DNA from: an uncultured Flavobacteriales bacterium
Lineage (GTDB): Bacteria; Bacteroidota; Bacteroidia; Flavobacteriales_F; PHOS-HE28
Assembly: GCA_937872175.1 (NCBI GenBank)
Contig: CALMPI010000009.1
Span: 124,001-188,000, forward strand
Length of the DNA: 64,000 nucleotides
Reading direction: 5' to 3'
The notes under the pieces were generated by a model. The model saw only the letters and a program-made list of their open reading frames with translations. It was not told the origin of the DNA and searched no databases. Positions 1-64,000 of the stretch are shown here, one piece after another; the first letter of the stretch is position 1; every line of letters starts with the position of its first letter. Both the position numbers and the translations under genes were made by a program.

Positions 1-59
1 CGGATCACCCACTTGCCCCCGATGCGTGGAATCCCAAGCTGGACGCGGGTTTCCGAGGA

Positions 60-89
60 TTTGGTGGAAGGCGGATCTTTCTATCTTTA
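60..89 (+). promoter_or_regulatory. Promoter of the TonB receptor operon
   Basis: TTTG at 60-63, an 18-nt spacer and TATCTTTA at 82-89 match the Bacteroidota TTTG / TAnnTTTG promoter plan. It lies 46 nt upstream of the first start codon. Positions 1-59 hold no gene I can support. Confidence 0.6.
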
Positions 90-135
90 CGCCCCCTCGT
101 TGCGCAGTCGTTCCTAACGCTAAACCTACTCGTTG

Positions 136-3100
136 ATGGTGAGAAGGGTATTCTCCTCGATCGCCCTTGGTCTGTTCGCTACAGTGTCCGCCTTTGCACA
201 GGTCGGCGCCGGAAGCCTCAAGGGTAAAGTGGCTGACAAGGTCTCCAAGGAGCCGCTGCCGTTCGTGAACGTGGCCGTGGAGAACCGCGGTACGGTGGTG
301 GCCTCGGGCACCACCGACTTCGACGGCAACTACTTCATCAAGCCCATCGATCCGGGCAGCTATGATGTGGTGGTGACCTACGTGGGTTACCAACCGCTGA
401 AGCAGACCGGCGTGGTGGTCAGCGGCAACCAGATCACCTTTTTGGACCTCAACCTCTCCCAGGGCCTTGAGCTCAAGGAGTTCGAGGTGGTGCAGTACCA
501 GGTCCCCCTGATCCAGAAGGATGGCGGGGCTTCCGGGGGAACGATCACGCGCGAGGACATCGCACGCATGCCGCAGCGCTCGGCGGCCGCCATCGCCACC
601 ACCGTGGCCGGCACGAGCACGGCAGGCACGGATGGCGGCATCAGCATCCGGGGCGCTCGTACGGAGAACACGTACTACTACATCGACGGGGTGAAGGTGC
701 CCGCGGGTGCTGGCACGGGCCTGCCCAAGAGCGCCATCGAGGAGGTGCAGGTGATCACCGGCGGCGTGCCGGCCAACTACGGGGACGTGTCGGGCGGTGT
801 GATCAACATCACCACCCGCGGTCCGAGCCGCAGCTTCTTCGGTGGGGTGGAATACCTCACCTCGGGCTTCAAGGTCGGCAGCGACATCACCGATGTCGTG
901 GGCCTGGACAAGTACGCGTTCAACCAGCTGGAGGCCAGCATCAGCGGTCCGCTCTTCTTCAAGAAGGACAGCGTAGGCAACAAGACCCGCCCCCTGCTGG
1001 GCTTCTTCCTCAGCGGGCAGTACAGCAACATCGTGGACAACGACCCCAGTTATGTGGGAGACTGGCGGGTGCGGCCCGAAAAGCGGGATGAGCTGCTGGC
1101 CAACCCGCTCTCCATCCGTGATATCGCCGGGTCCAATGCGGTGGTGTACAACTCCGACTTCCTGCGCAGCGATGATATCGAGCAATTGAAGACCCGTCAG
1201 AACGCCGGCCGCGTGTCCTATGTCGCCTCGGGCAAGATCGATATCGCCACCACCGAGAACATCAGCCTCACGCTGGGCGGCAGCGTGGACTACCTGGACC
1301 GTCAGAACTTCAACCGGTCGAACTCCTTGCTGAACGCGGACAACAACTTCCGCTACACCGACCTTACCTGGCGCGGGTTCCTGCGCTTCGTGCAGCGATT
1401 CCCCAACCGCAGTGGCGAGGACGGCGAACAGGAGAGCAAGATCAAGAACGCCTTCTACAGCATCCAGTTGGACTACTCGCGCTACACCCAGCGCGTGGAG
1501 GATGAGGTGCACCGGGACAAGTTCTTCGACTATGGGTACGTGGGCCGGTTCAACACGTTCCGCGCCCCCACCTATGAGTTCGTGGACACGTTGGGCGCCT
1601 TCGTGCACACGGGTTTCCGTGATACCCTTGTCACTTTCGTGCCCAGCGAGACCAACGCGGACGTGGCATCCATCACGTCCCAGTACTTCAACCTGTTCCC
1701 CTACGAGGCGTTCAATGTGGCCAACCTCTTCGGCGCCCAAGGTCCTTCCGGTCCGTACGAGGATTTCAACGCGATCCGCGCAGGCAACGGTCTGCTGAAC
1801 GGGGAGCGCCCGCGCAACCTGTACAACCTGTGGAACAACATCGGCTTCATCGACGATCCGGACGGGGGCGAGTACCGCCGACGCCAGACCGACCAGTTCC
1901 GGTTGACCGCGATGGGTTCGGCCGACATCGGGCAGCACGCCCTGAGCGTGGGCGTGGAGTATGAGCAGCTCGTGGACCGCCGCTACAACCTGGCTCCGGC
2001 CGGGCTGTGGACGCGTGCCCGTGAGCTGGCCAACTTCCACATCCGCAACCTGAACGACGGGTCGCTTTCCAACGCGACCATCACGTATCCCCTGGGAACG
2101 GTGCCGTTCTACACCTTCGACCGCCTGGTGGGCAGCGACCAGCCCTTCTTCGACCGCAGCCTGCGCGAGGCGTTGGGCCTTGATCCCAACGGAGCGGACT
2201 TCATCGACATCGATGCACTGGACCCCTCGGTCTATTCCCTCGACATGTTCAGTGCGGAGGAGCTCATCAATGATGGGAACTCCTACGTGACCTTCAGTGG
2301 ATATGACCACCTGGGCAATCGCATCACGGGTCGCCCCGCCTTCGAGGACTTCTTCGACAAGCGCGACGCCAACGGCAACTTCACCCGGGTGCAGGCCCCC
2401 TTCGCGCCGATCTACATGGCGGGCTACCTGATGGACAAGTTCGCCTTCGACGACATCATCTTCAATGTGGGTGTGCGGGTGGACCGCTTCGACGCGAACC
2501 AGAACACGCTGAAGGACAAGTTCCTCTGGCGGCCGGCCTACACGGCCGGCACCGAGGTGCCCGACAGCGACATCCGCGAAGCGCTGGCCAGTGGCCGTCC
2601 GAGCAACATCGGCGACGACTATGTCATCTATGTGGACCGTCTGGTCGACCCGACCCGCATCGTGGGCTATCGCGATGGGAACGTGTGGTACAGTGCGACG
2701 GGTGAGGAACTGGCGGACCCCAGTGTGCTGCGCAGCGCGGAAGGCATCGCGCCCTACCTGATCGATTATGAGTCGGACCCGACCGGTGATCTGCCGGGCA
2801 GCCGGTTGAAGAAGAACGCCTTCGAGGATTACAAGCCGGCCGTGAACATCATGCCCCGCGTGGCGTTCAGCTTCCCGATCAGCGACGAGGCCTTGTTCTT
2901 CGCACACTACGACATCCTCACCCAGCGCCCCACCAGTGCCATCCGCCTTGATCTGCCCGGGCTGGCGTACATCGAGACCACGGGGGACATCATGAACAAC
3001 CCCTCGCTGAAGCCCAGCAAGACCATCGACTACGAGCTTGGCTTCCAACAGGTCCTGAGCAAGAGCAGCTCGTTGAAGATCGCGGCCTTCTACCGTGAAC

Positions 3101-3912
3101 TGCGGGACATGATCGCGATCCGGAACGTGCAGGAGGCCTGGCCGCGCACCTACCGCACCTACGACAACATCGACTTCGGTACGGTCAAGGGCCTCAGCCT
3201 CACTTACGACCTGCGCCGCACGGGCAACATCTGGATGAGGGCCAACTACACCCTGCAGTTCGCGGACGGAACGGGCAGCGATCCCAACACCTCACTGGCC
3301 TTGATCAACAGCGGCCAGAGCAACCTGCGCGTGATCAACGGGCTGAACTTCGACCAGCGCCACCGCATCCAGATCACCACGGACTTCCGGTACGGCGCAG
3401 GCAAGGACTACAATGGACCGATGCTCTTCGGCAAGCCGATCCTTCAACGCACCGGGGTGAACCTGGTGACGATCTTCGGCAGTGGCACGCCGTACAGCAA
3501 TTCCGCGCAGATCGTGCAGGAAGGCGCCATCGCGGGTGGTCAGGGTTCCTACCGCCTGGACGGCAGCGTGAACGGGGCCCGCCTGCCCTGGCAGTTCACC
3601 GCGGACATGCAGCTGGACCGTGATATCCCGCTGAACATGGGCAAGAAGGAGGGTGACAAGGCGAAGGCGGTGGACCTGAACATCTACCTGTTGGTGACCA
3701 ACCTCTTGAACACGCGGAACATCACCGGGGTCTACCGCGCCACCGGCAGCCCCACGGATGACGGCTACCTCGCCGCCGCACAGTACGCGAACGACATCGC
3801 CCTGCAGACCGATCCGCAGAGCTACGCCGACCTGTACGACCTCAAGGTGAACAACCCGAACAACTTCGGGCAGCCGCGGACGATCCGCCTCGGCCTGCGC
3901 CTCAGCTTCTGA
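136..3912 (+). CDS. TonB-dependent outer-membrane receptor with carboxypeptidase regulatory-like domain
   Basis: Outer-membrane TonB-dependent receptor of about 1258 residues. Residues 1-22 form a signal peptide ending in SAFAQ. Residues about 27-110 are a carboxypeptidase regulatory-like (CarboxypepD_reg) domain with the typical GYQPL-type strand. A plug follows at about 125-230 (ISIRGARTENTYYYIDGV, then VSGGVINITTR), then a long beta-barrel ending in the terminal phenylalanine of RLGLRLSF. I start at ATG 136; an in-frame TTG lies just before it and a GTG just after. It heads an operon with a secreted 1367-residue protein and a PorV-family protein. The TonB-energised import role comes from the family; the substrate is not visible. 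No SusD-like partner is present, so it is not a typical SusCD glycan system. Confidence 0.93.
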   Translation: MVRRVFSSIALGLFATVSAFAQVGAGSLKGKVADKVSKEPLPFVNVAVENRGTVVASGTTDFDGNYFIKPIDPGSYDVVVTYVGYQPLKQTGVVVSGNQITFLDLNLSQGLELKEFEVVQYQVPLIQKDGGASGGTITREDIARMPQRSAAAIATTVAGTSTAGTDGGISIRGARTENTYYYIDGVKVPAGAGTGLPKSAIEEVQVITGGVPANYGDVSGGVINITTRGPSRSFFGGVEYLTSGFKVGSDITDVVGLDKYAFNQLEASISGPLFFKKDSVGNKTRPLLGFFLSGQYSNIVDNDPSYVGDWRVRPEKRDELLANPLSIRDIAGSNAVVYNSDFLRSDDIEQLKTRQNAGRVSYVASGKIDIATTENISLTLGGSVDYLDRQNFNRSNSLLNADNNFRYTDLTWRGFLRFVQRFPNRSGEDGEQESKIKNAFYSIQLDYSRYTQRVEDEVHRDKFFDYGYVGRFNTFRAPTYEFVDTLGAFVHTGFRDTLVTFVPSETNADVASITSQYFNLFPYEAFNVANLFGAQGPSGPYEDFNAIRAGNGLLNGERPRNLYNLWNNIGFIDDPDGGEYRRRQTDQFRLTAMGSADIGQHALSVGVEYEQLVDRRYNLAPAGLWTRARELANFHIRNLNDGSLSNATITYPLGTVPFYTFDRLVGSDQPFFDRSLREALGLDPNGADFIDIDALDPSVYSLDMFSAEELINDGNSYVTFSGYDHLGNRITGRPAFEDFFDKRDANGNFTRVQAPFAPIYMAGYLMDKFAFDDIIFNVGVRVDRFDANQNTLKDKFLWRPAYTAGTEVPDSDIREALASGRPSNIGDDYVIYVDRLVDPTRIVGYRDGNVWYSATGEELADPSVLRSAEGIAPYLIDYESDPTGDLPGSRLKKNAFEDYKPAVNIMPRVAFSFPISDEALFFAHYDILTQRPTSAIRLDLPGLAYIETTGDIMNNPSLKPSKTIDYELGFQQVLSKSSSLKIAAFYRELRDMIAIRNVQEAWPRTYRTYDNIDFGTVKGLSLTYDLRRTGNIWMRANYTLQFADGTGSDPNTSLALINSGQSNLRVINGLNFDQRHRIQITTDFRYGAGKDYNGPMLFGKPILQRTGVNLVTIFGSGTPYSNSAQIVQEGAIAGGQGSYRLDGSVNGARLPWQFTADMQLDRDIPLNMGKKEGDKAKAVDLNIYLLVTNLLNTRNITGVYRATGSPTDDGYLAAAQYANDIALQTDPQSYADLYDLKVNNPNNFGQPRTIRLGLRLSF

Positions 3913-3931
3913 ACCGAATTCACTTCCGCAC

Positions 3932-6900
3932 ATGAACAGCACGGACCGCATGACCCCCACCAGGATCCTCGCGCTCGCGTCCCTTTTCCTGTTCGGCACG
4001 CTGGCCACCACGGCACGCGAGTCGCAGGACCGTGGCCCCCAGCAGGGCCGCTCCAACGGCCAGGCCGTGCAGGCCAAGGCCGCCGGCTGCTCGCCGTCCA
4101 CCGCGCGTGACGAGCTGGACCTGAACAACGTGCGCGCCCTCATCGAAACGGGCGGCAACATGTGGCAGCGCCGCGACGGTGCGGGTGGCCCGGCCTACGA
4201 GGTGCCCAAGACCGAGGATCGTTCCGGCCCCGACGCCTTGTTCGCCGGTTCCCTCTGGCTCGGAGGGGTGTCCCCTGACAACCAGCTCAAGCTGGCCGCC
4301 GTGCGCTTCCGCCAGGTGGGTAACGACTACTGGCCCGGTCCGCTCACCAACACGGGCGATGCGTCCATCACCGCCGATGTGTGCGTGCAGTTCGACAAGA
4401 CGTGGAAGACGCTCCGGCAGGACGCGGAACTGCACCGCGCCTACCACCGCTGCAGGCTGGACCCCGCATGCGATGAGAACGTGGAGTTCCCCAACTACGT
4501 GATGCCCACGATCTACGAGGAGTGGCCCGCGCACGGGAACATCGACCTGAATCAGGACTACAACCTGGCGCCTTACGCCGATGAGGACGGCAGCGATGAC
4601 TATAACCCGGAGGAAGGGGACTATCCCGGTTATGACCTCGACGGGGAGATCGACTGCACCTCGCGGAAGCGCGAGGATGCCATCCCGCTGTTCGGTGACC
4701 AGAACATCTGGTGGGTGTTCAACGACAAGGGCAACGCACACACCGAGTCGGGCGGCCTGCCCATCGGCATGGAGATCCGCGCGCAGGCCTTCGCCTTCGC
4801 CACGAACGACGCGGTGAACAACATGACCTTCTACAACTACGTGCTCATCAATCAGGGCACGCAGACGCTCCTGAACACCTACATGGGCCAGTGGGCGGAC
4901 GTGGACCTGGGCTGTGCCGACGATGATTATGTGGGATGCGACGTGCAGCGCGGACTGGGCTACGCCTACAACGGCGACAACAACGACGAGAACTGCAACG
5001 GGAACCCCGGCTATGGCGTGCAACCCCCGGCCATGGGCATCGACTTCTTCGAAGGCCCCTTCCAGGATTACGACGACCTGGACAACCCGGGTCCGGCGAC
5101 CAACGCGGAGATCTACAACTGCCAGAACGCACGCGACTCACTGGGCATTCCCTACAAGGGGATCGGTATCGGTTACGGGGATGGTGTGGTGGACAACGAA
5201 CGCTACGGCATGCGGGCCTACCTCTATCACAACAACAACTCCACGGTGACGGGTGATCCGCAGATCGCGATCAACTACTACAACTACCTGCGGGCCATCT
5301 GGCGGGACAACTCCCCGAACCTGTACGGCGGCACAGGCCACCAGGCCGATGCGGAGGCCGACCCCAACACCCCCGCGCGCTACATGTTCCCTGGGGATAG
5401 CGACCCCACGGGTTGGGGCACCGACTGTGTTCCCCAGGCCCCGTGGACGGAAGAGACCTCGGGCAACCAGCCCTTCGACCGCCGCTTCATCCAGAGCGCG
5501 GGCCCCTTCACCTTGGAGCCGGGTGCGTACAACAACGTGACGGTGGGTGTCGTGTGGGCGCGGGCCACCGGAGGTGGTCCCTTCGAGAGCGTGCAGGAGG
5601 TGCGCCGTGCGGACGACAAGGCCCAGGCCCTGTTCGACAACTGCTTCCGCATCCTGAACGGCCCTGACGCCCCGGAGCTGGGCATCGTGGAGCTGGACCG
5701 CCAGTTGATCCTCACGATCGAGAATCTTGAGCTGGGCAACAACTTCAACGAGACCTACACCGAGCTGGACCCCACCATCCCGGAGGATGCGCTGGACCGT
5801 GAGTACCATTTCCAAGGGTATCAGGTGTACCAGTTGCGCGATGCCGATGTGAGCGTGGCCGATCTGGGCGATGTGAACCTGGCCCGTCTGGTGTTCCAGT
5901 GCGACGTGAAGGACGGTGTGAGGAACATCATCAACTACATCGAGGATCCGGCGATCGCCCTCCCCGTGCCGACCTTGATGGTGACCGGCAGCGACGATGG
6001 CATCTCGCATTCCTTCTCCGTCACCGAGGACAAGTTCGCCCAGGGCGACCCGCGGTTGATCAACTTCAAGACGTACTACTTCATGGCGATCGCCTACGGG
6101 TACAACAACTACCAGGATTTCAATCCCGACCCGCAGCTGCTCACCGGCCAGGCGCTTCCCTACCTCGCCGGTCGTAAGTCGGCCACCGGTGCGATCAAGG
6201 CCTTCTCGGGCATCCCCCATAAGAACACCCCGGAGAACGGTGGCACCGTGCTGAACGCCGAGTACGGCGACCAGTTCACCCTGACCCGCCTGGAGGGCGT
6301 GGGCAACAACGACCAGCCGGTGATGCTGAACAACAGCACCATCGACCTGATCATGAACGGGCAGCCCTGGCGGCAGGACCAGCTCACCTATGTGCAGGAC
6401 ATGGGCCCGGTGAACATCAAGGTCATCGATCCCCTGGCCGTGAAGCCCGGCAACTTCGAGCTGTGGTTCACGGACTCCATCACGGACGGGGACCTGGATG
6501 ATGCGGGTTGGATGCTGGTCTATGTGGACGGGCAGGACACCATCCTGAGCGACCGCACGATCGAGGCCCGGAACGAGCAGCTCATTCCGGAGTACGGGCT
6601 CTCCGTCACCATCCAGCAGGGCTTCTTCAGCGGTCAGCAGGTCAACTTCACGGACTTCCTGGAGGCGGAGATCACCTATGCCGATCCATCCATCCCCTGG
6701 CTGAGCGGGATCCCCGACGGTGAGGGCGAGGATGCGCTGAACTGGATCCGCGCCGGACTGGCCGAAGGCGATGAGGTGCTCTACCCCGATCGCGTCAGCA
6801 AAGGCGACATCGACGAACAGTATGAGAGCGTGCTGGTCCAGGAGTTCGATGGCTTCTCCGGAGGCACATGGGCCCCCTTCGCGTTGGTGGGCGATACCGC

Positions 6901-8035
6901 CTTCCAGCCCGGCGGGCCCAACGTGGCGGCTTCGCTCAGCTTCGCACAGATCCGGCAGCTGGGCAACACCCTCGTGGTCCTGACCGCCGACCGCAACAAG
7001 TGGACCCGCTGCGGGGTGATCGAGATGGAGGACAATCCCGGCCTGGCCGTGGGCAACGTGCAGAAGCATTCCCTGCGGGCCAGCCCGAGCGTGGACAAGT
7101 TCGGCCGTCGCAGTGGCACACCGGGCTGCAACGAGGATGAGGCGACGCTGTTCGGTGCACAGCCCAACGGTATGGGCTGGTTCCCCGGCTATGCCATCGA
7201 CCTGTTGAGCGGCGAGCGCTTGAACATGGCGTTCGGCGAGGCGAGCTTCTGGGGCGGCGCCGGGGGACGCGACATGATCTGGAACCCGAGCGACACCCTG
7301 GTCACTCCCCTGGGTTCTCCCGTCTTCGGCGGCCAGCATTGGATCTTCGTGTTCCGCAATGGACAGCGGGAAGAGGCCAACCCGAGCTTCATGCCGCAGT
7401 ACGACCAGGGCCAGTTCATCTATGACAAGCTGACCTCGGGTACGGTGGCCGACCGCAACCGGGTCTACCGCGCCTGCTCCTGGGTGGGTTCCGCCCTGCG
7501 CAACCACGGCTTCGAGTTCCGGTCCATGAACGACGGCCTGATCCCCACGGAGACCCGGATCCGCCTGAACGTGGTGAAACCGTACGAGACCTACCGGGAG
7601 CCGTTCGCGGGCTACACCCCGACCATCGCTCCTCAGCTCAATGATGGATTGCCGCTGTACCGCTTCAACACGGGCGAACGCGCGCCTGTGGTGCAGGATG
7701 CCGAGGCGGCGCAGACCGCCTGCGACATGATCGACGTGGTGCCCAACCCGTACTACGGGTTCAGCAGTTACGAGACGAGCCGCCTGGACAACCGGGTCAA
7801 GTTCATCAACCTGCCGCAGCGCTGCGACATCTCCATCTACAACGTGAGCGGTACGCTCGTGCGGCGCTACAAGAAGGACAATGCGCTCACCTTCCTGGAC
7901 TGGGACTTGCGCAACCAGATCAACGTGCCGGTGGCCAGCGGGGTGTACATCTGTCACTTCGAGGTGCCCGGAGTGTGTGAACGCGTGGTGAAATGGTTCG
8001 GCGTGATGCGCCCCACGGACCTGCAGAACTTCTGA
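3932..8035 (+). CDS. Large secreted protein, probable T9SS cargo
   Basis: About 1367 residues with an N-terminal signal peptide (hydrophobic LALASLFLFGTLATTA after a short basic segment). ATG 3950 is an alternative start six codons in. The body is aromatic- and Asn/Asp-rich; residues about 203-240 are a strongly acidic stretch (DEDGSDDYNPEEGDY) that could bind calcium, and several cysteine pairs are present. The last ~100 residues begin with VVPNPYYG and continue as a beta-rich module like a T9SS type A sorting domain, followed by an unusual tail ending RPTDLQNF. The gene follows the TonB receptor by 19 bp and precedes a PorV-family gene by 32 bp. I recognise the architecture as a Bacteroidota surface or secreted protein but cannot assign a function. 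Confidence 0.82.
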   Translation: MNSTDRMTPTRILALASLFLFGTLATTARESQDRGPQQGRSNGQAVQAKAAGCSPSTARDELDLNNVRALIETGGNMWQRRDGAGGPAYEVPKTEDRSGPDALFAGSLWLGGVSPDNQLKLAAVRFRQVGNDYWPGPLTNTGDASITADVCVQFDKTWKTLRQDAELHRAYHRCRLDPACDENVEFPNYVMPTIYEEWPAHGNIDLNQDYNLAPYADEDGSDDYNPEEGDYPGYDLDGEIDCTSRKREDAIPLFGDQNIWWVFNDKGNAHTESGGLPIGMEIRAQAFAFATNDAVNNMTFYNYVLINQGTQTLLNTYMGQWADVDLGCADDDYVGCDVQRGLGYAYNGDNNDENCNGNPGYGVQPPAMGIDFFEGPFQDYDDLDNPGPATNAEIYNCQNARDSLGIPYKGIGIGYGDGVVDNERYGMRAYLYHNNNSTVTGDPQIAINYYNYLRAIWRDNSPNLYGGTGHQADAEADPNTPARYMFPGDSDPTGWGTDCVPQAPWTEETSGNQPFDRRFIQSAGPFTLEPGAYNNVTVGVVWARATGGGPFESVQEVRRADDKAQALFDNCFRILNGPDAPELGIVELDRQLILTIENLELGNNFNETYTELDPTIPEDALDREYHFQGYQVYQLRDADVSVADLGDVNLARLVFQCDVKDGVRNIINYIEDPAIALPVPTLMVTGSDDGISHSFSVTEDKFAQGDPRLINFKTYYFMAIAYGYNNYQDFNPDPQLLTGQALPYLAGRKSATGAIKAFSGIPHKNTPENGGTVLNAEYGDQFTLTRLEGVGNNDQPVMLNNSTIDLIMNGQPWRQDQLTYVQDMGPVNIKVIDPLAVKPGNFELWFTDSITDGDLDDAGWMLVYVDGQDTILSDRTIEARNEQLIPEYGLSVTIQQGFFSGQQVNFTDFLEAEITYADPSIPWLSGIPDGEGEDALNWIRAGLAEGDEVLYPDRVSKGDIDEQYESVLVQEFDGFSGGTWAPFALVGDTAFQPGGPNVAASLSFAQIRQLGNTLVVLTADRNKWTRCGVIEMEDNPGLAVGNVQKHSLRASPSVDKFGRRSGTPGCNEDEATLFGAQPNGMGWFPGYAIDLLSGERLNMAFGEASFWGGAGGRDMIWNPSDTLVTPLGSPVFGGQHWIFVFRNGQREEANPSFMPQYDQGQFIYDKLTSGTVADRNRVYRACSWVGSALRNHGFEFRSMNDGLIPTETRIRLNVVKPYETYREPFAGYTPTIAPQLNDGLPLYRFNTGERAPVVQDAEAAQTACDMIDVVPNPYYGFSSYETSRLDNRVKFINLPQRCDISIYNVSGTLVRRYKKDNALTFLDWDLRNQINVPVASGVYICHFEVPGVCERVVKWFGVMRPTDLQNF

Positions 8036-8067
8036 TCGGCGGAGTTCAACGAAGCGACGAGAACGAC

Positions 8068-9126
8068 ATGAAGACGATGAAGCAACGAGGAACGTCCGCG
8101 GCCGCTGCGCTGCTGTTGGCCCTGGTGGCTCTACCCGCGATGGCGGGCAACCCCGACCGGGCCGGATCGGCCGGTGCCGCGCAGCTGCTGATCAACCCAT
8201 GGGCACGCAGCGCCGGATGGGGACTGGCCAACACCGCGGCCTTGCGCGGAGTGGAGAGCATGTTCGGCAACGTGGCGGGCCTGGCCCACACGCGCAAGAC
8301 GGAGGTGGCCTTTTCCACCAGCCGCTGGCTGGAGGGGTCCGGCGTCACGGTGAACAGCTTCGGGCTTGGGCAGCGCGTGGGAAGCACCGGTGCCTTGGGC
8401 ATCAGCGTGATGTCCATGGGTTTCGGCGAACTGCCGGTGACCACCACGGACCAGCCCGAAGGGGGGCTCGGCAATTTCCGCGTGAGCTACGCCAACATCG
8501 GTGTGGCCTATGCCAAGGGGTTCTCCAACAGCATCTTCGGTGGACTGCTGGTGCGGGTCGTTTCCGAATCCATCGCCGATGCCCGTGCATCGGGGGTCTG
8601 CTTCGATGCGGGCATCAACTATGTCACCGGCGAACGCGATCAGGTGCGCTTTGCCATCGCCCTGAAGAACGTGGGGCCCACCATGCGGTTCGACGGCGAC
8701 GGGATGGCGGTGCAGGGGCTGCTGGTGAGCGGAAGCGATCAGCTCACCCTCGCCAACCGGTCCCAGAAGTTCGAGCTTCCATCCATGCTGTCGATCGGTG
8801 GTTCCTACGACTTCAAGCTCGGCGAGATGCACCGGTTGACCCCGGCGCTCTCCTTCTTCTCCAACTCCTTCACCCGCGATCAGTTCGTGTTGGGCGTGGA
8901 GTATGCGTTCCGTCGCATCTTCCACCTTCGCGGTGGCTACCTCTGGGAGGAGAACATCACCAGCGACGAGGACCGTGCCACCGTGTTCACCGGTCCCTCG
9001 GGCGGTCTCAGCGTGGACCTGCCCTTCGGCAAGGAGAAACAGAGCGCGATCGCGGTGGACTACGCCTACCGGGCCACCAACCCCTTCAGCGGGGTGCATC
9101 AGATCGGCATCCGCGTGAGCCTCTGA
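8068..9126 (+). CDS. PorV/PorQ-family outer-membrane protein
   Basis: 352 residues from ATG 8068 with a signal peptide cut near PAMAG. The mature start (AGAAQLLINPWARSAGWG, then FGNVAGLA) is the hallmark of the PorV/PorQ family, FadL-like barrels. The rest is amphipathic strands, ending GIRVSL. PorV carries cargo from the T9SS translocon to the attachment machinery. Paralogues next to secreted genes are frequent in Bacteroidota and may serve a particular cargo. As third gene after a receptor and a likely T9SS cargo, it probably helps export or assemble that cargo; this is inference. It could be an ordinary barrel rather than a functional PorV. Confidence 0.85.
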   Translation: MKTMKQRGTSAAAALLLALVALPAMAGNPDRAGSAGAAQLLINPWARSAGWGLANTAALRGVESMFGNVAGLAHTRKTEVAFSTSRWLEGSGVTVNSFGLGQRVGSTGALGISVMSMGFGELPVTTTDQPEGGLGNFRVSYANIGVAYAKGFSNSIFGGLLVRVVSESIADARASGVCFDAGINYVTGERDQVRFAIALKNVGPTMRFDGDGMAVQGLLVSGSDQLTLANRSQKFELPSMLSIGGSYDFKLGEMHRLTPALSFFSNSFTRDQFVLGVEYAFRRIFHLRGGYLWEENITSDEDRATVFTGPSGGLSVDLPFGKEKQSAIAVDYAYRATNPFSGVHQIGIRVSL

Positions 9127-9137
9127 TCCGGATCACA

Positions 9138-9145
9138 TACCTTTG
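9138..9145 (+). promoter_or_regulatory. -7 element upstream of greA
   Basis: TACCTTTG is an exact TAnnTTTG match, 52 nt before the greA start. No clear -33 TTG box. Confidence 0.5.
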
Positions 9146-9149
9146 AAGG

Positions 9150-9173
9150 AAGGGGACCTCTCGGGGTCCTCTT
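9150..9173 (+). terminator. Hairpin between the PorV-like gene and greA
   Basis: Nine-base-pair stem (9150-9158 with 9165-9173, one G-U pair) and a 6-nt loop. It lies 23 nt after the operon's last stop codon and just after the greA -7 element, so it may terminate the operon, fold in the greA leader, or both. No T tract follows. Confidence 0.45.
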
Positions 9174-9197
9174 CCATTCTGCAATACCCCATCGACC

Positions 9198-9671
9198 ATG
9201 TCCGGTCCGGCCTACTACACCGAGGAGGGCTTCCGCAAGCTCCAGGAGGAACTGCATCACATGCGCACCGTGGAACGTCCCCACATCAGCCAGCAGATCG
9301 CGGACGCACGCGACAAGGGCGACCTCAGCGAGAACGCCGAGTACCATGCCGCCAAGGAGGAGCAAGGCCTCCTGGAGGCGCGCATCGCCAAGCTGGAGGA
9401 GGTGCTGGCCAATGCCCGCATCATCGATTCCTCCCAGCTCGACGCCTCGCGCGTGTACATCCACTGCAAGGTGGTGGTGCGTCACGTGGACAATGACGCG
9501 CGCCGCGAGTTCATCCTGGTGGCCGAGAGCGAGGCCGATATCAAGGTGGGCAAGATCAGCGTGAGCTCGCCCATCGGCAAGGGCCTGTTGGGCAAGAGCA
9601 AGGGCGAGGTGGCCGAGATCGTCACCCCCACGGGTAGCACCCGCTTCGAGATCGTGGAGATCAGCCGCTGA
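9198..9671 (+). CDS. greA: Transcription elongation factor GreA
   Basis: 157 residues, the normal GreA length. The first ~75 residues form the coiled-coil finger with the acidic tip (ARDKGDLSENAEYHAAKEEQ) that reaches into the RNA polymerase secondary channel and stimulates cleavage of backtracked RNA. The C-terminal half is the FKBP-like domain (SPIGKGLLGKSKGEVAEI). ATG 9198 gives MSGPAYYTEEGF, the usual N-terminus. The HIT gene follows in the same direction and is probably cotranscribed. Confidence 0.97.
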   Translation: MSGPAYYTEEGFRKLQEELHHMRTVERPHISQQIADARDKGDLSENAEYHAAKEEQGLLEARIAKLEEVLANARIIDSSQLDASRVYIHCKVVVRHVDNDARREFILVAESEADIKVGKISVSSPIGKGLLGKSKGEVAEIVTPTGSTRFEIVEISR

Positions 9672-9703
9672 ACCGGTCCGTGACCTTCCATTCCTGCACG
9701 ACG

Positions 9704-10093
9704 ATGGCCAGCATCTTCACCCGCATCATCCACGGCGAGATCCCCTGTCACAAGGTGGGGGAGGATGATCGCTTTCTGGCCTTCCTGGACATCGGTCCGT
9801 TGCGTGACGGCCACACCCTGGTGGTGCCCAAGCTGGAGGTGGACCGGTTCCTGGATCTGCCGGACGACCTGCTGGCCGGCGTCATGCCCTTCGCCAAGGA
9901 GGTGGGGGCGCGCATCCAACGGGTGGTGCCCTGCGACCGCATCGGGCTGTGCGTGATCGGGCTGGAGGTACCGCACGCTCACCTGCACCTCGTGCCGCTG
10001 GACCAGATGTCCGACATGGACTTCACACGGCCGAAGCTGCGGCGGACCGCCGAGGAGCTGGCCGCCCTCGCACAGCGCATCCGCGAGGCCTGA
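9704..10093 (+). CDS. HIT-family nucleotide hydrolase
   Basis: 129 residues from ATG 9704 (MASIFTRIIHGEIP, the usual HIT start; an upstream GTG at 9680 would add eight residues). The C-terminal HAHLHLVPL is the catalytic histidine triad. These small cytoplasmic enzymes hydrolyse phosphoramidates or dinucleoside polyphosphates (HinT/Hit-like); the exact substrate cannot be read from sequence. It lies 32 bp after greA, a common Bacteroidota arrangement, and converges on ruvC with only 3 bp between stop codons. Confidence 0.92.
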   Translation: MASIFTRIIHGEIPCHKVGEDDRFLAFLDIGPLRDGHTLVVPKLEVDRFLDLPDDLLAGVMPFAKEVGARIQRVVPCDRIGLCVIGLEVPHAHLHLVPLDQMSDMDFTRPKLRRTAEELAALAQRIREA

Positions 10094-10096
10094 CGC

Positions 10097-10675
10097 TCAT
10101 CCTTTCACCCGGCCGGGGTTGTTGCGCACGAACTGCGACCATCCGCCGCCGCCGCCGCCGCGACCGGTGCGTGCGGGCATCGGGGCCGCGTGTCCCTGGC
10201 AGAACTGATGGCACACGGCCACGGCGAGGGCATCGGTGGCATCCGTGCTGGCCGGTAGCTCGGACACGCCCAGGATGTGGAGGAGCATGGCGGCCACCTG
10301 CTCCTTGGTGGCGCCGCCGTGGCCGGTGATGCTCTGTTTGATGCGTGTGGGTGCATATTCCCGCACGGCCACCTCCCGCTGGATCGCCGCGGCGATGGCC
10401 ACGCCCTGGGCCCGGCCGAGCTTCAACATGCTCTGCACGTTCTTGCCGAAGAACTGGGCCTCGATGGCCAGGTCGTCCGGTAGGTGCCGCTCGATCAGTT
10501 CCGTGGTGTGCCGGTGGATGGCCTGCAGCTTCAGCGTGTGGTCGTCGCCGGTGGCGAAGCGGATGCTGCCCGCCTCCACGAGCGCGATCCGCGCGCCTTC
10601 GGCCCGGATCACGCCGAAGCCCATGACGGTCGTTCCGGGGTCGATGCCGAGAATGATGCGCTCGGCCCGGGCCAC
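10097..10675 (-). CDS. ruvC: Crossover junction endodeoxyribonuclease RuvC
   Basis: Holliday-junction resolvase. The catalytic acids are visible: D in ILGIDPGTT, E in LAIEAQFFGKN, and two D in STDATDALAVAV. From GTG 10675 the protein has 192 residues and the usual short lead (VARAERIILGIDPG). ATG 10726 would add 17 residues and overlap the divergent gene at 10703, so I prefer the GTG. The C-terminus carries a glycine-rich linker (GRGGGGGGW) then QFVRNNPGRVK; I recall similar WxxFxxxNPxRxK tails in Bacteroidota RuvC. Resolution with RuvAB is family knowledge. Confidence 0.93.
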   Translation of the reverse strand: MARAERIILGIDPGTTVMGFGVIRAEGARIALVEAGSIRFATGDDHTLKLQAIHRHTTELIERHLPDDLAIEAQFFGKNVQSMLKLGRAQGVAIAAAIQREVAVREYAPTRIKQSITGHGGATKEQVAAMLLHILGVSELPASTDATDALAVAVCHQFCQGHAAPMPARTGRGGGGGGWSQFVRNNPGRVKG

Positions 10676-10680
10676 CCTGC

Positions 10681-10688
10681 TATTTTTG
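10681..10688 (+). promoter_or_regulatory. -7 element of the YbhN-like / glycosyltransferase pair
   Basis: TATTTTTG matches TAnnTTTG exactly and lies 14 nt before ATG 10703, between the divergent ruvC and membrane-protein genes. Confidence 0.55.
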
Positions 10689-10702
10689 GCCGTCTTCAGG
10701 CC

Positions 10703-11662
10703 ATGGCGCTCATGATCGTTCGGCATCCGGTGTGGCGGGCAGGGGCCCGATGGGCGGTCTTCGCGGCCACCCTCGTCTGGCTGGCCCATGCTGCGGCCGG
10801 AGCCGAAGGTACGTCCTGGTCGGTGGCCGTGGTCGGCGCATGGGCCTGGGTGATCATTCCGGCCGTGGCCGTGCTGGCCGTGGTCAATTGGTGGCTCGAA
10901 TCCGTCAAGTGGCGGCACCTGATGCGCCCGTTGGTGCGGCTCTCGGGCCCCCAGGCGTTCCGCGCCACGATCAGCGGTACCACCCTGGGCCTGGTGACGC
11001 CCAATCGGACCGGTGAGTTCCTGGGCCGCATCGCGCATCTTCCGGCGCCCCTGCGCACCCGTGCCGCGCTGGCCTCCCTGCCCGGCAGCATCGCCCAGTT
11101 CGCCGTCACCATGATGGCGGGTGCGCTGGGCGTGTTGGTGCTGTGGGGGCCGGTCTCCGCCGTTCTGCCGGTGCATCCTGCGCTCCTGCTCGTGCCGGCG
11201 ACCGTCATCGCGGTGCCGTCCGTGATGCTCGTGCGGCCGGCGCGATTGGCCGGGCTCCTGCTGCGTCTGCCTTTCCCCGGCGCCGTGCGGAGAGGCTTGA
11301 GCGCCCTCGCTGAAGGGCAGGGCGTTCCCTCCCCGGCCCTCCTCGGCTTGAGCGCCATGCGCTACCTGGTCTTCTCGCTGCAGTTCGTGCTGCTGCTGTT
11401 GCTGTTCGCCCCTCAAGTGGCCTGGCCCTACGCATGCGGGGCCGTGCCCGTCATCTTCCTCATCACCACCCTGGTGCCCACGGCCGTCCTCACGGAGCTC
11501 GGGGTGCGCGGTTCGGTGGCCGTGGTGGTGCTGGCGCCCTTGCAGGTGGACCCCCTTCCGGTGTTGTCGGCCACCTTCACGCTCTGGCTGGCGAACCTGG
11601 CCCTTCCGGCCGTCATCGGCGGCGTGATGCTGGTGGGGCTGCGCCGGAACACCACGGCATGA
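10703..11662 (+). CDS. YbhN/UPF0104-like integral membrane protein (LPG synthase TM-domain family)
   Basis: 319 residues and mostly hydrophobic, with about seven or eight membrane segments. The stretch TISGTTLGLVTPNRTGEFLGR resembles the conserved P-x-R-x-GE region of the lysylphosphatidylglycerol synthase transmembrane (flippase-like) family. There is no C-terminal synthetase domain, so it is not a full MprF. ATG 10703 lies right after a good -7 element. The glycosyltransferase start overlaps this stop by 4 bp, suggesting a shared pathway at the membrane, perhaps glycolipid synthesis and transfer; that role is inference. A second, diverged family member is at 36833-37897. Confidence 0.75.
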   Translation: MALMIVRHPVWRAGARWAVFAATLVWLAHAAAGAEGTSWSVAVVGAWAWVIIPAVAVLAVVNWWLESVKWRHLMRPLVRLSGPQAFRATISGTTLGLVTPNRTGEFLGRIAHLPAPLRTRAALASLPGSIAQFAVTMMAGALGVLVLWGPVSAVLPVHPALLLVPATVIAVPSVMLVRPARLAGLLLRLPFPGAVRRGLSALAEGQGVPSPALLGLSAMRYLVFSLQFVLLLLLFAPQVAWPYACGAVPVIFLITTLVPTAVLTELGVRGSVAVVVLAPLQVDPLPVLSATFTLWLANLALPAVIGGVMLVGLRRNTTA

Positions 11663-12795
11663 GCGGCTGGCTCCTCTGGCTGCTGGCCCTGCTGGGCCTC
11701 TCCCTGTTCCTCGCCGCGCTGGTCAGGCAATGGACGCATGCGTTCCGGGCGTCGCTGAGCCTGGACCAACGCCCTGCGGAACCCGTGCGAATGAGCGTGC
11801 TGGTGCCGGCGCGCAACGAGGCCGGGCGCATCTCCCTGCTGCTTCAGGACCTGGCCGCGCAGGCACCCGTTCGTCCCGATGAGGTGATCGTGGTGGATGA
11901 TGCCTCACAGGACGGCACCCTGGCCCAGGCGCGGTCGATGGCCACCCGTTGGCCTGCGCTCCGCGTGTTGTCCCTGCAGGGCGCCCACGGCAAGAAAGCG
12001 GCGCTGGAGGCGGGCATGGCGGTGGCCACGCATCCGGTGGTGCTGTTCACTGACGCGGACGTGCGGTGCGGACCGGGGCGGCTTGCCGCCTTCGGCAGGG
12101 CCTGGGCGTTCAGCGCCCCCGATCTGCTTCTCGGCCCCGTGTTCCTGCGCGAGGCCCATGGCCTGATGGGCCGCTACCAGCGCGAAGAGCAGGCCGTGCT
12201 GTTGGGCGTGGGCGCTGGAAGTGCGTTGTGCGGAACGGCCCTGCTGGCCAATGGCGCGAACCTGGCCGTGCGTCGGTCGGTGTTCGAAGCGATGGGAGGT
12301 TACGCGGCGGACAGGCACTGGGCTTCGGGGGATGACATGTTCCTCCTGCGGCGCGTGCAACGGTCCGGTGGACGGATCGCCTTCGTGGCGGAGCCTGCCG
12401 CGGCCGTGGAGGTGGAACCTGCTGCGGGCGTGCTGGACTGGGCACGGCAGCGCCTTCGCTGGGCCGGCAAGTTGCGGGCCTACCCGGCACCGGGCGCGTT
12501 CGCGTTCGGTGTGCTGGCCATCGGTCTACCCTGGGCCCTGGCCTGGTCCACGATCCTGGTCCTCGACCGGCGGATCGGCGATGACCTGGGCTGGTCGTGG
12601 GCCCTGCTGGTGCTGGGGTGGTCCGCCTGGCTGGGACCCGCGCTGGGCCTGGTGCAGGTGGCCAAGGAGATGCAAGGCCTCCGGCACAGGCCGATGGGCT
12701 CCCTCGTCGCCCTGCTCGGCATGGCGTTCTCCGCCCCGCTCATCGCGGCGATCGCCCTGGTGGTGCGTCCCCGGTGGAAGGGCCGACGGACCTGA
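11659..12795 (+). CDS. Membrane-anchored family 2 glycosyltransferase
   Basis: 378 residues. One N-terminal membrane helix (about 1-22) is followed by a GT-A domain: VLVPARNEAGRI, IVVDDASQDGT, the DxD motif in FTDADV near residue 131, the SGDD acid motif near 222 and QRLRW near 264. This is the layout of processive or lipid-linked family 2 transferases. Three hydrophobic helices finish the protein. The start ATG overlaps the preceding stop (ATGA), indicating translational coupling with the YbhN-like protein. The sugar and acceptor cannot be read from sequence. Confidence 0.88.
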   Translation: MSGWLLWLLALLGLSLFLAALVRQWTHAFRASLSLDQRPAEPVRMSVLVPARNEAGRISLLLQDLAAQAPVRPDEVIVVDDASQDGTLAQARSMATRWPALRVLSLQGAHGKKAALEAGMAVATHPVVLFTDADVRCGPGRLAAFGRAWAFSAPDLLLGPVFLREAHGLMGRYQREEQAVLLGVGAGSALCGTALLANGANLAVRRSVFEAMGGYAADRHWASGDDMFLLRRVQRSGGRIAFVAEPAAAVEVEPAAGVLDWARQRLRWAGKLRAYPAPGAFAFGVLAIGLPWALAWSTILVLDRRIGDDLGWSWALLVLGWSAWLGPALGLVQVAKEMQGLRHRPMGSLVALLGMAFSAPLIAAIALVVRPRWKGRRT

Positions 12796-12801
12796 ACAGC
12801 C

Positions 12802-13188
12802 CTAGAACGGCAGGTCGTCCTCGTCGCCGGCGGGCATGTCCGCCATGGTCGGAGGCGGCGGGGCTTGAAAGCCGCCCGCCGCAGGGGCCGGGGGCGCCGA
12901 CGCGCCGCTGCGGTCGATCCGATTGCCGCTGAGGCTCAGAAAGTACTTGGTCACACCGTCCTTCCCGGTCCATTCACGCCCGTTCACATAGCAGGTCACG
13001 CTCACCTCGTCGCCGGGTTTGTAAGGATCCAACAGGCCGGTGCGGTCCTGGGTGAACTCGATGGGGATGTGCTGCGGCCGCTGACCGGAGGGTTCGGTGA
13101 TCACGAGCTCGCGCTTGCGGAAGGAGGGGCTCACCTCCTGGGTCTTGCCGACCACCTTCACGGTGCCGGTGATGGTGACTTGTGCCAT
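12802..13188 (-). CDS. DUF3127 protein with SSB-like acidic C-terminal tip
   Basis: 128 residues. The first ~90 form the DUF3127 domain (TGTVKVVGKTQEVSPSF, HIPIEFTQDR, VNGREWTGKDGVTKYF), a predicted OB-like fold common in Bacteroidota. A Pro/Ala/Gly-rich linker leads to the last residues GDEDDLPF, very like the SSB tip (DDDIPF) that recruits DNA repair and replication proteins. A nucleic-acid role is therefore plausible; the function itself is unknown. It lies 14 nt downstream of the flavin-reductase gene, probably in the same transcript, and its stop is 6 bp from the convergent glycosyltransferase stop. Confidence 0.85.
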   Translation of the reverse strand: MAQVTITGTVKVVGKTQEVSPSFRKRELVITEPSGQRPQHIPIEFTQDRTGLLDPYKPGDEVSVTCYVNGREWTGKDGVTKYFLSLSGNRIDRSGASAPPAPAAGGFQAPPPPTMADMPAGDEDDLPF

Positions 13189-13202
13189 GGGACGAAGATG
13201 CG

Positions 13203-14102
13203 TTATCGGTCGTTGAAGGCCAGTACGGTGAGCAGCGCCTGCTCCACCTGGCCGGCCAGGAGAAGCTGGTGCGCGCGGTGGTGCAGGGCGGCGCGGAGCT
13301 CATCGTTCCGGCCCTGGTGCTGGATGAAGAGGTCGGCGAGCTCGGTGAGCTTGTGCTCGTTCACCCGGGTCTCATCGGGCAGGGCCAGCACGGAGCCGAG
13401 CCGGCCCAGGTCACTGCCGGTCAGGACGGTGCTTTCGCGCACATCCCGGGGCAGTGCGTCCACCCCGATGCCCATCTCGCGGGCGGGCTGGGGCAGTTCG
13501 AAGAGGGCTTCCCCATGGGCGCGCACATAGAAGTGGCCGCCCATCCGACCGACCAGATCGATGCGCCGCTGATCGATCCGGCCACGAGCATCCAGCACGG
13601 CCTCGTCGATGTGCAGGAGCACCACTTCGCAAAGCACCAGGTTGCCCGCCCCGCCTCCGGTGCCGGTCTCGATCACCTGCCTCACCACGCACTCGAACTG
13701 CACGGGGCTCTCCTTCACGCGGAACGGACGCACCTTTTCGGAGGGCAGCATGGTGAAACCGGCCTTCTCGAACTCGTTCACCCCGGGCGGGTATTCGGTG
13801 CTGGCCAATGAGGCCTGGTGAACCATGGCGTAGGTGACCACATTGATCACCACCTCAGGGTGGGCCTTCACGTTGTGGTAGCTGTCCTTCGTGCTGTTGT
13901 CGCGCCCGCGGCGGGCCGGGCTGAAGATCAGCAGCGGGGGGTTCGCGCCGAAGACGTTGAAGAAGCTGAACGGACTGAGGTTGGGACGGCCTTCCGCGTC
14001 GATCGTGCTGGCAAAGGCCACGGGCCGTGGCCCTACGGCTCCCACCAGGTGGGCGTGCAGTTCGGGCACGGCCAGGTCGGCGGGGTCCAGGCGCTTCATC
14101 AT
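13203..14102 (-). CDS. Flavin reductase-like FMN-binding protein
   Basis: 299 residues. Residues about 15-200 match the flavin-reductase-like split-barrel fold: GPRPVAFASTIDAEGRPNLSPFSFFN, then PPLLIFSPARR and KDSYHN for flavin binding. The last ~90 residues are an extra helical domain. ATG 14102 and ATG 14099 are adjacent. Members are NAD(P)H:flavin oxidoreductases or FMN-binding proteins; the electron partner is unknown. The upstream -7 element at 14112-14119 supports this start. It leads a two-gene unit with DUF3127. Confidence 0.88.
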   Translation of the reverse strand: MMKRLDPADLAVPELHAHLVGAVGPRPVAFASTIDAEGRPNLSPFSFFNVFGANPPLLIFSPARRGRDNSTKDSYHNVKAHPEVVINVVTYAMVHQASLASTEYPPGVNEFEKAGFTMLPSEKVRPFRVKESPVQFECVVRQVIETGTGGGAGNLVLCEVVLLHIDEAVLDARGRIDQRRIDLVGRMGGHFYVRAHGEALFELPQPAREMGIGVDALPRDVRESTVLTGSDLGRLGSVLALPDETRVNEHKLTELADLFIQHQGRNDELRAALHHRAHQLLLAGQVEQALLTVLAFNDR

Positions 14103-14111
14103 GGCGGAGGG

Positions 14112-14119
14112 CGAAGGTA
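14112..14119 (-). promoter_or_regulatory. -7 element of the flavin-reductase gene
   Basis: TACCTTCG on the minus strand, 9 nt before ATG 14102. It is back to back with the tRNA-Leu promoter. Confidence 0.45.
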
Positions 14120-14137
14120 AGGGTACCCCTGATCGGC

Positions 14138-14145
14138 TACCTTTG
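14138..14145 (+). promoter_or_regulatory. -7 element of tRNA-Leu(UAG)
   Basis: TACCTTTG, exact TAnnTTTG, 17 nt before the tRNA 5' end. It may also drive trigger factor, 58 nt beyond the tRNA. Confidence 0.6.
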
Positions 14146-14162
14146 CCGCCCTTTTCGGAACC

Positions 14163-14244
14163 ACGGACGTGGCGGAATTGGTAGACGCGCCAGACTTAGG
14201 ATCTGGTACCGCAAGGTGTGGGGGTTCGAGTCCCCCCGTCCGTA
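14163..14244 (+). tRNA. tRNA-Leu (anticodon UAG)
   Basis: Acceptor arms ACGGACG / CGTCCGT pair fully and are followed by discriminator A. Class II tRNA with a long variable arm (82 nt). The anticodon loop CTTAGGA gives anticodon TAG, reading CUA. The T-loop sequence GTTCGAGTC is present. The 3' CCA is not encoded. Confidence 0.96.
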
Positions 14245-14302
14245 CCTGACCGCGCGGCCCTGGCCCGCCCGAACGATCCCCGTATCCCAAGATCCCATCA
14301 TC

Positions 14303-15658
14303 ATGCAGATCGAACGCGAAGAGACCGGCACCCTCACCGCCACCCTGAAGCTCACGCTCTCCCCCGAGGACTATGCCCCTGGCGTGGAGAAGGCCCTCAA
14401 GGAGCAACGGAAGAACGCCTCATGGCCCGGGTTCCGACCCGGCCAGGTGCCCATGACCATCGTGAAGAAGCGCGTGGGCAAGGCCGTGCTGGTGAACGAG
14501 GTGGAGCGCCTGATCGGTGAACAGCTCAACAGCTACATCCGCGAGAACGGCATCCGTGTGCTGGGTCAGCCGCTGCCGACCAACGGTGGCCTGGAGGCCA
14601 ACGACTGGGACAACCCGGGCGAGCTTCGCTTCCGGTATGACATGGGGCTGGCCCCGGCCCTGGACGTTGAGCTGGATGCCAAGCTGGGCGTGGAGATGCC
14701 GGTGGTGGACGTCACGGATGAGCTCGTGGGACGCGAGGTGGCCGATATGCAGCGGCGCTTCGGCCGGCTGGCCACGGTGGACCAGAGCGGCGACAAGGAC
14801 ATGCTCCTCGGTGATCTGATCGAGCTGGATGCGGCCGGTGCCATCGTGCCCGGAGGCCTGATGAACCGTACGACGATCAGCCTGGAGTTCCTCAAGGATG
14901 AAGCCGCGCGCGCCCTGCTGACGGGCAAGGCCGTGGGTGACGAGGTGGTGCTGTCGCCGGGATCGATCAGCGATGGCCACGACGACCTGGCGCGCATGTT
15001 CAACACCGACCACGAGCGGGTGCACCACCTGGCGGGCCAGGTGCTCTTCCGCGTCGCGGAGATCAAGCGGATGGAGCCTCTTCCGCTCGGCCCTGAGCTC
15101 TTCGACCGGGTGTATGGCCAGGGCGCCGTGGCCGATGAGGCCGCGTTCCGCGCCAAGGTGAAGGAGGGTCTGGAGGCCATGTTCCGCCGCGATGGCGAGC
15201 GGCTCTTCAAGCGGCTGGTGATGAAGCGGCTGCAGGAGCAGGCGGCCATCGACCTGCCCGATCACTTCCTGAAACGGTGGATCATGGAGACCAGCGAGAA
15301 GCCCATCACGCCCGAGGAGCTCGAACAGGGCTACACGGCCTACGCCGACGGGCTCAAGCGGCAACTGCTCGAGGATCGCGTGGTCGAGAAGTACGGCCTG
15401 GAGGCCAAGGGGGAGGAGTTGGACGCCTTCGCGAAGCGATACATCGCCGATCAGTTCGGCCAATATGGCATGCCCGCGCCGGAAGGCGAGGAGATGCAGC
15501 GCATGGCCGGCCGTTTGCTGGGCGACCGCGAGCAGATCAAGCGCATGCGCGACACCATCGTGGACCAGAAGCTCACCGTGCACTTCCGCACCCTGCTCCG
15601 ACCGCAGGAGCGTCCTGTCAGCTACGAGGAGTTCGTAACCTTGGCCCGGACGGCCTAG
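14303..15658 (+). CDS. tig: Trigger factor
   Basis: Ribosome-associated chaperone, 451 residues from ATG 14303. The N-terminal ribosome-binding domain carries the signature GFRPGQVP (residues about 39-46). The central domain corresponds to the FKBP-type peptidyl-prolyl isomerase, diverged here, with many usual active-site residues not obvious, as I understand is common in Bacteroidota. A long helical substrate-cradling domain follows. It is first in tig-clpP-clpP-clpX, the classical order linking nascent-chain folding to ClpXP proteolysis. Confidence 0.95.
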
Positions 15659-15696
15659 CGCACGGCGGCCGCCGCACCACCTTCGCTCCGGCACCG

Positions 15697-16362
15697 ATGC
15701 ATCCCCCCGACGAGTTCCTCAAGTACGCCGTGAAGCATCGCGGCATTCCCAGCACCACGCTGGGCGGTTACATCACCGCTTCGCTCACCCCGTACATCAT
15801 CGAGGAGCGCAAGCTGAACGTGGCGCAGATGGACGTGTTCAGCCGGCTGATGATGGACCGCATCATCTTCCTGGGCACGGCGGTGGACGACGAGGTGGCC
15901 AACATCATCCAGGCCCAGCTGCTGTTCCTGGAGAGCGTGGACGCCAAGAAGGACATCCAGATCTACCTGAACAGCCCGGGCGGGGGGGTGTACGCGGGTC
16001 TGGGCATCTACGACACCATGCAGTACATCAACCCGGATGTGGCCACCATTTGCACGGGCATGGCCGCCAGCTTCGGGGCCGTGCTGCTGTGCGCAGGCGC
16101 CAAGGGCAAGCGCAGCGCGCTGAAGCACGCGCGGGTGATGATCCATCAGCCGCTGGGCGGCACCCAAGGCCAGGCCTCGGACATGGAGATCGCCATCAAC
16201 GAGGTGCGGAAGGTGAAGAAGGAGCTCTACACGATCATCAGCGAGCATACGGGTCAGCCGTACGAGCGTATTGAGAAGGACAGCGACCGCGACCACTGGA
16301 TGACCTCCGCGGAGGCGAAGGAGTACGGCCTCATCGACGAGCTTCTCGTACGATCGCGCTGA
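15697..16362 (+). CDS. clpP: ATP-dependent Clp protease proteolytic subunit, copy 1
   Basis: 221 residues from ATG 15697. The serine-protease triad is complete: S125 in GMAAS, H150 in MIHQPLGG, D199 in SDRDHW. Residue 126, right after the nucleophile, is Phe; most ClpP, including copy 2, have Met there. The N-terminus is longer than in E. coli ClpP and shows no obvious propeptide site. Copy 2 begins 25 bp downstream and is closely related along its whole length. Between tig and clpX it should form tetradecamers, possibly mixed with copy 2, fed by ClpX; mixed assembly is inference. Confidence 0.96.
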
Positions 16363-16387
16363 GCACACGAACGAACCCATTGAACGC

Positions 16388-17056
16388 ATGTTCCCCAAGG
16401 ACGAATTCCTGAAGTACGCGGTGAAGCACCGCGGCATCACCAGCACCGCGCTGGGCGGCTACATCACCAGCTCGATGACCCCGTACATCATCGAGGAGCG
16501 CCAGTTGAACGTGGCGCAGATGGACGTGTTCAGCCGGTTGATGATGGACCGCATCATCTTTCTGGGCACGGCCATCAATGACCAGGTGGCCAACATCATC
16601 CAGGCCCAGCTGCTGTTCCTGGAGAGCGTGGACGCCAAGAAGGACATCCAGATCTACCTGAACAGCCCGGGCGGGGGGGTGTACGCGGGTCTGGGCATCT
16701 ACGACACCATGCAGTACATCAACCCGGACGTGGCCACCATTTGCACGGGCATGGCCGCCAGCATGGGTGCGGTGCTGCTGTGCGCAGGCGCCAAGGGCAA
16801 GCGCAGCGCACTGAAGCATGCCCGGGTGATGATCCACCAGCCCATGGGTGGCGCCGAAGGTCAGGCCAGCGACATGGAGATCACGGTGAACGAGATCAAG
16901 AAGCTCAAGAAGGAGCTGTACGAGATCATCAGCGACCACAGCGGCCAGCCCTTTGAGAAGGTGGAGAAGGACGGAGACCGGGATTACTGGATGATCGCCG
17001 AGGAGGCCAAGGCCTACGGCATGATCGACGAGCTGCTCGTGAAGCATACCAAGTAA
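16388..17056 (+). CDS. clpP: ATP-dependent Clp protease proteolytic subunit, copy 2
   Basis: 222 residues. Triad S125 (GMAASMG), H150 (MIHQPMGG) and D199 (GDRDYW) is intact, with the usual Met after the serine. The residue register is the same as copy 1 (starts 691 bp apart), so this is a tandem duplication. DNA at 16584-16762 matches 15893-16071 with one difference in 179 bases. Differences cluster in the N-terminus, the residue after the nucleophile and the C-terminal half, which could shape the active site and ClpX contacts. A strong hairpin separates it from clpX. Confidence 0.96.
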
Positions 17057-17078
17057 GGCCCTGAACAGCAGCCATATG

Positions 17079-17110
17079 CGGCGGCCGGGTGCAACTTCAC
17101 CCGGCCGCCG
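17079..17110 (+). terminator. 13-bp perfect hairpin between clpP2 and clpX
   Basis: CGGCGGCCGGGTG (17079-17091), loop CAACTT, and the exact reverse complement (17098-17110). No T tract follows. It may terminate or attenuate the tig-clpP transcript, or protect its 3' end; the clpX -7 element starts 4 nt later. Confidence 0.6.
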
Positions 17111-17113
17111 ACG

Positions 17114-17121
17114 TATCTTGG
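17114..17121 (+). promoter_or_regulatory. Possible -7 element of clpX
   Basis: TATCTTGG, a TAnnTTTG variant, 30 nt before the clpX ATG and directly after the hairpin. Confidence 0.4.
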
Positions 17122-17151
17122 CCGGGCTGCCCGCGGGCGTTCCCCCTTCCC

Positions 17152-18393
17152 ATGGAGAAGAAAGAGATCAAGTGCTCGTTCTGCGGGCGCGACAAGCAGG
17201 ACACCAACGTGCTGATCGCTGGCATCACCGGCCACATCTGCGATAGTTGCATCGCCCAGGCACAGAACATCATCAGCGAGGAGCTCAGCCAGCGCTCGCG
17301 CACCGAGATCGAGGGCAGCCTCATCCTGCAACGGCCGGCTGACATCAAGCGGATGCTGGATGAGTACGTGATCGGGCAGGACGAGGCCAAGAAGGTGCTG
17401 AGCGTGGCGGTGTACAACCACTACAAGCGGTTGCTACAGAAGCCCGCCGCCGGTCACGACGAGGTGGAGATCGAGAAGAGCAACATCATCCTGGTGGGGG
17501 AGACGGGCACGGGCAAGACGCTGCTGGCGCGCACCATCGCCCGCATGCTCAATGTGCCCTTCTGCATCGCCGATGCCACGGTGCTCACCGAAGCGGGCTA
17601 TGTGGGCGAGGACGTGGAGAGCATCCTCAGCCGGCTGCTTCAGGCGGCGGACTACGACGTGAGCAAGGCCGAGCGTGGCATCGTGTTCATCGACGAGATC
17701 GACAAGATCAGCCGCAAGAGCGATACCCCCAGCATCACACGGGACGTGAGCGGGGAGGGTGTCCAGCAGGCCCTGCTCAAGCTCCTGGAGGGCAGCACCG
17801 TCAGCGTGCCTCCGCAGGGCGGCCGCAAGCATCCCGAACAGAAGCTCATCCAGGTGGACACGCGCAACATCCTGTTCATCTGCGGCGGTGCGTTCGACGG
17901 CATCGCCAAGATCATCGCCCGGCGGGTGAAGAGCACGGCCGTGGGCTACAGCGCCAGCCGCGAGAGCGCACGCGTGAACGATGAGCACCTGCTGCAGTAC
18001 GTGAGCCCGCTCGACCTGCGCAGTTACGGCCTCATCCCCGAGCTCATCGGCCGCTTTCCGGTGCTCACCTACCTCGATCCGCTCGACAAGGAGAGCCTGC
18101 GGCGCATCCTCACCGAGCCGAAGAACGCGCTCATCAAGCAGTACGTGAAGCTCTTCGAGATGGACAAGGTGAAGCTCGGCTTCGACAAGAAGGTGCTGGA
18201 CTTCATCGTGGAGAAGGCGATCGAGTACAAGCTGGGCGCCCGCGGCCTGCGGAGCATCTGCGAGGCCATCATGACCGACGCGATGTATGAGATGCCCGGT
18301 TCGGGCGAGCGGCCCGCCGAACTGCGCGTGACCCTGGGCTATGCCCGCGAGAAGTTCGACCGCTCGCGCATGAGCCAGTTGAAGGTGGCCTGA
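17152..18393 (+). CDS. clpX: ATP-dependent Clp protease ATP-binding subunit ClpX
   Basis: 413-residue AAA+ unfoldase. The N-terminal zinc-binding domain has C8, C11, C30 and C33 (CSFC, CDSC). Walker A is GETGTGKT near residue 120; Walker B is VFIDEID; the pore-loop region contains GYVGED. The stretch aligned with the ClpP-binding IGF loop of E. coli appears to read V-G-Y (STAVGYSAS); I believe such variants occur in other Bacteroidota. It unfolds tagged substrates and feeds them to ClpP. Its own -7 element and upstream hairpin suggest partly independent expression. Confidence 0.97.
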
Positions 18394-18415
18394 GGTCCGG
18401 GCGGGCCGGGCGGGT

Positions 18416-18423
18416 TACCTTCG
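18416..18423 (+). promoter_or_regulatory. -7 element of the first DUF2911 gene
   Basis: TACCTTCG, 20 nt before ATG 18444. Confidence 0.45.
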
Positions 18424-18443
18424 CCCCCCCAACGACCTCTGTC

Positions 18444-19280
18444 ATGCAACGCACCCTTTTGTTCCTCGCGTCGGCGTTCCCCGCTGCGCTCTTTGCCCAA
18501 CAACTGCCACAGCCAAGCCCGCCCGGCGAGGTGGAGCAGGTCATCGGCCTCACCGAGGTGGAAGTGGACTACTCCCGTCCCAGTGCACGGGGGCGCAAGG
18601 TCTTCGGCGACCTCGTGCCCTTCGGTGAGCTGTGGCGCACGGGTGCCAACGCCTGCACGCGCGTGGAGCTCGACGGCCCCGTGAACGTCGGCGGAAAGAC
18701 GGTCGCCAAAGGCACCTACTGCCTGTTCACCATCCCCGGCGCCGGTGAGTGGACCTTCATCCTCAACACGGACACCAGCCTGTGGGGCACCGACGGCTAT
18801 TCGGCCGACAAGGATGTGGCCCGGGTGATGGCCAAGCCGGTGACCACCACGGATCATGTGGAGACCCTCACGATCGGCTTCGACGGGGTGAGGGACGACA
18901 AGGCGATGCTGGAACTGCGCTGGGAGAACACCCGCGTGGGCATCGAACTGGCCGCTGACGCCACCGAGCAGGCCATGGCCAACATCAAGGCCACGATGGC
19001 CAAGCCCGACCTGAAGGCCGGCAACTACAGCCGGAGCGCCCGCTATTGCGTGGACAAGGGCGTGATGCTTCCTGAGGCATTGGGCTGGGCGGAGAAGGCC
19101 GTGTCGATGGACAAGAAGTACTGGACGCTTCACACGCTCGCGTTGTGCCAGGCCGCCAACGGCAAGTACAAGGAGGCCGTGGCCACGGCCAACGAGAGCA
19201 TGGCGATGGCCCAGAAGGAGAATGACCCGAGCTACGTGAAGATGAACAAGGCGCGGATCGAGGAGTGGTCGAAGAAGTGA
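18444..19280 (+). CDS. Secreted DUF2911-family protein
   Basis: 278 residues with a signal peptide ending near ALFAQ. The DUF2911 core spans about residues 30-170 (VEVDYSRPSARGRKVFGD, LWRTGANACTR, KGTYCLFTIPG, WTFILNTD). The C-terminal ~100 residues are helical and TPR-like. Its biochemical role is unknown. A paralogue lies at 26759-27841 with the same order of domains. A strong terminator follows at once, so this is a single-gene unit. Confidence 0.88.
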   Translation: MQRTLLFLASAFPAALFAQQLPQPSPPGEVEQVIGLTEVEVDYSRPSARGRKVFGDLVPFGELWRTGANACTRVELDGPVNVGGKTVAKGTYCLFTIPGAGEWTFILNTDTSLWGTDGYSADKDVARVMAKPVTTTDHVETLTIGFDGVRDDKAMLELRWENTRVGIELAADATEQAMANIKATMAKPDLKAGNYSRSARYCVDKGVMLPEALGWAEKAVSMDKKYWTLHTLALCQAANGKYKEAVATANESMAMAQKENDPSYVKMNKARIEEWSKK

Positions 19281-19298
19281 TCGGTCCCCGACCGGATG

Positions 19299-19326
19299 AA
19301 AAAGCCCCGCTCCGGCGGGGCTTTTT
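19299..19326. terminator. Bidirectional intrinsic terminator
   Basis: Perfect 12-bp stem AAAAAGCCCCGC / GCGGGGCTTTTT with loop TCCG. It serves the DUF2911 gene (+) and the convergent SDR gene (-), each giving a run of five T. Confidence 0.92.
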
Positions 19327-19342
19327 CGTGGGCGTCGCCGGG

Positions 19343-20068
19343 TCACAGCCCGAGGCTGAGCAACCCGCCATCGGCCACCAGGCAATGCCCGGTGATGTAG
19401 GAGGCCTTGTCCATGCACAGGAAGGCGATGGCGGCGGCGATCTCGGAGGGCTCGCCCACCCGCTTCATGGGCGTGCGGGCCAGGATGCGCTCCAGCCGGT
19501 CCGGCTGTGACAGGACCGGCGCGGTAAGGGGCGTGCGGATGTACCACGGGGCCACGGCGTTCACGCGGATCCCATCAGCAGCCCACTCCACGGCCAGGCT
19601 GCGGGTGAGCTGGAGCAGGGCGGCCTTGCTCAAGGCATAGGCGGCGCCGCTGCCCACGTCCACGAAGCCGGCCACGCTGGCCACGTTCACCACGCATGGC
19701 GCATGGCCCTGCACCAGGAGCGGGTGCAATGCGCGCAGCAGCTCCGCAGGGCCCAGCAGGTTGGTGCCCATCACGACCTCCTGCTCGCCCGGCGCCAAGT
19801 GCGTCCAGGGCTTGCGGATGTTCGTGCCCGCGTTGTTCACCACGATGTCCAGGGCATCCCAGCGCCCTTGTACCGCATCAACGATGCGGGCACGGCCTTC
19901 CGCGGTGGTGATGTCGGCGGCGATGCACGCGGGGTCTCCATGGTGGGTCCGGGCCGCAAGCATCACGTCGGCGCCCAGGTCGCGCAATTCCGCTACGGTG
20001 GCCGCGCCGATCCCGCGCGTTCCGCCGGTCACCAGCGCGCGTCTGCCGTTCAGGTCCCAGCCGGGCAT
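19343..20068 (-). CDS. Short-chain dehydrogenase/reductase
   Basis: 241 residues. Classical SDR motifs: TGGTRGIG (14-21) for the dinucleotide, NNAG, catalytic Ser in VNVASVAGF and Y-x3-K in YALSK. The C-terminal ADGG segment is also present. It looks like a tropinone-reductase-type or 3-oxoacyl reductase-like oxidoreductase, NADPH being the more likely cofactor; the substrate is unknown. A -7 element (TAGCTTCG) sits only 4 nt before the ATG, suggesting a very short or absent leader. Confidence 0.92.
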
Positions 20069-20072
20069 GGCG

Positions 20073-20080
20073 CGAAGCTA
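20073..20080 (-). promoter_or_regulatory. -7 element of the SDR gene
   Basis: TAGCTTCG on the minus strand, 4 nt before ATG 20068. Confidence 0.4.
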
Positions 20081-20095
20081 ACCGGGGAGGAATGA

Positions 20096-20125
20096 GAAAG
20101 CCCCCGGCCATGGCCGGGGGCTTTC
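20096..20125 (-). terminator. Terminator of the T9SS cargo gene
   Basis: Long perfect palindrome centred on GGCCATGGCC with AAAGCCCCCGG / CCGGGGGCTTT arms, 20 nt after the stop codon. The minus strand continues CTCATTCCTCC. Confidence 0.85.
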
Positions 20126-20145
20126 ATTCAGGGGAACGAAGTTCC

Positions 20146-22059
20146 TTACTGACGGTTCACCAGGCGGGTGGTGGTGCCGGTGGCGTTGCCCACGCGGATG
20201 GTGTACATGCCGCTGGCGTAGGCGCCCAGGTCCACGGTGGTGCGGCCGGTGAAACGGCCGGTCTGCAGGGTCTGGCCCAATGCGTTCAGCACCTCGATGG
20301 TGTGGTTCTCCGTGTTGGCGGTGATCACTTGCACCAGCCCGTCGTTGGTCGGGTTGGGGAACATGCTGAACTCCGGACCCTCCACTTCGCTCACCCCGAT
20401 CGTGGGGTCCATCGCCAGGCGGATGGCGAAGGCGTTGCCGTTGGTGTAGGTGCCCGGCGCCGTGCCCTGGATGTTGATCACGGCAGAGATGCTCGGTTGG
20501 GGTACCGTGGCGTCGTCCACGACGGCCACATCGTTGGTGCCGCCATTGCTGAAGAGCTCCACACCGGCATAGTACGCGCCCGGCTGCATGGTGAAGGGGT
20601 TGGAGAAGGTCACCGTGACGACACCGGCGGCCACGTCGGCAGCGGTCAGGGTGTAGTCGAAGCTGGTCACCAGCGGGTTGAACACGTCGTCGTTGTCGAG
20701 CACAGGAACGGAGTCGTGGATGCTCGCCACGAGCAGGCCGCCCTCGGTGCTGTTCGCCGTGATGTCCACCGTGATGCCGTACACGTCCACGGCCTCATCG
20801 ATCTTGAAGTAGTTCAGGCAGAACACGTTGTCCGTGGCGTCCGTGAAGGTGGCGGTGCCGATGGCGGAGGTCACCTCGGTGCCGCTGTGGATCCCCAGAC
20901 CGTCCAGCGCGTAGGTCAGGTCGTTCAGGGCGAAGGTGCGCTCGGCCGTGTCGTCACTGGGATCATCCTCCAGCGCATCCTCGTTCGAGGTCACCGTCAG
21001 GTTCATGGTGTAGGTGCCTTCGGCCAGACCACCGGGCAGGGTCACGGCCTCGTCCATCACCACGGTATCACCCGGGTTCACGGTACCGGCGTTGAAGGTG
21101 GCGCTGAAGGCGGTGCCGCCACCAGGGGCGGTCACCGTGGCGGTCATCACCAGGTTGGTCTGGGGGTTCACGCCGATGTTGCGGAGCTGTCCGCCCAGGA
21201 AGAAGGTGTTGGTGAGCTGCGGACGGGGGATGATGCCGAACTCGGTGCCATCACCCGTGTGGGAGACGAAGCCGAAATCCACCACGCGACCATAATCCGG
21301 CACATTGCTGAGCGCCAGGTCGTCGATGGCCCAGAAGTACTCCCATCCACCGAGCCACTGGAAACGCAGGTACACGGTGGCCTGGTTGGCGGCCACGGAG
21401 GTGATGTCCAGCGCGATGCCCTGGGGGTTGGCGCTCCAGCGCGAGCACGGGGGCGCGGCGGAACCGGTCAACAGGCAGGGGAAGGGCACGAAGTCCGTCC
21501 AGGTCATCATGTCGGTGCTCACCTGAACTTTCACGTTGGTGGACGCATCGTAGTCGAACACGCCGATCAGGCTCTCAAAGGTGAGCAGCACGGTGGGCTG
21601 GCCGCTGCAGTCGATCGCTCCGGTGGTGAGCTCGGTCAGGTGGTCCGCACCCGGGGAGGTGCTGAGACCGCGGTCCGAGTTGGCCCAGAGGTAGCCGTTG
21701 GAGGCCGTGCTGGCCCCAAAGGTGGAGGAGGGCTGGTAGCCCAGGGCGGCCACCCCAACGGCCGACGGATCATTGCTCCACACGAAGTACACGCTGTCGG
21801 TGCCGAGCGGGGTCAGGTTGTCCTCGTTCGTCCAGCCAGCAGGTACGGCGCCTCCGGAGAAATCCTCGGTCCAGAACGGTACGGCGCGCAGCGCCTCGAA
21901 GCTGGGCCGCAGGTGGCTCGGGGCCGGGGTGGTGTACGAACCGGCGGCATGCTGCTTCACGTAGCCCTTGAAGTCGTTCCCGTTGCCGGTGCCGGCCGAT
22001 TGGGCCACCACTGCAACGGAGCCGACCATCAGGGGAAGGGAGAGGAAAGTCTTCTTCAT
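20146..22059 (-). CDS. Secreted protein with T9SS type A sorting domain
   Basis: 637 residues. Signal peptide 1-19 (MKKTFLSLPLMVGSVAVVAQ). An early segment (FWTEDFSGGAVPAGWTN) begins a jelly-roll or MAM-like adhesion module, followed by several beta-sandwich repeats. The last ~80 residues (FSMFPNPTNDGLVQV, IEVLNALGQTL, GMYTIRV, TRLVNRQ) are a clear T9SS type A signal, so it is probably exported and attached to the surface or released. No catalytic motif is evident. Single-gene unit with its own terminator and a possible TACCTTTC -7 element. Confidence 0.88.
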   Translation of the reverse strand: MKKTFLSLPLMVGSVAVVAQSAGTGNGNDFKGYVKQHAAGSYTTPAPSHLRPSFEALRAVPFWTEDFSGGAVPAGWTNEDNLTPLGTDSVYFVWSNDPSAVGVAALGYQPSSTFGASTASNGYLWANSDRGLSTSPGADHLTELTTGAIDCSGQPTVLLTFESLIGVFDYDASTNVKVQVSTDMMTWTDFVPFPCLLTGSAAPPCSRWSANPQGIALDITSVAANQATVYLRFQWLGGWEYFWAIDDLALSNVPDYGRVVDFGFVSHTGDGTEFGIIPRPQLTNTFFLGGQLRNIGVNPQTNLVMTATVTAPGGGTAFSATFNAGTVNPGDTVVMDEAVTLPGGLAEGTYTMNLTVTSNEDALEDDPSDDTAERTFALNDLTYALDGLGIHSGTEVTSAIGTATFTDATDNVFCLNYFKIDEAVDVYGITVDITANSTEGGLLVASIHDSVPVLDNDDVFNPLVTSFDYTLTAADVAAGVVTVTFSNPFTMQPGAYYAGVELFSNGGTNDVAVVDDATVPQPSISAVINIQGTAPGTYTNGNAFAIRLAMDPTIGVSEVEGPEFSMFPNPTNDGLVQVITANTENHTIEVLNALGQTLQTGRFTGRTTVDLGAYASGMYTIRVGNATGTTTRLVNRQ

Positions 22060-22095
22060 CTGAGGTTGGTTAGGGGATTAGCGTCCGTTGAGGCC

Positions 22096-22103
22096 GAAAG
22101 GTA
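22096..22103 (-). promoter_or_regulatory. Possible -7 element of the T9SS cargo gene
   Basis: TACCTTTC on the minus strand, 36 nt before ATG 22059. Confidence 0.35.
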
Positions 22104-22222
22104 ACTCCGTTCGCGGAAGATCGAACGATCCATCCCGCGCCTGCAGCGGTCAGGAGATCGACCACCCTTGGTCACCTGCCGGTTCGATGGATGTTCGTCG
22201 ATCCATCCGGCGGCTTCGTCGA

Positions 22223-23998
22223 TCAGTTCAGGCGCCGGAATCCGGGTCCAACCACATGGAGAACGGCCTGCAGCACCACCGCTCCCAACACCACGATCGC
22301 CGGCGCGATCAGGTTGTACCACAGGAAGGCGATCTGGATCTCGGAGAAGTGGATGGTCAGGATCGTGGCCTGCGCCACCAGCGCCGCGATGAACACCGCG
22401 GTGCCGCCCACGCGCTTCAGGAAGAAGGCCACCAGGAAGATGCCCAGGATGGTGCCGTAGAACAGCGAGCCGATGATGTTCACCGCCTGGATCAGGTTCT
22501 CGAAGAGCGAGAACAGCGCCGCGAAGGCCAGCGCCAGCAGCCCGAAGAGCACGGTGGCCCACTTGGTCGCACGCACCTGCTCACCGTCCGTGCGCTCCTT
22601 CTTCACCACGTCCACCACGCTGGTGGTGGCCAGCGCGCTCAGCTCGGCGCTGGTGCTGCTCATGCCCGCGCTGAAGATCATGGCCAGCAAGAGCCCGATG
22701 ATCCCGATGGGCATGTGGTCTATGATGAAGGTGATGAAGATGTAGTCCTTGTCGTTGGATTCGGCGGCGGGGATCTCATACTTGATCTCTTCCGCATACG
22801 CAGCGCGAATGACCTCATCCTTTTCCAGGAGTTCCACAAGGGATCGAGCATTCGTTTCGGTGTTGCCTGCTCGTTGTTGGGTGAGCCATGCGTGCACTTC
22901 ATTGGAAAGCTCAGCGCGATTGTCTCTGTACGCGCTATCCAGCGATTCCCAGGCGCTCCAACTTTTGGAGGAATGGATCTCGACGATTTCACCAACTCCA
23001 ACCTCATCGAGGTTCGCGGGTTCGGATACCCATCCTTCGGAAGGTGGTTGGGCCAACCTCAGGGCTTCTGTATTTGCGCTGTTCCAGTGGATAGGCGCCG
23101 CGTTGAACAGGTAGAACACGAACACCAGCACGCCCGTGAGCAGGATGAAGAACTGCATGGGGATCTTCAGCAGCGCGTTCATCCAAAGCCCGCGCTGCGC
23201 CTGCTGCACGTTCTGCCCGCTGAGGTAGCGCTGCACCTGGCTCTGGTCGGTGCCGAAATAGGCCAGCTGCAGGAAGAAGCCGCCGATGAGGCCGCTCCAC
23301 AGCGTGTATTTGTTCGAGGGGTCGAAGCTGGTGTCGATCACATCCGTCTTGCCCAACGCGCTGGCCAGCTGCAGGCTTTCCACGAAGCCGATGTGCTCGC
23401 GCAGGTACCACACCACCAGACCGAAGGCCACGAAGAGCCCGCCGAAGATCACGGCCATCTGTTGCTTGTGCGTCACCCCCACGGCCTTGGCGCCGCCGGT
23501 GGTGGTGTAGAGGATCACCAGCGTGCCGATGAAGACGCAGGTCCAGCTGAGCGGCCAGTGCAGCACCTTGCTGAGGATGATGCTGGGCGCGTAGATGGTG
23601 ATACCGGCCGCCAGTCCGCGCTGGATGAGGAAGAGTCCCGCGGTGAGCAGCCGCGTGCGCGCATCGAAGCGCTTGCCGATGAACTCGTAGGCGGTGTAGA
23701 CCTTCCACTTGTAGTAGAGCGGGATGAACACACGGTTGATCACCAGCATGGCCAGTGGCAGTCCGAAGTAGAACTGCACGAAGCCCAGCCCATCGAGGTA
23801 GCCCTGACCCGGTGTGCTGAGGAAGGTGATCGCGCTGGCCTGCGTGGCCATCACGCTGAGCCCTACCGCCCACCAACGCTCATCGCCGCCGCCGCGCAGG
23901 TAGCTCTCGCTGCTGGTCTCCCGCCGCGTACGCCACACGCCATAGCCGACGATGAAACCGAGGGTGCCGAGGAGGATGAGCCAGTCGAGCCAGTGCAT
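22223..23998 (-). CDS. Sodium:solute symporter (SSS family)
   Basis: 591 residues with about 13 membrane helices. Family features: SYLRGGGDERWWAVGLS early, FLSTPGQGY, and FSAGMSSTSAEL late. A soluble insert of about 110 residues (about 305-415, rich in Glu, Ser and Trp) interrupts the helices; its DNA (about 22755-23085) has visibly lower GC than the rest. The PIG-L deacetylase gene lies directly upstream on the same strand. A carrier for a sugar, amino-sugar conjugate or carboxylate is likely; the substrate is unknown. Confidence 0.9.
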   Translation of the reverse strand: MHWLDWLILLGTLGFIVGYGVWRTRRETSSESYLRGGGDERWWAVGLSVMATQASAITFLSTPGQGYLDGLGFVQFYFGLPLAMLVINRVFIPLYYKWKVYTAYEFIGKRFDARTRLLTAGLFLIQRGLAAGITIYAPSIILSKVLHWPLSWTCVFIGTLVILYTTTGGAKAVGVTHKQQMAVIFGGLFVAFGLVVWYLREHIGFVESLQLASALGKTDVIDTSFDPSNKYTLWSGLIGGFFLQLAYFGTDQSQVQRYLSGQNVQQAQRGLWMNALLKIPMQFFILLTGVLVFVFYLFNAAPIHWNSANTEALRLAQPPSEGWVSEPANLDEVGVGEIVEIHSSKSWSAWESLDSAYRDNRAELSNEVHAWLTQQRAGNTETNARSLVELLEKDEVIRAAYAEEIKYEIPAAESNDKDYIFITFIIDHMPIGIIGLLLAMIFSAGMSSTSAELSALATTSVVDVVKKERTDGEQVRATKWATVLFGLLALAFAALFSLFENLIQAVNIIGSLFYGTILGIFLVAFFLKRVGGTAVFIAALVAQATILTIHFSEIQIAFLWYNLIAPAIVVLGAVVLQAVLHVVGPGFRRLN

Positions 23999-24007
23999 GG
24001 GTCACGA

Positions 24008-24085
24008 GGTGAATGGGAGTTGGTGAATGGCGAATGGTGAATGCCAGCTCTGCCGCCATTCACCAATGACCATTCGCCATTCACT
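24008..24085. repeat. Inverted pair of heptanucleotide arrays
   Basis: 24008-24043 reads as seven-base units (GGTGAAT, GGGAGTT, GGTGAAT, GGCGAAT, GGTGAAT). 24058-24085 reads ATTCACC, AATGACC, ATTCGCC, ATTCACT, the opposite orientation of the same unit. The arms share the 16-base inverted repeat GTGAATGGCGAATGGT and could fold together. The right arm contains the PIG-L stop codon. Confidence 0.85.
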
Positions 24086-26654
24086 TTGCATTTGTACTTC
24101 GCGGCGAGATCAGATTCGCGAACAGCCGATACGCGCCCGGCACACCCGCCGGCAACTGCCGGAAGAAGCTGATGCCCGTATAGATGAAGCGTCCTTTGCC
24201 ATGGTCGGTCGCGATCAGCGCACCTGTGAGCGCTTGTTCGCCGGGATCATTCCAAGCGATGAGGGGGGTGTACGTGTCACCGAAGTCTCCAGCGAAGTAG
24301 AGGCCGCGTTCCTGCACCCAGCCTTCGAAGTCGGCGGCGGTGATGGTGTTGGGTGTGGAGATCAGCGGGTGCTTGGGATCAAGGAAGGTGGGGGGGGCTT
24401 CCTCCACGGTGACACGACCGCGCGAGATGCTGAACGGCTTGGGGCCCAATGTGGCGGGATCGATCTGGAAATCGCTGGCACCGGAGAAGAAGCGTGGCGT
24501 GGTGTTGTACTGCACGATCAGCGTTCCACCTTCCTCCACGTACTGCAGCAGCTGCGGGTGCAGCTCCTTCATGCCCTTGGTGGCGTTGTAGGCGCGGATG
24601 CCGGTGACGATGGCGTCGTACTTCCGCAGCTCTTCCAGCTTGGCGGTTGAAGGCTCAATGAACTCGACAACCACACCGAGCTGCTCCATCGCCTGCGGCA
24701 CGTCATCTCCAGCGCCTTTCACATAGCCCACGCGTTTGGCGGTGGTGGTCACATCCAGCGGCACCAGCTTCACCTCGGCGGGCGTGTAGTACACTTGCGG
24801 TAGAATGTGCGGGTAGTCGATCTCGTGCAACGTGCGGTCGGCTTTTCCCTTGGGGCCGGTGAACGTGAACTTCACGGCACCGGACCTAGCGTTGTCCATC
24901 GGCATCAGCTGGAAGGTGAAGCGCTGCCGCTCGTTGCGCTTGGCGATGTTCACCAGCTTCAGGTCCTTGGTGGTGGCCCAGCCTTCTGGCAGCGTCACGT
25001 TGAGTTGACCGGTGAGGCTGTCGGTGAGTGCTTCCACTTCCACCGTGATGGTCTGTGGGCCGCCTGTGGCGATGAGCACATCGGTCTTCGGGATCACCGA
25101 GGCCACGGGCGTGACGTACACCGGGCGGATGCGCTCGCCGGCCACGCGGTCGACCCATTTGTAGTTGAGAGTCGAGTGTGCTAGGGCTCCCGTTCGGCGA
25201 TTAGGAGCACGAAACTCTGCATACAACCGAACAAAAGGGAAGTCTACCGGAAGGCCGATCAGTTGAACTGGTACATCGTGCAGGTTCCCACTTGCTTGTT
25301 TAAGCCAGTATGGTTCAGTCACGATTTGCTCTGGAGTCAATTTTCCACTCAAATTCATCGTGTTGACTATCGGACCTTGGTTAAGTCTGTTGTACGACAA
25401 CAGCGGAGCGATTCGAAGCTCAGATACTATGGCGCTATCAATCTTGCCTCGCCTTGGGTATAGCTGGAAGTTGAAAGGGATGGAGTCTATGGTCGTTACG
25501 AGTGCTTGGGTGCTAGTAGCTTCAGAAACCAATCCCATCGCGTATGCTATGATTGAACCTACTTCAGCTCGCTTGACTTTGTACCACGTTAACCATTCAC
25601 TTGGAACCACATCTCCTCCATAGGTTCGATCAAGAAAAGAAGCGATTTCCCATAGAGCAGGAACACTCTGGTCAGGATGAAGGGTATTGTACTTCAAGAT
25701 GAGGCTTGCTATCAATTCGCCTCCGTTTTTACCTTGCTTCACCCGCCCCCACGTCATATCGATCCCCTCAAAAATGTCCTTCCCCTTCGGTCGGTCGCCC
25801 TTTATCAGCTTCAGGTACTCCAGCGCTTCCCCGCGCGTTTCCGCCGCGCCAAAGCCCTGGCTCTTGTGCATGCTGCGGCTGCGCCCGGCGATCTCGGTAT
25901 AGCTCAGGCCCAGCAGCGGGTCGTAGCCGCCCACATCCACGCTGAACCAGTCGGGGTCGTTCTCGGCAATGGTGGCCAGGTCGCGGTTCCACCAGGTGCT
26001 GCCGTTGAAGAAGAGGCGGCGTGGCTGCCACACCTCCAGCCCTTGTTCCAAGTGCTCCGGAAAGGCCTTGGGGTCACCGGCCAGATCGAAGGCTTCCTCG
26101 GCGAGGATGGCGCTGGCCTCGTGGTGGCCGTGCCCCGCGCTTCGGTCGGGCGCGAAGCGGGTGATGATCACATCGGGCCGGAACATGCGGATCACACGCA
26201 CCACATCGCTCAACACTTCCTGCTTGCCCCACTTCTCGAAGCTTTCGGCGGCGTTCTTGCTGTAGCCGAAGTCCACTGCGCGGGTGAAGAACTGCTCCCC
26301 GCCATCGATGCGCCGCGCCTCCAGCAGTTCCTGCGTGCGGATGATGCCCAGCGCGTCGCCCAGCTCGGGGCCGATGAGGTTCTGTCCGCCATCGCCGCGC
26401 GTGAGGCTGAGGTTGCCGGTACGCACCTTCTTGCCGTTGGCCAGCCAGGCGATCAGGCGCGTGTTCTCGTCATCGGGGTGGGCCACGATGTAGAGCACGC
26501 TGCCCAGCACGTTGAGCTTCTGCATCTTGTGCAGGATCTCGGCGGCGTGGGGTTGTGCGGGGGGGCGTTGGGCAGAAAGCGGAAAGCTGAAAGCGGAAAG
26601 AAGAAAGAGGGTGACCGCGGCAAGGCGCAGTGCAGGGGACGAACGGAGGCGCAT
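24081..26654 (-). CDS. Secreted PIG-L (LmbE-like) deacetylase with C-terminal glutamine-amidotransferase-like domain
   Basis: 857 residues from ATG 26654. Signal peptide about 1-28. The PIG-L zinc motif AHPDDE (H59, D61, D62) and a later HGHHEAS provide metal ligands for N-deacetylation of GlcNAc-type substrates, as in the family. A beta-rich middle follows. The last ~200 residues (YDAIVTGIRAYN, YVEEGGTLIVQYNTT) resemble a ThuA/GATase1-like domain, probably non-enzymatic. DNA at about 25150-25790 is far lower in GC than the flanks, with no frame break. It precedes a symporter gene, so product uptake is a reasonable inference. A heptad repeat encodes residues 16-27. Confidence 0.88.
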   Translation of the reverse strand: MRLRSSPALRLAAVTLFLLSAFSFPLSAQRPPAQPHAAEILHKMQKLNVLGSVLYIVAHPDDENTRLIAWLANGKKVRTGNLSLTRGDGGQNLIGPELGDALGIIRTQELLEARRIDGGEQFFTRAVDFGYSKNAAESFEKWGKQEVLSDVVRVIRMFRPDVIITRFAPDRSAGHGHHEASAILAEEAFDLAGDPKAFPEHLEQGLEVWQPRRLFFNGSTWWNRDLATIAENDPDWFSVDVGGYDPLLGLSYTEIAGRSRSMHKSQGFGAAETRGEALEYLKLIKGDRPKGKDIFEGIDMTWGRVKQGKNGGELIASLILKYNTLHPDQSVPALWEIASFLDRTYGGDVVPSEWLTWYKVKRAEVGSIIAYAMGLVSEATSTQALVTTIDSIPFNFQLYPRRGKIDSAIVSELRIAPLLSYNRLNQGPIVNTMNLSGKLTPEQIVTEPYWLKQASGNLHDVPVQLIGLPVDFPFVRLYAEFRAPNRRTGALAHSTLNYKWVDRVAGERIRPVYVTPVASVIPKTDVLIATGGPQTITVEVEALTDSLTGQLNVTLPEGWATTKDLKLVNIAKRNERQRFTFQLMPMDNARSGAVKFTFTGPKGKADRTLHEIDYPHILPQVYYTPAEVKLVPLDVTTTAKRVGYVKGAGDDVPQAMEQLGVVVEFIEPSTAKLEELRKYDAIVTGIRAYNATKGMKELHPQLLQYVEEGGTLIVQYNTTPRFFSGASDFQIDPATLGPKPFSISRGRVTVEEAPPTFLDPKHPLISTPNTITAADFEGWVQERGLYFAGDFGDTYTPLIAWNDPGEQALTGALIATDHGKGRFIYTGISFFRQLPAGVPGAYRLFANLISPRSTNAK
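26575..26609. repeat. Heptanucleotide array inside a signal-peptide coding region
   Basis: Five consecutive seven-base units: GAAAGCG, GAAAGCT, GAAAGCG, GAAAGAA, GAAAGAG. On the minus strand they encode residues 16-27 (LFLLSAFSFPLS) of the PIG-L protein's signal peptide. Confidence 0.85.
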
Positions 26655-26658
26655 GGCG

Positions 26659-26666
26659 CCAAGGTA
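26659..26666 (-). promoter_or_regulatory. Possible -7 element of the PIG-L gene
   Basis: TACCTTGG on the minus strand, 4 nt before ATG 26654. Confidence 0.35.
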
Positions 26667-26758
26667 GATCGGTGGCCCGCGCAGCCTGCTCCGCGCTGGG
26701 CGGGTCGAGGCAAGGGGATGCCGCCGGTGCGCACTGGCGAAGCGCCGGTGGCCGGGCC

Positions 26759-27841
26759 TTAGCGCGTGCTCGCCTCCCAGGGGCTCGTATCCACTCCCAT
26801 TTTCTGGAGGCACTTCAACGAGTTCGCCCTCACGTTCTCGGGAGGGTTCATGCCCAGGCTTTTCTTGAAGGCCTTGACCGCCGCTGCGGTGTTGCCGGCC
26901 ATCATGTAGCCTTCGCCCAGGCTGTCGTGCACGTTCGGGTCGTCCGCATGGCGTTTGGCGTTCAGCTCGAACATCGTGATCGCCTCATCCAGTTCACCCT
27001 GGTTCGCCAGCTGGTAGGCGTAGGTGTTCAGTTGGGCGTTCGTCGCGCCATCGATCATCGCCTTGCGCAGCGCAGCCGCTTCTGCGGTGTTCCCCTGCTC
27101 CTCCAGCATCGTGGCCTTCAGGGTCTGGTTCTCGAAGTTGGCGCCGCGGGCGATGCTCATGTCCACCCAGTTCATCGCCTTCCCGGGATCGAGCTTTTCG
27201 GCGTGGGCATAGTGGGCCGCTTCGTACCAGGTCTCCCAGCCGAACGCACCGAGGCCCCGGAGCTGCGCCGGCAGCTCTGCGAGCACGATCGCGTGGACAT
27301 CCACCTTCAGCCGCATCGGCACTTCCAGCTTGTCCCAGCGCATGACCAGGGTGGCTGCATCCGGCCCCACCTCGGTGAAGTCGTAGGTGACGTGCTCGGT
27401 CATGGCGCACAGGCGTGGGCTCACCGTGGCGCGTGCGGCATCGTTCTCCGGTTTGTAGAAGAAGGAGCCCCAGGCCGTGTGGTCCTTGCTCAGGATCACC
27501 GTCCAGGCGCCGTTCGTCGGTATCATGTGCAGCCCGTAGGTGCCGACGGGCAGTGGGATGCCTTCCACGGAGATGTCATGCGTGGTGCTGAGGGTGGTGT
27601 TCTCGTTGGCCCCGGCGCGCCACACGGCATCGAAGGGGACGACATCGCCCCAGATGGTGCGGCCCTTCACGCCGGGCCTGCTGTACGCGATGGTGATGTC
27701 CGTGGTGCCGATGCGTTGGGTCACGCGGGCCTGCTGGCTTTCGCGGGGCAGGTCGAGCTGTGAATACTGGGCGGTACCGCCGGTGGGGCGGGCGAGGCTG
27801 AACAGGCCGCAAAGGCCGATGAGGAGCGGGTTGGCGCGCAT
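26759..27841 (-). CDS. Secreted DUF2911 protein with C-terminal TPR-like repeats
   Basis: 360 residues from ATG 27841 (an in-frame upstream ATG would add 13 unlikely residues). Signal peptide, then the DUF2911 core (ITIAYSRPGVKGRTIWGD, VWRAGANENTTL, GTYGLHMIP, AWTVILSKD). From about residue 205 TPR-like helices follow, e.g. LNTYAYQLANQGELDEAITM and SLGEGYMMAGNTAAAVKAFK. The function is unknown. It is longer than the paralogue at 18444 because of the TPR part. Confidence 0.88.
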   Translation of the reverse strand: MRANPLLIGLCGLFSLARPTGGTAQYSQLDLPRESQQARVTQRIGTTDITIAYSRPGVKGRTIWGDVVPFDAVWRAGANENTTLSTTHDISVEGIPLPVGTYGLHMIPTNGAWTVILSKDHTAWGSFFYKPENDAARATVSPRLCAMTEHVTYDFTEVGPDAATLVMRWDKLEVPMRLKVDVHAIVLAELPAQLRGLGAFGWETWYEAAHYAHAEKLDPGKAMNWVDMSIARGANFENQTLKATMLEEQGNTAEAAALRKAMIDGATNAQLNTYAYQLANQGELDEAITMFELNAKRHADDPNVHDSLGEGYMMAGNTAAAVKAFKKSLGMNPPENVRANSLKCLQKMGVDTSPWEASTR

Positions 27842-27931
27842 GACAAGGGGTTTGCCCCTGAAGCTAGGCGTCCGCTCCATGCCCGGTGCGCTGGTGCGTC
27901 CGGGCGGTTGGTCGTGGGACGGATGGCGGAG

Positions 27932-28708
27932 CTACACCACTTGCTCCGCCAGCACCTTGGCGATCTGCTCCTTGTAGCTGCGGCCGCTCACGATGCGTTC
28001 GTTGTTCGCCATCGTGAAGATGAACTCGTTGTTGCCGCTGTAGCGGCTGTTGCGCACGTGGGCCATGTTCACGATGTAGCTGCGGTGGATGCGCAGGAAA
28101 CGGCCGGGGTCGAGCTCGGTCTCCACGGCGTTCATCGTCATGCGGTGCAGGAAATGCCGGTCCTTGAGCTGCAGGCAGAGGTAGTTGCCCTCGGCGCGCA
28201 TATACACCACGTCGGCCACGTTCACCTTGTGTTCGCGCCCCTTCTCCTTGATGATGAAGTGCTCGATGAACTCGCTGTTGGCATGCATGTGCTCGCGCAC
28301 GAGGTCCATCAGCTTGCCGGTGAGGCGGCTGTTGACGTTCATGTCGAGGTGGCGCTTGGCGCGTTCCAGGGAGGTGAAGAAGCGCTCGTCGTCGTAGGGT
28401 TTCAGCAGGTAGTCCACGGCGTTGACGTCGAAGGCCTTGAGCGCGTACTGGTCGTGGGCGGTGACGAAGACCACGAAGGGCAGGCGCTCGCGGGGGATCT
28501 GCTGCACCACTTCGAAGCCGTTCATCTGGGGCATCTGCACATCGAGGAAGAGGAGGTCGGGGCGGTGCTTGGCTACGGACTCCAGGGCCTCGTGGCCGTT
28601 GCGGCATTCGCCCACCACCTCGATCTCCGGGTCCTGGGCGAGCAGGCGGGCGAGGCGTGCGCGGGCGATGGGCTCGTCGTCCACGATGAGGGTGCGGATG
28701 TGTTTCAT
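27932..28708 (-). CDS. LytTR-family response regulator
   Basis: 258 residues. Receiver domain 1-120 with DDE (10-12), phospho-acceptor D56 in LFLDVQMP, T83 and K103 (LLKPYD). The C-terminal LytTR DNA-binding domain (about 150-255) shows MRAEGNYLCLQL and FLRIHRSYIVNM. The start overlaps the stop of the sensor-kinase gene by 4 bp (ATGA), so the two are translationally coupled partners. LytTR regulators bind short direct repeats near promoters; the target genes are not visible here. Confidence 0.94.
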   Translation of the reverse strand: MKHIRTLIVDDEPIARARLARLLAQDPEIEVVGECRNGHEALESVAKHRPDLLFLDVQMPQMNGFEVVQQIPRERLPFVVFVTAHDQYALKAFDVNAVDYLLKPYDDERFFTSLERAKRHLDMNVNSRLTGKLMDLVREHMHANSEFIEHFIIKEKGREHKVNVADVVYMRAEGNYLCLQLKDRHFLHRMTMNAVETELDPGRFLRIHRSYIVNMAHVRNSRYSGNNEFIFTMANNERIVSGRSYKEQIAKVLAEQVV

Positions 28709-29832
28709 GATGCTGATCCGTTGTGCTTGAACGGGAGGGTGAGGTGCACGGTGAAGCCTTGGCCGCCGGGCGAGGACACCTGCATGTCCGCCGCATCGCC
28801 ATAGAGCAGCCGCAGCCGCTCACGGACGTTGCGCAGACCGATGCCGCTGCCTGCCACCGCCCCTTCGACGTCCGTGCAGCCGCGTCCGTTGTCCCGCACG
28901 GCGATGTGCAGGCTTCCGTTGCGGCGTTCGGCGGTGACGGCGATGTCCACGCGCTCGCTGGTGAAGCCGGGGCCGTGCTTGATCGCGTTCTCCACCAGCG
29001 GTTGCAGGATCATGCTGGGCACTTCGGCGTCGGCACAGGAACTGGGGATGTCGTAGTCCACATGCAGACGGTCCTGGAAGCGTACGGCCTCGATGCCGAG
29101 GTAATGGCCGATGTGATCGATCTCGCGGGCGAGCGGCACGCGGTCGCGCTGCTCCTTGTCCAGGGTGATGCGCAGGAGCTGCCCCAGGCGGCTCAGCACG
29201 GTGCGGGCGCGATCGGTGTCCTGGTCCATCAGGGCGCTCACCGTGTTGAGCGTGTTGAAGAGGAAGTGGGGTTGCAACTGTTTCTTCAGCGCGTTGAGCT
29301 GGCTCTTCTGCAGTTCGTTCTGCAGCTTCATCAGCTGGGTCTGTTTCTCGCGCATCATGCGCGCGTTGTCCAGGGCCACCAGCACGCCCATCAGCACGCC
29401 GTACTCCATGAAGCGGCTGAGAATGGCGGGGGGCAGCGCGCTGAGGGCCCAGCTGCGCATGCCGGGGTCGCTGAAGTCGAACTCGCCGCGCCAGTGCAGG
29501 ATGCCGTAGTAGATGCAGGAAGTGGAGGCCTCGTGGAAGGCCGCGATCACCAGGGCCACGCCGAGGTGCAGCAGCAGCACGGGCCCCCAGGGGCGTCCAC
29601 TGAACGGCCAGCGCTTCAGGATGGTGTAGACGAGCGGGGCGAGCAGGGCCCAGAACAGGAAGTTGAGGTATGGCACGGGGGCCTCGCGCCACCAGCGGAA
29701 CTCGCCCATGTCCTTCAGCTCCGCGTACACGAAGTGGTGCATGTAGGCCTGCAGCAGGAAGAGCGTGGCCATCACCAGGGCGCTCCCCAGCACGATGCGG
29801 TAGCTGATCGGCGTGCGCTGGAAGTAGTTCAT
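28705..29832 (-). CDS. LytS-like sensor histidine kinase
   Basis: 375 residues from ATG 29832. Four membrane helices in the first ~155 residues, then a coiled coil (MREKQTQLMKLQNELQKSQL) and the His_kinase domain with H189 in LQPHFLFNTLN. The ATPase part shows LVENAIKHG and DNGRG, then GIGLRNVRERL. No extracellular sensor domain is present, so sensing probably occurs within the membrane. It precedes and overlaps its LytTR regulator. TAGCTTGG at 29881-29888 on this strand is a possible -7 element. Confidence 0.93.
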   Translation of the reverse strand: MNYFQRTPISYRIVLGSALVMATLFLLQAYMHHFVYAELKDMGEFRWWREAPVPYLNFLFWALLAPLVYTILKRWPFSGRPWGPVLLLHLGVALVIAAFHEASTSCIYYGILHWRGEFDFSDPGMRSWALSALPPAILSRFMEYGVLMGVLVALDNARMMREKQTQLMKLQNELQKSQLNALKKQLQPHFLFNTLNTVSALMDQDTDRARTVLSRLGQLLRITLDKEQRDRVPLAREIDHIGHYLGIEAVRFQDRLHVDYDIPSSCADAEVPSMILQPLVENAIKHGPGFTSERVDIAVTAERRNGSLHIAVRDNGRGCTDVEGAVAGSGIGLRNVRERLRLLYGDAADMQVSSPGGQGFTVHLTLPFKHNGSAS

Positions 29833-29978
29833 GGGGCCCTGAACGGATGGGGACAGGGCTTGCGACCTGTCACCGGATGGCCAAGCTATCCCCACCCCCC
29901 GGCGGCACCAACGCGAACGTGATGAACGGCTCCGGAAGGGACGGACAGGGATGAACGGTTGGGATGGCCGGGAACGGA

Positions 29979-30000
29979 GGAAGGCCCCGTAGGGCCTTCC
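29979..30000 (-). terminator. Hairpin downstream of the lipoprotein gene
   Basis: Nine-base-pair perfect stem GGAAGGCCC / GGGCCTTCC with loop CGTA, 27 nt beyond the lipoprotein stop codon. No T tract. Confidence 0.45.
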
Positions 30001-30027
30001 AAGCGTTCGGTGGGAGGGGGAAGGGTC

Positions 30028-30825
30028 CTAGCCGAACGTGAACGTGAAGCCATTGACGGTGACCGTGACGGTGCCATCGCAGGAGCCGTTGCCGAAGTCG
30101 ACGTAGCGGGTGGCGAGCCCCTGCGGGGTGATCTCGAGCGTGCCGCTCACCACATGCCAGCAGCCCACCTCCACGCGCAGGGCCTGGGTGATGGTGAGGG
30201 TGTAGGGCACGCCGTTGCGGTTGGTGCCGCTGCCGCTTCCGGTGATCAGGTACACATCGTCCCACGGGGTCAGCGTCTCCTCGCCCTGGATCCAGGTGCG
30301 CACGCGGCTGGCCGCGTGGGTGCTGGTCCAGGCGTTGTTGGGGGCGGTGATCGTTCCGTTGACGGCGATGCTGAACTGGGTGTGACCATCGCCGTTGGGC
30401 CCCAGGTTCGTCACCGTCTTGCTGCCTTCCACCTTGTGGTCGTTCACGTAGTAGTCCTGCGGGGTGATGGTGATCACGGTGCCCACGGCGCGGTAGGGAC
30501 CGGTGAAGGTCACAAGGATGCTGCCGCGGCGGGCCCGGCCGTCCTGTCCGGTGCAGTTCACGGTGCCGAAGTCGATCAGCATGGTGCGGGGCATCACGGT
30601 GGTGTCGATGACGATGGTGTCGATGCAGGCGTCCATCATGCCGCGTACCCCGCCCTCTTCGGCGGCCTGATCGGCCTGCTTCAACATGTCGTTGAACATC
30701 GATTCGGCGAGGCTGTTGTCGATCGCGGCGGTGTAGTCGTTGTTCACCGGGTCGGTGGTCTCCTTGCGGCAGGCGGTGAGGGCCAGCAGGGCAAGGGCGG
30801 AGGTGGTGAGCAGGTGGCGCTTCAT
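30028..30825 (-). CDS. Putative lipoprotein of unknown function
   Basis: 265 residues from ATG 30825. Lipoprotein signal: MKRHLLTTSALALLALTAC, so Cys19 would be acylated. The mature part is Thr-rich and beta-strand rich with many short Gly/Asn turns (ITGSGSGTNRNG, FGNGSCDGTVTVTV), ending TFTFG. I do not recognise the family. It lies 56 bp downstream of folA on the same strand, but nothing ties it to folate metabolism. Confidence 0.8.
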   Translation of the reverse strand: MKRHLLTTSALALLALTACRKETTDPVNNDYTAAIDNSLAESMFNDMLKQADQAAEEGGVRGMMDACIDTIVIDTTVMPRTMLIDFGTVNCTGQDGRARRGSILVTFTGPYRAVGTVITITPQDYYVNDHKVEGSKTVTNLGPNGDGHTQFSIAVNGTITAPNNAWTSTHAASRVRTWIQGEETLTPWDDVYLITGSGSGTNRNGVPYTLTITQALRVEVGCWHVVSGTLEITPQGLATRYVDFGNGSCDGTVTVTVNGFTFTFG

Positions 30826-30881
30826 GTCGGGTGGGTTGGTTCGACCGTAGGACCGTATAACGGGATCCTGGTTTGATCCGT

Positions 30882-31394
30882 TCATGCCCGGCCCTCCTGG
30901 TCGAGCCGAAGGAAGGTGAACGCGTGGGCATGGCGCTCGTCCGCAGGGTGTTCCTCTCGCCATCGCTCGGTCCAGCGGTCGTCGAGGTCGGGGAAGTGCG
31001 TATCGCCCTCGATCTCTGCGTGCACCCGCGTGATGTAGAGCCGCTGGACCAGGTCCTTGGCCAGGGCCTCGCGGTACAACTGGCCGCCGCCGATGAGGAA
31101 GGCCTCCTGTTCCCCCAGCGCGCGCGCGTGTTCCAAGGCGGCCTCCAAGCTGCCCACGACAACGGCGCCGGGCGCGTCGTAGCCGGGGTTGCGGCTCACC
31201 ACGATGTTCGTGCGGCCCTTCAGCGGGCGGTAGCGGTCGGGGATGCTCTCCCAGTTGAGGCGCCCGGTGATGACGCAGTGGCCGCGCGTGGTGCGTTGGA
31301 AGAAGGCCATGTCGTCCGGCAAGTGCCAGGGCAGGTCGCCGTCGCGGCCGATGACCCCGTTGGCGCTGACGGCGGCGATGGCGCTGACGATCAT
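30882..31394 (-). CDS. folA: Dihydrofolate reductase
   Basis: 170 residues. NADPH-dependent reduction of dihydrofolate. The start [16 protein letters not shown], the substrate loop [11 protein letters not shown] (acidic catalytic residue in PDDM), the GRLNWESI region (usually GRxTxESI) and [13 protein letters not shown] are classic DHFR. The start overlaps the thyA stop by 4 bp, so the enzyme that regenerates tetrahydrofolate is coupled to the one that oxidises it. Confidence 0.96.
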
Positions 31395-32185
31395 ACGGCG
31401 ACCTCCGCCTTGATGTGCGGATGCGGATCGTAGTGCTTCAGCGTGAAGTGCTCGAAGCGGAAGGCGAAGAGATCGCCGATGGTGGGGTCGATCTCGAGGG
31501 TGGGCAGGGCGCGGGGCTCGCGGGTGAGCTGCAGGCGGGCCTGGTCGATGTGGTTGGTGTAGAGGTGCACATCGCCGAAGCTGTGGACGAACTCACCGGG
31601 CTTCAGGCCGCACACCTGGGCCACCATCATGGTCAGCAGCGCGTAGCTGGCGATGTTGAAGGGCACACCGAGGAACACGTCGGCACTGCGCTGATAGAGC
31701 TGGCAGCTGAGCTTCCCTTCGGCCACGTAGAACTGGAACATGGTGTGGCAGGGGGGCAGGGCCATGCGGTCCACGTCGGCGGGGTTCCAGGCGGTGACGA
31801 TCAGACGTCGGCTGTCGGGGTTGCGCTTGATCTGTTCCACCACGTTGGCGATCTGGTCGATGACCCGGCCGTCCGGGGTGTGCCAGCTGCGCCACTGGTA
31901 GCCGTACACGGGGCCGAGGTCGCCGTTGGCATCGGCCCACTCATCCCAGATGCGCACGCCGTTGTCCTGGAGGTACTTGATGTTGGTGTCGCCGGCCAGG
32001 AACCACAGCAGTTCGTGGATGATGCTCTTGAGGTGCAGCTTCTTGGTGGTCACCAGGGGGAAGCCCTCGGCGAGGTCGAAGCGCATCTGGTGGCCGAAGC
32101 AACTGAGGGTGCCGGTGCCGGTGCGGTCGTGCTTCCGCACCCCCTGATCGAGGATGCGGCGCAGAAGGTCGTGGTAGGGCTGCAT
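31391..32185 (-). CDS. thyA: Thymidylate synthase
   Basis: 264 residues, the same length as E. coli ThyA. Start [25 protein letters not shown] region with the conserved phosphate-binding Arg; catalytic Cys in [33 protein letters not shown] for folate and dUMP contacts. It converts dUMP to dTMP using methylene-tetrahydrofolate. A -7 element (TAACTTCG at 32192-32199) lies 6 nt before the ATG and overlaps the stop codon of the upstream ClC gene, so thyA-folA probably has its own promoter. Confidence 0.97.
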
Positions 32186-32191
32186 GCGCCG

Positions 32192-32199
32192 CGAAGTTA
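32192..32199 (-). promoter_or_regulatory. -7 element of thyA-folA
   Basis: TAACTTCG on the minus strand, overlapping the ClC stop codon and 6 nt from the thyA ATG. Confidence 0.45.
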
Positions 32200-33693
32200 G
32201 CCCAGGCCATAACCCGGTATGGGCGATGGCGGCTCTTCATCGGGAGGGTCGGGATCCGGCGGCCGTTTGGAGCCGTTGCGTGCGGGTCGCTCACCGACCG
32301 GTTCCCTTCCGCTGTTGCCGGGCAGGGCCGCCAACAGGCGCAGTTTCATGCGCTCGTAGTAGCTGCGTTTGTCGATGCCGTGGCTGATGAGGTAGGCCAC
32401 CATGGCGGCGTACATCAGCTGGAAGATCACGCTGTGGCGGTCGGTCATTTCCAGCACCAGGATGGCACTGGTGAAGGGGGAGCGCGACACCCCGGTGAGG
32501 AAGGCGGTCATGCCGGCGAGCACCAGCACGTTGAACTCACCCCGGCTGGGTTCGAACCATTGGGCGATCCACCCCCCGATGGCGGCGCCGCCGGCGAGGC
32601 TGGGGGCGAAGATGCCGCCGGCCCCGCCCGCGCTGAAGCTCAGGAGCGGGCCAAGCACGCGGGCGATGATGTCGCGCCATCCGGGGTCCACACGGGCATC
32701 GAAGAGATAGCTTTCCAGCAGGTGCTTTCCGCTGCCCAGGGCGAAGGTGCCCGCGAGCTTCACGGTGAGGGCGAAGGCCAGGGCGCATCCCACGGCGAAA
32801 AGGGCCTGTGCCCCGGGCCCCTTGAGCGACCTGCGCCACTTGTCGAACAGCATCAGGGCCTTGCAGAACAGCGCTCCGGCGGCACCGGCGCAGAGGCCGA
32901 TGGCCAGCACCTTGTACATGAAGCTGAATCCGACGGGTTCCAGCTTGGGATAGCCCAGAAAGAGATAGGGTCCCAGGATGAGCTGGGCGGTCATGCCGGC
33001 CAGGATCACGGCGGTGAGGACGGCGGTGCGGAACTGGGCGATGTGGGTGCGGGTGAGCTCCTCCACGGCGAACACGATGCCGCCCAGCGGGGTGTTGAAC
33101 GCGGCGCTGAGGCCGGCGGCTCCGCCGGTCACCATCATCACCTTGCGGCTCACCTTGGGCCAGAAGGGAGGAAGCAGCTTGTGCACGGTGCGGTACACGC
33201 TGCCGGCGATCTGAAGGGTGGGGCCTTCACGGCCTACGGCGCCACCGCCCATCACCATGGCCAGGCTGCTGGCGATCTTCACCAGGATGATGCGGACGTT
33301 CAGGAAGCGCCAGCTGCGGTCGGTGGCCTTGTCGTTGGCCACCTCGATGGCGGCCATGAGCTGGGGGATGCCACTGCCCCCGGCCATGGGGGCGAAGCGC
33401 CGCACCAGCCACCAGCTGAGGAGGAAGGCGAGCGGTGCGCTCACGAAGATCCAGTCGGGGTGCAGGGCGATGACCCAGGTGTGGACCTCCTCCACCAGGC
33501 CGAAGAGCTTGGCGTAGCCCACGGCGATGAGGGCGGTGATCACCGCGGCCACCTGGTAGGGCAGGGTCAGGAGCGTGAGCTCCTTCATGCGGCTGTTCAT
33601 CACCTTGCGGCCCAGCCAGGCGAAGAACGAGGTCACCTGCCGTTGCAGGCGCTCGATCAGGCGTGGAGGGGAGGGCGGTGGAGCGGGCGGCAC
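32197..33693 (-). CDS. ClC-family chloride channel or H+/Cl- antiporter
   Basis: 498 residues, about ten or more membrane helices. The three selectivity signatures are clear: [18 protein letters not shown] (with the external gating Glu) and [14 protein letters not shown] 33693 is the likely start; ATG 33600 would drop 31 residues. The C-terminus is a short polar tail without CBS domains. Whether it is a channel or an antiporter depends on an internal Glu that I could not assign with confidence. Confidence 0.93.
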
Positions 33694-33772
33694 GCCGCAA
33701 AGGTGGCCCGCTTCAGCGCCGGGCCATCGCAGCGGATGAGGGTGCTACCAACAACACGGCATGGACAGGGCC

Positions 33773-35389
33773 TCATTCGGCGCCCACGCGCTGCAGGTCC
33801 ACCAGCACGTACCGGTAGGTGGTCCCCCGGTCATAGGCCTTCAACAGGGCATGTGTCCCGTCCGGATCGAACACGGCGGTCATGGGGCAGGCGGCCAGGC
33901 CACCCTCGGGCATCCAGGCCGTGCCCTGGCGCACCACCTCACCGCTGCGGTCCACACGCACGGCCTTCAACACCCCCGGCTCGGGCAGCGGGGCCTTGCC
34001 GTCGCCTTCCCCTCCGCTGGCCAGGATGCCGGCGAGCCCCTTCGGGGTGTGTCCGTACAACAGGGTGATCCCCTCGGCATCCAGCCGCAGGCCGGCGGAC
34101 TCGTAGGCCTGCCCGGCGGTGGTGAGGTAGGCCCGGTCGATGGTGCGTTGCCAGCGCACGGTGTCGGTGCCGTCCAGATAGCTCGCGCGCAGCATGCCGC
34201 AGAAGTGCCGCATGGCGATGGCCTCGCCCACAGGCAACTGGAACTCATTGTCCACGAAGGCTTCCAGGAGCATGGTGCCGCCATCCCATGCGGGCAGCAA
34301 GGTCACCACCTCGTCGGGCAGCTTGGCGCGCACGGAAGCGGCCTTGTTCGGATCGCCGTCCACACTGCCGAAGGCCGTGAGCTTCGCTTTGCGCACGCCG
34401 GCCAGGCGCTGGTCCACCAACGGGGTGGGCTTCAGCTTGGGGTCCTGCGGATCGAAGGTGACCACCTGGCCGGGGATGCCGGTGAGGGCGCCGTAGCGCA
34501 GGGCCAGGGTGATGCGGCCGTCGGCGCGTTCGCAGAAGCGCGCGGTGCTCACGAAGTCCTTGTCCACCAGCACGTCCTTCACCGTGCGGCCCTGGTCGCT
34601 GATGGTGGTGAAGTGCAGCTCGTGGCAGTTCTTGTCGCCCATCTGCTCCTGTTCACAGCGGAACACATAGGCGAGCAGGAGCACGCGGCCGTCGTTGGTG
34701 AGCGCCATCTGGTGGATGCGGGCCTGCTCGGCCGGCCAGGGCAGGGTGGCCACGGCGCTCCATTCCTCGCGCAGGTCGCCATCCAGCATGGCCATCCACA
34801 GCTGCTTGCCGTCCTTGCCCTTGCTGGTGTACATGTTCAGGAGCTGGTGGGCGCCATCGGGGGAGCGGAGCAGGCGTTCGCTGTGCGCGCTGGTGAGGCC
34901 GAGGCTGAAGAGGATGGGGTCGGGCAGCGGACGCCGGGCGATGCTGCTGGCGGGGTCCACCGCCCAGGCATGGCCGAAGGAGGTGATGCGGCGGAAGCCC
35001 GAGAGCGCCAGCGGCGAACCGCCCACGGTGGCCATGCCGAGGTCGGCGCCCTTCTTGCCGGGGCTCACGAGCAGCACCTCCATCACGTCGCCGTGCACCA
35101 GAGGCATCACGCCGTTCCACTTCACGCCGTCCAGCAGCACGTCCTTCAACACCACCTCCTCGGCGGGCTTCAGCTGGGCGTCCAGCCGCAGCACCTTGTG
35201 CGCGGGACCCTCCTCCACGTAAAGCAGCGCACGGCCATCGGAGGTCAGCAGCCCGTCCACCACCGCGTGCTGGTCGCCCTGGGCGTTCTTGAAGGAGCGG
35301 GTGAAGGGTTCGCCGACGCGTGCGGCGGGCTGGGAGCAGGCCGTGACGGCGATCAACAGGGCGGCGGACAGGAGCAGGGTGCGGGTCAT
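33773..35389 (-). CDS. Putative lipoprotein, possible beta-propeller
   Basis: 538 residues from ATG 35389. Lipobox LLIAVTAC with Cys18. The mature part shows repeated strand-rich units of 40-50 residues with turns such as SDGRALLYVEEG, DDQGRT-like segments and DPDGTHALLKAYD, consistent with a beta-propeller; no enzyme motif is seen. It lies 41 bp downstream of the CNT transporter on the same strand and may share its transcript. The function is unknown. Confidence 0.75.
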   Translation of the reverse strand: MTRTLLLSAALLIAVTACSQPAARVGEPFTRSFKNAQGDQHAVVDGLLTSDGRALLYVEEGPAHKVLRLDAQLKPAEEVVLKDVLLDGVKWNGVMPLVHGDVMEVLLVSPGKKGADLGMATVGGSPLALSGFRRITSFGHAWAVDPASSIARRPLPDPILFSLGLTSAHSERLLRSPDGAHQLLNMYTSKGKDGKQLWMAMLDGDLREEWSAVATLPWPAEQARIHQMALTNDGRVLLLAYVFRCEQEQMGDKNCHELHFTTISDQGRTVKDVLVDKDFVSTARFCERADGRITLALRYGALTGIPGQVVTFDPQDPKLKPTPLVDQRLAGVRKAKLTAFGSVDGDPNKAASVRAKLPDEVVTLLPAWDGGTMLLEAFVDNEFQLPVGEAIAMRHFCGMLRASYLDGTDTVRWQRTIDRAYLTTAGQAYESAGLRLDAEGITLLYGHTPKGLAGILASGGEGDGKAPLPEPGVLKAVRVDRSGEVVRQGTAWMPEGGLAACPMTAVFDPDGTHALLKAYDRGTTYRYVLVDLQRVGAE

Positions 35390-35430
35390 GAGAGGAGGAC
35401 GCAGGGAAGGCGCTCGGGTGGCCGGGGCTC

Positions 35431-36828
35431 TTAGATCATCATGCCCACGATGGTGGCGCTGAGGAGGCTGGCGAGGGTGCCGCCGAGCAGGGCGCGGAAC
35501 CCGAACTCGCTGAGCCATTGCCGGCGGCCGGGGGCCAGTGAGCCGATGCCGCCGATCTGGATGCCGATGCTGGCGAAGTTGGCGAAGCCGCAGAGCATGT
35601 AGGTGGCCATCACGATGCTGCGCTGGTGGGCGAAGGAACCGGCGGCCTTCAGCTGCGCCAGGCTCTCGTAGCCCACGAACTCGCTGGCGATGAGCTTCTC
35701 ACCCACCAGCCTTCCGGCCAGCGTGATGTCCTCGGTGGCCACGCCCATCAACCACATGAGGGGTGCGAAGGTGTAGCCGAGGATGAACTCCAGGGAGAGC
35801 CCCTTGAAGTTGCCGTGCGAGATCCCTGCGATCCAGGCGTTCATACCGGTGGCGGCGCCCACTTTCAGGAACACGTAGTTGAACAGGGCGATGAAGGAGA
35901 AGAACACCAGCAGCATGGCGCCCACGTTGGCGGCGAGCTTGAGGCCTTCGGTGGTGCCGTTGGCCATCGCGTCCAGGAAGTTGCTGCCCACCTGGTCCAT
36001 GCCCACGCGCAGCTGGCTGTCGACGGCCTCGGTCTGCGGGTAGAGCACCTTGGCCACCACCACGGCGCCGGGGGCGGCCATCACGCTGGCGGTGAGCAGG
36101 TGCTTGGCGAAGAAGAGCTGCTGCACGGGATCATCGCCGCCCAGGAAGCCCACGTAGGCGGCGAGCACGCCGCCGGCCACCGTGGCCATGCCGGCCACCA
36201 TCACCAGGAAGATCTCCGACCGGTTCATCTTGTCCAGATAGGCCTTCACCATCAGCGGGGCCTCGGTCTGGCCGAGGAAGATGTTGCCCGCGGTGCTCAG
36301 GCTCTCGGCGCCGCTCAACCGCATGGTCCTGTTCAGGGCCCAGGCCAGCGCGTACACCACCTTCTGGATGACGCCGAGGTAGAAGAGCACGCTGGTGAGC
36401 GCACTGAAGAAGATGATGGTGGGCAGGATCTGCAGGGCGAAGATGAATCCGAAGCTCTGCACGTCCATGAGGTCGCGGAACAGGAAGGTGCTGCCGGCCT
36501 TGGTGAAGTCGAGCACCTTGACGAACATGCGGCCCACGATGTCGAACGCGAACTGGACGGCGGGCACGTAGAGCACGGCGAGCGCGAGCAGGAGCTGGAA
36601 GGCGAGGCCGATGCCCACCACCTTCCAGTTCACGTTGGATCGGCGCGCGCTGAACAGCCAGGCGATGGCGATGAGGGCGGCCATGCCGAGCAGGCCGCGG
36701 CCGATGCCCATGGCGCTGGGTCCGGTGAGCGGGGCGGGCCCGCCGTTCTGGGCGGCCAGGGGCAGGGCGGTGAGCAGCAGGAGGGCTGGTGCGGCCAGGG
36801 TGCGTGCGGTGATGCGGTGGGTGAGCAT
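35431..36828 (-). CDS. Concentrative nucleoside transporter (CNT/NupC family)
   Basis: 465 residues, about nine or ten membrane helices preceded by a signal-like hydrophobic segment (LAAPALLLLTALPLAA). CNT signatures: GQTEAPLMV and the later SEFVGYESLAQL (EFVxY motif), both lining the nucleoside and Na+/H+ sites, plus FANFASIGIQIGG. It imports nucleosides with a cation. Two deoxynucleoside kinases elsewhere in the window could phosphorylate such nucleosides. The next upstream gene, for a YbhN-like protein, ends only 4 bp before this start. Confidence 0.94.
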   Translation of the reverse strand: MLTHRITARTLAAPALLLLTALPLAAQNGGPAPLTGPSAMGIGRGLLGMAALIAIAWLFSARRSNVNWKVVGIGLAFQLLLALAVLYVPAVQFAFDIVGRMFVKVLDFTKAGSTFLFRDLMDVQSFGFIFALQILPTIIFFSALTSVLFYLGVIQKVVYALAWALNRTMRLSGAESLSTAGNIFLGQTEAPLMVKAYLDKMNRSEIFLVMVAGMATVAGGVLAAYVGFLGGDDPVQQLFFAKHLLTASVMAAPGAVVVAKVLYPQTEAVDSQLRVGMDQVGSNFLDAMANGTTEGLKLAANVGAMLLVFFSFIALFNYVFLKVGAATGMNAWIAGISHGNFKGLSLEFILGYTFAPLMWLMGVATEDITLAGRLVGEKLIASEFVGYESLAQLKAAGSFAHQRSIVMATYMLCGFANFASIGIQIGGIGSLAPGRRQWLSEFGFRALLGGTLASLLSATIVGMMI

Positions 36829-36832
36829 GCGG

Positions 36833-37897
36833 TCAGGGTTTGCCCAGGTGCAACAGGTTGCGGCGGATCCAGCGCGGCAGCAGGATGGCGCCGGCCAGGA
36901 TGTAGGGGTAGTAGCTGATGAGGCGCCACAACAGGGCCAGCGCGGGGGCCAGGCCCAGGGGGATGAACATGCCCAGCAGGTCGTTGAACAGGAACTCCGC
37001 CAGGCCGCTTCCGCCGGGGGTGGGGCTCACCAGCACCAGGATGCCCATGATCACCTGCTTGCCGAAGAGCAGCAGGTCGTCCACCGGCTGGCCGTCGCGG
37101 AAGGCGTGCACCAGGCAGTTGACGATGCTGTAGCGGGCGGTCCAGCTGGCGAAGGTGGCCAGCAGGGCGGGCCACCAGTAGCTCCAGCCTTTGCTGCGCA
37201 GGCCGGTGGCGGCGGTGATCAGCTGGTCGCCCGTGGTGACGGCGTTGCGGCGCCACCGCTTCAGGACGGGTATGCTGAAGAGGCCGACGAGCCAGCGCTT
37301 CACGATCACGGGGTTGATGAAGAGGGCGTAGGCCACGAAGAGCTTGTAGGCCAGGATGATGATGTAGACGGCCCAGAAGGCGAGGAACACGCTGCTGCCC
37401 CACACGCTGGTGCCCACGCCCACACCGCTGAAGAGCGCGTCCTGTCCCACGAGCAGCACCATCAGCGGGGCCATCACCGCCAGGAAGATGCCGTCCAGGA
37501 AGCTGGTGAAGGTGATGACGGTGATGCTGCGCCCGGTGTCGACGCCTTCGCGGCTGAGGATGAAGATGGCGAAGAGGAATCCACCGCCGATGAGCCCGGG
37601 CGCCAGCGCCGAGCTGAACTCCCAGAGCATGATCACCACGAAGGTGCGCCACCAGGTGAGGCTCCGGTCGGTGAGGTGGCGGATGCGCACCATGTACGCG
37701 TAGTCGCGCACCACCACACTGCCGAAGGCGAGCGCGATCCACACGGTGCTCACCCAGGTCCAGCGCACACCGTCCAGCGCGCTGAGGTCGCTGCCGCGGA
37801 AGATGAGGATGGCGGTGATGCCCAGGCCGATGAAGACCGGCAGCAGCACCTTGCCCAGGCTGAAGGAGCGGAGAAAGGAACGGACGTCGTCCGACAT
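36833..37897 (-). CDS. YbhN/UPF0104-like membrane protein (LPG synthase TM-domain family)
   Basis: 354 residues, about eight membrane helices. Family motif SPTPGGSGLAEF near residue 300 and LAPGLIGGGFLFAIF near residue 100. It lacks the soluble synthetase domain of MprF. Members are thought to act in lipid or polyprenyl-lipid flipping; the role here is unknown. It is a diverged paralogue of the protein at 10703-11662. It runs into the CNT gene with a 4-bp gap. Confidence 0.85.
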   Translation of the reverse strand: MSDDVRSFLRSFSLGKVLLPVFIGLGITAILIFRGSDLSALDGVRWTWVSTVWIALAFGSVVVRDYAYMVRIRHLTDRSLTWWRTFVVIMLWEFSSALAPGLIGGGFLFAIFILSREGVDTGRSITVITFTSFLDGIFLAVMAPLMVLLVGQDALFSGVGVGTSVWGSSVFLAFWAVYIIILAYKLFVAYALFINPVIVKRWLVGLFSIPVLKRWRRNAVTTGDQLITAATGLRSKGWSYWWPALLATFASWTARYSIVNCLVHAFRDGQPVDDLLLFGKQVIMGILVLVSPTPGGSGLAEFLFNDLLGMFIPLGLAPALALLWRLISYYPYILAGAILLPRWIRRNLLHLGKP

Positions 37898-37924
37898 GCG
37901 GCGGGCTTGGGGACGGCGAGGGTC

Positions 37925-38065
37925 CTAGGGCTCGGGGTCGTTCTCGCTGTAGCTGTCCGGCTCGGGCTTGGGCGGGGTGGTGAGCACCCGGAAGAAGAAG
38001 TAGGCCATGAAGCCGGTCACGGTGAGCACGGCGGCGAGCATGAGGATGAGCGCGGAGGTGTTCAT
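37925..38065 (-). CDS. MetS-like small subunit of an NSS transporter
   Basis: 46 residues, starting MNTSALILMLAAVLTVTGFM. One membrane helix (about 4-27) is followed by a polar tail rich in Pro, Glu and Asp. The start MNTSALILM resembles MetS-type subunits (MSTSAIIMM), which accompany NSS-family methionine/alanine importers such as MetPS of Corynebacterium. It starts 12 bp after the stop of the NSS transporter gene on the same strand, the expected place. Size, position and topology support a real gene. Confidence 0.75.
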   Translation of the reverse strand: MNTSALILMLAAVLTVTGFMAYFFFRVLTTPPKPEPDSYSENDPEP

Positions 38066-38077
38066 GGCGTGCGCGGA

Positions 38078-39616
38078 TCAGACCAGGCCGTGGGCGTGGC
38101 GTTTGCGGTTCAGGTAGGCCTTGCGGACGAGCAGGGCGATGCCGAGGTAGAGCCCGAGCAGCAGCAGGCGTGAGGCGTGCAGGTAGGGGCTGGCCGGTGC
38201 GGTGAGCTTCTCCCAGATGCCCGGAAGGGAGCCCAGGAAGACCACGGCCAGGATCGCCGGGGTCACGTACTTGATGATGAAGCGATAGACCGGGGGCGGC
38301 CGCAGGTCGGCGCCCAGGTTGATCTCCGCCCAGCCCTTGTCCATGCCGAACACCCAGGCGAACAGGATCACCTCGAAGAGGGCGAACACCACCAGGCTCA
38401 CCGTGCCGGCCCAGTAGTCGTACTCGTCGAACACCCCGTGCTCGAAGAACAGCACCGTGGGCAGGCCGAGCACGAGCACCACCAGGCCGAACATCCATGC
38501 GGAGGGGCCGCGCTTCCAGCCGAACTCGTCCTGCAGGAAGCCCATCACCGGGGTGCCCATGGCCAGGCTGCTGGTGATACCGGCGAAGAACAGCAGGCCG
38601 AACCAGCACACGCCGGCGATGGCCGACAGCCAGGGCCCCCACTGCGTGAACAGGTAGGGGAGGGTCTTGAAACCGAGGCCCAGCCCGCCGGTGGCCGTAA
38701 GCTCCTTCACCTTGTCGATGCCCAGGTAGCCGATGGCGATGGGGATGATGATGGCGCCACCGAGCACCACTTCCACGAACTCGTTCATCCAGCCGGCGCT
38801 CATGGCGTTCAGGGCGATGTCATCCTTCTTGCGCACATAGCTGGCATAGCACTGGATGCTGCCCATGCCCACGCTGAGGGTGAAGAAGATCTGCCCCGCC
38901 GCGGCCAGCCACACGCTGGGCTTCCAGATGCTCGAATAGTCGGGGGTCCACAGGAAGTTGAGGCCCGCGGTGCCGTCGTTGATCGCACCGTGCTCACCGG
39001 CCTTCAGCGTCACCCCGCGGATGGCCAGGAACAGGCCGAAAAGGATCAGCAGCGGCATGCCCACCTTGGCCATCTTCTCCACCCCGCCACTGAGGCCGCG
39101 GCTCAGGATCCACGTGTTCAGCAGCAGGCAGATCAGCCAGAACCAGATGGCCTCGTACGGGATGCCCGTGGTGCTGACCCCGATATCGACGTAGCTCGTG
39201 AAGAAGGCCGCCACGCCATCGGCGCCCATGTCCAGGAAGGTTCCGGAGATGCTGTGCCAGATGTAGCTCAGCGTCCAGCTCTCCAGGTAGCAGTAGTAGG
39301 CCGCCACGGCGATGTTGGTGAAGATGCCGAACACGCCCACGTACTTCCACAGCGCCCGCTTGGGGTCCATGTTGTGCAGGATGAAGGGGGTGCTGTGGTG
39401 GCCCGAGCGCCCGCCGAACCGGCCCATGCTCCACTCGATCCACAGCAGCGGGATGCCCATCAGCAGGAAGCAGACGAGGTAGGGGATGATGAAGGCACCG
39501 CCGCCGTTCTGGATGGCCTGCACCGGGAAGCGCAGGAAGTTGCCCAGCCCCACGGCATTGCCCGCCATGGCCAGGATGAGCCCCACGCGCGAACCCCACG
39601 ATTCGGTCTTGGACAT
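38078..39616 (-). CDS. Sodium-dependent transporter, NSS (SNF) family
   Basis: 512 residues from ATG 39616, with about 12 membrane helices. Helix 1 carries the unwound Na+/substrate site AMAGNAVGLGNFLRFP, then NGGGAFIIPY; helix 6 region FFTLSVGMGSIQCYASY; helix 8 FFAGITSSLAMG. LeuT-fold amino-acid:Na+ symporter. The small downstream MetS-like gene suggests a methionine/alanine-type two-subunit importer. A TATCTTGT -7-like element (39637-39644) lies 20 nt upstream. Confidence 0.95.
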   Translation of the reverse strand: MSKTESWGSRVGLILAMAGNAVGLGNFLRFPVQAIQNGGGAFIIPYLVCFLLMGIPLLWIEWSMGRFGGRSGHHSTPFILHNMDPKRALWKYVGVFGIFTNIAVAAYYCYLESWTLSYIWHSISGTFLDMGADGVAAFFTSYVDIGVSTTGIPYEAIWFWLICLLLNTWILSRGLSGGVEKMAKVGMPLLILFGLFLAIRGVTLKAGEHGAINDGTAGLNFLWTPDYSSIWKPSVWLAAAGQIFFTLSVGMGSIQCYASYVRKKDDIALNAMSAGWMNEFVEVVLGGAIIIPIAIGYLGIDKVKELTATGGLGLGFKTLPYLFTQWGPWLSAIAGVCWFGLLFFAGITSSLAMGTPVMGFLQDEFGWKRGPSAWMFGLVVLVLGLPTVLFFEHGVFDEYDYWAGTVSLVVFALFEVILFAWVFGMDKGWAEINLGADLRPPPVYRFIIKYVTPAILAVVFLGSLPGIWEKLTAPASPYLHASRLLLLGLYLGIALLVRKAYLNRKRHAHGLV

Positions 39617-39696
39617 GCGGTCGTGTTTCGTGGGCGACAAGATAGAAGTTCGGTCCAACGGCGCTCGGTCAGTGTGATCGCACCGCTCCACATTGG

Positions 39697-39724
39697 CCAC
39701 CAGCTTCCAGCCGCCGGCTTCCAG
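39697..39724. repeat. Short degenerate heptad repeat
   Basis: Seven-base register CCACCAG, CTTCCAG, CCGCCGG, CTTCCAG in the gap between the NSS and nuclease genes. Weak, but it shares its period with three other arrays in the window. Confidence 0.5.
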
Positions 39725-39787
39725 CTCGCGCACCTCTCCACCTCCGCAGCCGGCCTCAGCGGATGCAGGCCCGGATGGCCACGCTCC

Positions 39788-40381
39788 TCAGTTCGTCTGC
39801 TCCCTCCGCTTGATCTCGTCGCGGATCTTGCTGGCGCGCTCGTAATCCTCGTCGTGCAGCGCCTTCTCCAGGAGCTCCTTGAGCTCCTCGATGCTGCTGG
39901 CCTTGATGCCTTTGGCGGGTTTGCCGCGCTCCACGGGTTCGGCGGTGCCCTCCTCCTTGCCCTCCTCGCCCTCCTCCACCTTCAGCCCGGCGGCGCCCAT
40001 GATGAACTCGTACGTGAAGATGGGGCATTGGAAGCGCAGTGCCAGGGCGATGGCATCGCTGCTGCGCGCGTCGATCTCCACCTCATGGCCGTTCTGCTCC
40101 AGCACCAGCTTGGCGTGGAAGATGCCCTCCACCAGGTCGTTGATGATCACCTCCTTGAGCCCCACGCCCAGGGTGTCGCTGAGGTTCTTGAACAGGTCGT
40201 GGGTGAGGGGCCGGGCCGGCTTGATGTTCTCCACCTGGATGGCGATGGCCTGGGCCTCCACCCCGCCGATGATGATGGGCAGACGCCGCTCGCCCTGTGC
40301 CTCCGCAAGGATCAGCGCGTAGGCACCGGCGTGCGTGTGGCTGTAGGTGATGCGCAGGAACTTCAGCTCGACCTTGTCCAT
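39788..40381 (-). CDS. Bifunctional nuclease (BFN/DUF151) with UVR motif
   Basis: 197 residues from ATG 40381. The DUF151 domain covers about 1-130 (LPIIIGGVEAQAIAIQ, LTHDLFKNL, VEIDARSSDAIALALR). After an acidic linker, a UVR (UvrB/UvrC) helical hairpin closes the protein (ELKELLEKALHDEDYERASK, then IRDEIKRRE). Plant and archaeal relatives show combined RNase and DNase activity. The UVR motif usually mediates protein contacts in repair or Clp systems. TATCTTCA at 40400-40407 is a possible -7 element. Confidence 0.9.
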   Translation of the reverse strand: MDKVELKFLRITYSHTHAGAYALILAEAQGERRLPIIIGGVEAQAIAIQVENIKPARPLTHDLFKNLSDTLGVGLKEVIINDLVEGIFHAKLVLEQNGHEVEIDARSSDAIALALRFQCPIFTYEFIMGAAGLKVEEGEEGKEEGTAEPVERGKPAKGIKASSIEELKELLEKALHDEDYERASKIRDEIKRREQTN

Positions 40382-40559
40382 CCTCTCCGTGCGGGGCCGT
40401 GAAGATAGGGAGGAGCAGCCAGTTGGTAATTCAGGAGCAGGCCGTGGGCCGTTCAACTCGCGGTGGGTCACTGATATTCCCGCGAGCGAGGTGTTCAGGG
40501 CGGCCACGGGATGTGCTGCTGTTCGCAATGGCGCACCACCTGCCGGCCCTCACCTACTT

Positions 40560-40622
40560 CCACCTGCCAACTGCCAACTGCCAACTGCGAACTGCCAACT
40601 GCCAACTGCCAACTGCGAACAG
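40560..40622. repeat. Nine-unit heptanucleotide tandem array
   Basis: Units: CCACCTG, CCAACTG three times, CGAACTG, CCAACTG three times, CGAACAG. Strict seven-base period over 63 bp, in the 265-bp gap between the nuclease and etfA. No ORF uses it. Confidence 0.93.
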
Positions 40623-40646
40623 CCTACTCCCCCCGACCCATCGACC

Positions 40647-41585
40647 TCAACGCTCCGCGTTCAGCTTCTTCGCGGCATCGATGAGCTTGGGCAGCACCTC
40701 GAAGGCATCGCCCACGATCCCGTAATCGGCCGCTTTGAAGAAGGGGGCCTCGGGGTCCTTGTTGATCACGCAGATCACCTTGCTCTGGTTCACCCCGGCC
40801 AGGTGCTGGATGGCGCCGCTGATGCCGATGGCGATGTAGAGGTTGGGCCGGATGGCCACGCCCGTCTGGCCCACGTGTTCGTGGTGCGGGCGCCAGTGGT
40901 CGTCGGCCACCGGGCGGCTGCAGGCCGTGGCGGCGTTCAGCTCGCGGGCCAGCTCCTCGATGGGTCCCCAGTTCTCCGGGCCTTTCATGCCGCGGCCACC
41001 GCTCACCACGCGCTCGGCCTCGGGCAGGGGGATGCCCGCGCCGGCCTTGCGGAGCTCCTTCACGGTCACACGCGCCGCGCCCAGGTCGCCGCCGAACTCC
41101 TCCACCGCAGCGGGGCTGCCGCCGGTGGTGATGGGCACGCTGTTGGGGCTCAGGCTCACCACGCGCACAGGGCTGCCCACCTCCACGAAGGCGCGGGCCT
41201 TGCCGCTGAACACGTTGCGGCGGAAGCGCGCGCCGTCAGGAAGGCCGGTGGCACCGGCCACATGGCCGGCCTTCAGCCGCGCGGCCACACGCGGCGCCAC
41301 GGCCTTGCCGGTGGCGTCGGCCACGCAGACAATGGTGGTGGCACCCGTGGCGTCGGCCACCGCGCACACCAGCCTGGTGAGCTGCTGGCCGTCCACGACC
41401 TTCACGCTGCGGGCCACGATCACCTTGGAGGCGCCATTGGCGCCAAGCGTCTCGAGTCCTTGGGCATCGCCGAAGGTCACGGCGGTCACGGGTCCACCGG
41501 CCAGCTGGCTGGCGTAGGTCACGGCCTCCTGGGCGGCCTTGGGGAGCTTCTCCCCCCGGGTGTCGATGAAGACGATCGTGCTCAT
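40647..41585 (-). CDS. etfA: Electron transfer flavoprotein subunit alpha
   Basis: 312 residues. N-terminal Rossmann-like domain (MSTIVFIDTRGEKLPK), C-terminal FAD domain with VVSGGRGMKG, then HVGQTGVAIRPNLYIAIGI, SGAIQHLAGV and ADYGIVGDAFE. It binds FAD and, with EtfB, carries electrons from acyl-CoA and related dehydrogenases to the quinone pool. The etfB gene lies upstream on the same strand with an unusually long 79-bp spacer. Confidence 0.96.
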   Translation of the reverse strand: MSTIVFIDTRGEKLPKAAQEAVTYASQLAGGPVTAVTFGDAQGLETLGANGASKVIVARSVKVVDGQQLTRLVCAVADATGATTIVCVADATGKAVAPRVAARLKAGHVAGATGLPDGARFRRNVFSGKARAFVEVGSPVRVVSLSPNSVPITTGGSPAAVEEFGGDLGAARVTVKELRKAGAGIPLPEAERVVSGGRGMKGPENWGPIEELARELNAATACSRPVADDHWRPHHEHVGQTGVAIRPNLYIAIGISGAIQHLAGVNQSKVICVINKDPEAPFFKAADYGIVGDAFEVLPKLIDAAKKLNAER

Positions 41586-41601
41586 TTTGGTTTCGTTTAC
41601 G

Positions 41602-41619
41602 GTCGACCCATGGGTCGAC
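41602..41619. repeat. 18-bp perfect palindrome in the etfB-etfA spacer
   Basis: GTCGACCCATGGGTCGAC is its own reverse complement. It could fold as a cruciform or hairpin, or bind a dimeric protein. Confidence 0.7.
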
Positions 41620-41630
41620 GCTACGGTTCT

Positions 41631-41662
41631 CTCTGCGTCTTTGCGCCTCTGCGGCCTTGTCC
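41631..41662. repeat. Degenerate eight-base repeat in the etfB-etfA spacer
   Basis: Units CTCTGCGT, CTTTGCGC, CTCTGCGG, CCTTGTCC in strict eight-base register, ending next to the etfB stop codon. Confidence 0.6.
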
Positions 41663-41664
41663 GC

Positions 41665-42408
41665 TCAGATCACCTTGGCCTCCGTGTGCAGCAGCTCGAT
41701 CAGCTTGCCGGCCTCCTCGGCGGGGATGAGCTTCACCGCGCCTTTGGCCGGCGGCAGCTCGAAGCGCACGGTGGTGGCCAGCGCGGCTTGCCCGGTGGCG
41801 GGCACCATGTGCAGGGGTTTGGTCCGCGCGGCCATGATGCCCCGCATGTTGGGGATGCGCTGCTCGGCCATGCCCTTGGCGGCACCCAGGACGCAGGGCA
41901 GGGCCACCTCCAGCACCTCCACGCCGCCCGGGACATCGCGTTCCACGGTGGCCGTGCCACCGCTCACCTCCAGCTTGCTGGCCAGGGGCACATAAGGCAG
42001 GTCCAGCAGTTCGGCCACCATGGCGCCCACCTGGCCGCCGTTGTGATCGATGGTCTCCTTGCCGGCAAGGATGAGCGTGAATTCCTTGTCCCTGGCATAG
42101 GCGGCCACTTCCGCGGCCACCTGATAGGCATCCTCCGGGCGGGCGTCCACACGCACCGCCTCGTCGGCACCGATGGCCAGCGCCTTGCGGATGGTGGCCT
42201 CGGTGTCGGCCGGGCCCACGGTGATGGTGGTGACGGTGCCGGTACCCGCCGCTTCCTTCAGTTCCAGGGCGCGCACCAACGCATACCACTCATCATAGGG
42301 GTTCACGATGAAGGTGACGCCGTTGCCGTCGTACTGCGTGTTGTCCGCGGTGAAGGCGATACGGGCGGTGGTGTCCGGCACCTGGCTGATCAGGACGAGG
42401 ATCTTCAT
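41665..42408 (-). CDS. etfB: Electron transfer flavoprotein subunit beta
   Basis: 247 residues. MKILVLISQVPDT start and the AMP-binding/ETF signature TVGPADTEATIRKALAIGADEAV, with AGKETIDHNGGQVG. The C-terminal arm (LPPAKGAVKLIPAEE) embraces EtfA. First gene of the etfB-etfA unit. A -7 element (TACTTTCG at 42466-42473) lies 57 nt upstream, divergent from the LamG gene. Confidence 0.96.
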   Translation of the reverse strand: MKILVLISQVPDTTARIAFTADNTQYDGNGVTFIVNPYDEWYALVRALELKEAAGTGTVTTITVGPADTEATIRKALAIGADEAVRVDARPEDAYQVAAEVAAYARDKEFTLILAGKETIDHNGGQVGAMVAELLDLPYVPLASKLEVSGGTATVERDVPGGVEVLEVALPCVLGAAKGMAEQRIPNMRGIMAARTKPLHMVPATGQAALATTVRFELPPAKGAVKLIPAEEAGKLIELLHTEAKVI

Positions 42409-42465
42409 GATCGGGGAACGTTGCCGCCGGGGGATGGTTCGGAAGGAAGCACCTTCGGCGGGGCG

Positions 42466-42473
42466 CGAAAGTA
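42466..42473 (-). promoter_or_regulatory. -7 element of etfB-etfA
   Basis: TACTTTCG on the minus strand, 57 nt before the etfB ATG. Confidence 0.45.
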
Positions 42474-42526
42474 AGGAGCGCCCGATCCACAGGGACGGCT
42501 AACTTCCCGCCACGAACCGGAACGAC

Positions 42527-43891
42527 ATGCGAACCTTGAGCCTCATGCTCGCCGCGCTGGTCCTGCCCCTGCTGGTGCCGGCGCAATTGGTCGTCCAGAA
42601 CGCGCTCGACCTGGACGGGCTCAACGACAAGGCGCAACTGGACAACGCTTCGGCCCTGGTGGCCGGTGCGGCGGGCATGACCCTGTCCTGCCGGGTGAAG
42701 CCGCGCAACACCGCCCCGGCCTTCCCCGATCTGGACGGCTTCTGTGGTATCCGCAACAACGTGGACGCGGACCTCTATTTCATCCAGGTGGGGGCCCAGG
42801 CGGTGGAGGGGCGGTTCCGGAACAGCGGGGGTGTCGACTTCACGATCACCGCACCGGTGCTCGAAGTGGGCGCCTGGCAATATCTCGCGCTCACCTACGA
42901 CGGTGGCACCCTCCGCATGTACCACGATGGCACCGAGGTGGGCAATATCGCCGCTTCAGGCACCATCACCAACACGACCGAACCGCTCTATCTGGGAACC
43001 CTGCCCTTCCAGTTCACCGACTTCCTCTTCAATGGTGTATTGGACGAGGTGATGCTTTGGGAGCGGGCGCTGTCCACCGAGGAGGTGCGCTGCCTGGTGA
43101 GCGCTGCCATCGACTTCGCCGACCCTGCACTGGTGGTCCATTTCGATATGGATCAAGGCACGCCCGGGGGCAACAACACGGCCATCACGGCGGCCGTTGA
43201 TGCCGTGTCAGGGGGCCAGGCGCCGCTCATGGGCTTCGCGCTCAACGGCACGGGCAGCAACTTCGTGTTCGGGGCCGAGTGGGGCTATGTGCAGGAGCTC
43301 ACCCTCTGCCAGGGGGAGATCTACGACCTCGGTGGAACACTGATCGACACCGCAGGCACATTCGTGAACACGTTGCAGGGGGCCGTGTGCGACAGCATCA
43401 TCACCCTGATCGTGGACGTGACCCCGGTGGACGTCTCGGTGGTCCAGTTGAACGCGAACCTGTTCGCGCAGGCCACCAACGCCACCTTCCAATGGCTCGA
43501 CTGTGGCAATGGCTTCGCACCGGTGCAGGGCGCCGTGGCCGCACAGTTCACCGCCACGGCCAATGGCCAGTATGCGGTACAGGTGACCCAGAACGGGTGC
43601 ACGGACACCTCGGCCTGCTTCACGGTCACCGGCGTGGGCATCGTGGAGGAGGGCCCCCAGGGCGGGTTGCGGTTGGAAGGCGATCCGGCCGGCGATCAGG
43701 TGGTGCTGGAGAGCGGACGATCGACCACGACGACCTACCGGGTGATCGACGCCATGAGCCGGGTGATGCGGCAGGGGCGGCTGGCAGGTGTGCGCACGGT
43801 GATCGGGCTCCAAGGCCTGGCGGCCGGTCCCTACATCCTGGCGGTGGACCTGCCGGAGCGACCGGTGGCGCTGCGCTTCACGCGGCCGTGA
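42527..43891 (+). CDS. Secreted LamG/concanavalin-like protein, probable T9SS cargo
   Basis: 454 residues. Signal peptide to about LLVPAQ. Residues about 25-205 are a LamG/concanavalin-A-like jelly roll (YLALTYDGGTLRMYHDGTEV, GVLDEVMLWERALSTEEV). A second part (VQELTLCQGEIYDLGG, then FQWLDCGNGFAPV and NGQYAVQVTQNGC) resembles Ig-like/PKD modules typical of Bacteroidota adhesins. The final ~75 residues (TYRVIDAMSRVMRQGRL, LAAGPYILAV) look like a shortened T9SS type A domain. Likely surface binding; the ligand is unknown. Confidence 0.82.
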   Translation: MRTLSLMLAALVLPLLVPAQLVVQNALDLDGLNDKAQLDNASALVAGAAGMTLSCRVKPRNTAPAFPDLDGFCGIRNNVDADLYFIQVGAQAVEGRFRNSGGVDFTITAPVLEVGAWQYLALTYDGGTLRMYHDGTEVGNIAASGTITNTTEPLYLGTLPFQFTDFLFNGVLDEVMLWERALSTEEVRCLVSAAIDFADPALVVHFDMDQGTPGGNNTAITAAVDAVSGGQAPLMGFALNGTGSNFVFGAEWGYVQELTLCQGEIYDLGGTLIDTAGTFVNTLQGAVCDSIITLIVDVTPVDVSVVQLNANLFAQATNATFQWLDCGNGFAPVQGAVAAQFTATANGQYAVQVTQNGCTDTSACFTVTGVGIVEEGPQGGLRLEGDPAGDQVVLESGRSTTTTYRVIDAMSRVMRQGRLAGVRTVIGLQGLAAGPYILAVDLPERPVALRFTRP

Positions 43892-43912
43892 CCGGGGCGA
43901 CCCGGCGCGGCC

Positions 43913-43920
43913 TACTTTTG
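43913..43920 (+). promoter_or_regulatory. -7 element of pdhB
   Basis: TACTTTTG, exact TAnnTTTG, 18 nt before ATG 43939. Confidence 0.6.
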
Positions 43921-43938
43921 GGGCCCATTTCCACGTCC

Positions 43939-44922
43939 ATGCGCACCATTCAGTTCCGCGAGGCCCTCAACGAGGCGATGTCCGAGGAGATGCGCCGCGA
44001 CCCCTCGGTCTTCCTCATGGGCGAGGAGGTGGCCGAGTACGACGGCGCCTACAAGGTGAGCAAGGGCATGCTGGCGGAGTTCGGTCCCCAACGCGTGATC
44101 GACACGCCCATCAGCGAGCTGGGCTTCACGGCCATCGGTGTGGGCGCCGCCATGAACGGTCTGCGCCCCATCGTGGAGTTCATGACCTGGAACTTCGCCA
44201 TCCTGGCCAGCGACCAGATCATCAACCACGCCGCCAAGATGCTGCAGATGAGCGGTGGCCAGTTCCACATCCCCATCGTGTTCCGCGGGGGCAATGGCAG
44301 CGCCGGCCAGCTTGCCGCCACCCACAGCCAGAGCTTCGAGGCCTTCTATGCCAACATCCCCGGGCTGAAGGTGGTGACCCCCAGCAACCCTTACGATGCC
44401 AAGGGCCTGCTGAAGAGCGCCATCCGCGACGACGATCCCGTGCTGGTGATGGAGAGCGAGCGCATGTACGGCGACAAGGGCGAGGTGCCCGACGGGGAGT
44501 ACCTCGTACCCATCGGCCTGGCGCATGTGGCGCGCAAGGGCACCGATGTCACCCTCGTCAGCTTCGGCAAGATGATGAAGGTGGCCCTGACCGCGGCGGA
44601 GGAGCTCCAGAAGGAGGGCGTGAACGCCGAGGTGATCGACCTGCGCACCATCCGCCCGCTCGATACGGCCACCATCCTGGCCAGTGTGAAGAAGACCAAC
44701 CGCCTGGTGGTGGTGGACGAGAACTTCCCCATGGTGAGCATCGCCAGCGAGGTGGCCTACCGCGTGCAGAAGGACGCGTTCGACTTCCTCGATGCGCCGG
44801 TGCTCCGCGTGAACCAGGCCGACACCCCGCTCCCCTTCAGCCCCCCGCTGATCGAGGCCAGCCTGCCCAACCCCGCCCGCGTGATCGCGGCGGTGAAGGA
44901 GGTGATGTACCTGCGGAAGTGA
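43939..44922 (+). CDS. pdhB: Pyruvate dehydrogenase E1 component, beta subunit
   Basis: 327 residues from ATG 43939. Start MRTIQFREALNEAMSEEM, VFLMGEEVAEYDGAYKVSKG (Glu for thiamine diphosphate activation), PISELGFTAIGVGAAMNGLRP and the C-terminal transketolase domain (LRTIRPLDTATIL, VDENFPM). With the alpha subunit it decarboxylates pyruvate and acylates E2 lipoyl groups. No E1 alpha or E2 gene is adjacent. It could also serve a branched-chain 2-oxoacid complex, but pyruvate is the more likely substrate. Confidence 0.93.
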   Translation: MRTIQFREALNEAMSEEMRRDPSVFLMGEEVAEYDGAYKVSKGMLAEFGPQRVIDTPISELGFTAIGVGAAMNGLRPIVEFMTWNFAILASDQIINHAAKMLQMSGGQFHIPIVFRGGNGSAGQLAATHSQSFEAFYANIPGLKVVTPSNPYDAKGLLKSAIRDDDPVLVMESERMYGDKGEVPDGEYLVPIGLAHVARKGTDVTLVSFGKMMKVALTAAEELQKEGVNAEVIDLRTIRPLDTATILASVKKTNRLVVVDENFPMVSIASEVAYRVQKDAFDFLDAPVLRVNQADTPLPFSPPLIEASLPNPARVIAAVKEVMYLRK

Positions 44923-44949
44923 GGGGAGGAGCCGTGCGCACCGCGTGGC

Positions 44950-44995
44950 GAGCAGCGAGTGAACGATCGGCGCGCCGACCCGACGCTCGCCGCTC
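44950..44995 (+). terminator. Possible terminator hairpin after pdhB
   Basis: Outer arms GAGCAGCGAG (44950-44959) and CTCGCCGCTC (44986-44995) pair with one G-U. The 12-bp palindrome TCGGCGCGCCGA sits inside at 44967-44978. No T tract. Confidence 0.4.
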
Positions 44996-45016
44996 ATGAC
45001 TGCGTCAGGACTTTTC

Positions 45017-45024
45017 TAATTTCG
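45017..45024 (+). promoter_or_regulatory. -7 element of hppA
   Basis: TAATTTCG, 67 nt before ATG 45092. Confidence 0.45.
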
Positions 45025-45091
45025 CGGCCCTCTTCCGGCCAATGGGGATGGAAGACGCTGACGGACAAGACCATACACAACACAGAACGAG

Positions 45092-47332
<2,241 letters not shown>

Positions 47333-47350
47333 TCGGTCCGCCCGGACACG

Positions 47351-47380
47351 CGAACGCCGCGCTCACCAGCGCGGCGTTCG
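47351..47380 (+). terminator. Terminator hairpin after hppA
   Basis: Perfect 13-bp stem CGAACGCCGCGCT / AGCGCGGCGTTCG, loop CACC, 18 nt after the stop. No T tract. It also faces the convergent small gene. Confidence 0.7.
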
Positions 47381-47412
47381 ACGTTGATGGCGCTTGGGAT
47401 CCGCGCGCCAGC

Positions 47413-47637
47413 TCAGGTGATCAATGCAACGAACGCACCGATCAGCAGCAGGACCAACACACCTACCCGCCTGTTCCAGCATCCGCGTAATGCAGAACGG
47501 TAGATCAGCTTGGGGATGAGCAGGCTACGCACCCAGGCACCCGGTCTGCGCACCAGGCCGAGCAGTCCTTCCAAAATTTCCTGTGCGAACACTTCCGCGA
47601 TGAACTCCGCGATCGCTTCGCCAACGGGCATTCTCAC
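47413..47637 (-). CDS. Small membrane protein of unknown function
   Basis: 74 residues from GTG 47637, or 72 from ATG 47631. The N-terminal 30 residues are amphipathic helical and acidic (GEAIAEFIAEVFAQEILEG); then a basic stretch and one C-terminal membrane helix (VGVLVLLLIGAFVALIT). The GTG overlaps the stop codon of the deoxynucleoside-kinase gene (GTGA), which suggests translational coupling and supports a real gene. I do not recognise a named family. Confidence 0.5.
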   Translation of the reverse strand: MRMPVGEAIAEFIAEVFAQEILEGLLGLVRRPGAWVRSLLIPKLIYRSALRGCWNRRVGVLVLLLIGAFVALIT

Positions 47638-48335
47638 CGCTTCTTCGCGGTGGCCTTGGCCGGGGCTTTGGCCGGCGCCTTCGCGGGTTTCGCGTGTCCG
47701 TTGGTGGAAGGCGTCTCCGCCGGGAAGAGGCCGTGGATCTCGGCGTCGATGGACTGGATGATCTTACCCAGGTCGTCCGGCTTCACATGGAAGGCGTTGT
47801 CGTCGACGTCGATGATCAGCAGCTTGCCTTTGTCGTAGGTGCTGATCCAGGCCTCGTAGCGCTCGTTGAGGCGCTTGAGGTAGTCGATGCTGATGCCGTT
47901 CTCGTATTCGCGGCCGCGCTCGGCGATCTGCTTCACCAGGTTGGGCACGCTGGCGCGCAGGTAGATCAGCAGGTCGGGGGGCATGATCGCGCTGTCCATG
48001 TTCTGGAACAGGCGGAAGTAGTTCTCGAAGTCGCGCGTGGTCATCAGCCCCATCGCGTGCAGGTTGGGGGCGAAGATGAAGGCGTCCTCGTAGATGGTGC
48101 GGTCCTGGATGACGCTGCGGCCGCTGCGGCGGATCTCCAGCAGCTGCTCGAAGCGGCTGTTGAGGAAGAAGATCTGGAGGTTGAAGCTCCAGCGCTGCAT
48201 GTCCTTGTAGAAGTCGAACAGGTAGGGGTTGTTGTCCACGGCCTCCTGCAGCTGGTCCCACTTGTAGTGCTTGGCCAGGAGCTGCGTGAGGGTGGTCTTG
48301 CCCGAACCGATGTTGCCGGCGATCGCGATGTGCAT
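47634..48335 (-). CDS. Deoxynucleoside kinase
   Basis: 233 residues from ATG 48335. P-loop GNIGSGKTT (7-15), the DRS-like motif QDRTIYED, and the LID arginines in RGREYENG. It resembles bacterial deoxyadenosine/deoxyguanosine kinases. A Lys/Ala/Pro tail of about 20 residues (AKPAKAPAKAPAKATAKKR) follows the fold and may be flexible. A second, distinct kinase is encoded at 54146-54775; bacteria with two often pair a dGK with a dAK. A -7 element (TATCTTCG at 48362-48369) lies 26 nt upstream. Confidence 0.92.
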   Translation of the reverse strand: MHIAIAGNIGSGKTTLTQLLAKHYKWDQLQEAVDNNPYLFDFYKDMQRWSFNLQIFFLNSRFEQLLEIRRSGRSVIQDRTIYEDAFIFAPNLHAMGLMTTRDFENYFRLFQNMDSAIMPPDLLIYLRASVPNLVKQIAERGREYENGISIDYLKRLNERYEAWISTYDKGKLLIIDVDDNAFHVKPDDLGKIIQSIDAEIHGLFPAETPSTNGHAKPAKAPAKAPAKATAKKR

Positions 48336-48361
48336 GATGAGTCGGTGCTGAAGCGGGATGG

Positions 48362-48369
48362 CGAAGATA
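48362..48369 (-). promoter_or_regulatory. -7 element of the first deoxynucleoside kinase
   Basis: TATCTTCG on the minus strand, 26 nt before ATG 48335. Confidence 0.45.
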
Positions 48370-48406
48370 TCCGCCTCCTGCTGCGCCATGCGCCCTTGTG
48401 GAAAAG

Positions 48407-49216
48407 TCAGGGTGCGGGCAGACGCGCGATCACGATGCGGTCCGGAAGCAGGAGCATCATGCGGCCCTGCTCCACGCGCGCATCGCGCAGCACTTCACCC
48501 GCATGCAGCGACGGCAGCGGCAGCGGTGTGAGGTCGAGCGCGCGCAGGTCGAACCGTTCGAACCGGCCGGCGCGCACCAGGTACAGCGAACGGTGGCGCA
48601 CCTCGAAGCGCTCCACGTCGGTGAGCGGGATGGTGCGGGCGTAGGTGCCGAAGATGTCGAACACCAGGATGCCTTGGCGCGGCGAGTTGACGTAGAGCCA
48701 GTTGTCCAGCTCCTGCATCTGCACGGGCTCGGGGGTGAGGCCGATGAGCTGGTCGATGCGGCCGGTGGCCGCGACGGGCCGCAGCTGCGCGTCCACACGG
48801 ATCAGCTCGCCCTCGCGCTGGTCGAAGAACCAGAAGTGGTTCTGCACACTGGCGCAGGCCAGCACCACCTGGGGGAAGCCGCTGCGCGGCAGATTGATCA
48901 CGCTGCCCTGCAGGCTCAGCGTGTTGTCCAGCATCGCCAGCTGGCCCTGCTCGGCGCTGAAGAGCAGCGGCTTCAGGCTGTAGAACGCATCCAGCACGGC
49001 GATGCGGCCGAAGGTCTTCACGCTGTTGCGCAGCCAGCTTTCGCCACGTGGGTTGAAGAGGGCCAGCTCGTCGCCTCGCAGGGCGTACACGTTCCCCAGT
49101 TCATCGGTGGTGAAGGCATCAAAGCGTCCCTCGATCACCGCTTCCACCTGCGGAGCGGACTGTGGTGCGACCCGCAGAGCGGCCAGCAGGGCGAACAGGG
49201 TGATGGTGCGCGGCAT
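48407..49216 (-). CDS. Exported protein, predicted beta-propeller
   Basis: 269 residues from ATG 49216, with a signal-like N-terminus (MPRTITLFALLAALRVA). The rest reads as repeated strand units (FTTDELGNVYALRGDELALF, LDNWLYVNSPRQGILVFDIF, VRHRSLYLVRAGRFERFD) of about 40 residues, typical of a propeller. No catalytic motif is seen. Its ATG overlaps the stop of the GH3 gene (TGATG), so the two are coupled; the meaning of that link is unknown. Confidence 0.75.
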   Translation of the reverse strand: MPRTITLFALLAALRVAPQSAPQVEAVIEGRFDAFTTDELGNVYALRGDELALFNPRGESWLRNSVKTFGRIAVLDAFYSLKPLLFSAEQGQLAMLDNTLSLQGSVINLPRSGFPQVVLACASVQNHFWFFDQREGELIRVDAQLRPVAATGRIDQLIGLTPEPVQMQELDNWLYVNSPRQGILVFDIFGTYARTIPLTDVERFEVRHRSLYLVRAGRFERFDLRALDLTPLPLPSLHAGEVLRDARVEQGRMMLLLPDRIVIARLPAP

Positions 49217-50727
49217 CAGGGCACGGTCTGCGGCAACAACTGTTCCAGGTAGCTGCGGTCGTTGGCCAGGCGCGGCACCTTGTGCTGGCCGCCGAGCTTG
49301 CCGCGCCGCTTCATCCATTCATGGAAGGTGCCCGCCGGCACCGCATGCACCACGGGCCGGGCCAGGAGGCGGTCGCCGGTGCGCTTGGCGTCGTAGTCCG
49401 AGTTCACCTCGCGCAGCGAGGCGTCCATGGTGGCGATGAAGGCATCGAGGTCCCGGGGGCTGCGCTCGAACTCGATGATCCATTCGTGTCCGCCGCGCCC
49501 TGTGGCGCTCTGGTGGATGGGCCCGGCGGTGTACTCACGGACGATGGCGTCATGCGCGCGGCAGGCGGTCTCGATGGCGCGGTCGGCGTTCTCCACGATG
49601 AGCTCCTCCCCGAAGGCATTGATGAAGCTGCGCGTGCGGCCGCTCACCTGGATGCGGTAGGGGCGCACACTGGTGAAGCGCACGGTGTCGCCGGGCACGT
49701 AGCGCCAGAGGCCGGCATTGGTGCTCACCACCAGGGCGTACTGGCGCCCCACCTCCACCTCGTGCAGCAGTTTGGTCTCCGGCCGTTCGCGCCCCACCTG
49801 GTCAAGCGGCATGAACTCGAAGAAGATGCCGTAGTCCAGCATCAGCAGCAGGTCGTCCGCGCCGTGCCTGTCCTGGATGGCGAAGTAGCCCTCGCTGGCG
49901 TTGTAGCTCTCCAGGTAGTTCATGGTGGGCGAGGGGAACAGCGCGGCGAACTGATCGCGGTAGGGGCGGAAGCTCACACCGCCGTGCATGAAGAGCTCCA
50001 GGTTGGGCCACACCTCCAGCATGTGGCGCTTGCCGGTGAGCTCCAGGATGCGCCGCAGGATCACCAGGGTCCAGCTGGGCACTCCGGCGATGCAGCGCAC
50101 ATCCTCGCGCATGGTCTCGCGCGCCATCTGCTCGATCTTCTCCTCCCACTTGTCCATCAACGCCACCTCGATGGCCGGAGTACGCCGGAACTCCACCCAG
50201 ATGGGCAGGTTGCGGATGATGATGGCGCTGAGGTCGCCCGCGTAGGCATCCGGCCGGAGCCGCTCGATGGTGCTGCTTCCGCCCACCACCATGCTCATGC
50301 CCATGAACAGCTTGCTCTGCGGGAACTGCTCGTAGTGCAGGGCGATGAGGTCCTTGCCGCCTTTGTAGTGGCAGTCCTCCAGCGCCTCGCGCGTCACGGG
50401 GATGAACTTGCTGCGGTCCTGGGTGGTGCCGCTGCTCTTGGCGAACCACTTCACGTCCGTGGGCCAGAGCAGGTTCTGTTCCCCCTGCCGCATGCGTTCC
50501 ACATAGGGGCGCACATCGTTGTAGTCCTGCAGGGGCACGCGCTCGCGGAACGTGTCGGGCTCGCGCACCGTGCCATACTCGTGGCGCTTGCCCCATTCGG
50601 TGTGGCGGGCGCTGCGCACCAGATGGTGGAACACCTCCAGCTGGGCTTCATGCGGGTTGTCGCGGAAGAGGTTGATCTGCTGCAACCGCTTCTTGATCAG
50701 GAAGGAGAACAGCGCGTTGACGGGCAT
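49216..50727 (-). CDS. GH3-family acyl-adenylating protein
   Basis: 503 residues. Adenylation motifs: KSSGTTQDRSKFIPVT (phosphate loop), YNASEGYFAIQD (ASEG), and YVPGDTVRFT followed by INAFGEELIVEN. Plant GH3 enzymes conjugate amino acids to hormone carboxylates through an acyl-adenylate; bacterial members are common in Bacteroidota with unknown substrates. Probably cytoplasmic, with no signal peptide. It leads a coupled pair with a predicted propeller protein. TACCTTTT at 50771-50778 on this strand is a possible -7 element. Confidence 0.92.
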   Translation of the reverse strand: MPVNALFSFLIKKRLQQINLFRDNPHEAQLEVFHHLVRSARHTEWGKRHEYGTVREPDTFRERVPLQDYNDVRPYVERMRQGEQNLLWPTDVKWFAKSSGTTQDRSKFIPVTREALEDCHYKGGKDLIALHYEQFPQSKLFMGMSMVVGGSSTIERLRPDAYAGDLSAIIIRNLPIWVEFRRTPAIEVALMDKWEEKIEQMARETMREDVRCIAGVPSWTLVILRRILELTGKRHMLEVWPNLELFMHGGVSFRPYRDQFAALFPSPTMNYLESYNASEGYFAIQDRHGADDLLLMLDYGIFFEFMPLDQVGRERPETKLLHEVEVGRQYALVVSTNAGLWRYVPGDTVRFTSVRPYRIQVSGRTRSFINAFGEELIVENADRAIETACRAHDAIVREYTAGPIHQSATGRGGHEWIIEFERSPRDLDAFIATMDASLREVNSDYDAKRTGDRLLARPVVHAVPAGTFHEWMKRRGKLGGQHKVPRLANDRSYLEQLLPQTVP

Positions 50728-50794
50728 GTCGGGAGCGGATGGGGTCCGTTGGCGCGGCTATCTTGTGCCGAAAAGGTAAGGACCCGCCGCCGAC

Positions 50795-51607
50795 ATGCAC
50801 ACCGGACCCCTGCGCAAGCTCAGCGCCACGTTCGTTCAGGGCAGCTCCCCCCGCGATGGCGAGGTGCGCTACACCATGCGCCTGGGCGCCGACACCACGG
50901 ACCTCAACACCCGGGTCGGCGCTGCGCTCACGGTGCGCGCCACCGGGGCCAGGACCTGTGTGGTGTGCGGGCGGAGCGTGACGAAGTTCTTCGGCCAGGG
51001 CTTCTGCTTCCCGTGCTTCCGCGATGCACCGGAGGCCTCCGAGTGCATCGTGCGGCCCGAGCTGTGCCGCGCCCACCTGGGCGAGGGTCGCGATCCGGCC
51101 TGGGAGCGTGAGCACCACGACCAGGAGCACATCGTCTACCTCAGCTTCACCGGCGGGGTGAAGGTGGGCGTCACCCGCAGCACGCAGGTGCCGGTGCGCT
51201 GGATCGATCAGGGTGCGGTGCGGGCCCTGCCCATCGCGCGAACGCCCCACCGTCAGCTCGCGGGCCTCATCGAAGTGGCCCTCAAGAAGGTGTTCGCCGA
51301 CCGCACCGACTGGCGGGCCATGCTGCGTCCTGTGAACCCACCACCCGATGTGTTGTCGGCCGCACGGCCCGGGGCCCTCGCCGCCCTGCCGGAAGCGCTC
51401 ACGCCCTATGCCCTGGCGGAAGAGGAAGGGTGGACCCTGGCCTATCCCGTGGACCACCTGCCGCCCAAGGTCAAGAGCATCAACCTGGACAAGGAGCCGG
51501 AGGTGTCCGGCACCCTCGCCGCCATCAAGGGGCAGTACCTCATTTGGGCTGATGGCCGCGTGCTCAATGTGCGGAACCACAGCGGGTTCCACATCGAATT
51601 GGGCTGA
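50795..51607 (+). CDS. DUF2797 protein
   Basis: 270 residues. Cysteines in CVVCGRS and FCFPCF, with more Cys downstream (SECIV, ELCRAHLG), suggest a zinc ribbon at residues 55-95. The middle (HIVYLSFTGGVKVGVTRSTQ, then RWIDQGA) resembles a GIY-YIG-like fold, with Tyr, Gly, Val and Arg in the expected order. I recall DUF2797 as uncharacterised and possibly nuclease-like; activity is unproven. Divergent from the GH3 gene with 67 bp between the starts; TATCTTGT at 50759-50766 may be its -7 element. Confidence 0.85.
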   Translation: MHTGPLRKLSATFVQGSSPRDGEVRYTMRLGADTTDLNTRVGAALTVRATGARTCVVCGRSVTKFFGQGFCFPCFRDAPEASECIVRPELCRAHLGEGRDPAWEREHHDQEHIVYLSFTGGVKVGVTRSTQVPVRWIDQGAVRALPIARTPHRQLAGLIEVALKKVFADRTDWRAMLRPVNPPPDVLSAARPGALAALPEALTPYALAEEEGWTLAYPVDHLPPKVKSINLDKEPEVSGTLAAIKGQYLIWADGRVLNVRNHSGFHIELG

Positions 51608-51746
51608 AGCCGGGATCTTTTTCCGCGGTCACTGCAACCCATCCATCGGCCTCGCCGTACAGAAGGCAGGTTTTGGTCAGTGGACCGATCGTTAGGGCAG
51701 TCGAGGGGTCGTTCTTCGGAACGGCCCTTCGCTGTTTCCGGACGGG

Positions 51747-53546
51747 TCAGTGCACCTCGATGGCGAAGGGCATGCGGGCCTGGATGCCGGTGACCTGCTT
51801 CATGCGCTGCAGTTCGCGGGCCTGGCGCACCACGTCGGGGTCGAGGCCCAGCACCTCGCGCTCCACGTAAGTGGAGGCCTGTGCGTTCAGGCTCTTCATG
51901 AGGCTTTTGAAGAGGTCCTCCTGCTCGGGGTAGCCCACGGTGCGATACTCCTCCACGCCGGCCATTCGCGCGGCGGCCGTGATGGCGTCCTCGAGCCCGC
52001 CCAGCTCGTCCACCAGCCCGATCCGCTTGGCATCCGTGCCGGTCCAGACCCGGCCGCGGCCCACACTGTCCACCTGGGCCACGCTCATCTTGCGGCCTTC
52101 GGCCACACGGGCTTTGAAGTCCTCGTAGAAACGGTCCACCAGCTCCTGGATCAGGGCGCGTTCATCGGCGCGCAGCGGGCGCGACACGTCGAACAGGTCG
52201 GCGTAGTGGTTGGTCTTCACGCCGTCCACGGTCACGCCGAGGTGCTCGTTCAACAGCTCCTGCATGTTGGGGATGATGCCGAACACGCCGATGCTGCCGG
52301 TGATGGTGTTGGGTTCGGCGAAGATGGTGTTGGCGTTGCAGCTGATGTAGTAGCCACCGCTGGCGGCCACGTCGCCCATGCTCACCACCACCGGCTTGGC
52401 CGCGCGGGCCAGCCCCATTTCGCGCCAGATCACATCGCTGGCCAGGCCGCTGCCGCCGGGGCTGTTCACCCGCAGCACGATGGCCTTCACGGTGCTGTCC
52501 TCCCGGGCCTTGCGGATGGCCTCGGACAGCGTTTCGCTGCCGATGCTCTCCTCGTCGCCCTTGCCGCTGCTGATGCCGCCGGTGGCGTACACCACCGCCA
52601 CTTTGGCCTTGGCGGTCGACGAGCCGGTGATCACGTCGTCGCCCTTCACATGGGCGCGCTTGTAGGTGCCCAGGGACACGAGCTCCAGCTCCTTGCCCTC
52701 CTCCACGCCGAAGCGCTTCTTCATCAAGGCCAGCACCTCGTCACGGTACAGGGTGCCGTCCACCAGCCCGAGGCGGTGCGCATCGGGTGCCCGACGGATC
52801 AGCAGGCTGTCGGCGATCTGGTCCAGCCGCGCCTTGTCCAAGTGGCGCGAGGTGGCGATGGCCTCCAGGTACTGGTCCCAGATGCCGTCGATCAGGGCGC
52901 CCAGCTGCTCCTCGTTGGCCGGGGTCATCTCCGTTTCGGTGTACGACTCGCCGAAGCTCTTGTATTTGTTGTTGCTGCCCTTGATGAACTGGATGTCCAC
53001 CCCGGCCTTGTCGAAGAGCCCCTTGAAGAAGGTGAGCTGGGCCTGCAGGCCGCGGAAGTCCAGGTCGCCTTCCGGCACCACGAACACCGAATCGGCCGCG
53101 CTGGCCAGGAAGTAGGTGCCCTGGGTGAGGAACTCCGAGTGCGCATAGATGGGCTTGCCGCTCGTGGTGCGGAACTCCAGCAGCTTGCGGCGGATCTCCT
53201 GGGCGGTGGCGCTGCCGGTGTTCAGCATCGTCGGCTCCAGGAAGATGCCGGTGATGCGCTCATCGCGGCCGGCCTTGTCGATGCTCTCCAGCAGCTCGTC
53301 GAGCCCTGTGCGCCCGGCGCCTTGGAAGGGGCCGAAGTCCAGGTCCAGGTCGTCCTTGCGGCCGCGGTCCACGATCTGATCGTCCAGGCGGAGGTGCAGC
53401 ACGGAGCCCTTCTTCACCGTGGGCGCCTTGTCGCCGAAGGAGGCGCCGGCGGCGGCCACGATGCCGAGCAGCAGGACGAAGAGCAACACGCACACCAGCA
53501 GGAAGCCCAGCATGGAGGCGAACACATACTTGAGGAATTGGCCCAT
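51747..53546 (-). CDS. sppA: Signal peptide peptidase SppA
   Basis: 599 residues from ATG 53546, the long double-domain (67K) type. N-terminal membrane anchor (about 7-38). The N-domain Lys of the Ser-Lys dyad is probably in NNKYKSFGE near residue 198. The nucleophile Ser is in GDVAASGGYYISC near residue 395. It is membrane-bound and degrades leftover signal peptides. A -7 element TACTTTCG (53573-53580) lies 26 nt upstream, divergent from folK. Confidence 0.95.
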   Translation of the reverse strand: MGQFLKYVFASMLGFLLVCVLLFVLLLGIVAAAGASFGDKAPTVKKGSVLHLRLDDQIVDRGRKDDLDLDFGPFQGAGRTGLDELLESIDKAGRDERITGIFLEPTMLNTGSATAQEIRRKLLEFRTTSGKPIYAHSEFLTQGTYFLASAADSVFVVPEGDLDFRGLQAQLTFFKGLFDKAGVDIQFIKGSNNKYKSFGESYTETEMTPANEEQLGALIDGIWDQYLEAIATSRHLDKARLDQIADSLLIRRAPDAHRLGLVDGTLYRDEVLALMKKRFGVEEGKELELVSLGTYKRAHVKGDDVITGSSTAKAKVAVVYATGGISSGKGDEESIGSETLSEAIRKAREDSTVKAIVLRVNSPGGSGLASDVIWREMGLARAAKPVVVSMGDVAASGGYYISCNANTIFAEPNTITGSIGVFGIIPNMQELLNEHLGVTVDGVKTNHYADLFDVSRPLRADERALIQELVDRFYEDFKARVAEGRKMSVAQVDSVGRGRVWTGTDAKRIGLVDELGGLEDAITAAARMAGVEEYRTVGYPEQEDLFKSLMKSLNAQASTYVEREVLGLDPDVVRQARELQRMKQVTGIQARMPFAIEVH

Positions 53547-53572
53547 GGTCGGAGGAAGGTTCGTTCGGAGGC

Positions 53573-53580
53573 CGAAAGTA
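53573..53580 (-). promoter_or_regulatory. -7 element of sppA
   Basis: TACTTTCG on the minus strand, 26 nt before the ATG. The same octamer serves folK on the other strand. Confidence 0.45.
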
Positions 53581-53649
53581 CCCGGGCGTTGCGCCGGGGT
53601 TCCATGGCGATCACACCAACGGTGGGCGCGGGGGATGGAAGGTGCCGGG

Positions 53650-53657
53650 TACTTTCG
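53650..53657 (+). promoter_or_regulatory. -7 element of folK
   Basis: TACTTTCG ends only 4 nt before ATG 53662, so the transcript may be leaderless or nearly so. Confidence 0.45.
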
Positions 53658-53661
53658 CCGC

Positions 53662-54126
53662 ATGGGGGGTGAAGTGCTGCTGCTGCTTGGGGCCGACCAG
53701 GGCGATGTGCGGGCCACCTTCAGCCACGCCGAACAGGCCATCGCCGCCCGGTGCGGCCCGGTGCTGGCCCGCAGCCGCGACCACTGGACCGAGCCCTGGG
53801 GCTTCGCCGGACCGGCGCTCTTCCTGAACCGGGCGCTGCTGATCGACACGGCGCTGGGGCCGGACGAGCTGATGGACCATCTGCTCGCCATCGAGCGCGA
53901 GCTGGGGCGGGTGCGCGGCAGCGGGGGCTACACCTCGCGCCCCATCGACATCGACATCCTGCTCTGGGGCGCCCAGCGCATTGACCTGCCGAGGGTGCAG
54001 GTGCCACACCCTCGCCTGCATGAGCGCGCGTTCGCGTTGGCCCCCGCCGCCGACCTGCTGCCGCTGGCCATGCCCCCCGGCCGGGACCGCACCGTGCTGC
54101 AGCTGCTGGACGACCTCCGGAGCTGA
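53662..54126 (+). CDS. folK: Hydroxymethyldihydropterin pyrophosphokinase
   Basis: 154 residues from ATG 53662. LLLGADQGDVRATF start, ALFLNRALLIDTAL and the signature RPIDIDILLWG, with PHPRLHERAFAL after it. It transfers pyrophosphate from ATP to 6-hydroxymethyl-dihydropterin, one step before dihydropteroate synthase in folate synthesis. A deoxynucleoside-kinase gene follows after 19 bp, probably cotranscribed. Confidence 0.95.
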   Translation: MGGEVLLLLGADQGDVRATFSHAEQAIAARCGPVLARSRDHWTEPWGFAGPALFLNRALLIDTALGPDELMDHLLAIERELGRVRGSGGYTSRPIDIDILLWGAQRIDLPRVQVPHPRLHERAFALAPAADLLPLAMPPGRDRTVLQLLDDLRS

Positions 54127-54145
54127 TCGCCCAACTTCGCGCCCC

Positions 54146-54775
54146 ATGCACCACGGCTACATCGCGCTGGAGGGCCTGATCGGCGCGGGCAAGACCACGC
54201 TGGCGCGGCGGCTGGCCGAACGCTGGGGCGCGCGCCTGGTGTTGGAGGAGTTCGACGACAACCCCTTCCTGCCCCGCTTCTACGCCGACCCGCAGCGCTA
54301 TGCCTTCGCCGTGGAACTGAGCTTCCTCGCGCAGCGCTACCACCAGCTCAAACGGGCCAGCGAGCAGGACCTTTTCGCCCCGCGCACCGTGGCCGACTAC
54401 TCCATCGGCAAATCGCTGGTGTTCGCCAGCGCCACGCTCAACCCCGAGGAGAACACGCTCTTCCGCGACCTGTACCGCATCATGTACGGCTCCCTGCCAC
54501 GCCCCGATCTGATCGTGTACCTGCACCTGCCCCTGGAGCGCGTGCGCGACCGCATCCGCCTGCGTGGCCGCAGCTACGAGCAGGACATCCGGCCGGACTA
54601 CCTGGAGCGGCTGCGCGAACTGTACATGGACCACCTGCAGAAGACCGAAGGCTCGCAGGTGCTGGTGGTGGACCTGGGCGGCCGCGACCTGTTGCAGGAC
54701 CAGGACGCTTACGAGGCCCTGTGCGGGCGGCTGGAACAGCCGCAGGGCAGGCCGTTCGACGTGCTTCAGCTCTGA
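54146..54775 (+). CDS. Deoxynucleoside kinase, second type
   Basis: 209 residues from ATG 54146. P-loop GLIGAGKTT, then LEEFDDNPFLPRFYADPQRYA (nucleoside-binding Glu). The DRS-like motif reads VADYSIGKSL, without the usual Arg, which may alter catalysis or substrate choice. LID region RGRSYEQDI. It pairs with folK in one unit; this folK-kinase order is common in Bacteroidota as I recall. Distinct from the kinase at 47634-48335, whose motif is DRT. Confidence 0.9.
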   Translation: MHHGYIALEGLIGAGKTTLARRLAERWGARLVLEEFDDNPFLPRFYADPQRYAFAVELSFLAQRYHQLKRASEQDLFAPRTVADYSIGKSLVFASATLNPEENTLFRDLYRIMYGSLPRPDLIVYLHLPLERVRDRIRLRGRSYEQDIRPDYLERLRELYMDHLQKTEGSQVLVVDLGGRDLLQDQDAYEALCGRLEQPQGRPFDVLQL

Positions 54776-54834
54776 TCCACAGGGTGCCGTGGAGAATTGG
54801 CCGGATCCGGGCCTTCCGCCCACGGGGGCGTTGT

Positions 54835-54842
54835 TATGTTTG
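54835..54842 (+). promoter_or_regulatory. -7 element of the TPR lipoprotein gene
   Basis: TATGTTTG, exact TAnnTTTG, 36 nt before ATG 54879. Confidence 0.6.
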
Positions 54843-54878
54843 CGCCCGGAACCTCCTGACCATCAGCATCCCGAACAC

Positions 54879-56582
54879 ATGAAGCACGTCCCCCTGCGCG
54901 GCGCGGCCCTCCTGGCCGGCTCAGCCCTCGTTCTAGCCGGTTGCGGCGGATTGGGCAAAATGACCAAGTACGCCGAGACCATCAAGTACACGGTCGACCC
55001 CAACCCCCTGATCGTCCAGGGCGACAGCGTGGCGGTGAACATCCGGGGCAACTTCCCCGGCAAGTACTTCTACAAGAAGGCCCAGGTGGAGCTCACCCCC
55101 GCCATCACCTACGCCGGGGGCGAGACCCCGCTGAAGATGGCCGGCTTCCAAGGCGAGGGCGCCGCGGGCAACTACACCGTGATCCCCTACGAGAGCGGCA
55201 AGGACTTCAACTACACCGACAAGGTCGCCTACACGCCCAGCATGGAGACCAGCGAGCTGATGATCAAGATCCTCGGCAAGCAGGGTAAGAAGGAGAAGCC
55301 CTTCGATCCGGTGAAGATCGCCGACGGCGTCATCACCACGCCCTACCTGGTGAAGAGCGACGACAAGGTGATCCTCGGCAAGGACGCCTTCCAGCGCATC
55401 ACCCAGCACAGCCAGGACCTGCAGCTCAACTACAACGTGGCCAGTGACGTGCCCGTGAGCGGTGATATGAAGGACGCCGACGTGAAGGCCATGCAGGACT
55501 TCCTGAAGGCCAACGCCAAGAACCCGAACGTGGTGATCAAGGGCATCCGCATCGATGCCTACGCGTCGCCGGAAGGGGAGGTGGACATGAACGAGGGCCT
55601 CGCCAACAAGCGGGACAAGCACGCCATGCGCTGGCTCCAGGCCGAGCTGGGCCGCAACAAGCTGGCCAAGGGCGACAGCCTGTTCAGCAGCACCAGCCAC
55701 GGCGAGGACTGGGACGGGTTTGAGCGCGAGATGAAGGCCAGCACCTTCGCGGACAAGGACCTGGTGCTGCGCGTGCTGGGCATGTACCCCGATGTGAACA
55801 AGCGCGAGAGCGAGATCAAGAACATGGCGGCCACCTACACGGAGATCCGCGAGACCATCCTGCCCAAACTGCGCCGCAGCGAGGTGAAGCTCAATTACGA
55901 GCGCGTGGGCAAGACCGATGAGCAGCTCACGGCCATGAGCCGCACCATGCCGGACAGCCTCACCATCGAGGAACTGCTCTTCGCCGCCACGCTCACCACG
56001 GACATGAACGAGCAGCTGCGCATCTACAAGGAGGCCGAGCGCATCCACCCCACGGATTACCGCGGGGCCAACAACGTGGGCTACATCCACTACCAGCAGA
56101 ACCGCCTGGCCGAGGCCGAGGCCCAGTTCCAGAAGGCCAACAGCATCCAGGAGAACCCCGTCAGCACCAACAACCTCGGCGCCTGCGCCCGCCTGAAGGG
56201 CGACCGCAAGAAGGCCATGGAGCTCTACAAGAAGTCCACCGCCGCCGGTCCGGAGGTGAGCTACAACATGGGCATCGTGCACATCCAGAACGGCGACTAC
56301 GGCAGCGCCAACAGCAGCTTCGGCGGTGTGAACGACTTCAACAGCGCCCTGGCCAAGCTCCTGAGCGGTGACGCCGCCGGTGCCCAGCGCATGCTGGAGG
56401 GCAGCCCGGACAAGGACACCGCTGAGGGCCACTACCTGATGGCCATCTGCGGCGCCCGCCAGAACAACGGCGACATGGTGCGCAACCAGCTGGCCCTGGC
56501 CGTGCAGAAGGACGCCAAGCTGGCCGACAAGGCCCGCAAGGACCTCGAGTTCCGCGCCTTCAAGGACAACCTGGGCATCTAA
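54879..56582 (+). CDS. Lipoprotein with OmpA-like segment and TPR repeats
   Basis: 567 residues from ATG 54879. Lipobox LVLAGC with Cys22. An N-terminal beta-rich part (about 30-190), an OmpA-like peptidoglycan-binding stretch near 222-270 (IKGIRIDAYASPEGEVDM, ANKRDKHAMRWLQ) and TPR helices from about 385 (YRGANNVGYIHYQQNRLAEA, VSTNNLGACARLKGDRKKAM). The layout points to a periplasm-facing outer-membrane lipoprotein that bridges to cell wall and partner proteins. It recalls T9SS PorE in its parts but not in their order, so I do not call it PorE. A strong terminator follows. Confidence 0.85.
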   Translation: MKHVPLRGAALLAGSALVLAGCGGLGKMTKYAETIKYTVDPNPLIVQGDSVAVNIRGNFPGKYFYKKAQVELTPAITYAGGETPLKMAGFQGEGAAGNYTVIPYESGKDFNYTDKVAYTPSMETSELMIKILGKQGKKEKPFDPVKIADGVITTPYLVKSDDKVILGKDAFQRITQHSQDLQLNYNVASDVPVSGDMKDADVKAMQDFLKANAKNPNVVIKGIRIDAYASPEGEVDMNEGLANKRDKHAMRWLQAELGRNKLAKGDSLFSSTSHGEDWDGFEREMKASTFADKDLVLRVLGMYPDVNKRESEIKNMAATYTEIRETILPKLRRSEVKLNYERVGKTDEQLTAMSRTMPDSLTIEELLFAATLTTDMNEQLRIYKEAERIHPTDYRGANNVGYIHYQQNRLAEAEAQFQKANSIQENPVSTNNLGACARLKGDRKKAMELYKKSTAAGPEVSYNMGIVHIQNGDYGSANSSFGGVNDFNSALAKLLSGDAAGAQRMLEGSPDKDTAEGHYLMAICGARQNNGDMVRNQLALAVQKDAKLADKARKDLEFRAFKDNLGI

Positions 56583-56601
56583 GCCCGGACGCGATCCATG
56601 C

Positions 56602-56632
56602 AAAGCCCCTGGCCTCAGGCCGGGGGCTTTTT
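56602..56632 (+). terminator. Intrinsic terminator of the TPR lipoprotein gene
   Basis: Stem AAAGCCCCTGGCC / GGCCGGGGGCTTT (one G-U), loop TCA, then a T run. It starts 20 nt after the stop codon. Confidence 0.93.
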
Positions 56633-57083
56633 GTTCGCTCCGGGTCGTACGGGACGGGGGGACAGGAATTGAAGCTTCGGGACACGGTCACCCCAAGACC
56701 GCGCCTGTCCTCAGCGTGCGACGATGATGGCGGGTCGGGTGGCCCGTGAGTTGTGTGGAAGGTCACCCGTTCGCCCACGCTTGCCTTGGATCGCTCGTTC
56801 GCGCCTATGGCGCGGATGTGTTGATCCAGCTCGCATGAACTGGTTCCCGTTGACGCTCGGGAGCATCCGACCACGCGCAAGTTGCCGCTCGCGTCGGCCG
56901 GTGCGGTGGGCTTGTGCGACGCGAGTGGTGCGCCCGCTTCGTATTCGATCGGCTCCACCTCCACCAGGCCGGGCCTTCCGGCGCAGCCCGCTGCCGAACT
57001 GAGTGGAGGCTGGGATCCGCGGTACAGCCGGCGACCGCGGAGCGGCAGGGCATGATGATCCGCGGCACAGCCGCGCACCCGGC
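56633..57083. other. 451-bp gap with no supported gene; short direct repeat
   Basis: No reading frame here has coding character that I can support. At the right end a 17-bp direct repeat, GATCCGCGGYACAGCCG, occurs at 57014-57030 and 57057-57073 with one difference. CCGCGG also recurs at 57035-57040. It could be the 3' region of the PorG-like transcript or a decayed remnant. Confidence 0.5.
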
Positions 57084-58055
57084 TCAGAAGATGATCTTCT
57101 GCCGGCGGATGCGGGTGCGGTACTTCTTGCTGCCGCTCTTGTACTTGTACAGCTTGTGATGCACCTGCAGGCGCAGGAACAGGTACGCGTCGTTGTCGCT
57201 GCTGTCGCCGCGCTGCTGGCCGGGGCTGGTGGTGAGCTCGTTCACGTTGTCGCCCACGCCCAGGCTGGGGTCGGCCATGTACACGCCCACATCGCCGCTC
57301 ACCGCACGGATGGCGTCGGGGTCGTAGTACACGGTGCTCACATCGTCGATGTAGTCGGTGAAGGTGGTGGTGTGTTGCAGCTCCAGGCCCACGCTCCACT
57401 GCTTGGTGAGGGCCTTGCGGATGCCGAAGCCCATGGGCACGCAGAAGCCGAAGTTGCTGTACTCCTGCGCCCCGCCCGGCAGGCCCTGGCCCTCGGTGCG
57501 GAGGGGCTTCAGGCGCACCCACGAGTTGTTGAACTTGCCGCGCGGGTCGAAGTAGAAGCCACCGACGCCGATGAAGCCGTATAGCCCCACGCGGCTGGCC
57601 TTCTGGCCCTTCACGCCGCGCAGGTCGTAGATGTGGCCGAGCTCCTCCTTGAAGGCATGCAGCTCGAACAGCACGCTGAACTCGAACAGGTCACTGCGGA
57701 AGTTGAGGTTCCGGTTGCGGCGGAAGGTCTCGGCGGTGAGGTTGTCGTTGCCCGCCAGCACGCCGTAGGCCAGCGAGGTGCGCATGGCCATGCGTTCGCG
57801 CAGGTAGTACCGCCAGCCCAGGCTGAACGCCGGGCGCGTCTGGCTCACCTCCAGGTCCCAGATGAAGGAGGTGCCGATCTGGTCGCGGCCGCCCAGCTCG
57901 CCCAGGAAGTTGGCGGCGCCGAGCCCGATGGTGATCTCGTTGCGGTTGGTCTTCCAGTAGTTCGACTTGCGGAAGTACTGGGCATGAAGGCCGGCGCCCC
58001 CAGGGAGGCCCGCCAGCAGCAGGACAGTGATGCGAAGCGCGTAGCGTCCCTTCAT
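57084..58055 (-). CDS. DUF6089 (PorG-like) outer-membrane protein
   Basis: 323 residues. Signal peptide to about GLHAQ. The body is an outer-membrane beta-barrel: NRNEITIGLGAANFLGELGG, then DLEVSQTRPAFSLGWRYYLR, VGLYGFIGVGGFYFDP and SVGLELQHTTTFTDYIDD. These match the DUF6089 family, which includes the T9SS component PorG. The C-terminus adds a basic tail (KYKSGSKKYRTRIRRQK) beyond the barrel. A role in type IX secretion is likely but several paralogues can exist. Good promoter upstream (58076-58105). Confidence 0.85.
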   Translation of the reverse strand: MKGRYALRITVLLLAGLPGGAGLHAQYFRKSNYWKTNRNEITIGLGAANFLGELGGRDQIGTSFIWDLEVSQTRPAFSLGWRYYLRERMAMRTSLAYGVLAGNDNLTAETFRRNRNLNFRSDLFEFSVLFELHAFKEELGHIYDLRGVKGQKASRVGLYGFIGVGGFYFDPRGKFNNSWVRLKPLRTEGQGLPGGAQEYSNFGFCVPMGFGIRKALTKQWSVGLELQHTTTFTDYIDDVSTVYYDPDAIRAVSGDVGVYMADPSLGVGDNVNELTTSPGQQRGDSSDNDAYLFLRLQVHHKLYKYKSGSKKYRTRIRRQKIIF

Positions 58056-58075
58056 GCGTGCACCCGGTTTCCGTT

Positions 58076-58105
58076 CAAATGTATCCGCTGGGGCGGAACG
58101 GCCAA
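58076..58105 (-). promoter_or_regulatory. Promoter of the PorG-like gene
   Basis: TTGG (58105-58102), an 18-nt spacer, and TACATTTG (58083-58076) on the minus strand: one of the best full promoter matches in the window, 20 nt before the ATG. Confidence 0.65.
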
Positions 58106-58193
58106 GTGACCGGCGGCCGTCCTATCCCCATAGACCTGTTGAACGGGCAAGGGTTGCCTTTCTACGCGGCTCCGCCGACGGGGTTCTGTTCCG

Positions 58194-58727
58194 TTACCGG
58201 CCGGCGAACCACCACAGCACCACGCCGGCGCACACCGACACGTTCAGGGAATGCTTGGCGCCATGCTGGGGGATCACCAGGCAGCCGTCACAGGCCGCGA
58301 TCACCGCATCGCTCACCCCGTGCAGCTCGTTGCCGAACACCAGGGCCAGCGGGGCCTCCGGCGCATGCACCACCTCCATCAGGGGCACGGCGTGGACGGT
58401 CTGTTCCACGGCCAGCACCCGGTAGCCGCGGGCCTGCAGGTGGCGGACGGCCTCGGCGGCATCGGGGGCGTGTTCCCAGGGCACGGTGGCGGTGGCGCCC
58501 AAGGCGGTCTTTTCGATCTCGCGGTGGGGCGGCAGCGGGGTGAAGCCGCACAGGGTGATCCCTTCCAGGGCGAAGGCATCGGCGGTGCGGAACACCGAAC
58601 CCACGTTGTGCCGGCTGCGCACATCGTCCAGCACCACACGCACGGGCCGGCGGGGCGCAGCGCGGAACTGCTCCGGGGTGGGCCGGCCCAGTTCCTCGAG
58701 GTGCAGCTTGCGGTCGCCGGTGGGCAT
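58194..58727 (-). CDS. TrmH/SpoU-family RNA 2'-O-methyltransferase
   Basis: 177 residues, a minimal SPOUT methylase. Motif 1 SRHNVGSVFRTADAF, motif 2 LALVFGNELHGVSD, motif 3 IPQHGAKHSLNVSVCAGVVL (the knotted SAM site). No N-terminal extension. The target may be tRNA (TrmH-like, residue 18) or rRNA and cannot be chosen from sequence. Divergent from mutS; -7 element TATTTTCG at 58787-58794. Confidence 0.92.
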   Translation of the reverse strand: MPTGDRKLHLEELGRPTPEQFRAAPRRPVRVVLDDVRSRHNVGSVFRTADAFALEGITLCGFTPLPPHREIEKTALGATATVPWEHAPDAAEAVRHLQARGYRVLAVEQTVHAVPLMEVVHAPEAPLALVFGNELHGVSDAVIAACDGCLVIPQHGAKHSLNVSVCAGVVLWWFAGR

Positions 58728-58770
58728 GGATCGTGGAAAACAGGAGGGGTGGAGGACGACGGGCGGGCCG

Positions 58771-58778
58771 TACTTTTC
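58771..58778 (+). promoter_or_regulatory. -7 element of mutS
   Basis: TACTTTTC, 35 nt before the mutS ATG. Confidence 0.4.
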
Positions 58779-58786
58779 CGGGCTGG

Positions 58787-58794
58787 CGAAAATA
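58787..58794 (-). promoter_or_regulatory. -7 element of the TrmH-family gene
   Basis: TATTTTCG on the minus strand, 59 nt before ATG 58727. The facing mutS element is 8 bp away. Confidence 0.4.
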
Positions 58795-58813
58795 GGAGGC
58801 CGGCACGGGCACC

Positions 58814-61468
58814 ATGAGCAAGGCGGGGCGCGGCGAAACGCCGCTGATGCAGCAATACCAGCGCATCAAGGGGCAGTACCCCGATGCGGTGCTGCTGTTC
58901 CGCGTGGGCGACTTCTACGAGACCTTCGGGGAGGACGCGGTGCGGGCGTCGCAGGTGCTGGGCATCACCCTCACCCGCCGCAACAACGGGGCCGCCGGGG
59001 AGGTGCCGCTGGCGGGCTTCCCGCACCATGCGCTGGAGACCTACCTGCCCCGTCTGGTGCGGGCCGGCCACCGGGTGGCGGTCTGCGATCAGCTGGAGGA
59101 CCCGAAGCTGGCCAAGACGGTGGTGGAGCGCGGGGTCACCGAGGTGGTGACGCCCGGGGTGGCCTTCAGCGACCGCGTGGTGGACCACCGCAGCAACAAC
59201 TGGCTGGCCGCCGTGTGTGCGCACCGCGGCCGTTACGGGGTGGCCTTCCTCGATATCACCACCGGCGAGTTCCTGGTGGGGGAGGAGGAGACGGACGGTG
59301 TTCGCAAGTTCGTGGAAGGCCACGCCCCCAGCGAACTGCTCTATCCACGGGGCACCGATGACCCGCTGGTGCAGGAGCTCACGGGTCGGCAGTACAGCTA
59401 TGCCTTGGAGGACTGGGTCTTCACCGACGACCTGGCCCGGGAGCGCCTGCTTCGGCAGTTCGGCACCACCAGCCTGAAGGGCTTCGGTGTGGAGGAGCTG
59501 CAGCTGGGCCAGCGCGCCGCGGGCGCGGTGCTGCACTACCTGGGCGACACCCGGCACGAGCGGCTGGCGCACATCACCGGGCTTGCGCGCCTGCAGCCCG
59601 GTGCGCACGTCGGCCTCGACCGGTTCACGCTGCGGAACCTGGAGGTGGTGGCACCGGTGAACGAAGGGGCCCGCACGTTGTGCGGCATGCTGGACCGCTG
59701 CTCCACTCCGATGGGCTCGCGCCTGCTGAAGCGCTGGCTCACCTTCCCGCTGGTGGACCGGGCGGCCATCGCCGTGCGCCATGCCGCCGTGGCCCAGGGC
59801 GTTGAGGACGCCGCGTTGCTGGAGCGATGCGGGGCGCACCTGCAGGCCATCGGCGATCTGGAACGGCTGGCGGGCAAGGCCGCCGCCGGGCGCATCACCC
59901 CACGTGAACTGAACCAGCTTCGGCTGGCGCTGGAGGCGGGGCAGGCCCTGCGCCACGATCTGCTGCAGGCGGGGGGAGCCATGGCCGCCGTGGCCGGGGG
60001 CATCGATGCCGACACCACGCTGAGCGAGCAGCTGGCGCGGTCCCTGGAGCCCGAGGCCCCGGCCGCGTTGAACAAGGGCGGCGTCATCCGCCCCGGCATC
60101 GATGCCGAACTGGATGAGCTCCGGCATGTGAGCGGCCACGCCAAGGACCTGCTGCTGGAGGCGCAACAGCGCGAAAGCGATCGCACCGGCATCCCAAGCC
60201 TCAAGGTGGGCTTCAACAACGTGTTCGGCTATTACCTGGAGGTGCGCAACACGCACAAGGACAAGGTGCCGCCCGAATGGGTGCGCAAGCAGACGCTGGT
60301 GGGCGCCGAGCGCTACATCACCGATGAGCTGAAGGCCTTAGAGGAGCGGATCCTGGGTGCCGAGGAACGGATCCTCGACCTGGAGGCGCGGCGCTTCGCG
60401 GAGCTGGTGGAGGCCGTATGCGCGCGGATCCGCCCGGTGCAGACCACCGCCGGCGCCGTGGCGGCCTTCGATGTGCTGAGGGGCTTCGCGCTCACCGCTG
60501 CGCGTTGGGGCTACGCCCGGCCGGTGCTCGATGATGGCCGCACGATCGACCTGCGCGACGCGCGCCATCCGGTGATCGAGCAGCAGCTGCCGCCGGGCGA
60601 GGCCTACGTGGCCAACGACCTGCTGCTGGACCCCGAGGAGCGCCAGCTGGTGGTGATCACCGGTCCCAACATGAGCGGCAAATCGGCCCTGCTGCGGCAG
60701 ACGGCGCTCATCGTGCTGATGGCGCAGGCGGGCAGCTTCGTGCCGGCGTCGGCGGCGCGCATCGGGGTGGTGGACCGGATCTTCACCCGGGTGGGCGCCA
60801 GCGACAACCTCAGCACCGGGGAGAGCACCTTCATGGTGGAGATGAACGAGACGGCGAGCATCCTGAACAACCTCACCGCGAGGAGCCTGGTGGTGCTCGA
60901 TGAGATCGGGCGGGGCACCAGCACCTACGACGGCATCAGCATCGCGTGGGCCATTGCCGAGCATCTGCACGAACACCCCGGCCGGCCGCGCACCCTGTTC
61001 GCCACGCACTACCACGAACTGAACGAGATGGCGGCCACCTACCCGCGGATCCGCAATGCCAGTGTGGCCGTGCGCGAGGTGGACGGGCGTGTGCACTTCC
61101 TGCGCAAGCTGGTGCCCGGCGGCAGCGACCGCAGCTTCGGCATCCATGTGGCGCGCATGGCGGGCATGCCGCAGAGCGTGGTGCGGCGCGCCGAGAAGGT
61201 GCTGGCCCATCTGGAGCGCAGCCATGCCGGCGACCTGGGCGAGCGCGAGGATGGACTGCCCGCAGCTCACGGCCGGCGCGCCGTGGAAGGGCTGGACCGC
61301 GACCTGCAGCTGAGCTTCTTCCAGTTGGACGACCCCGCGTTGGAAGGCATCCGCGGCCAGCTGGAAGCGCTCGACATCGATACGCTCACACCGGTGGAGG
61401 CCCTGCTGAAGCTCAACGAGATCAAGCGGATGGCCGGTGCCCGGTCGGCGCAGCTGCGGAAGGCGTGA
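58814..61468 (+). CDS. mutS: DNA mismatch repair protein MutS
   Basis: 884 residues. Mismatch-reading Phe-x-Glu in GDFYETFGEDA near residue 35. Connector, core and clamp follow. ATPase: Walker A GPNMSGKSALLR near residue 616, Walker B VVLDEIGRGTSTYDG, and the His in ATHYHE. Walker A is followed by Ala where Thr/Ser is common. It recognises mispairs and recruits MutL. The end carries the short C-terminal tetramer-type segment. Confidence 0.97.
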   Translation: MSKAGRGETPLMQQYQRIKGQYPDAVLLFRVGDFYETFGEDAVRASQVLGITLTRRNNGAAGEVPLAGFPHHALETYLPRLVRAGHRVAVCDQLEDPKLAKTVVERGVTEVVTPGVAFSDRVVDHRSNNWLAAVCAHRGRYGVAFLDITTGEFLVGEEETDGVRKFVEGHAPSELLYPRGTDDPLVQELTGRQYSYALEDWVFTDDLARERLLRQFGTTSLKGFGVEELQLGQRAAGAVLHYLGDTRHERLAHITGLARLQPGAHVGLDRFTLRNLEVVAPVNEGARTLCGMLDRCSTPMGSRLLKRWLTFPLVDRAAIAVRHAAVAQGVEDAALLERCGAHLQAIGDLERLAGKAAAGRITPRELNQLRLALEAGQALRHDLLQAGGAMAAVAGGIDADTTLSEQLARSLEPEAPAALNKGGVIRPGIDAELDELRHVSGHAKDLLLEAQQRESDRTGIPSLKVGFNNVFGYYLEVRNTHKDKVPPEWVRKQTLVGAERYITDELKALEERILGAEERILDLEARRFAELVEAVCARIRPVQTTAGAVAAFDVLRGFALTAARWGYARPVLDDGRTIDLRDARHPVIEQQLPPGEAYVANDLLLDPEERQLVVITGPNMSGKSALLRQTALIVLMAQAGSFVPASAARIGVVDRIFTRVGASDNLSTGESTFMVEMNETASILNNLTARSLVVLDEIGRGTSTYDGISIAWAIAEHLHEHPGRPRTLFATHYHELNEMAATYPRIRNASVAVREVDGRVHFLRKLVPGGSDRSFGIHVARMAGMPQSVVRRAEKVLAHLERSHAGDLGEREDGLPAAHGRRAVEGLDRDLQLSFFQLDDPALEGIRGQLEALDIDTLTPVEALLKLNEIKRMAGARSAQLRKA

Positions 61469-61476
61469 ACCCCGCA

Positions 61477-61506
61477 TTGCACGGATCGGAGGACCGCCTA
61501 TATTTG
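61477..61506 (+). promoter_or_regulatory. Promoter of tRNA-Gly
   Basis: TTG (61477-61479), a 19-nt spacer and TATATTTG (61499-61506), 30 nt before the tRNA. Confidence 0.65.
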
Positions 61507-61536
61507 CACCCCCGTCCGGCCGTGGACGGGTTTCAA

Positions 61537-61609
<73 letters not shown>

Positions 61610-61612
61610 CAC

Positions 61613-61640
61613 GATGCCTTCGCCGCCTGGCGGGGGCATC
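61613..61640 (+). terminator. tRNA-Gly terminator
   Basis: GATGCC (61613-61618) pairs with GGCATC (61635-61640); an inner stem of about 6 bp has two G-U pairs, giving about 12 bp. It is followed by GCTATTTTCG, whose T run is also the next gene's -7 element. Confidence 0.65.
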
Positions 61641-61642
61641 GC

Positions 61643-61650
61643 TATTTTCG
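61643..61650 (+). promoter_or_regulatory. -7 element of tRNA-Leu(UAA) and the GluQ-type gene
   Basis: TATTTTCG, 35 nt before the tRNA 5' end; overlaps the T tract of the tRNA-Gly terminator. Confidence 0.5.
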
Positions 61651-61685
61651 GGAGTTCCCGTCCACCGGCCATGCGCGGTGGCCCC

Positions 61686-61771
61686 GCCCGGGTGGTGGAA
61701 CCGGTAGACACGAGGGACTTAAAATCCCTTGGCCCGCAAGGGCCGTGCGGGTTCAAGTCCCGCCCCGGGCA
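61686..61771 (+). tRNA. tRNA-Leu (anticodon UAA)
   Basis: 86 nt, class II. Acceptor GCCCGGG / CCCGGGC, anticodon loop CTTAAAA giving TAA (reads UUA/UUG), variable arm TGGCCCGCAAGGGCCG, T-loop GGTTCAAGTCC, discriminator A. The next bases are CCG, so CCA is not encoded. Confidence 0.97.
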
Positions 61772-61780
61772 CCGACCCTC

Positions 61781-62662
61781 ATGCCCGCATCTTCCGTGTC
61801 GCCCGTCCCCGGAAGCACCCGGCTGGCCCCCACGCCCAGCGGCTTCCTCCATGCCGGCAACGCGCTGAACTTCCTGCTCACCCACCAGCTCGCGCGTCGC
61901 ACCGGCGCCAGCCTGCGGCTGCGCATCGACGACCTCGACGCCGAACGGGAGCGTGCGGCCTACGTGGAGGACATCTTCGACAGCCTGGCCTGGCTGGACA
62001 TCCATCCCGACGTGGGCCCGCGTGACGCCGTGGACCTGCGCCTGCACTGGTCGCAGCAGCTCCGGATCCCGCGCTATCGGGCGCTCGCCGATGCCCTGCG
62101 GGCCGACGATCAGGTCTATGCCTGCCGCTGCTCGCGCCGACAACGTTCGGTCCTGCAGGCCACCGGACAGGCCACCTGCCCCTGCCGGACCTCCGGGCTC
62201 GACCTGGATGATGAACAGCTCGCCTGGCGGGTGCGGATCCCGGAGGAGGAGCTGGTGACCGTGCATGACCTGTTCGGCCCCTCCCGGTCCGAGCGGCCCT
62301 TTGCCTTGCTGCCCGATCCCGTCGTGCTGCAACGATCACCGGATGGCCGTCCGCGCCGACCGGCCTACCAGCTGGCCTCCCTGGCGGATGATGTGGACCA
62401 GGGCACCACCTTCATCGTGCGCGGCCAGGACCTTTTCCCCAGCACGCTGGTGCAGCTGTACCTGGCGCGGGTGCTGGGTCTTGCCGCGTTCTCGGGCGTG
62501 CGGTTCGCGCATCATCCGCTGCTCCTGGACGATACCGGGGCCAAGCTCAGCAAATCGGAGGGGGCGACCAGCCTGCGCGCCATGCGCCTGGCGGGTCATG
62601 GACCGCAGACCCTGATCGCCCAGGCCGACGCGATGCTCAGGCAGCTTGCCGCCGGGGCCTGA
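61781..62662 (+). CDS. Glutamyl-Q-type tRNA synthetase-like protein
   Basis: 293 residues from ATG 61781: a GluRS catalytic core without the anticodon-binding domain. The HIGH-type motif is PTPSGFLHAGNA, the KMSKS-type motif KLSKS (near residue 255). Cysteines in YACRCS and CPCRTS fit a zinc site. E. coli GluQ charges queuosine of tRNA-Asp with glutamate; the same is likely but unproven here. It begins 9 nt after tRNA-Leu, so the two are probably cotranscribed. Its 3' end overlaps the convergent desaturase gene by 26 bp. Confidence 0.87.
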   Translation: MPASSVSPVPGSTRLAPTPSGFLHAGNALNFLLTHQLARRTGASLRLRIDDLDAERERAAYVEDIFDSLAWLDIHPDVGPRDAVDLRLHWSQQLRIPRYRALADALRADDQVYACRCSRRQRSVLQATGQATCPCRTSGLDLDDEQLAWRVRIPEEELVTVHDLFGPSRSERPFALLPDPVVLQRSPDGRPRRPAYQLASLADDVDQGTTFIVRGQDLFPSTLVQLYLARVLGLAAFSGVRFAHHPLLLDDTGAKLSKSEGATSLRAMRLAGHGPQTLIAQADAMLRQLAAGA

Positions 62663-63410
62663 CCTCTCGCACGGGCACGGCGGCCGGCCGAAGCCGGATG
62701 ATCCGCAGGGCGTTCAGCACGCGGATGATGGGCCAGGTGGGGTCGAACTCCCACCACTTGGCCGCGAAGTTGGCCCGACCACTGTGCGCGTGGTGGTTGT
62801 TGTGCAGGCCTTCGCCCATCACGAGCACCTCCACGGGCCACATGTTGCGGCTGGTGTCGCTCACCTCGTAGTTGCGGTAGCCGTACTTGTGGGCGTACCA
62901 GTTGATGATGGCACCGTGCAGCGGGCCCATCACGTAGTGAAGCGGCAGCAGCAAGTACCACCAGAAGCTGGGGGCGAAGGCCACATAGAAGGCGGAGTAT
63001 CCCAGGATCCAGGCGATGCGGGTGGGCCACGCGTCGGCGAACACCTCGAACGCACGCCACTGGGGCACCCCTTTGGTGAACCGTTCCTCCACCGGCATCG
63101 AGCGGTCGAACAGCTGGTGGTAGATCGTCTTGGTGCGCCACATCATGCTGAAGAGGCTGGGGTCGTACTTCGGGGAGTGCGGGTCCTGCTCGGTGTCCGC
63201 ATACGCATGGTGAAGGCGGTGCAGCACCCCGTAGGCGTACGGGCTCAGGTAGCTGCTGCCCTGGGCGATGAAGGTGAGCACATGGAACGCCTTCTCCCAG
63301 AAGGGGCTCATGGTGAACATGTGGTGCGCGGCATAGCGGTGCAGGTAGAAGGTCTGCACGAAGAGGCTCAGGTACCAGTGGAGGACGAAGAAGAGGAGGA
63401 TCGCGGTCAT
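62637..63410 (-). CDS. Membrane fatty acid (acyl-CoA) desaturase
   Basis: About 257 residues from ATG 63410 (a GTG at 63419 would add three). The three histidine boxes are intact: HRYAAHH, HRLHHAYAD and the late HNNHHAHS, which bind the di-iron centre. Four membrane helices surround them. Stearoyl-CoA-desaturase-type enzymes introduce a Delta9 double bond using O2; the electron donor is unknown. A -7 element TACCTTCG (63419-63426) is about 8 nt upstream of the ATG. Confidence 0.93.
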   Translation of the reverse strand: MTAILLFFVLHWYLSLFVQTFYLHRYAAHHMFTMSPFWEKAFHVLTFIAQGSSYLSPYAYGVLHRLHHAYADTEQDPHSPKYDPSLFSMMWRTKTIYHQLFDRSMPVEERFTKGVPQWRAFEVFADAWPTRIAWILGYSAFYVAFAPSFWWYLLLPLHYVMGPLHGAIINWYAHKYGYRNYEVSDTSRNMWPVEVLVMGEGLHNNHHAHSGRANFAAKWWEFDPTWPIIRVLNALRIIRLRPAAVPVREVRPRRQAA

Positions 63411-63418
63411 GGTCGGCA

Positions 63419-63426
63419 CGAAGGTA
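63419..63426 (-). promoter_or_regulatory. -7 element of the desaturase gene
   Basis: TACCTTCG on the minus strand, 8 nt before ATG 63410; it overlaps the alternative GTG start at 63419, favouring the ATG. Confidence 0.45.
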
Positions 63427-63477
63427 GCCCGGTGCGATGGGGTCCCGCGTGAGGGGTGTCGGTCGACGGCGGTCGGT

Positions 63478-64000
63478 TCAAGGAGGACGGGTGCGGTCCG
63501 GCACGCGATGTCCCTCGGGCCCGGGAAACAGTTCCTGGTGCTTCACCACGGGGAAGCCGAAGAGCCCGTCGTGGAAGGTGGTTCGCAGCGTGTCGGCGGA
63601 CCACACGGCCGGGTCCAACGGGGCCAGGCGCAGCTTGCGCGGGAAGTCGGCGTAGGCATCGCCTTCGAGGTGGAGCAGCAGGCCATCGAGGTCCGCGCGG
63701 CGCTCGATGCCGACGATGCGGAGGTCCTCCGCCCGTTCGCGGCCCACCATGCGGTTGAGGCTGAGCGCGAGCAGAGCGAGCAAGGGCAGCCCGCCGAAGA
63801 GCCCGGCGATGAAGGAGGCCCAGGGGCCGAAGCGGTAGCGGCGGTCGAGCAGCCGGGCCACCACGGCGATGAGGGCCACGAACGCACCGAGCAGGCGCAG
63901 CCAGCCGTCCACGGTGAGCAGGGTGGGGCCGGCCAGGACGGCCACGCACGGCACGCCGATGAACCAGAGGGGGATCAGGTGGCCCCACCGCAGCCGATGG
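63478..64000 (-). CDS. Membrane protein, 5' end beyond the window
   Basis: Partial gene; the open frame runs off the right edge, and GTG 63954 is only an internal candidate start. About three hydrophobic helices (PLWFIGVPCVAVLAG, LLGAFVALIAVVARLL, SFIAGLFGGLPLLALLALS), then a soluble C-terminal domain of about 90 residues (LHLEGDAYADFPRKLRLAPL, TLRTTFHDGLFGFPVVKH). I do not recognise the family. Confidence 0.7.
   Translation of the reverse strand, partial: HRLRWGHLIPLWFIGVPCVAVLAGPTLLTVDGWLRLLGAFVALIAVVARLLDRRYRFGPWASFIAGLFGGLPLLALLALSLNRMVGRERAEDLRIVGIERRADLDGLLLHLEGDAYADFPRKLRLAPLDPAVWSADTLRTTFHDGLFGFPVVKHQELFPGPEGHRVPDRTRPP

Follow-up and report, generated by a model that had tools for sequence, protein, structure and literature searches.

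Introduction

The window analysed here, a stretch of 64,000 nucleotides (G000:C9:124001-188000) from the 4.30 Mb genome of an uncultured Flavobacteriales bacterium (52 contigs, 66% GC), holds tandem repeats of seven bases at separate loci and with different units. Reports of heptamer repeats go back decades and come from cyanobacteria, Bacteroidetes, Xanthomonas, and sulfur bacteria. The (CCAACTG)n array of the window raises the question of why units of unrelated sequence should have the same period. An earlier note on this DNA had answered with a process that makes seven-base units rather than with the spread of an element.

Seven-Base Arrays and Their Period

The note had listed four loci with a seven-base register, all in intergenic gaps. 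Tandem Repeats Finder (TRF) recovered the arrays of CCAACTG, of GGTGAAT with its inverse, and of GAAAGCG (Table 1), and the CTTCCAG locus is weak, since it lies below the TRF threshold and no array is called there at a score of 30. Not every array is intergenic: the GAAAGCG array sits within the N-terminal part of a predicted ORF at 24081-26654(-). The GGTGAAT locus consists of a left arm (GGTGAAT GGGAGTT GGTGAAT GGCGAAT GGTGAAT), a tip (CCAGCTCTGCCG), and a right arm (CC ATTCACC AATGACC ATTCGCC ATTCACT).

Table 1: Heptad arrays of the window and the genes for 23S rRNA-intervening sequence proteins (IVP, PF05635) of the same genome whose arms match them.
Feature	Position	Strand	Remarks
(CCAACTG)n array	40556-40628	.	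TRF score 104, 10.4 copies (about 10 heptads)
GGTGAAT and its complement	24008-24085	.	Complete gene-less hairpin element
GAAAGCG array	26572-26608	.	TRF; single arm
CTTCCAG trace	39697-39724	.	Two GCTTCCA heptads, 14 bases apart
CAGCCAGTTGG	40416-40426	.	Possible remnant of the opposite arm of the CCAACTG array
IVP gene with CCAACTG-unit arms	G000:C10:21478-21795		Matches window 40556-40628
IVP gene with GGTGAAT arms	G000:C43:22553-22876		Matches window 24008-24085
IVP gene with GAAAGCG arms	G000:C39:39311-39604		Matches window 26572-26608
IVP gene with GCTTCCA arms	G000:C35:70254-70556		Matches window 39697-39724

In 836 kb of sampled stretches of the 4.30 Mb genome, with coding and non-coding DNA separated by gene calls from a simple hexamer model made for this analysis, the non-coding arrays numbered 10 at period 7 and 0, 2, 11, and 0 at periods 5, 6, 8, and 9, respectively. 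The expected excess of period 7 was observed over periods 5, 6, and 9 and not over period 8. Repeat segments in the coding DNA of the same sample had chiefly periods that are multiples of three, with some of period 7. The expected enrichment over shuffled sequence was borne out, with 12 period-7 segments at threshold in 440 kb of this genome and none in one dinucleotide shuffle. The period of seven is real and common to several different units. Samples of the genomes G004, G023, and G054 likewise had a non-coding excess of period 7, which was absent from samples of G009, G031, and G026. Arrays were found in highly contiguous assemblies too, those of G004 (4 contigs), G009 (1 contig), and G066 (9 contigs), and an assembly artefact is therefore unlikely.

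Paired Arms around a Small Gene

Many of the arrays are the paired arms of hairpins in which an identical heptad is inverted across a short tip (for example, at 24008-24085 of the window, L017:19676-19776, and L028:3500-3595), and the heptad differs from one hairpin locus to another. The GGTGAAT family has about 17 loci in this genome, several of which lie in frame within genes that we take for rsgA, dnaE, and others. Its variant heptads stand in an asymmetric order, GGYGAAT GGCGAAT GGTCAAT GGCGAAT GG in the left arm and CC ATTCACC ATTCACC AACTCCC ATTCRCC in the right arm, which is common to copies in both orientations and therefore points to descent by copying. The tips are often self-complementary and, except in one duplicated gene pair, specific to the locus, which suggests that the hairpin end was processed in each copy.

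Two long pairs of arrays, in this genome and in G004, flank small ORFs, and Pfam assigned both ORFs to PF05635. Matches to this family were found in 78 of 88 relatives and number 10 in the present genome, 9 of them over the cut-off. The arms of its IVP genes are built on GGCAGTT (C10), GGTGAAT (C43), GAAAGCG (C39), GGCGAGT (C9), GCTTCCA/GCCTCCA (C35), and others, and cover all four units of the earlier note. A heptad of IVP arms is used by 20 of the 24 dispersed arrays, where 1.9 were expected, the maximum in 2000 letter shuffles was 8, and a reversed control gave 0; the 24 arrays represent 11 distinct units, of which 7 were matched to IVP arms, and are not all independent. For each unit of the window, a different IVP copy has the matching arms, and this, together with the heptad order kept by the GGTGAAT family in both orientations, points to copying of several related elements, so that the preference for a unit-making process over the spread of elements was probably wrong.

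We consider it quite probable that the heptad arrays are arms, or remnants of arms, of small palindromic elements whose full form encloses a PF05635 gene. The (CCAACTG)n array is taken to be one arm of such an IVP-type hairpin element. Its opposite arm is a trace at best, which counts against the explanation by hairpin elements: CAGCCAGTTGG pairs with the array at an inverted-repeat score of 10.0 against 9.0 in shuffles, a marginal difference only. No PF05635 gene was found within the gene-less copies of the window.

Among the longer repeats of many bacteria, heptamers are the most frequent, and slippage was put forward as the cause (Mrazek 2007, as cited in PMC4679880 and PMC4692102). If the polymerase slipped preferentially by seven bases, arrays would arise anywhere and the hairpins and the IVP neighbours would be incidental; we regard this as an unlikely origin. 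The copy number does vary by sevens, an arm can be more uniform than its orthologue, and slippage very likely shapes arrays that already exist. However, it predicts neither inverted arms of the same heptad, nor an order of variant heptads common to both orientations, nor units in common with IVP arms, nor an IVP association across several phyla. Pure slippage was rejected on the shared heptad order and the IVP-arm matches.

Breadth of the IVP Association

With one IVP locus taken per relative, inverted arms were found at 19 of 26 loci and a period-7 array at 15 of 26, compared with 0/15 and 1/15, respectively, for the flanks of rsgA. Copies from the same genus gave 31/39 for inverted arms and 22/39 for period-7 arrays. 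As a control, 269 other small genes had inverted arms in 3 cases, period-7 arrays in 7, and both together in none. Of the three control genes with inverted arms, two overlap with genes for Y1 transposases, and the test therefore detects real elements.

These genes bring in another candidate explanation, in which Y1 (RAYT/IS200) transposases move REP/REPIN-like sequences and the IVP genes are passengers. The architecture is alike, an enzyme gene between palindromic repeats together with dispersed gene-less copies, and two Y1 genes of congeners were detected by the same inverted-repeat test. Nevertheless, the gene in the loop is a different one, the IVP gene, and the Y1 association of REPIN/RAYT systems was not seen here: G021 shows a heptad hairpin without any match to PF01797, whereas G009, with four such matches, is free of non-coding arrays over 200 kb. 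Y1/RAYT transposases were rejected as the mobiliser since they do not correlate with the heptads, and we find the passenger explanation very improbable. The Y1 transposase genes at G004:C2:170017-170397 and G040:C1:168222-168806 have strong flanking inverted repeats and are probably of the RAYT type. G009 has IVP genes with arms, yet no dispersed non-coding heptad array in its 200 kb sample, and the presence of an IVP gene alone is therefore not sufficient for dispersed arrays.

At 79 IVP loci from public genomes, the arrays flanking the gene comprised 51 of period 7, 2 of period 8, and 1 of period 9; periods of 4-6 and 10-12 were absent, and the outer flanks were free of period-7 arrays. The period of the arms was 7 in 31 of 35 cases and 8 in the other 4. 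The inverted-repeat test is conservative on these loci, since related species have heptads in common. About half of the public loci are without a clear period-7 array and some arms are built on 8 or 9 bases, both of which count against the proposed explanation. Units of nine or eight bases were seen in the arms at L406 and L407 (G066) and at L347, L340, and L334 (Flavobacterium). Part of the period-8 signal mentioned above arises because some IVP elements have such octad or nonad arms. The present genome also has (CACATGNN)n arrays of period 8, all non-coding (e.g., C9:96026-96080, C16:103355-103409, and C9:84426-84458), for which we found no inverted partner, so that they are not hairpins, and no link to any IVP gene.

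Heptad arms were seen at one IVP locus each of Chloroflexota and Nitrospirota. G055 and a public Bacteroidetes contig encode an identical IVP protein (L254 and L288), which puts the class that holds both G055 and the present genome in Bacteroidota. Plasmid matches to IVP came mostly from cyanobacteria, many of them heterocystous, and a heptad array or significant inverted arms were found at 14 of the 16 plasmid loci inspected (15 from cyanobacteria, 1 from Azospirillum). On two cyanobacterial plasmids (L369, L370) a CRISPR locus holds a heptad-armed IVP gene, flanked by cas6 and cas4.

Occupied and Empty Sites

An in-frame heptad hairpin lies at L022:19337-19418 (G000:C9:39337-39418) between conserved blocks of a gene that we take to be rsgA. 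Other families, outside the genus, are without an insert at this site, and in congeners it is taken by hairpins of other heptads (CAGTTGT, GTAGTTC/GGGCGTA) or is empty. The loop before the DTPG motif diverges strongly between species of the genus (orthologues L054-L081), because different heptad hairpins occupy it in frame. Further in-frame copies were found in a dnaE gene, two methylmalonyl-CoA mutase-like genes, and an adenylate-cyclase-like gene; these names, like that of rsgA, are our assignments from recognition of the protein sequences, the mutase likeness being judged from the flanking protein sequence. Across sister genomes, the sites inside genes hold the same heptad, another heptad, or nothing. 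The gap around 40556 is empty in four congeners and has hairpins of other heptads in two.

The heptad hairpins could also be regulatory or structural RNA elements of the host (terminators, translation control, or protein binding sites) kept by selection, as was proposed for the TAACTGA repeats. Many of them do lie between tandem or convergent genes, and complementarity of the arms itself predicts RNA hairpins. A conserved role does not fit with in-frame copies inside conserved genes, however, nor with gaps that in close relatives are empty or hold unrelated heptads, and no gene class is prominent among the host loci seen. We judge this explanation to be decidedly unlikely.

No movement was seen and no clean target duplication was found, and sites with and without an insert often differ in their flanks as well, outside the element itself, which counts against mobility. 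Independent random insertion into tolerant loops seems unlikely as the only cause of occupancy of the same site, because sister genomes so often hold other heptads at the sites tested; the occupancy may reflect either hot spots or replacement. In gaps that hold heptad hairpins elsewhere, congeners have another type of palindrome (GTCGACCCA...TGGGTCGAC) at L137, L138, L142, and L222.

A Possible Mechanism

In its full form, the palindromic element would have tandem heptads as one arm, the gene of the IVP protein (S23, a four-helix bundle) in the middle, and complementary heptads as the other arm, and the dispersed copies would have lost the gene and kept the two arms with a short variable tip between them. 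Each genome would hold several lineages of the element with different heptads, and because of this unrelated units would appear at one period. Judged from the sequences compared, the family looks widespread, selfish, and mobile. Its elements would move, and the IVP protein would recognise the heptad repeats of folded DNA or RNA and promote insertion, for which hairpins already present or permissive loops would often be the targets; slippage by sevens would then change the number of heptads, and repair of the hairpin tip could leave each copy with a tip of its own.

The IVP protein has no recognised nuclease, transposase, or polymerase domain, which counts against a role in mobility. IVP relatives were solved as 2gsc and 2rld with five chains each, a number compatible with a pentamer; 2gsc is the protein XCC0516, which by its name presumably comes from X. 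campestris. One IVP protein here also matches the bAvd family, an accessory protein of diversity-generating retroelements. More tentatively, and with some doubt, we suggest that IVP might be the mobility factor of a class of elements without transposase, an oligomer that reads the heptads in the folded hairpin and drives insertion into hairpins or loops, and that the cyanobacterial STRR, the TAACTGA repeats, the Xanthomonas heptamers, and the 23S rRNA intervening sequences (IVS) might all be members of this class.

Comparison with Known Systems

A near precedent in architecture is the IVS of Coxiella, which was termed a selfish element, has an S23 ORF and an inverted-repeat stem with (GACAGAT)n heptamers of strain-variable copy number in its 5' arm, and was suggested earlier to transpose (PMC4990558). 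Like the 23S rRNA IVS of Leptospira and Coxiella, the elements described here have terminal inverted repeats that form a stem and, in the gene-bearing copies, the PF05635 gene in the loop, and both occur in gene-less versions. Unlike the IVS, the copies studied here were not located in the 23S rRNA gene; they are scattered over intergenic gaps and the insides of protein genes, in many copies and with several heptad lineages per genome.

The heptanucleotide STRR of cyanobacteria were the correct comparison to draw: tandem heptads, mainly non-coding, inverted arms able to form stems, and sites where one heptad class has given way to another are found in both. The classical STRR units are of the CCCCAAT type, TTGGTCA, and CAACAGT. 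They are not matched by the units here; the GGTGAAT family does include, as a variant heptad, AATGACC, which is the complement of TTGGTCA in rotated form. In the Nostoc trnL intron the P6b stem is built on TDNGATT or NNTGAGT heptads, with replacement of the whole region (PMC4476775). That account, in the parts consulted, states no link to IVP, whereas the IVP genes of cyanobacterial plasmids have heptad arms here.

Arrays of TAACTGA occur in Beggiatoaceae, cyanobacteria, and five Bacteroidetes, with translational control proposed and no transfer mechanism found (MacGregor 2015, PMC4679880), and the view that such repeats had not been described for this group is to that extent incorrect. They are alike in being intergenic heptamer arrays of scattered phylogenetic distribution, and one family of the present genus uses TGACAAC/TGATAAC, a close variant. 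Unlike the present work, with its several units, that paper deals with a single unit, and the word palindrome is absent from it. Palindromes in frame inside ORFs were found here. The Rickettsia palindromic elements are likewise inserted in frame within protein genes; to our knowledge, they have neither heptad structure nor an IVP gene. The GGGNATC repeats of Xanthomonas and Nostoc, of which the G-quadruplex was the focus (Rehm 2015, PMC4692102), are also heptameric, intergenic, and paired, and can form inverted repeats in Xanthomonas (PMC4692102). In a literature search that left subscription journals mostly outside its scope, no paper linked four-helix-bundle/S23 genes to heptamer or tandem repeats, and an earlier statement of the link is possible.

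Conclusions

The IVP association joins two puzzles, heptamer repeats without an agreed origin and a widespread protein without an established function. It suggests an origin for the repeats and a target for the IVP protein, both of which can be tested. The elements also sit in frame in conserved genes, where they alter protein loops between species.
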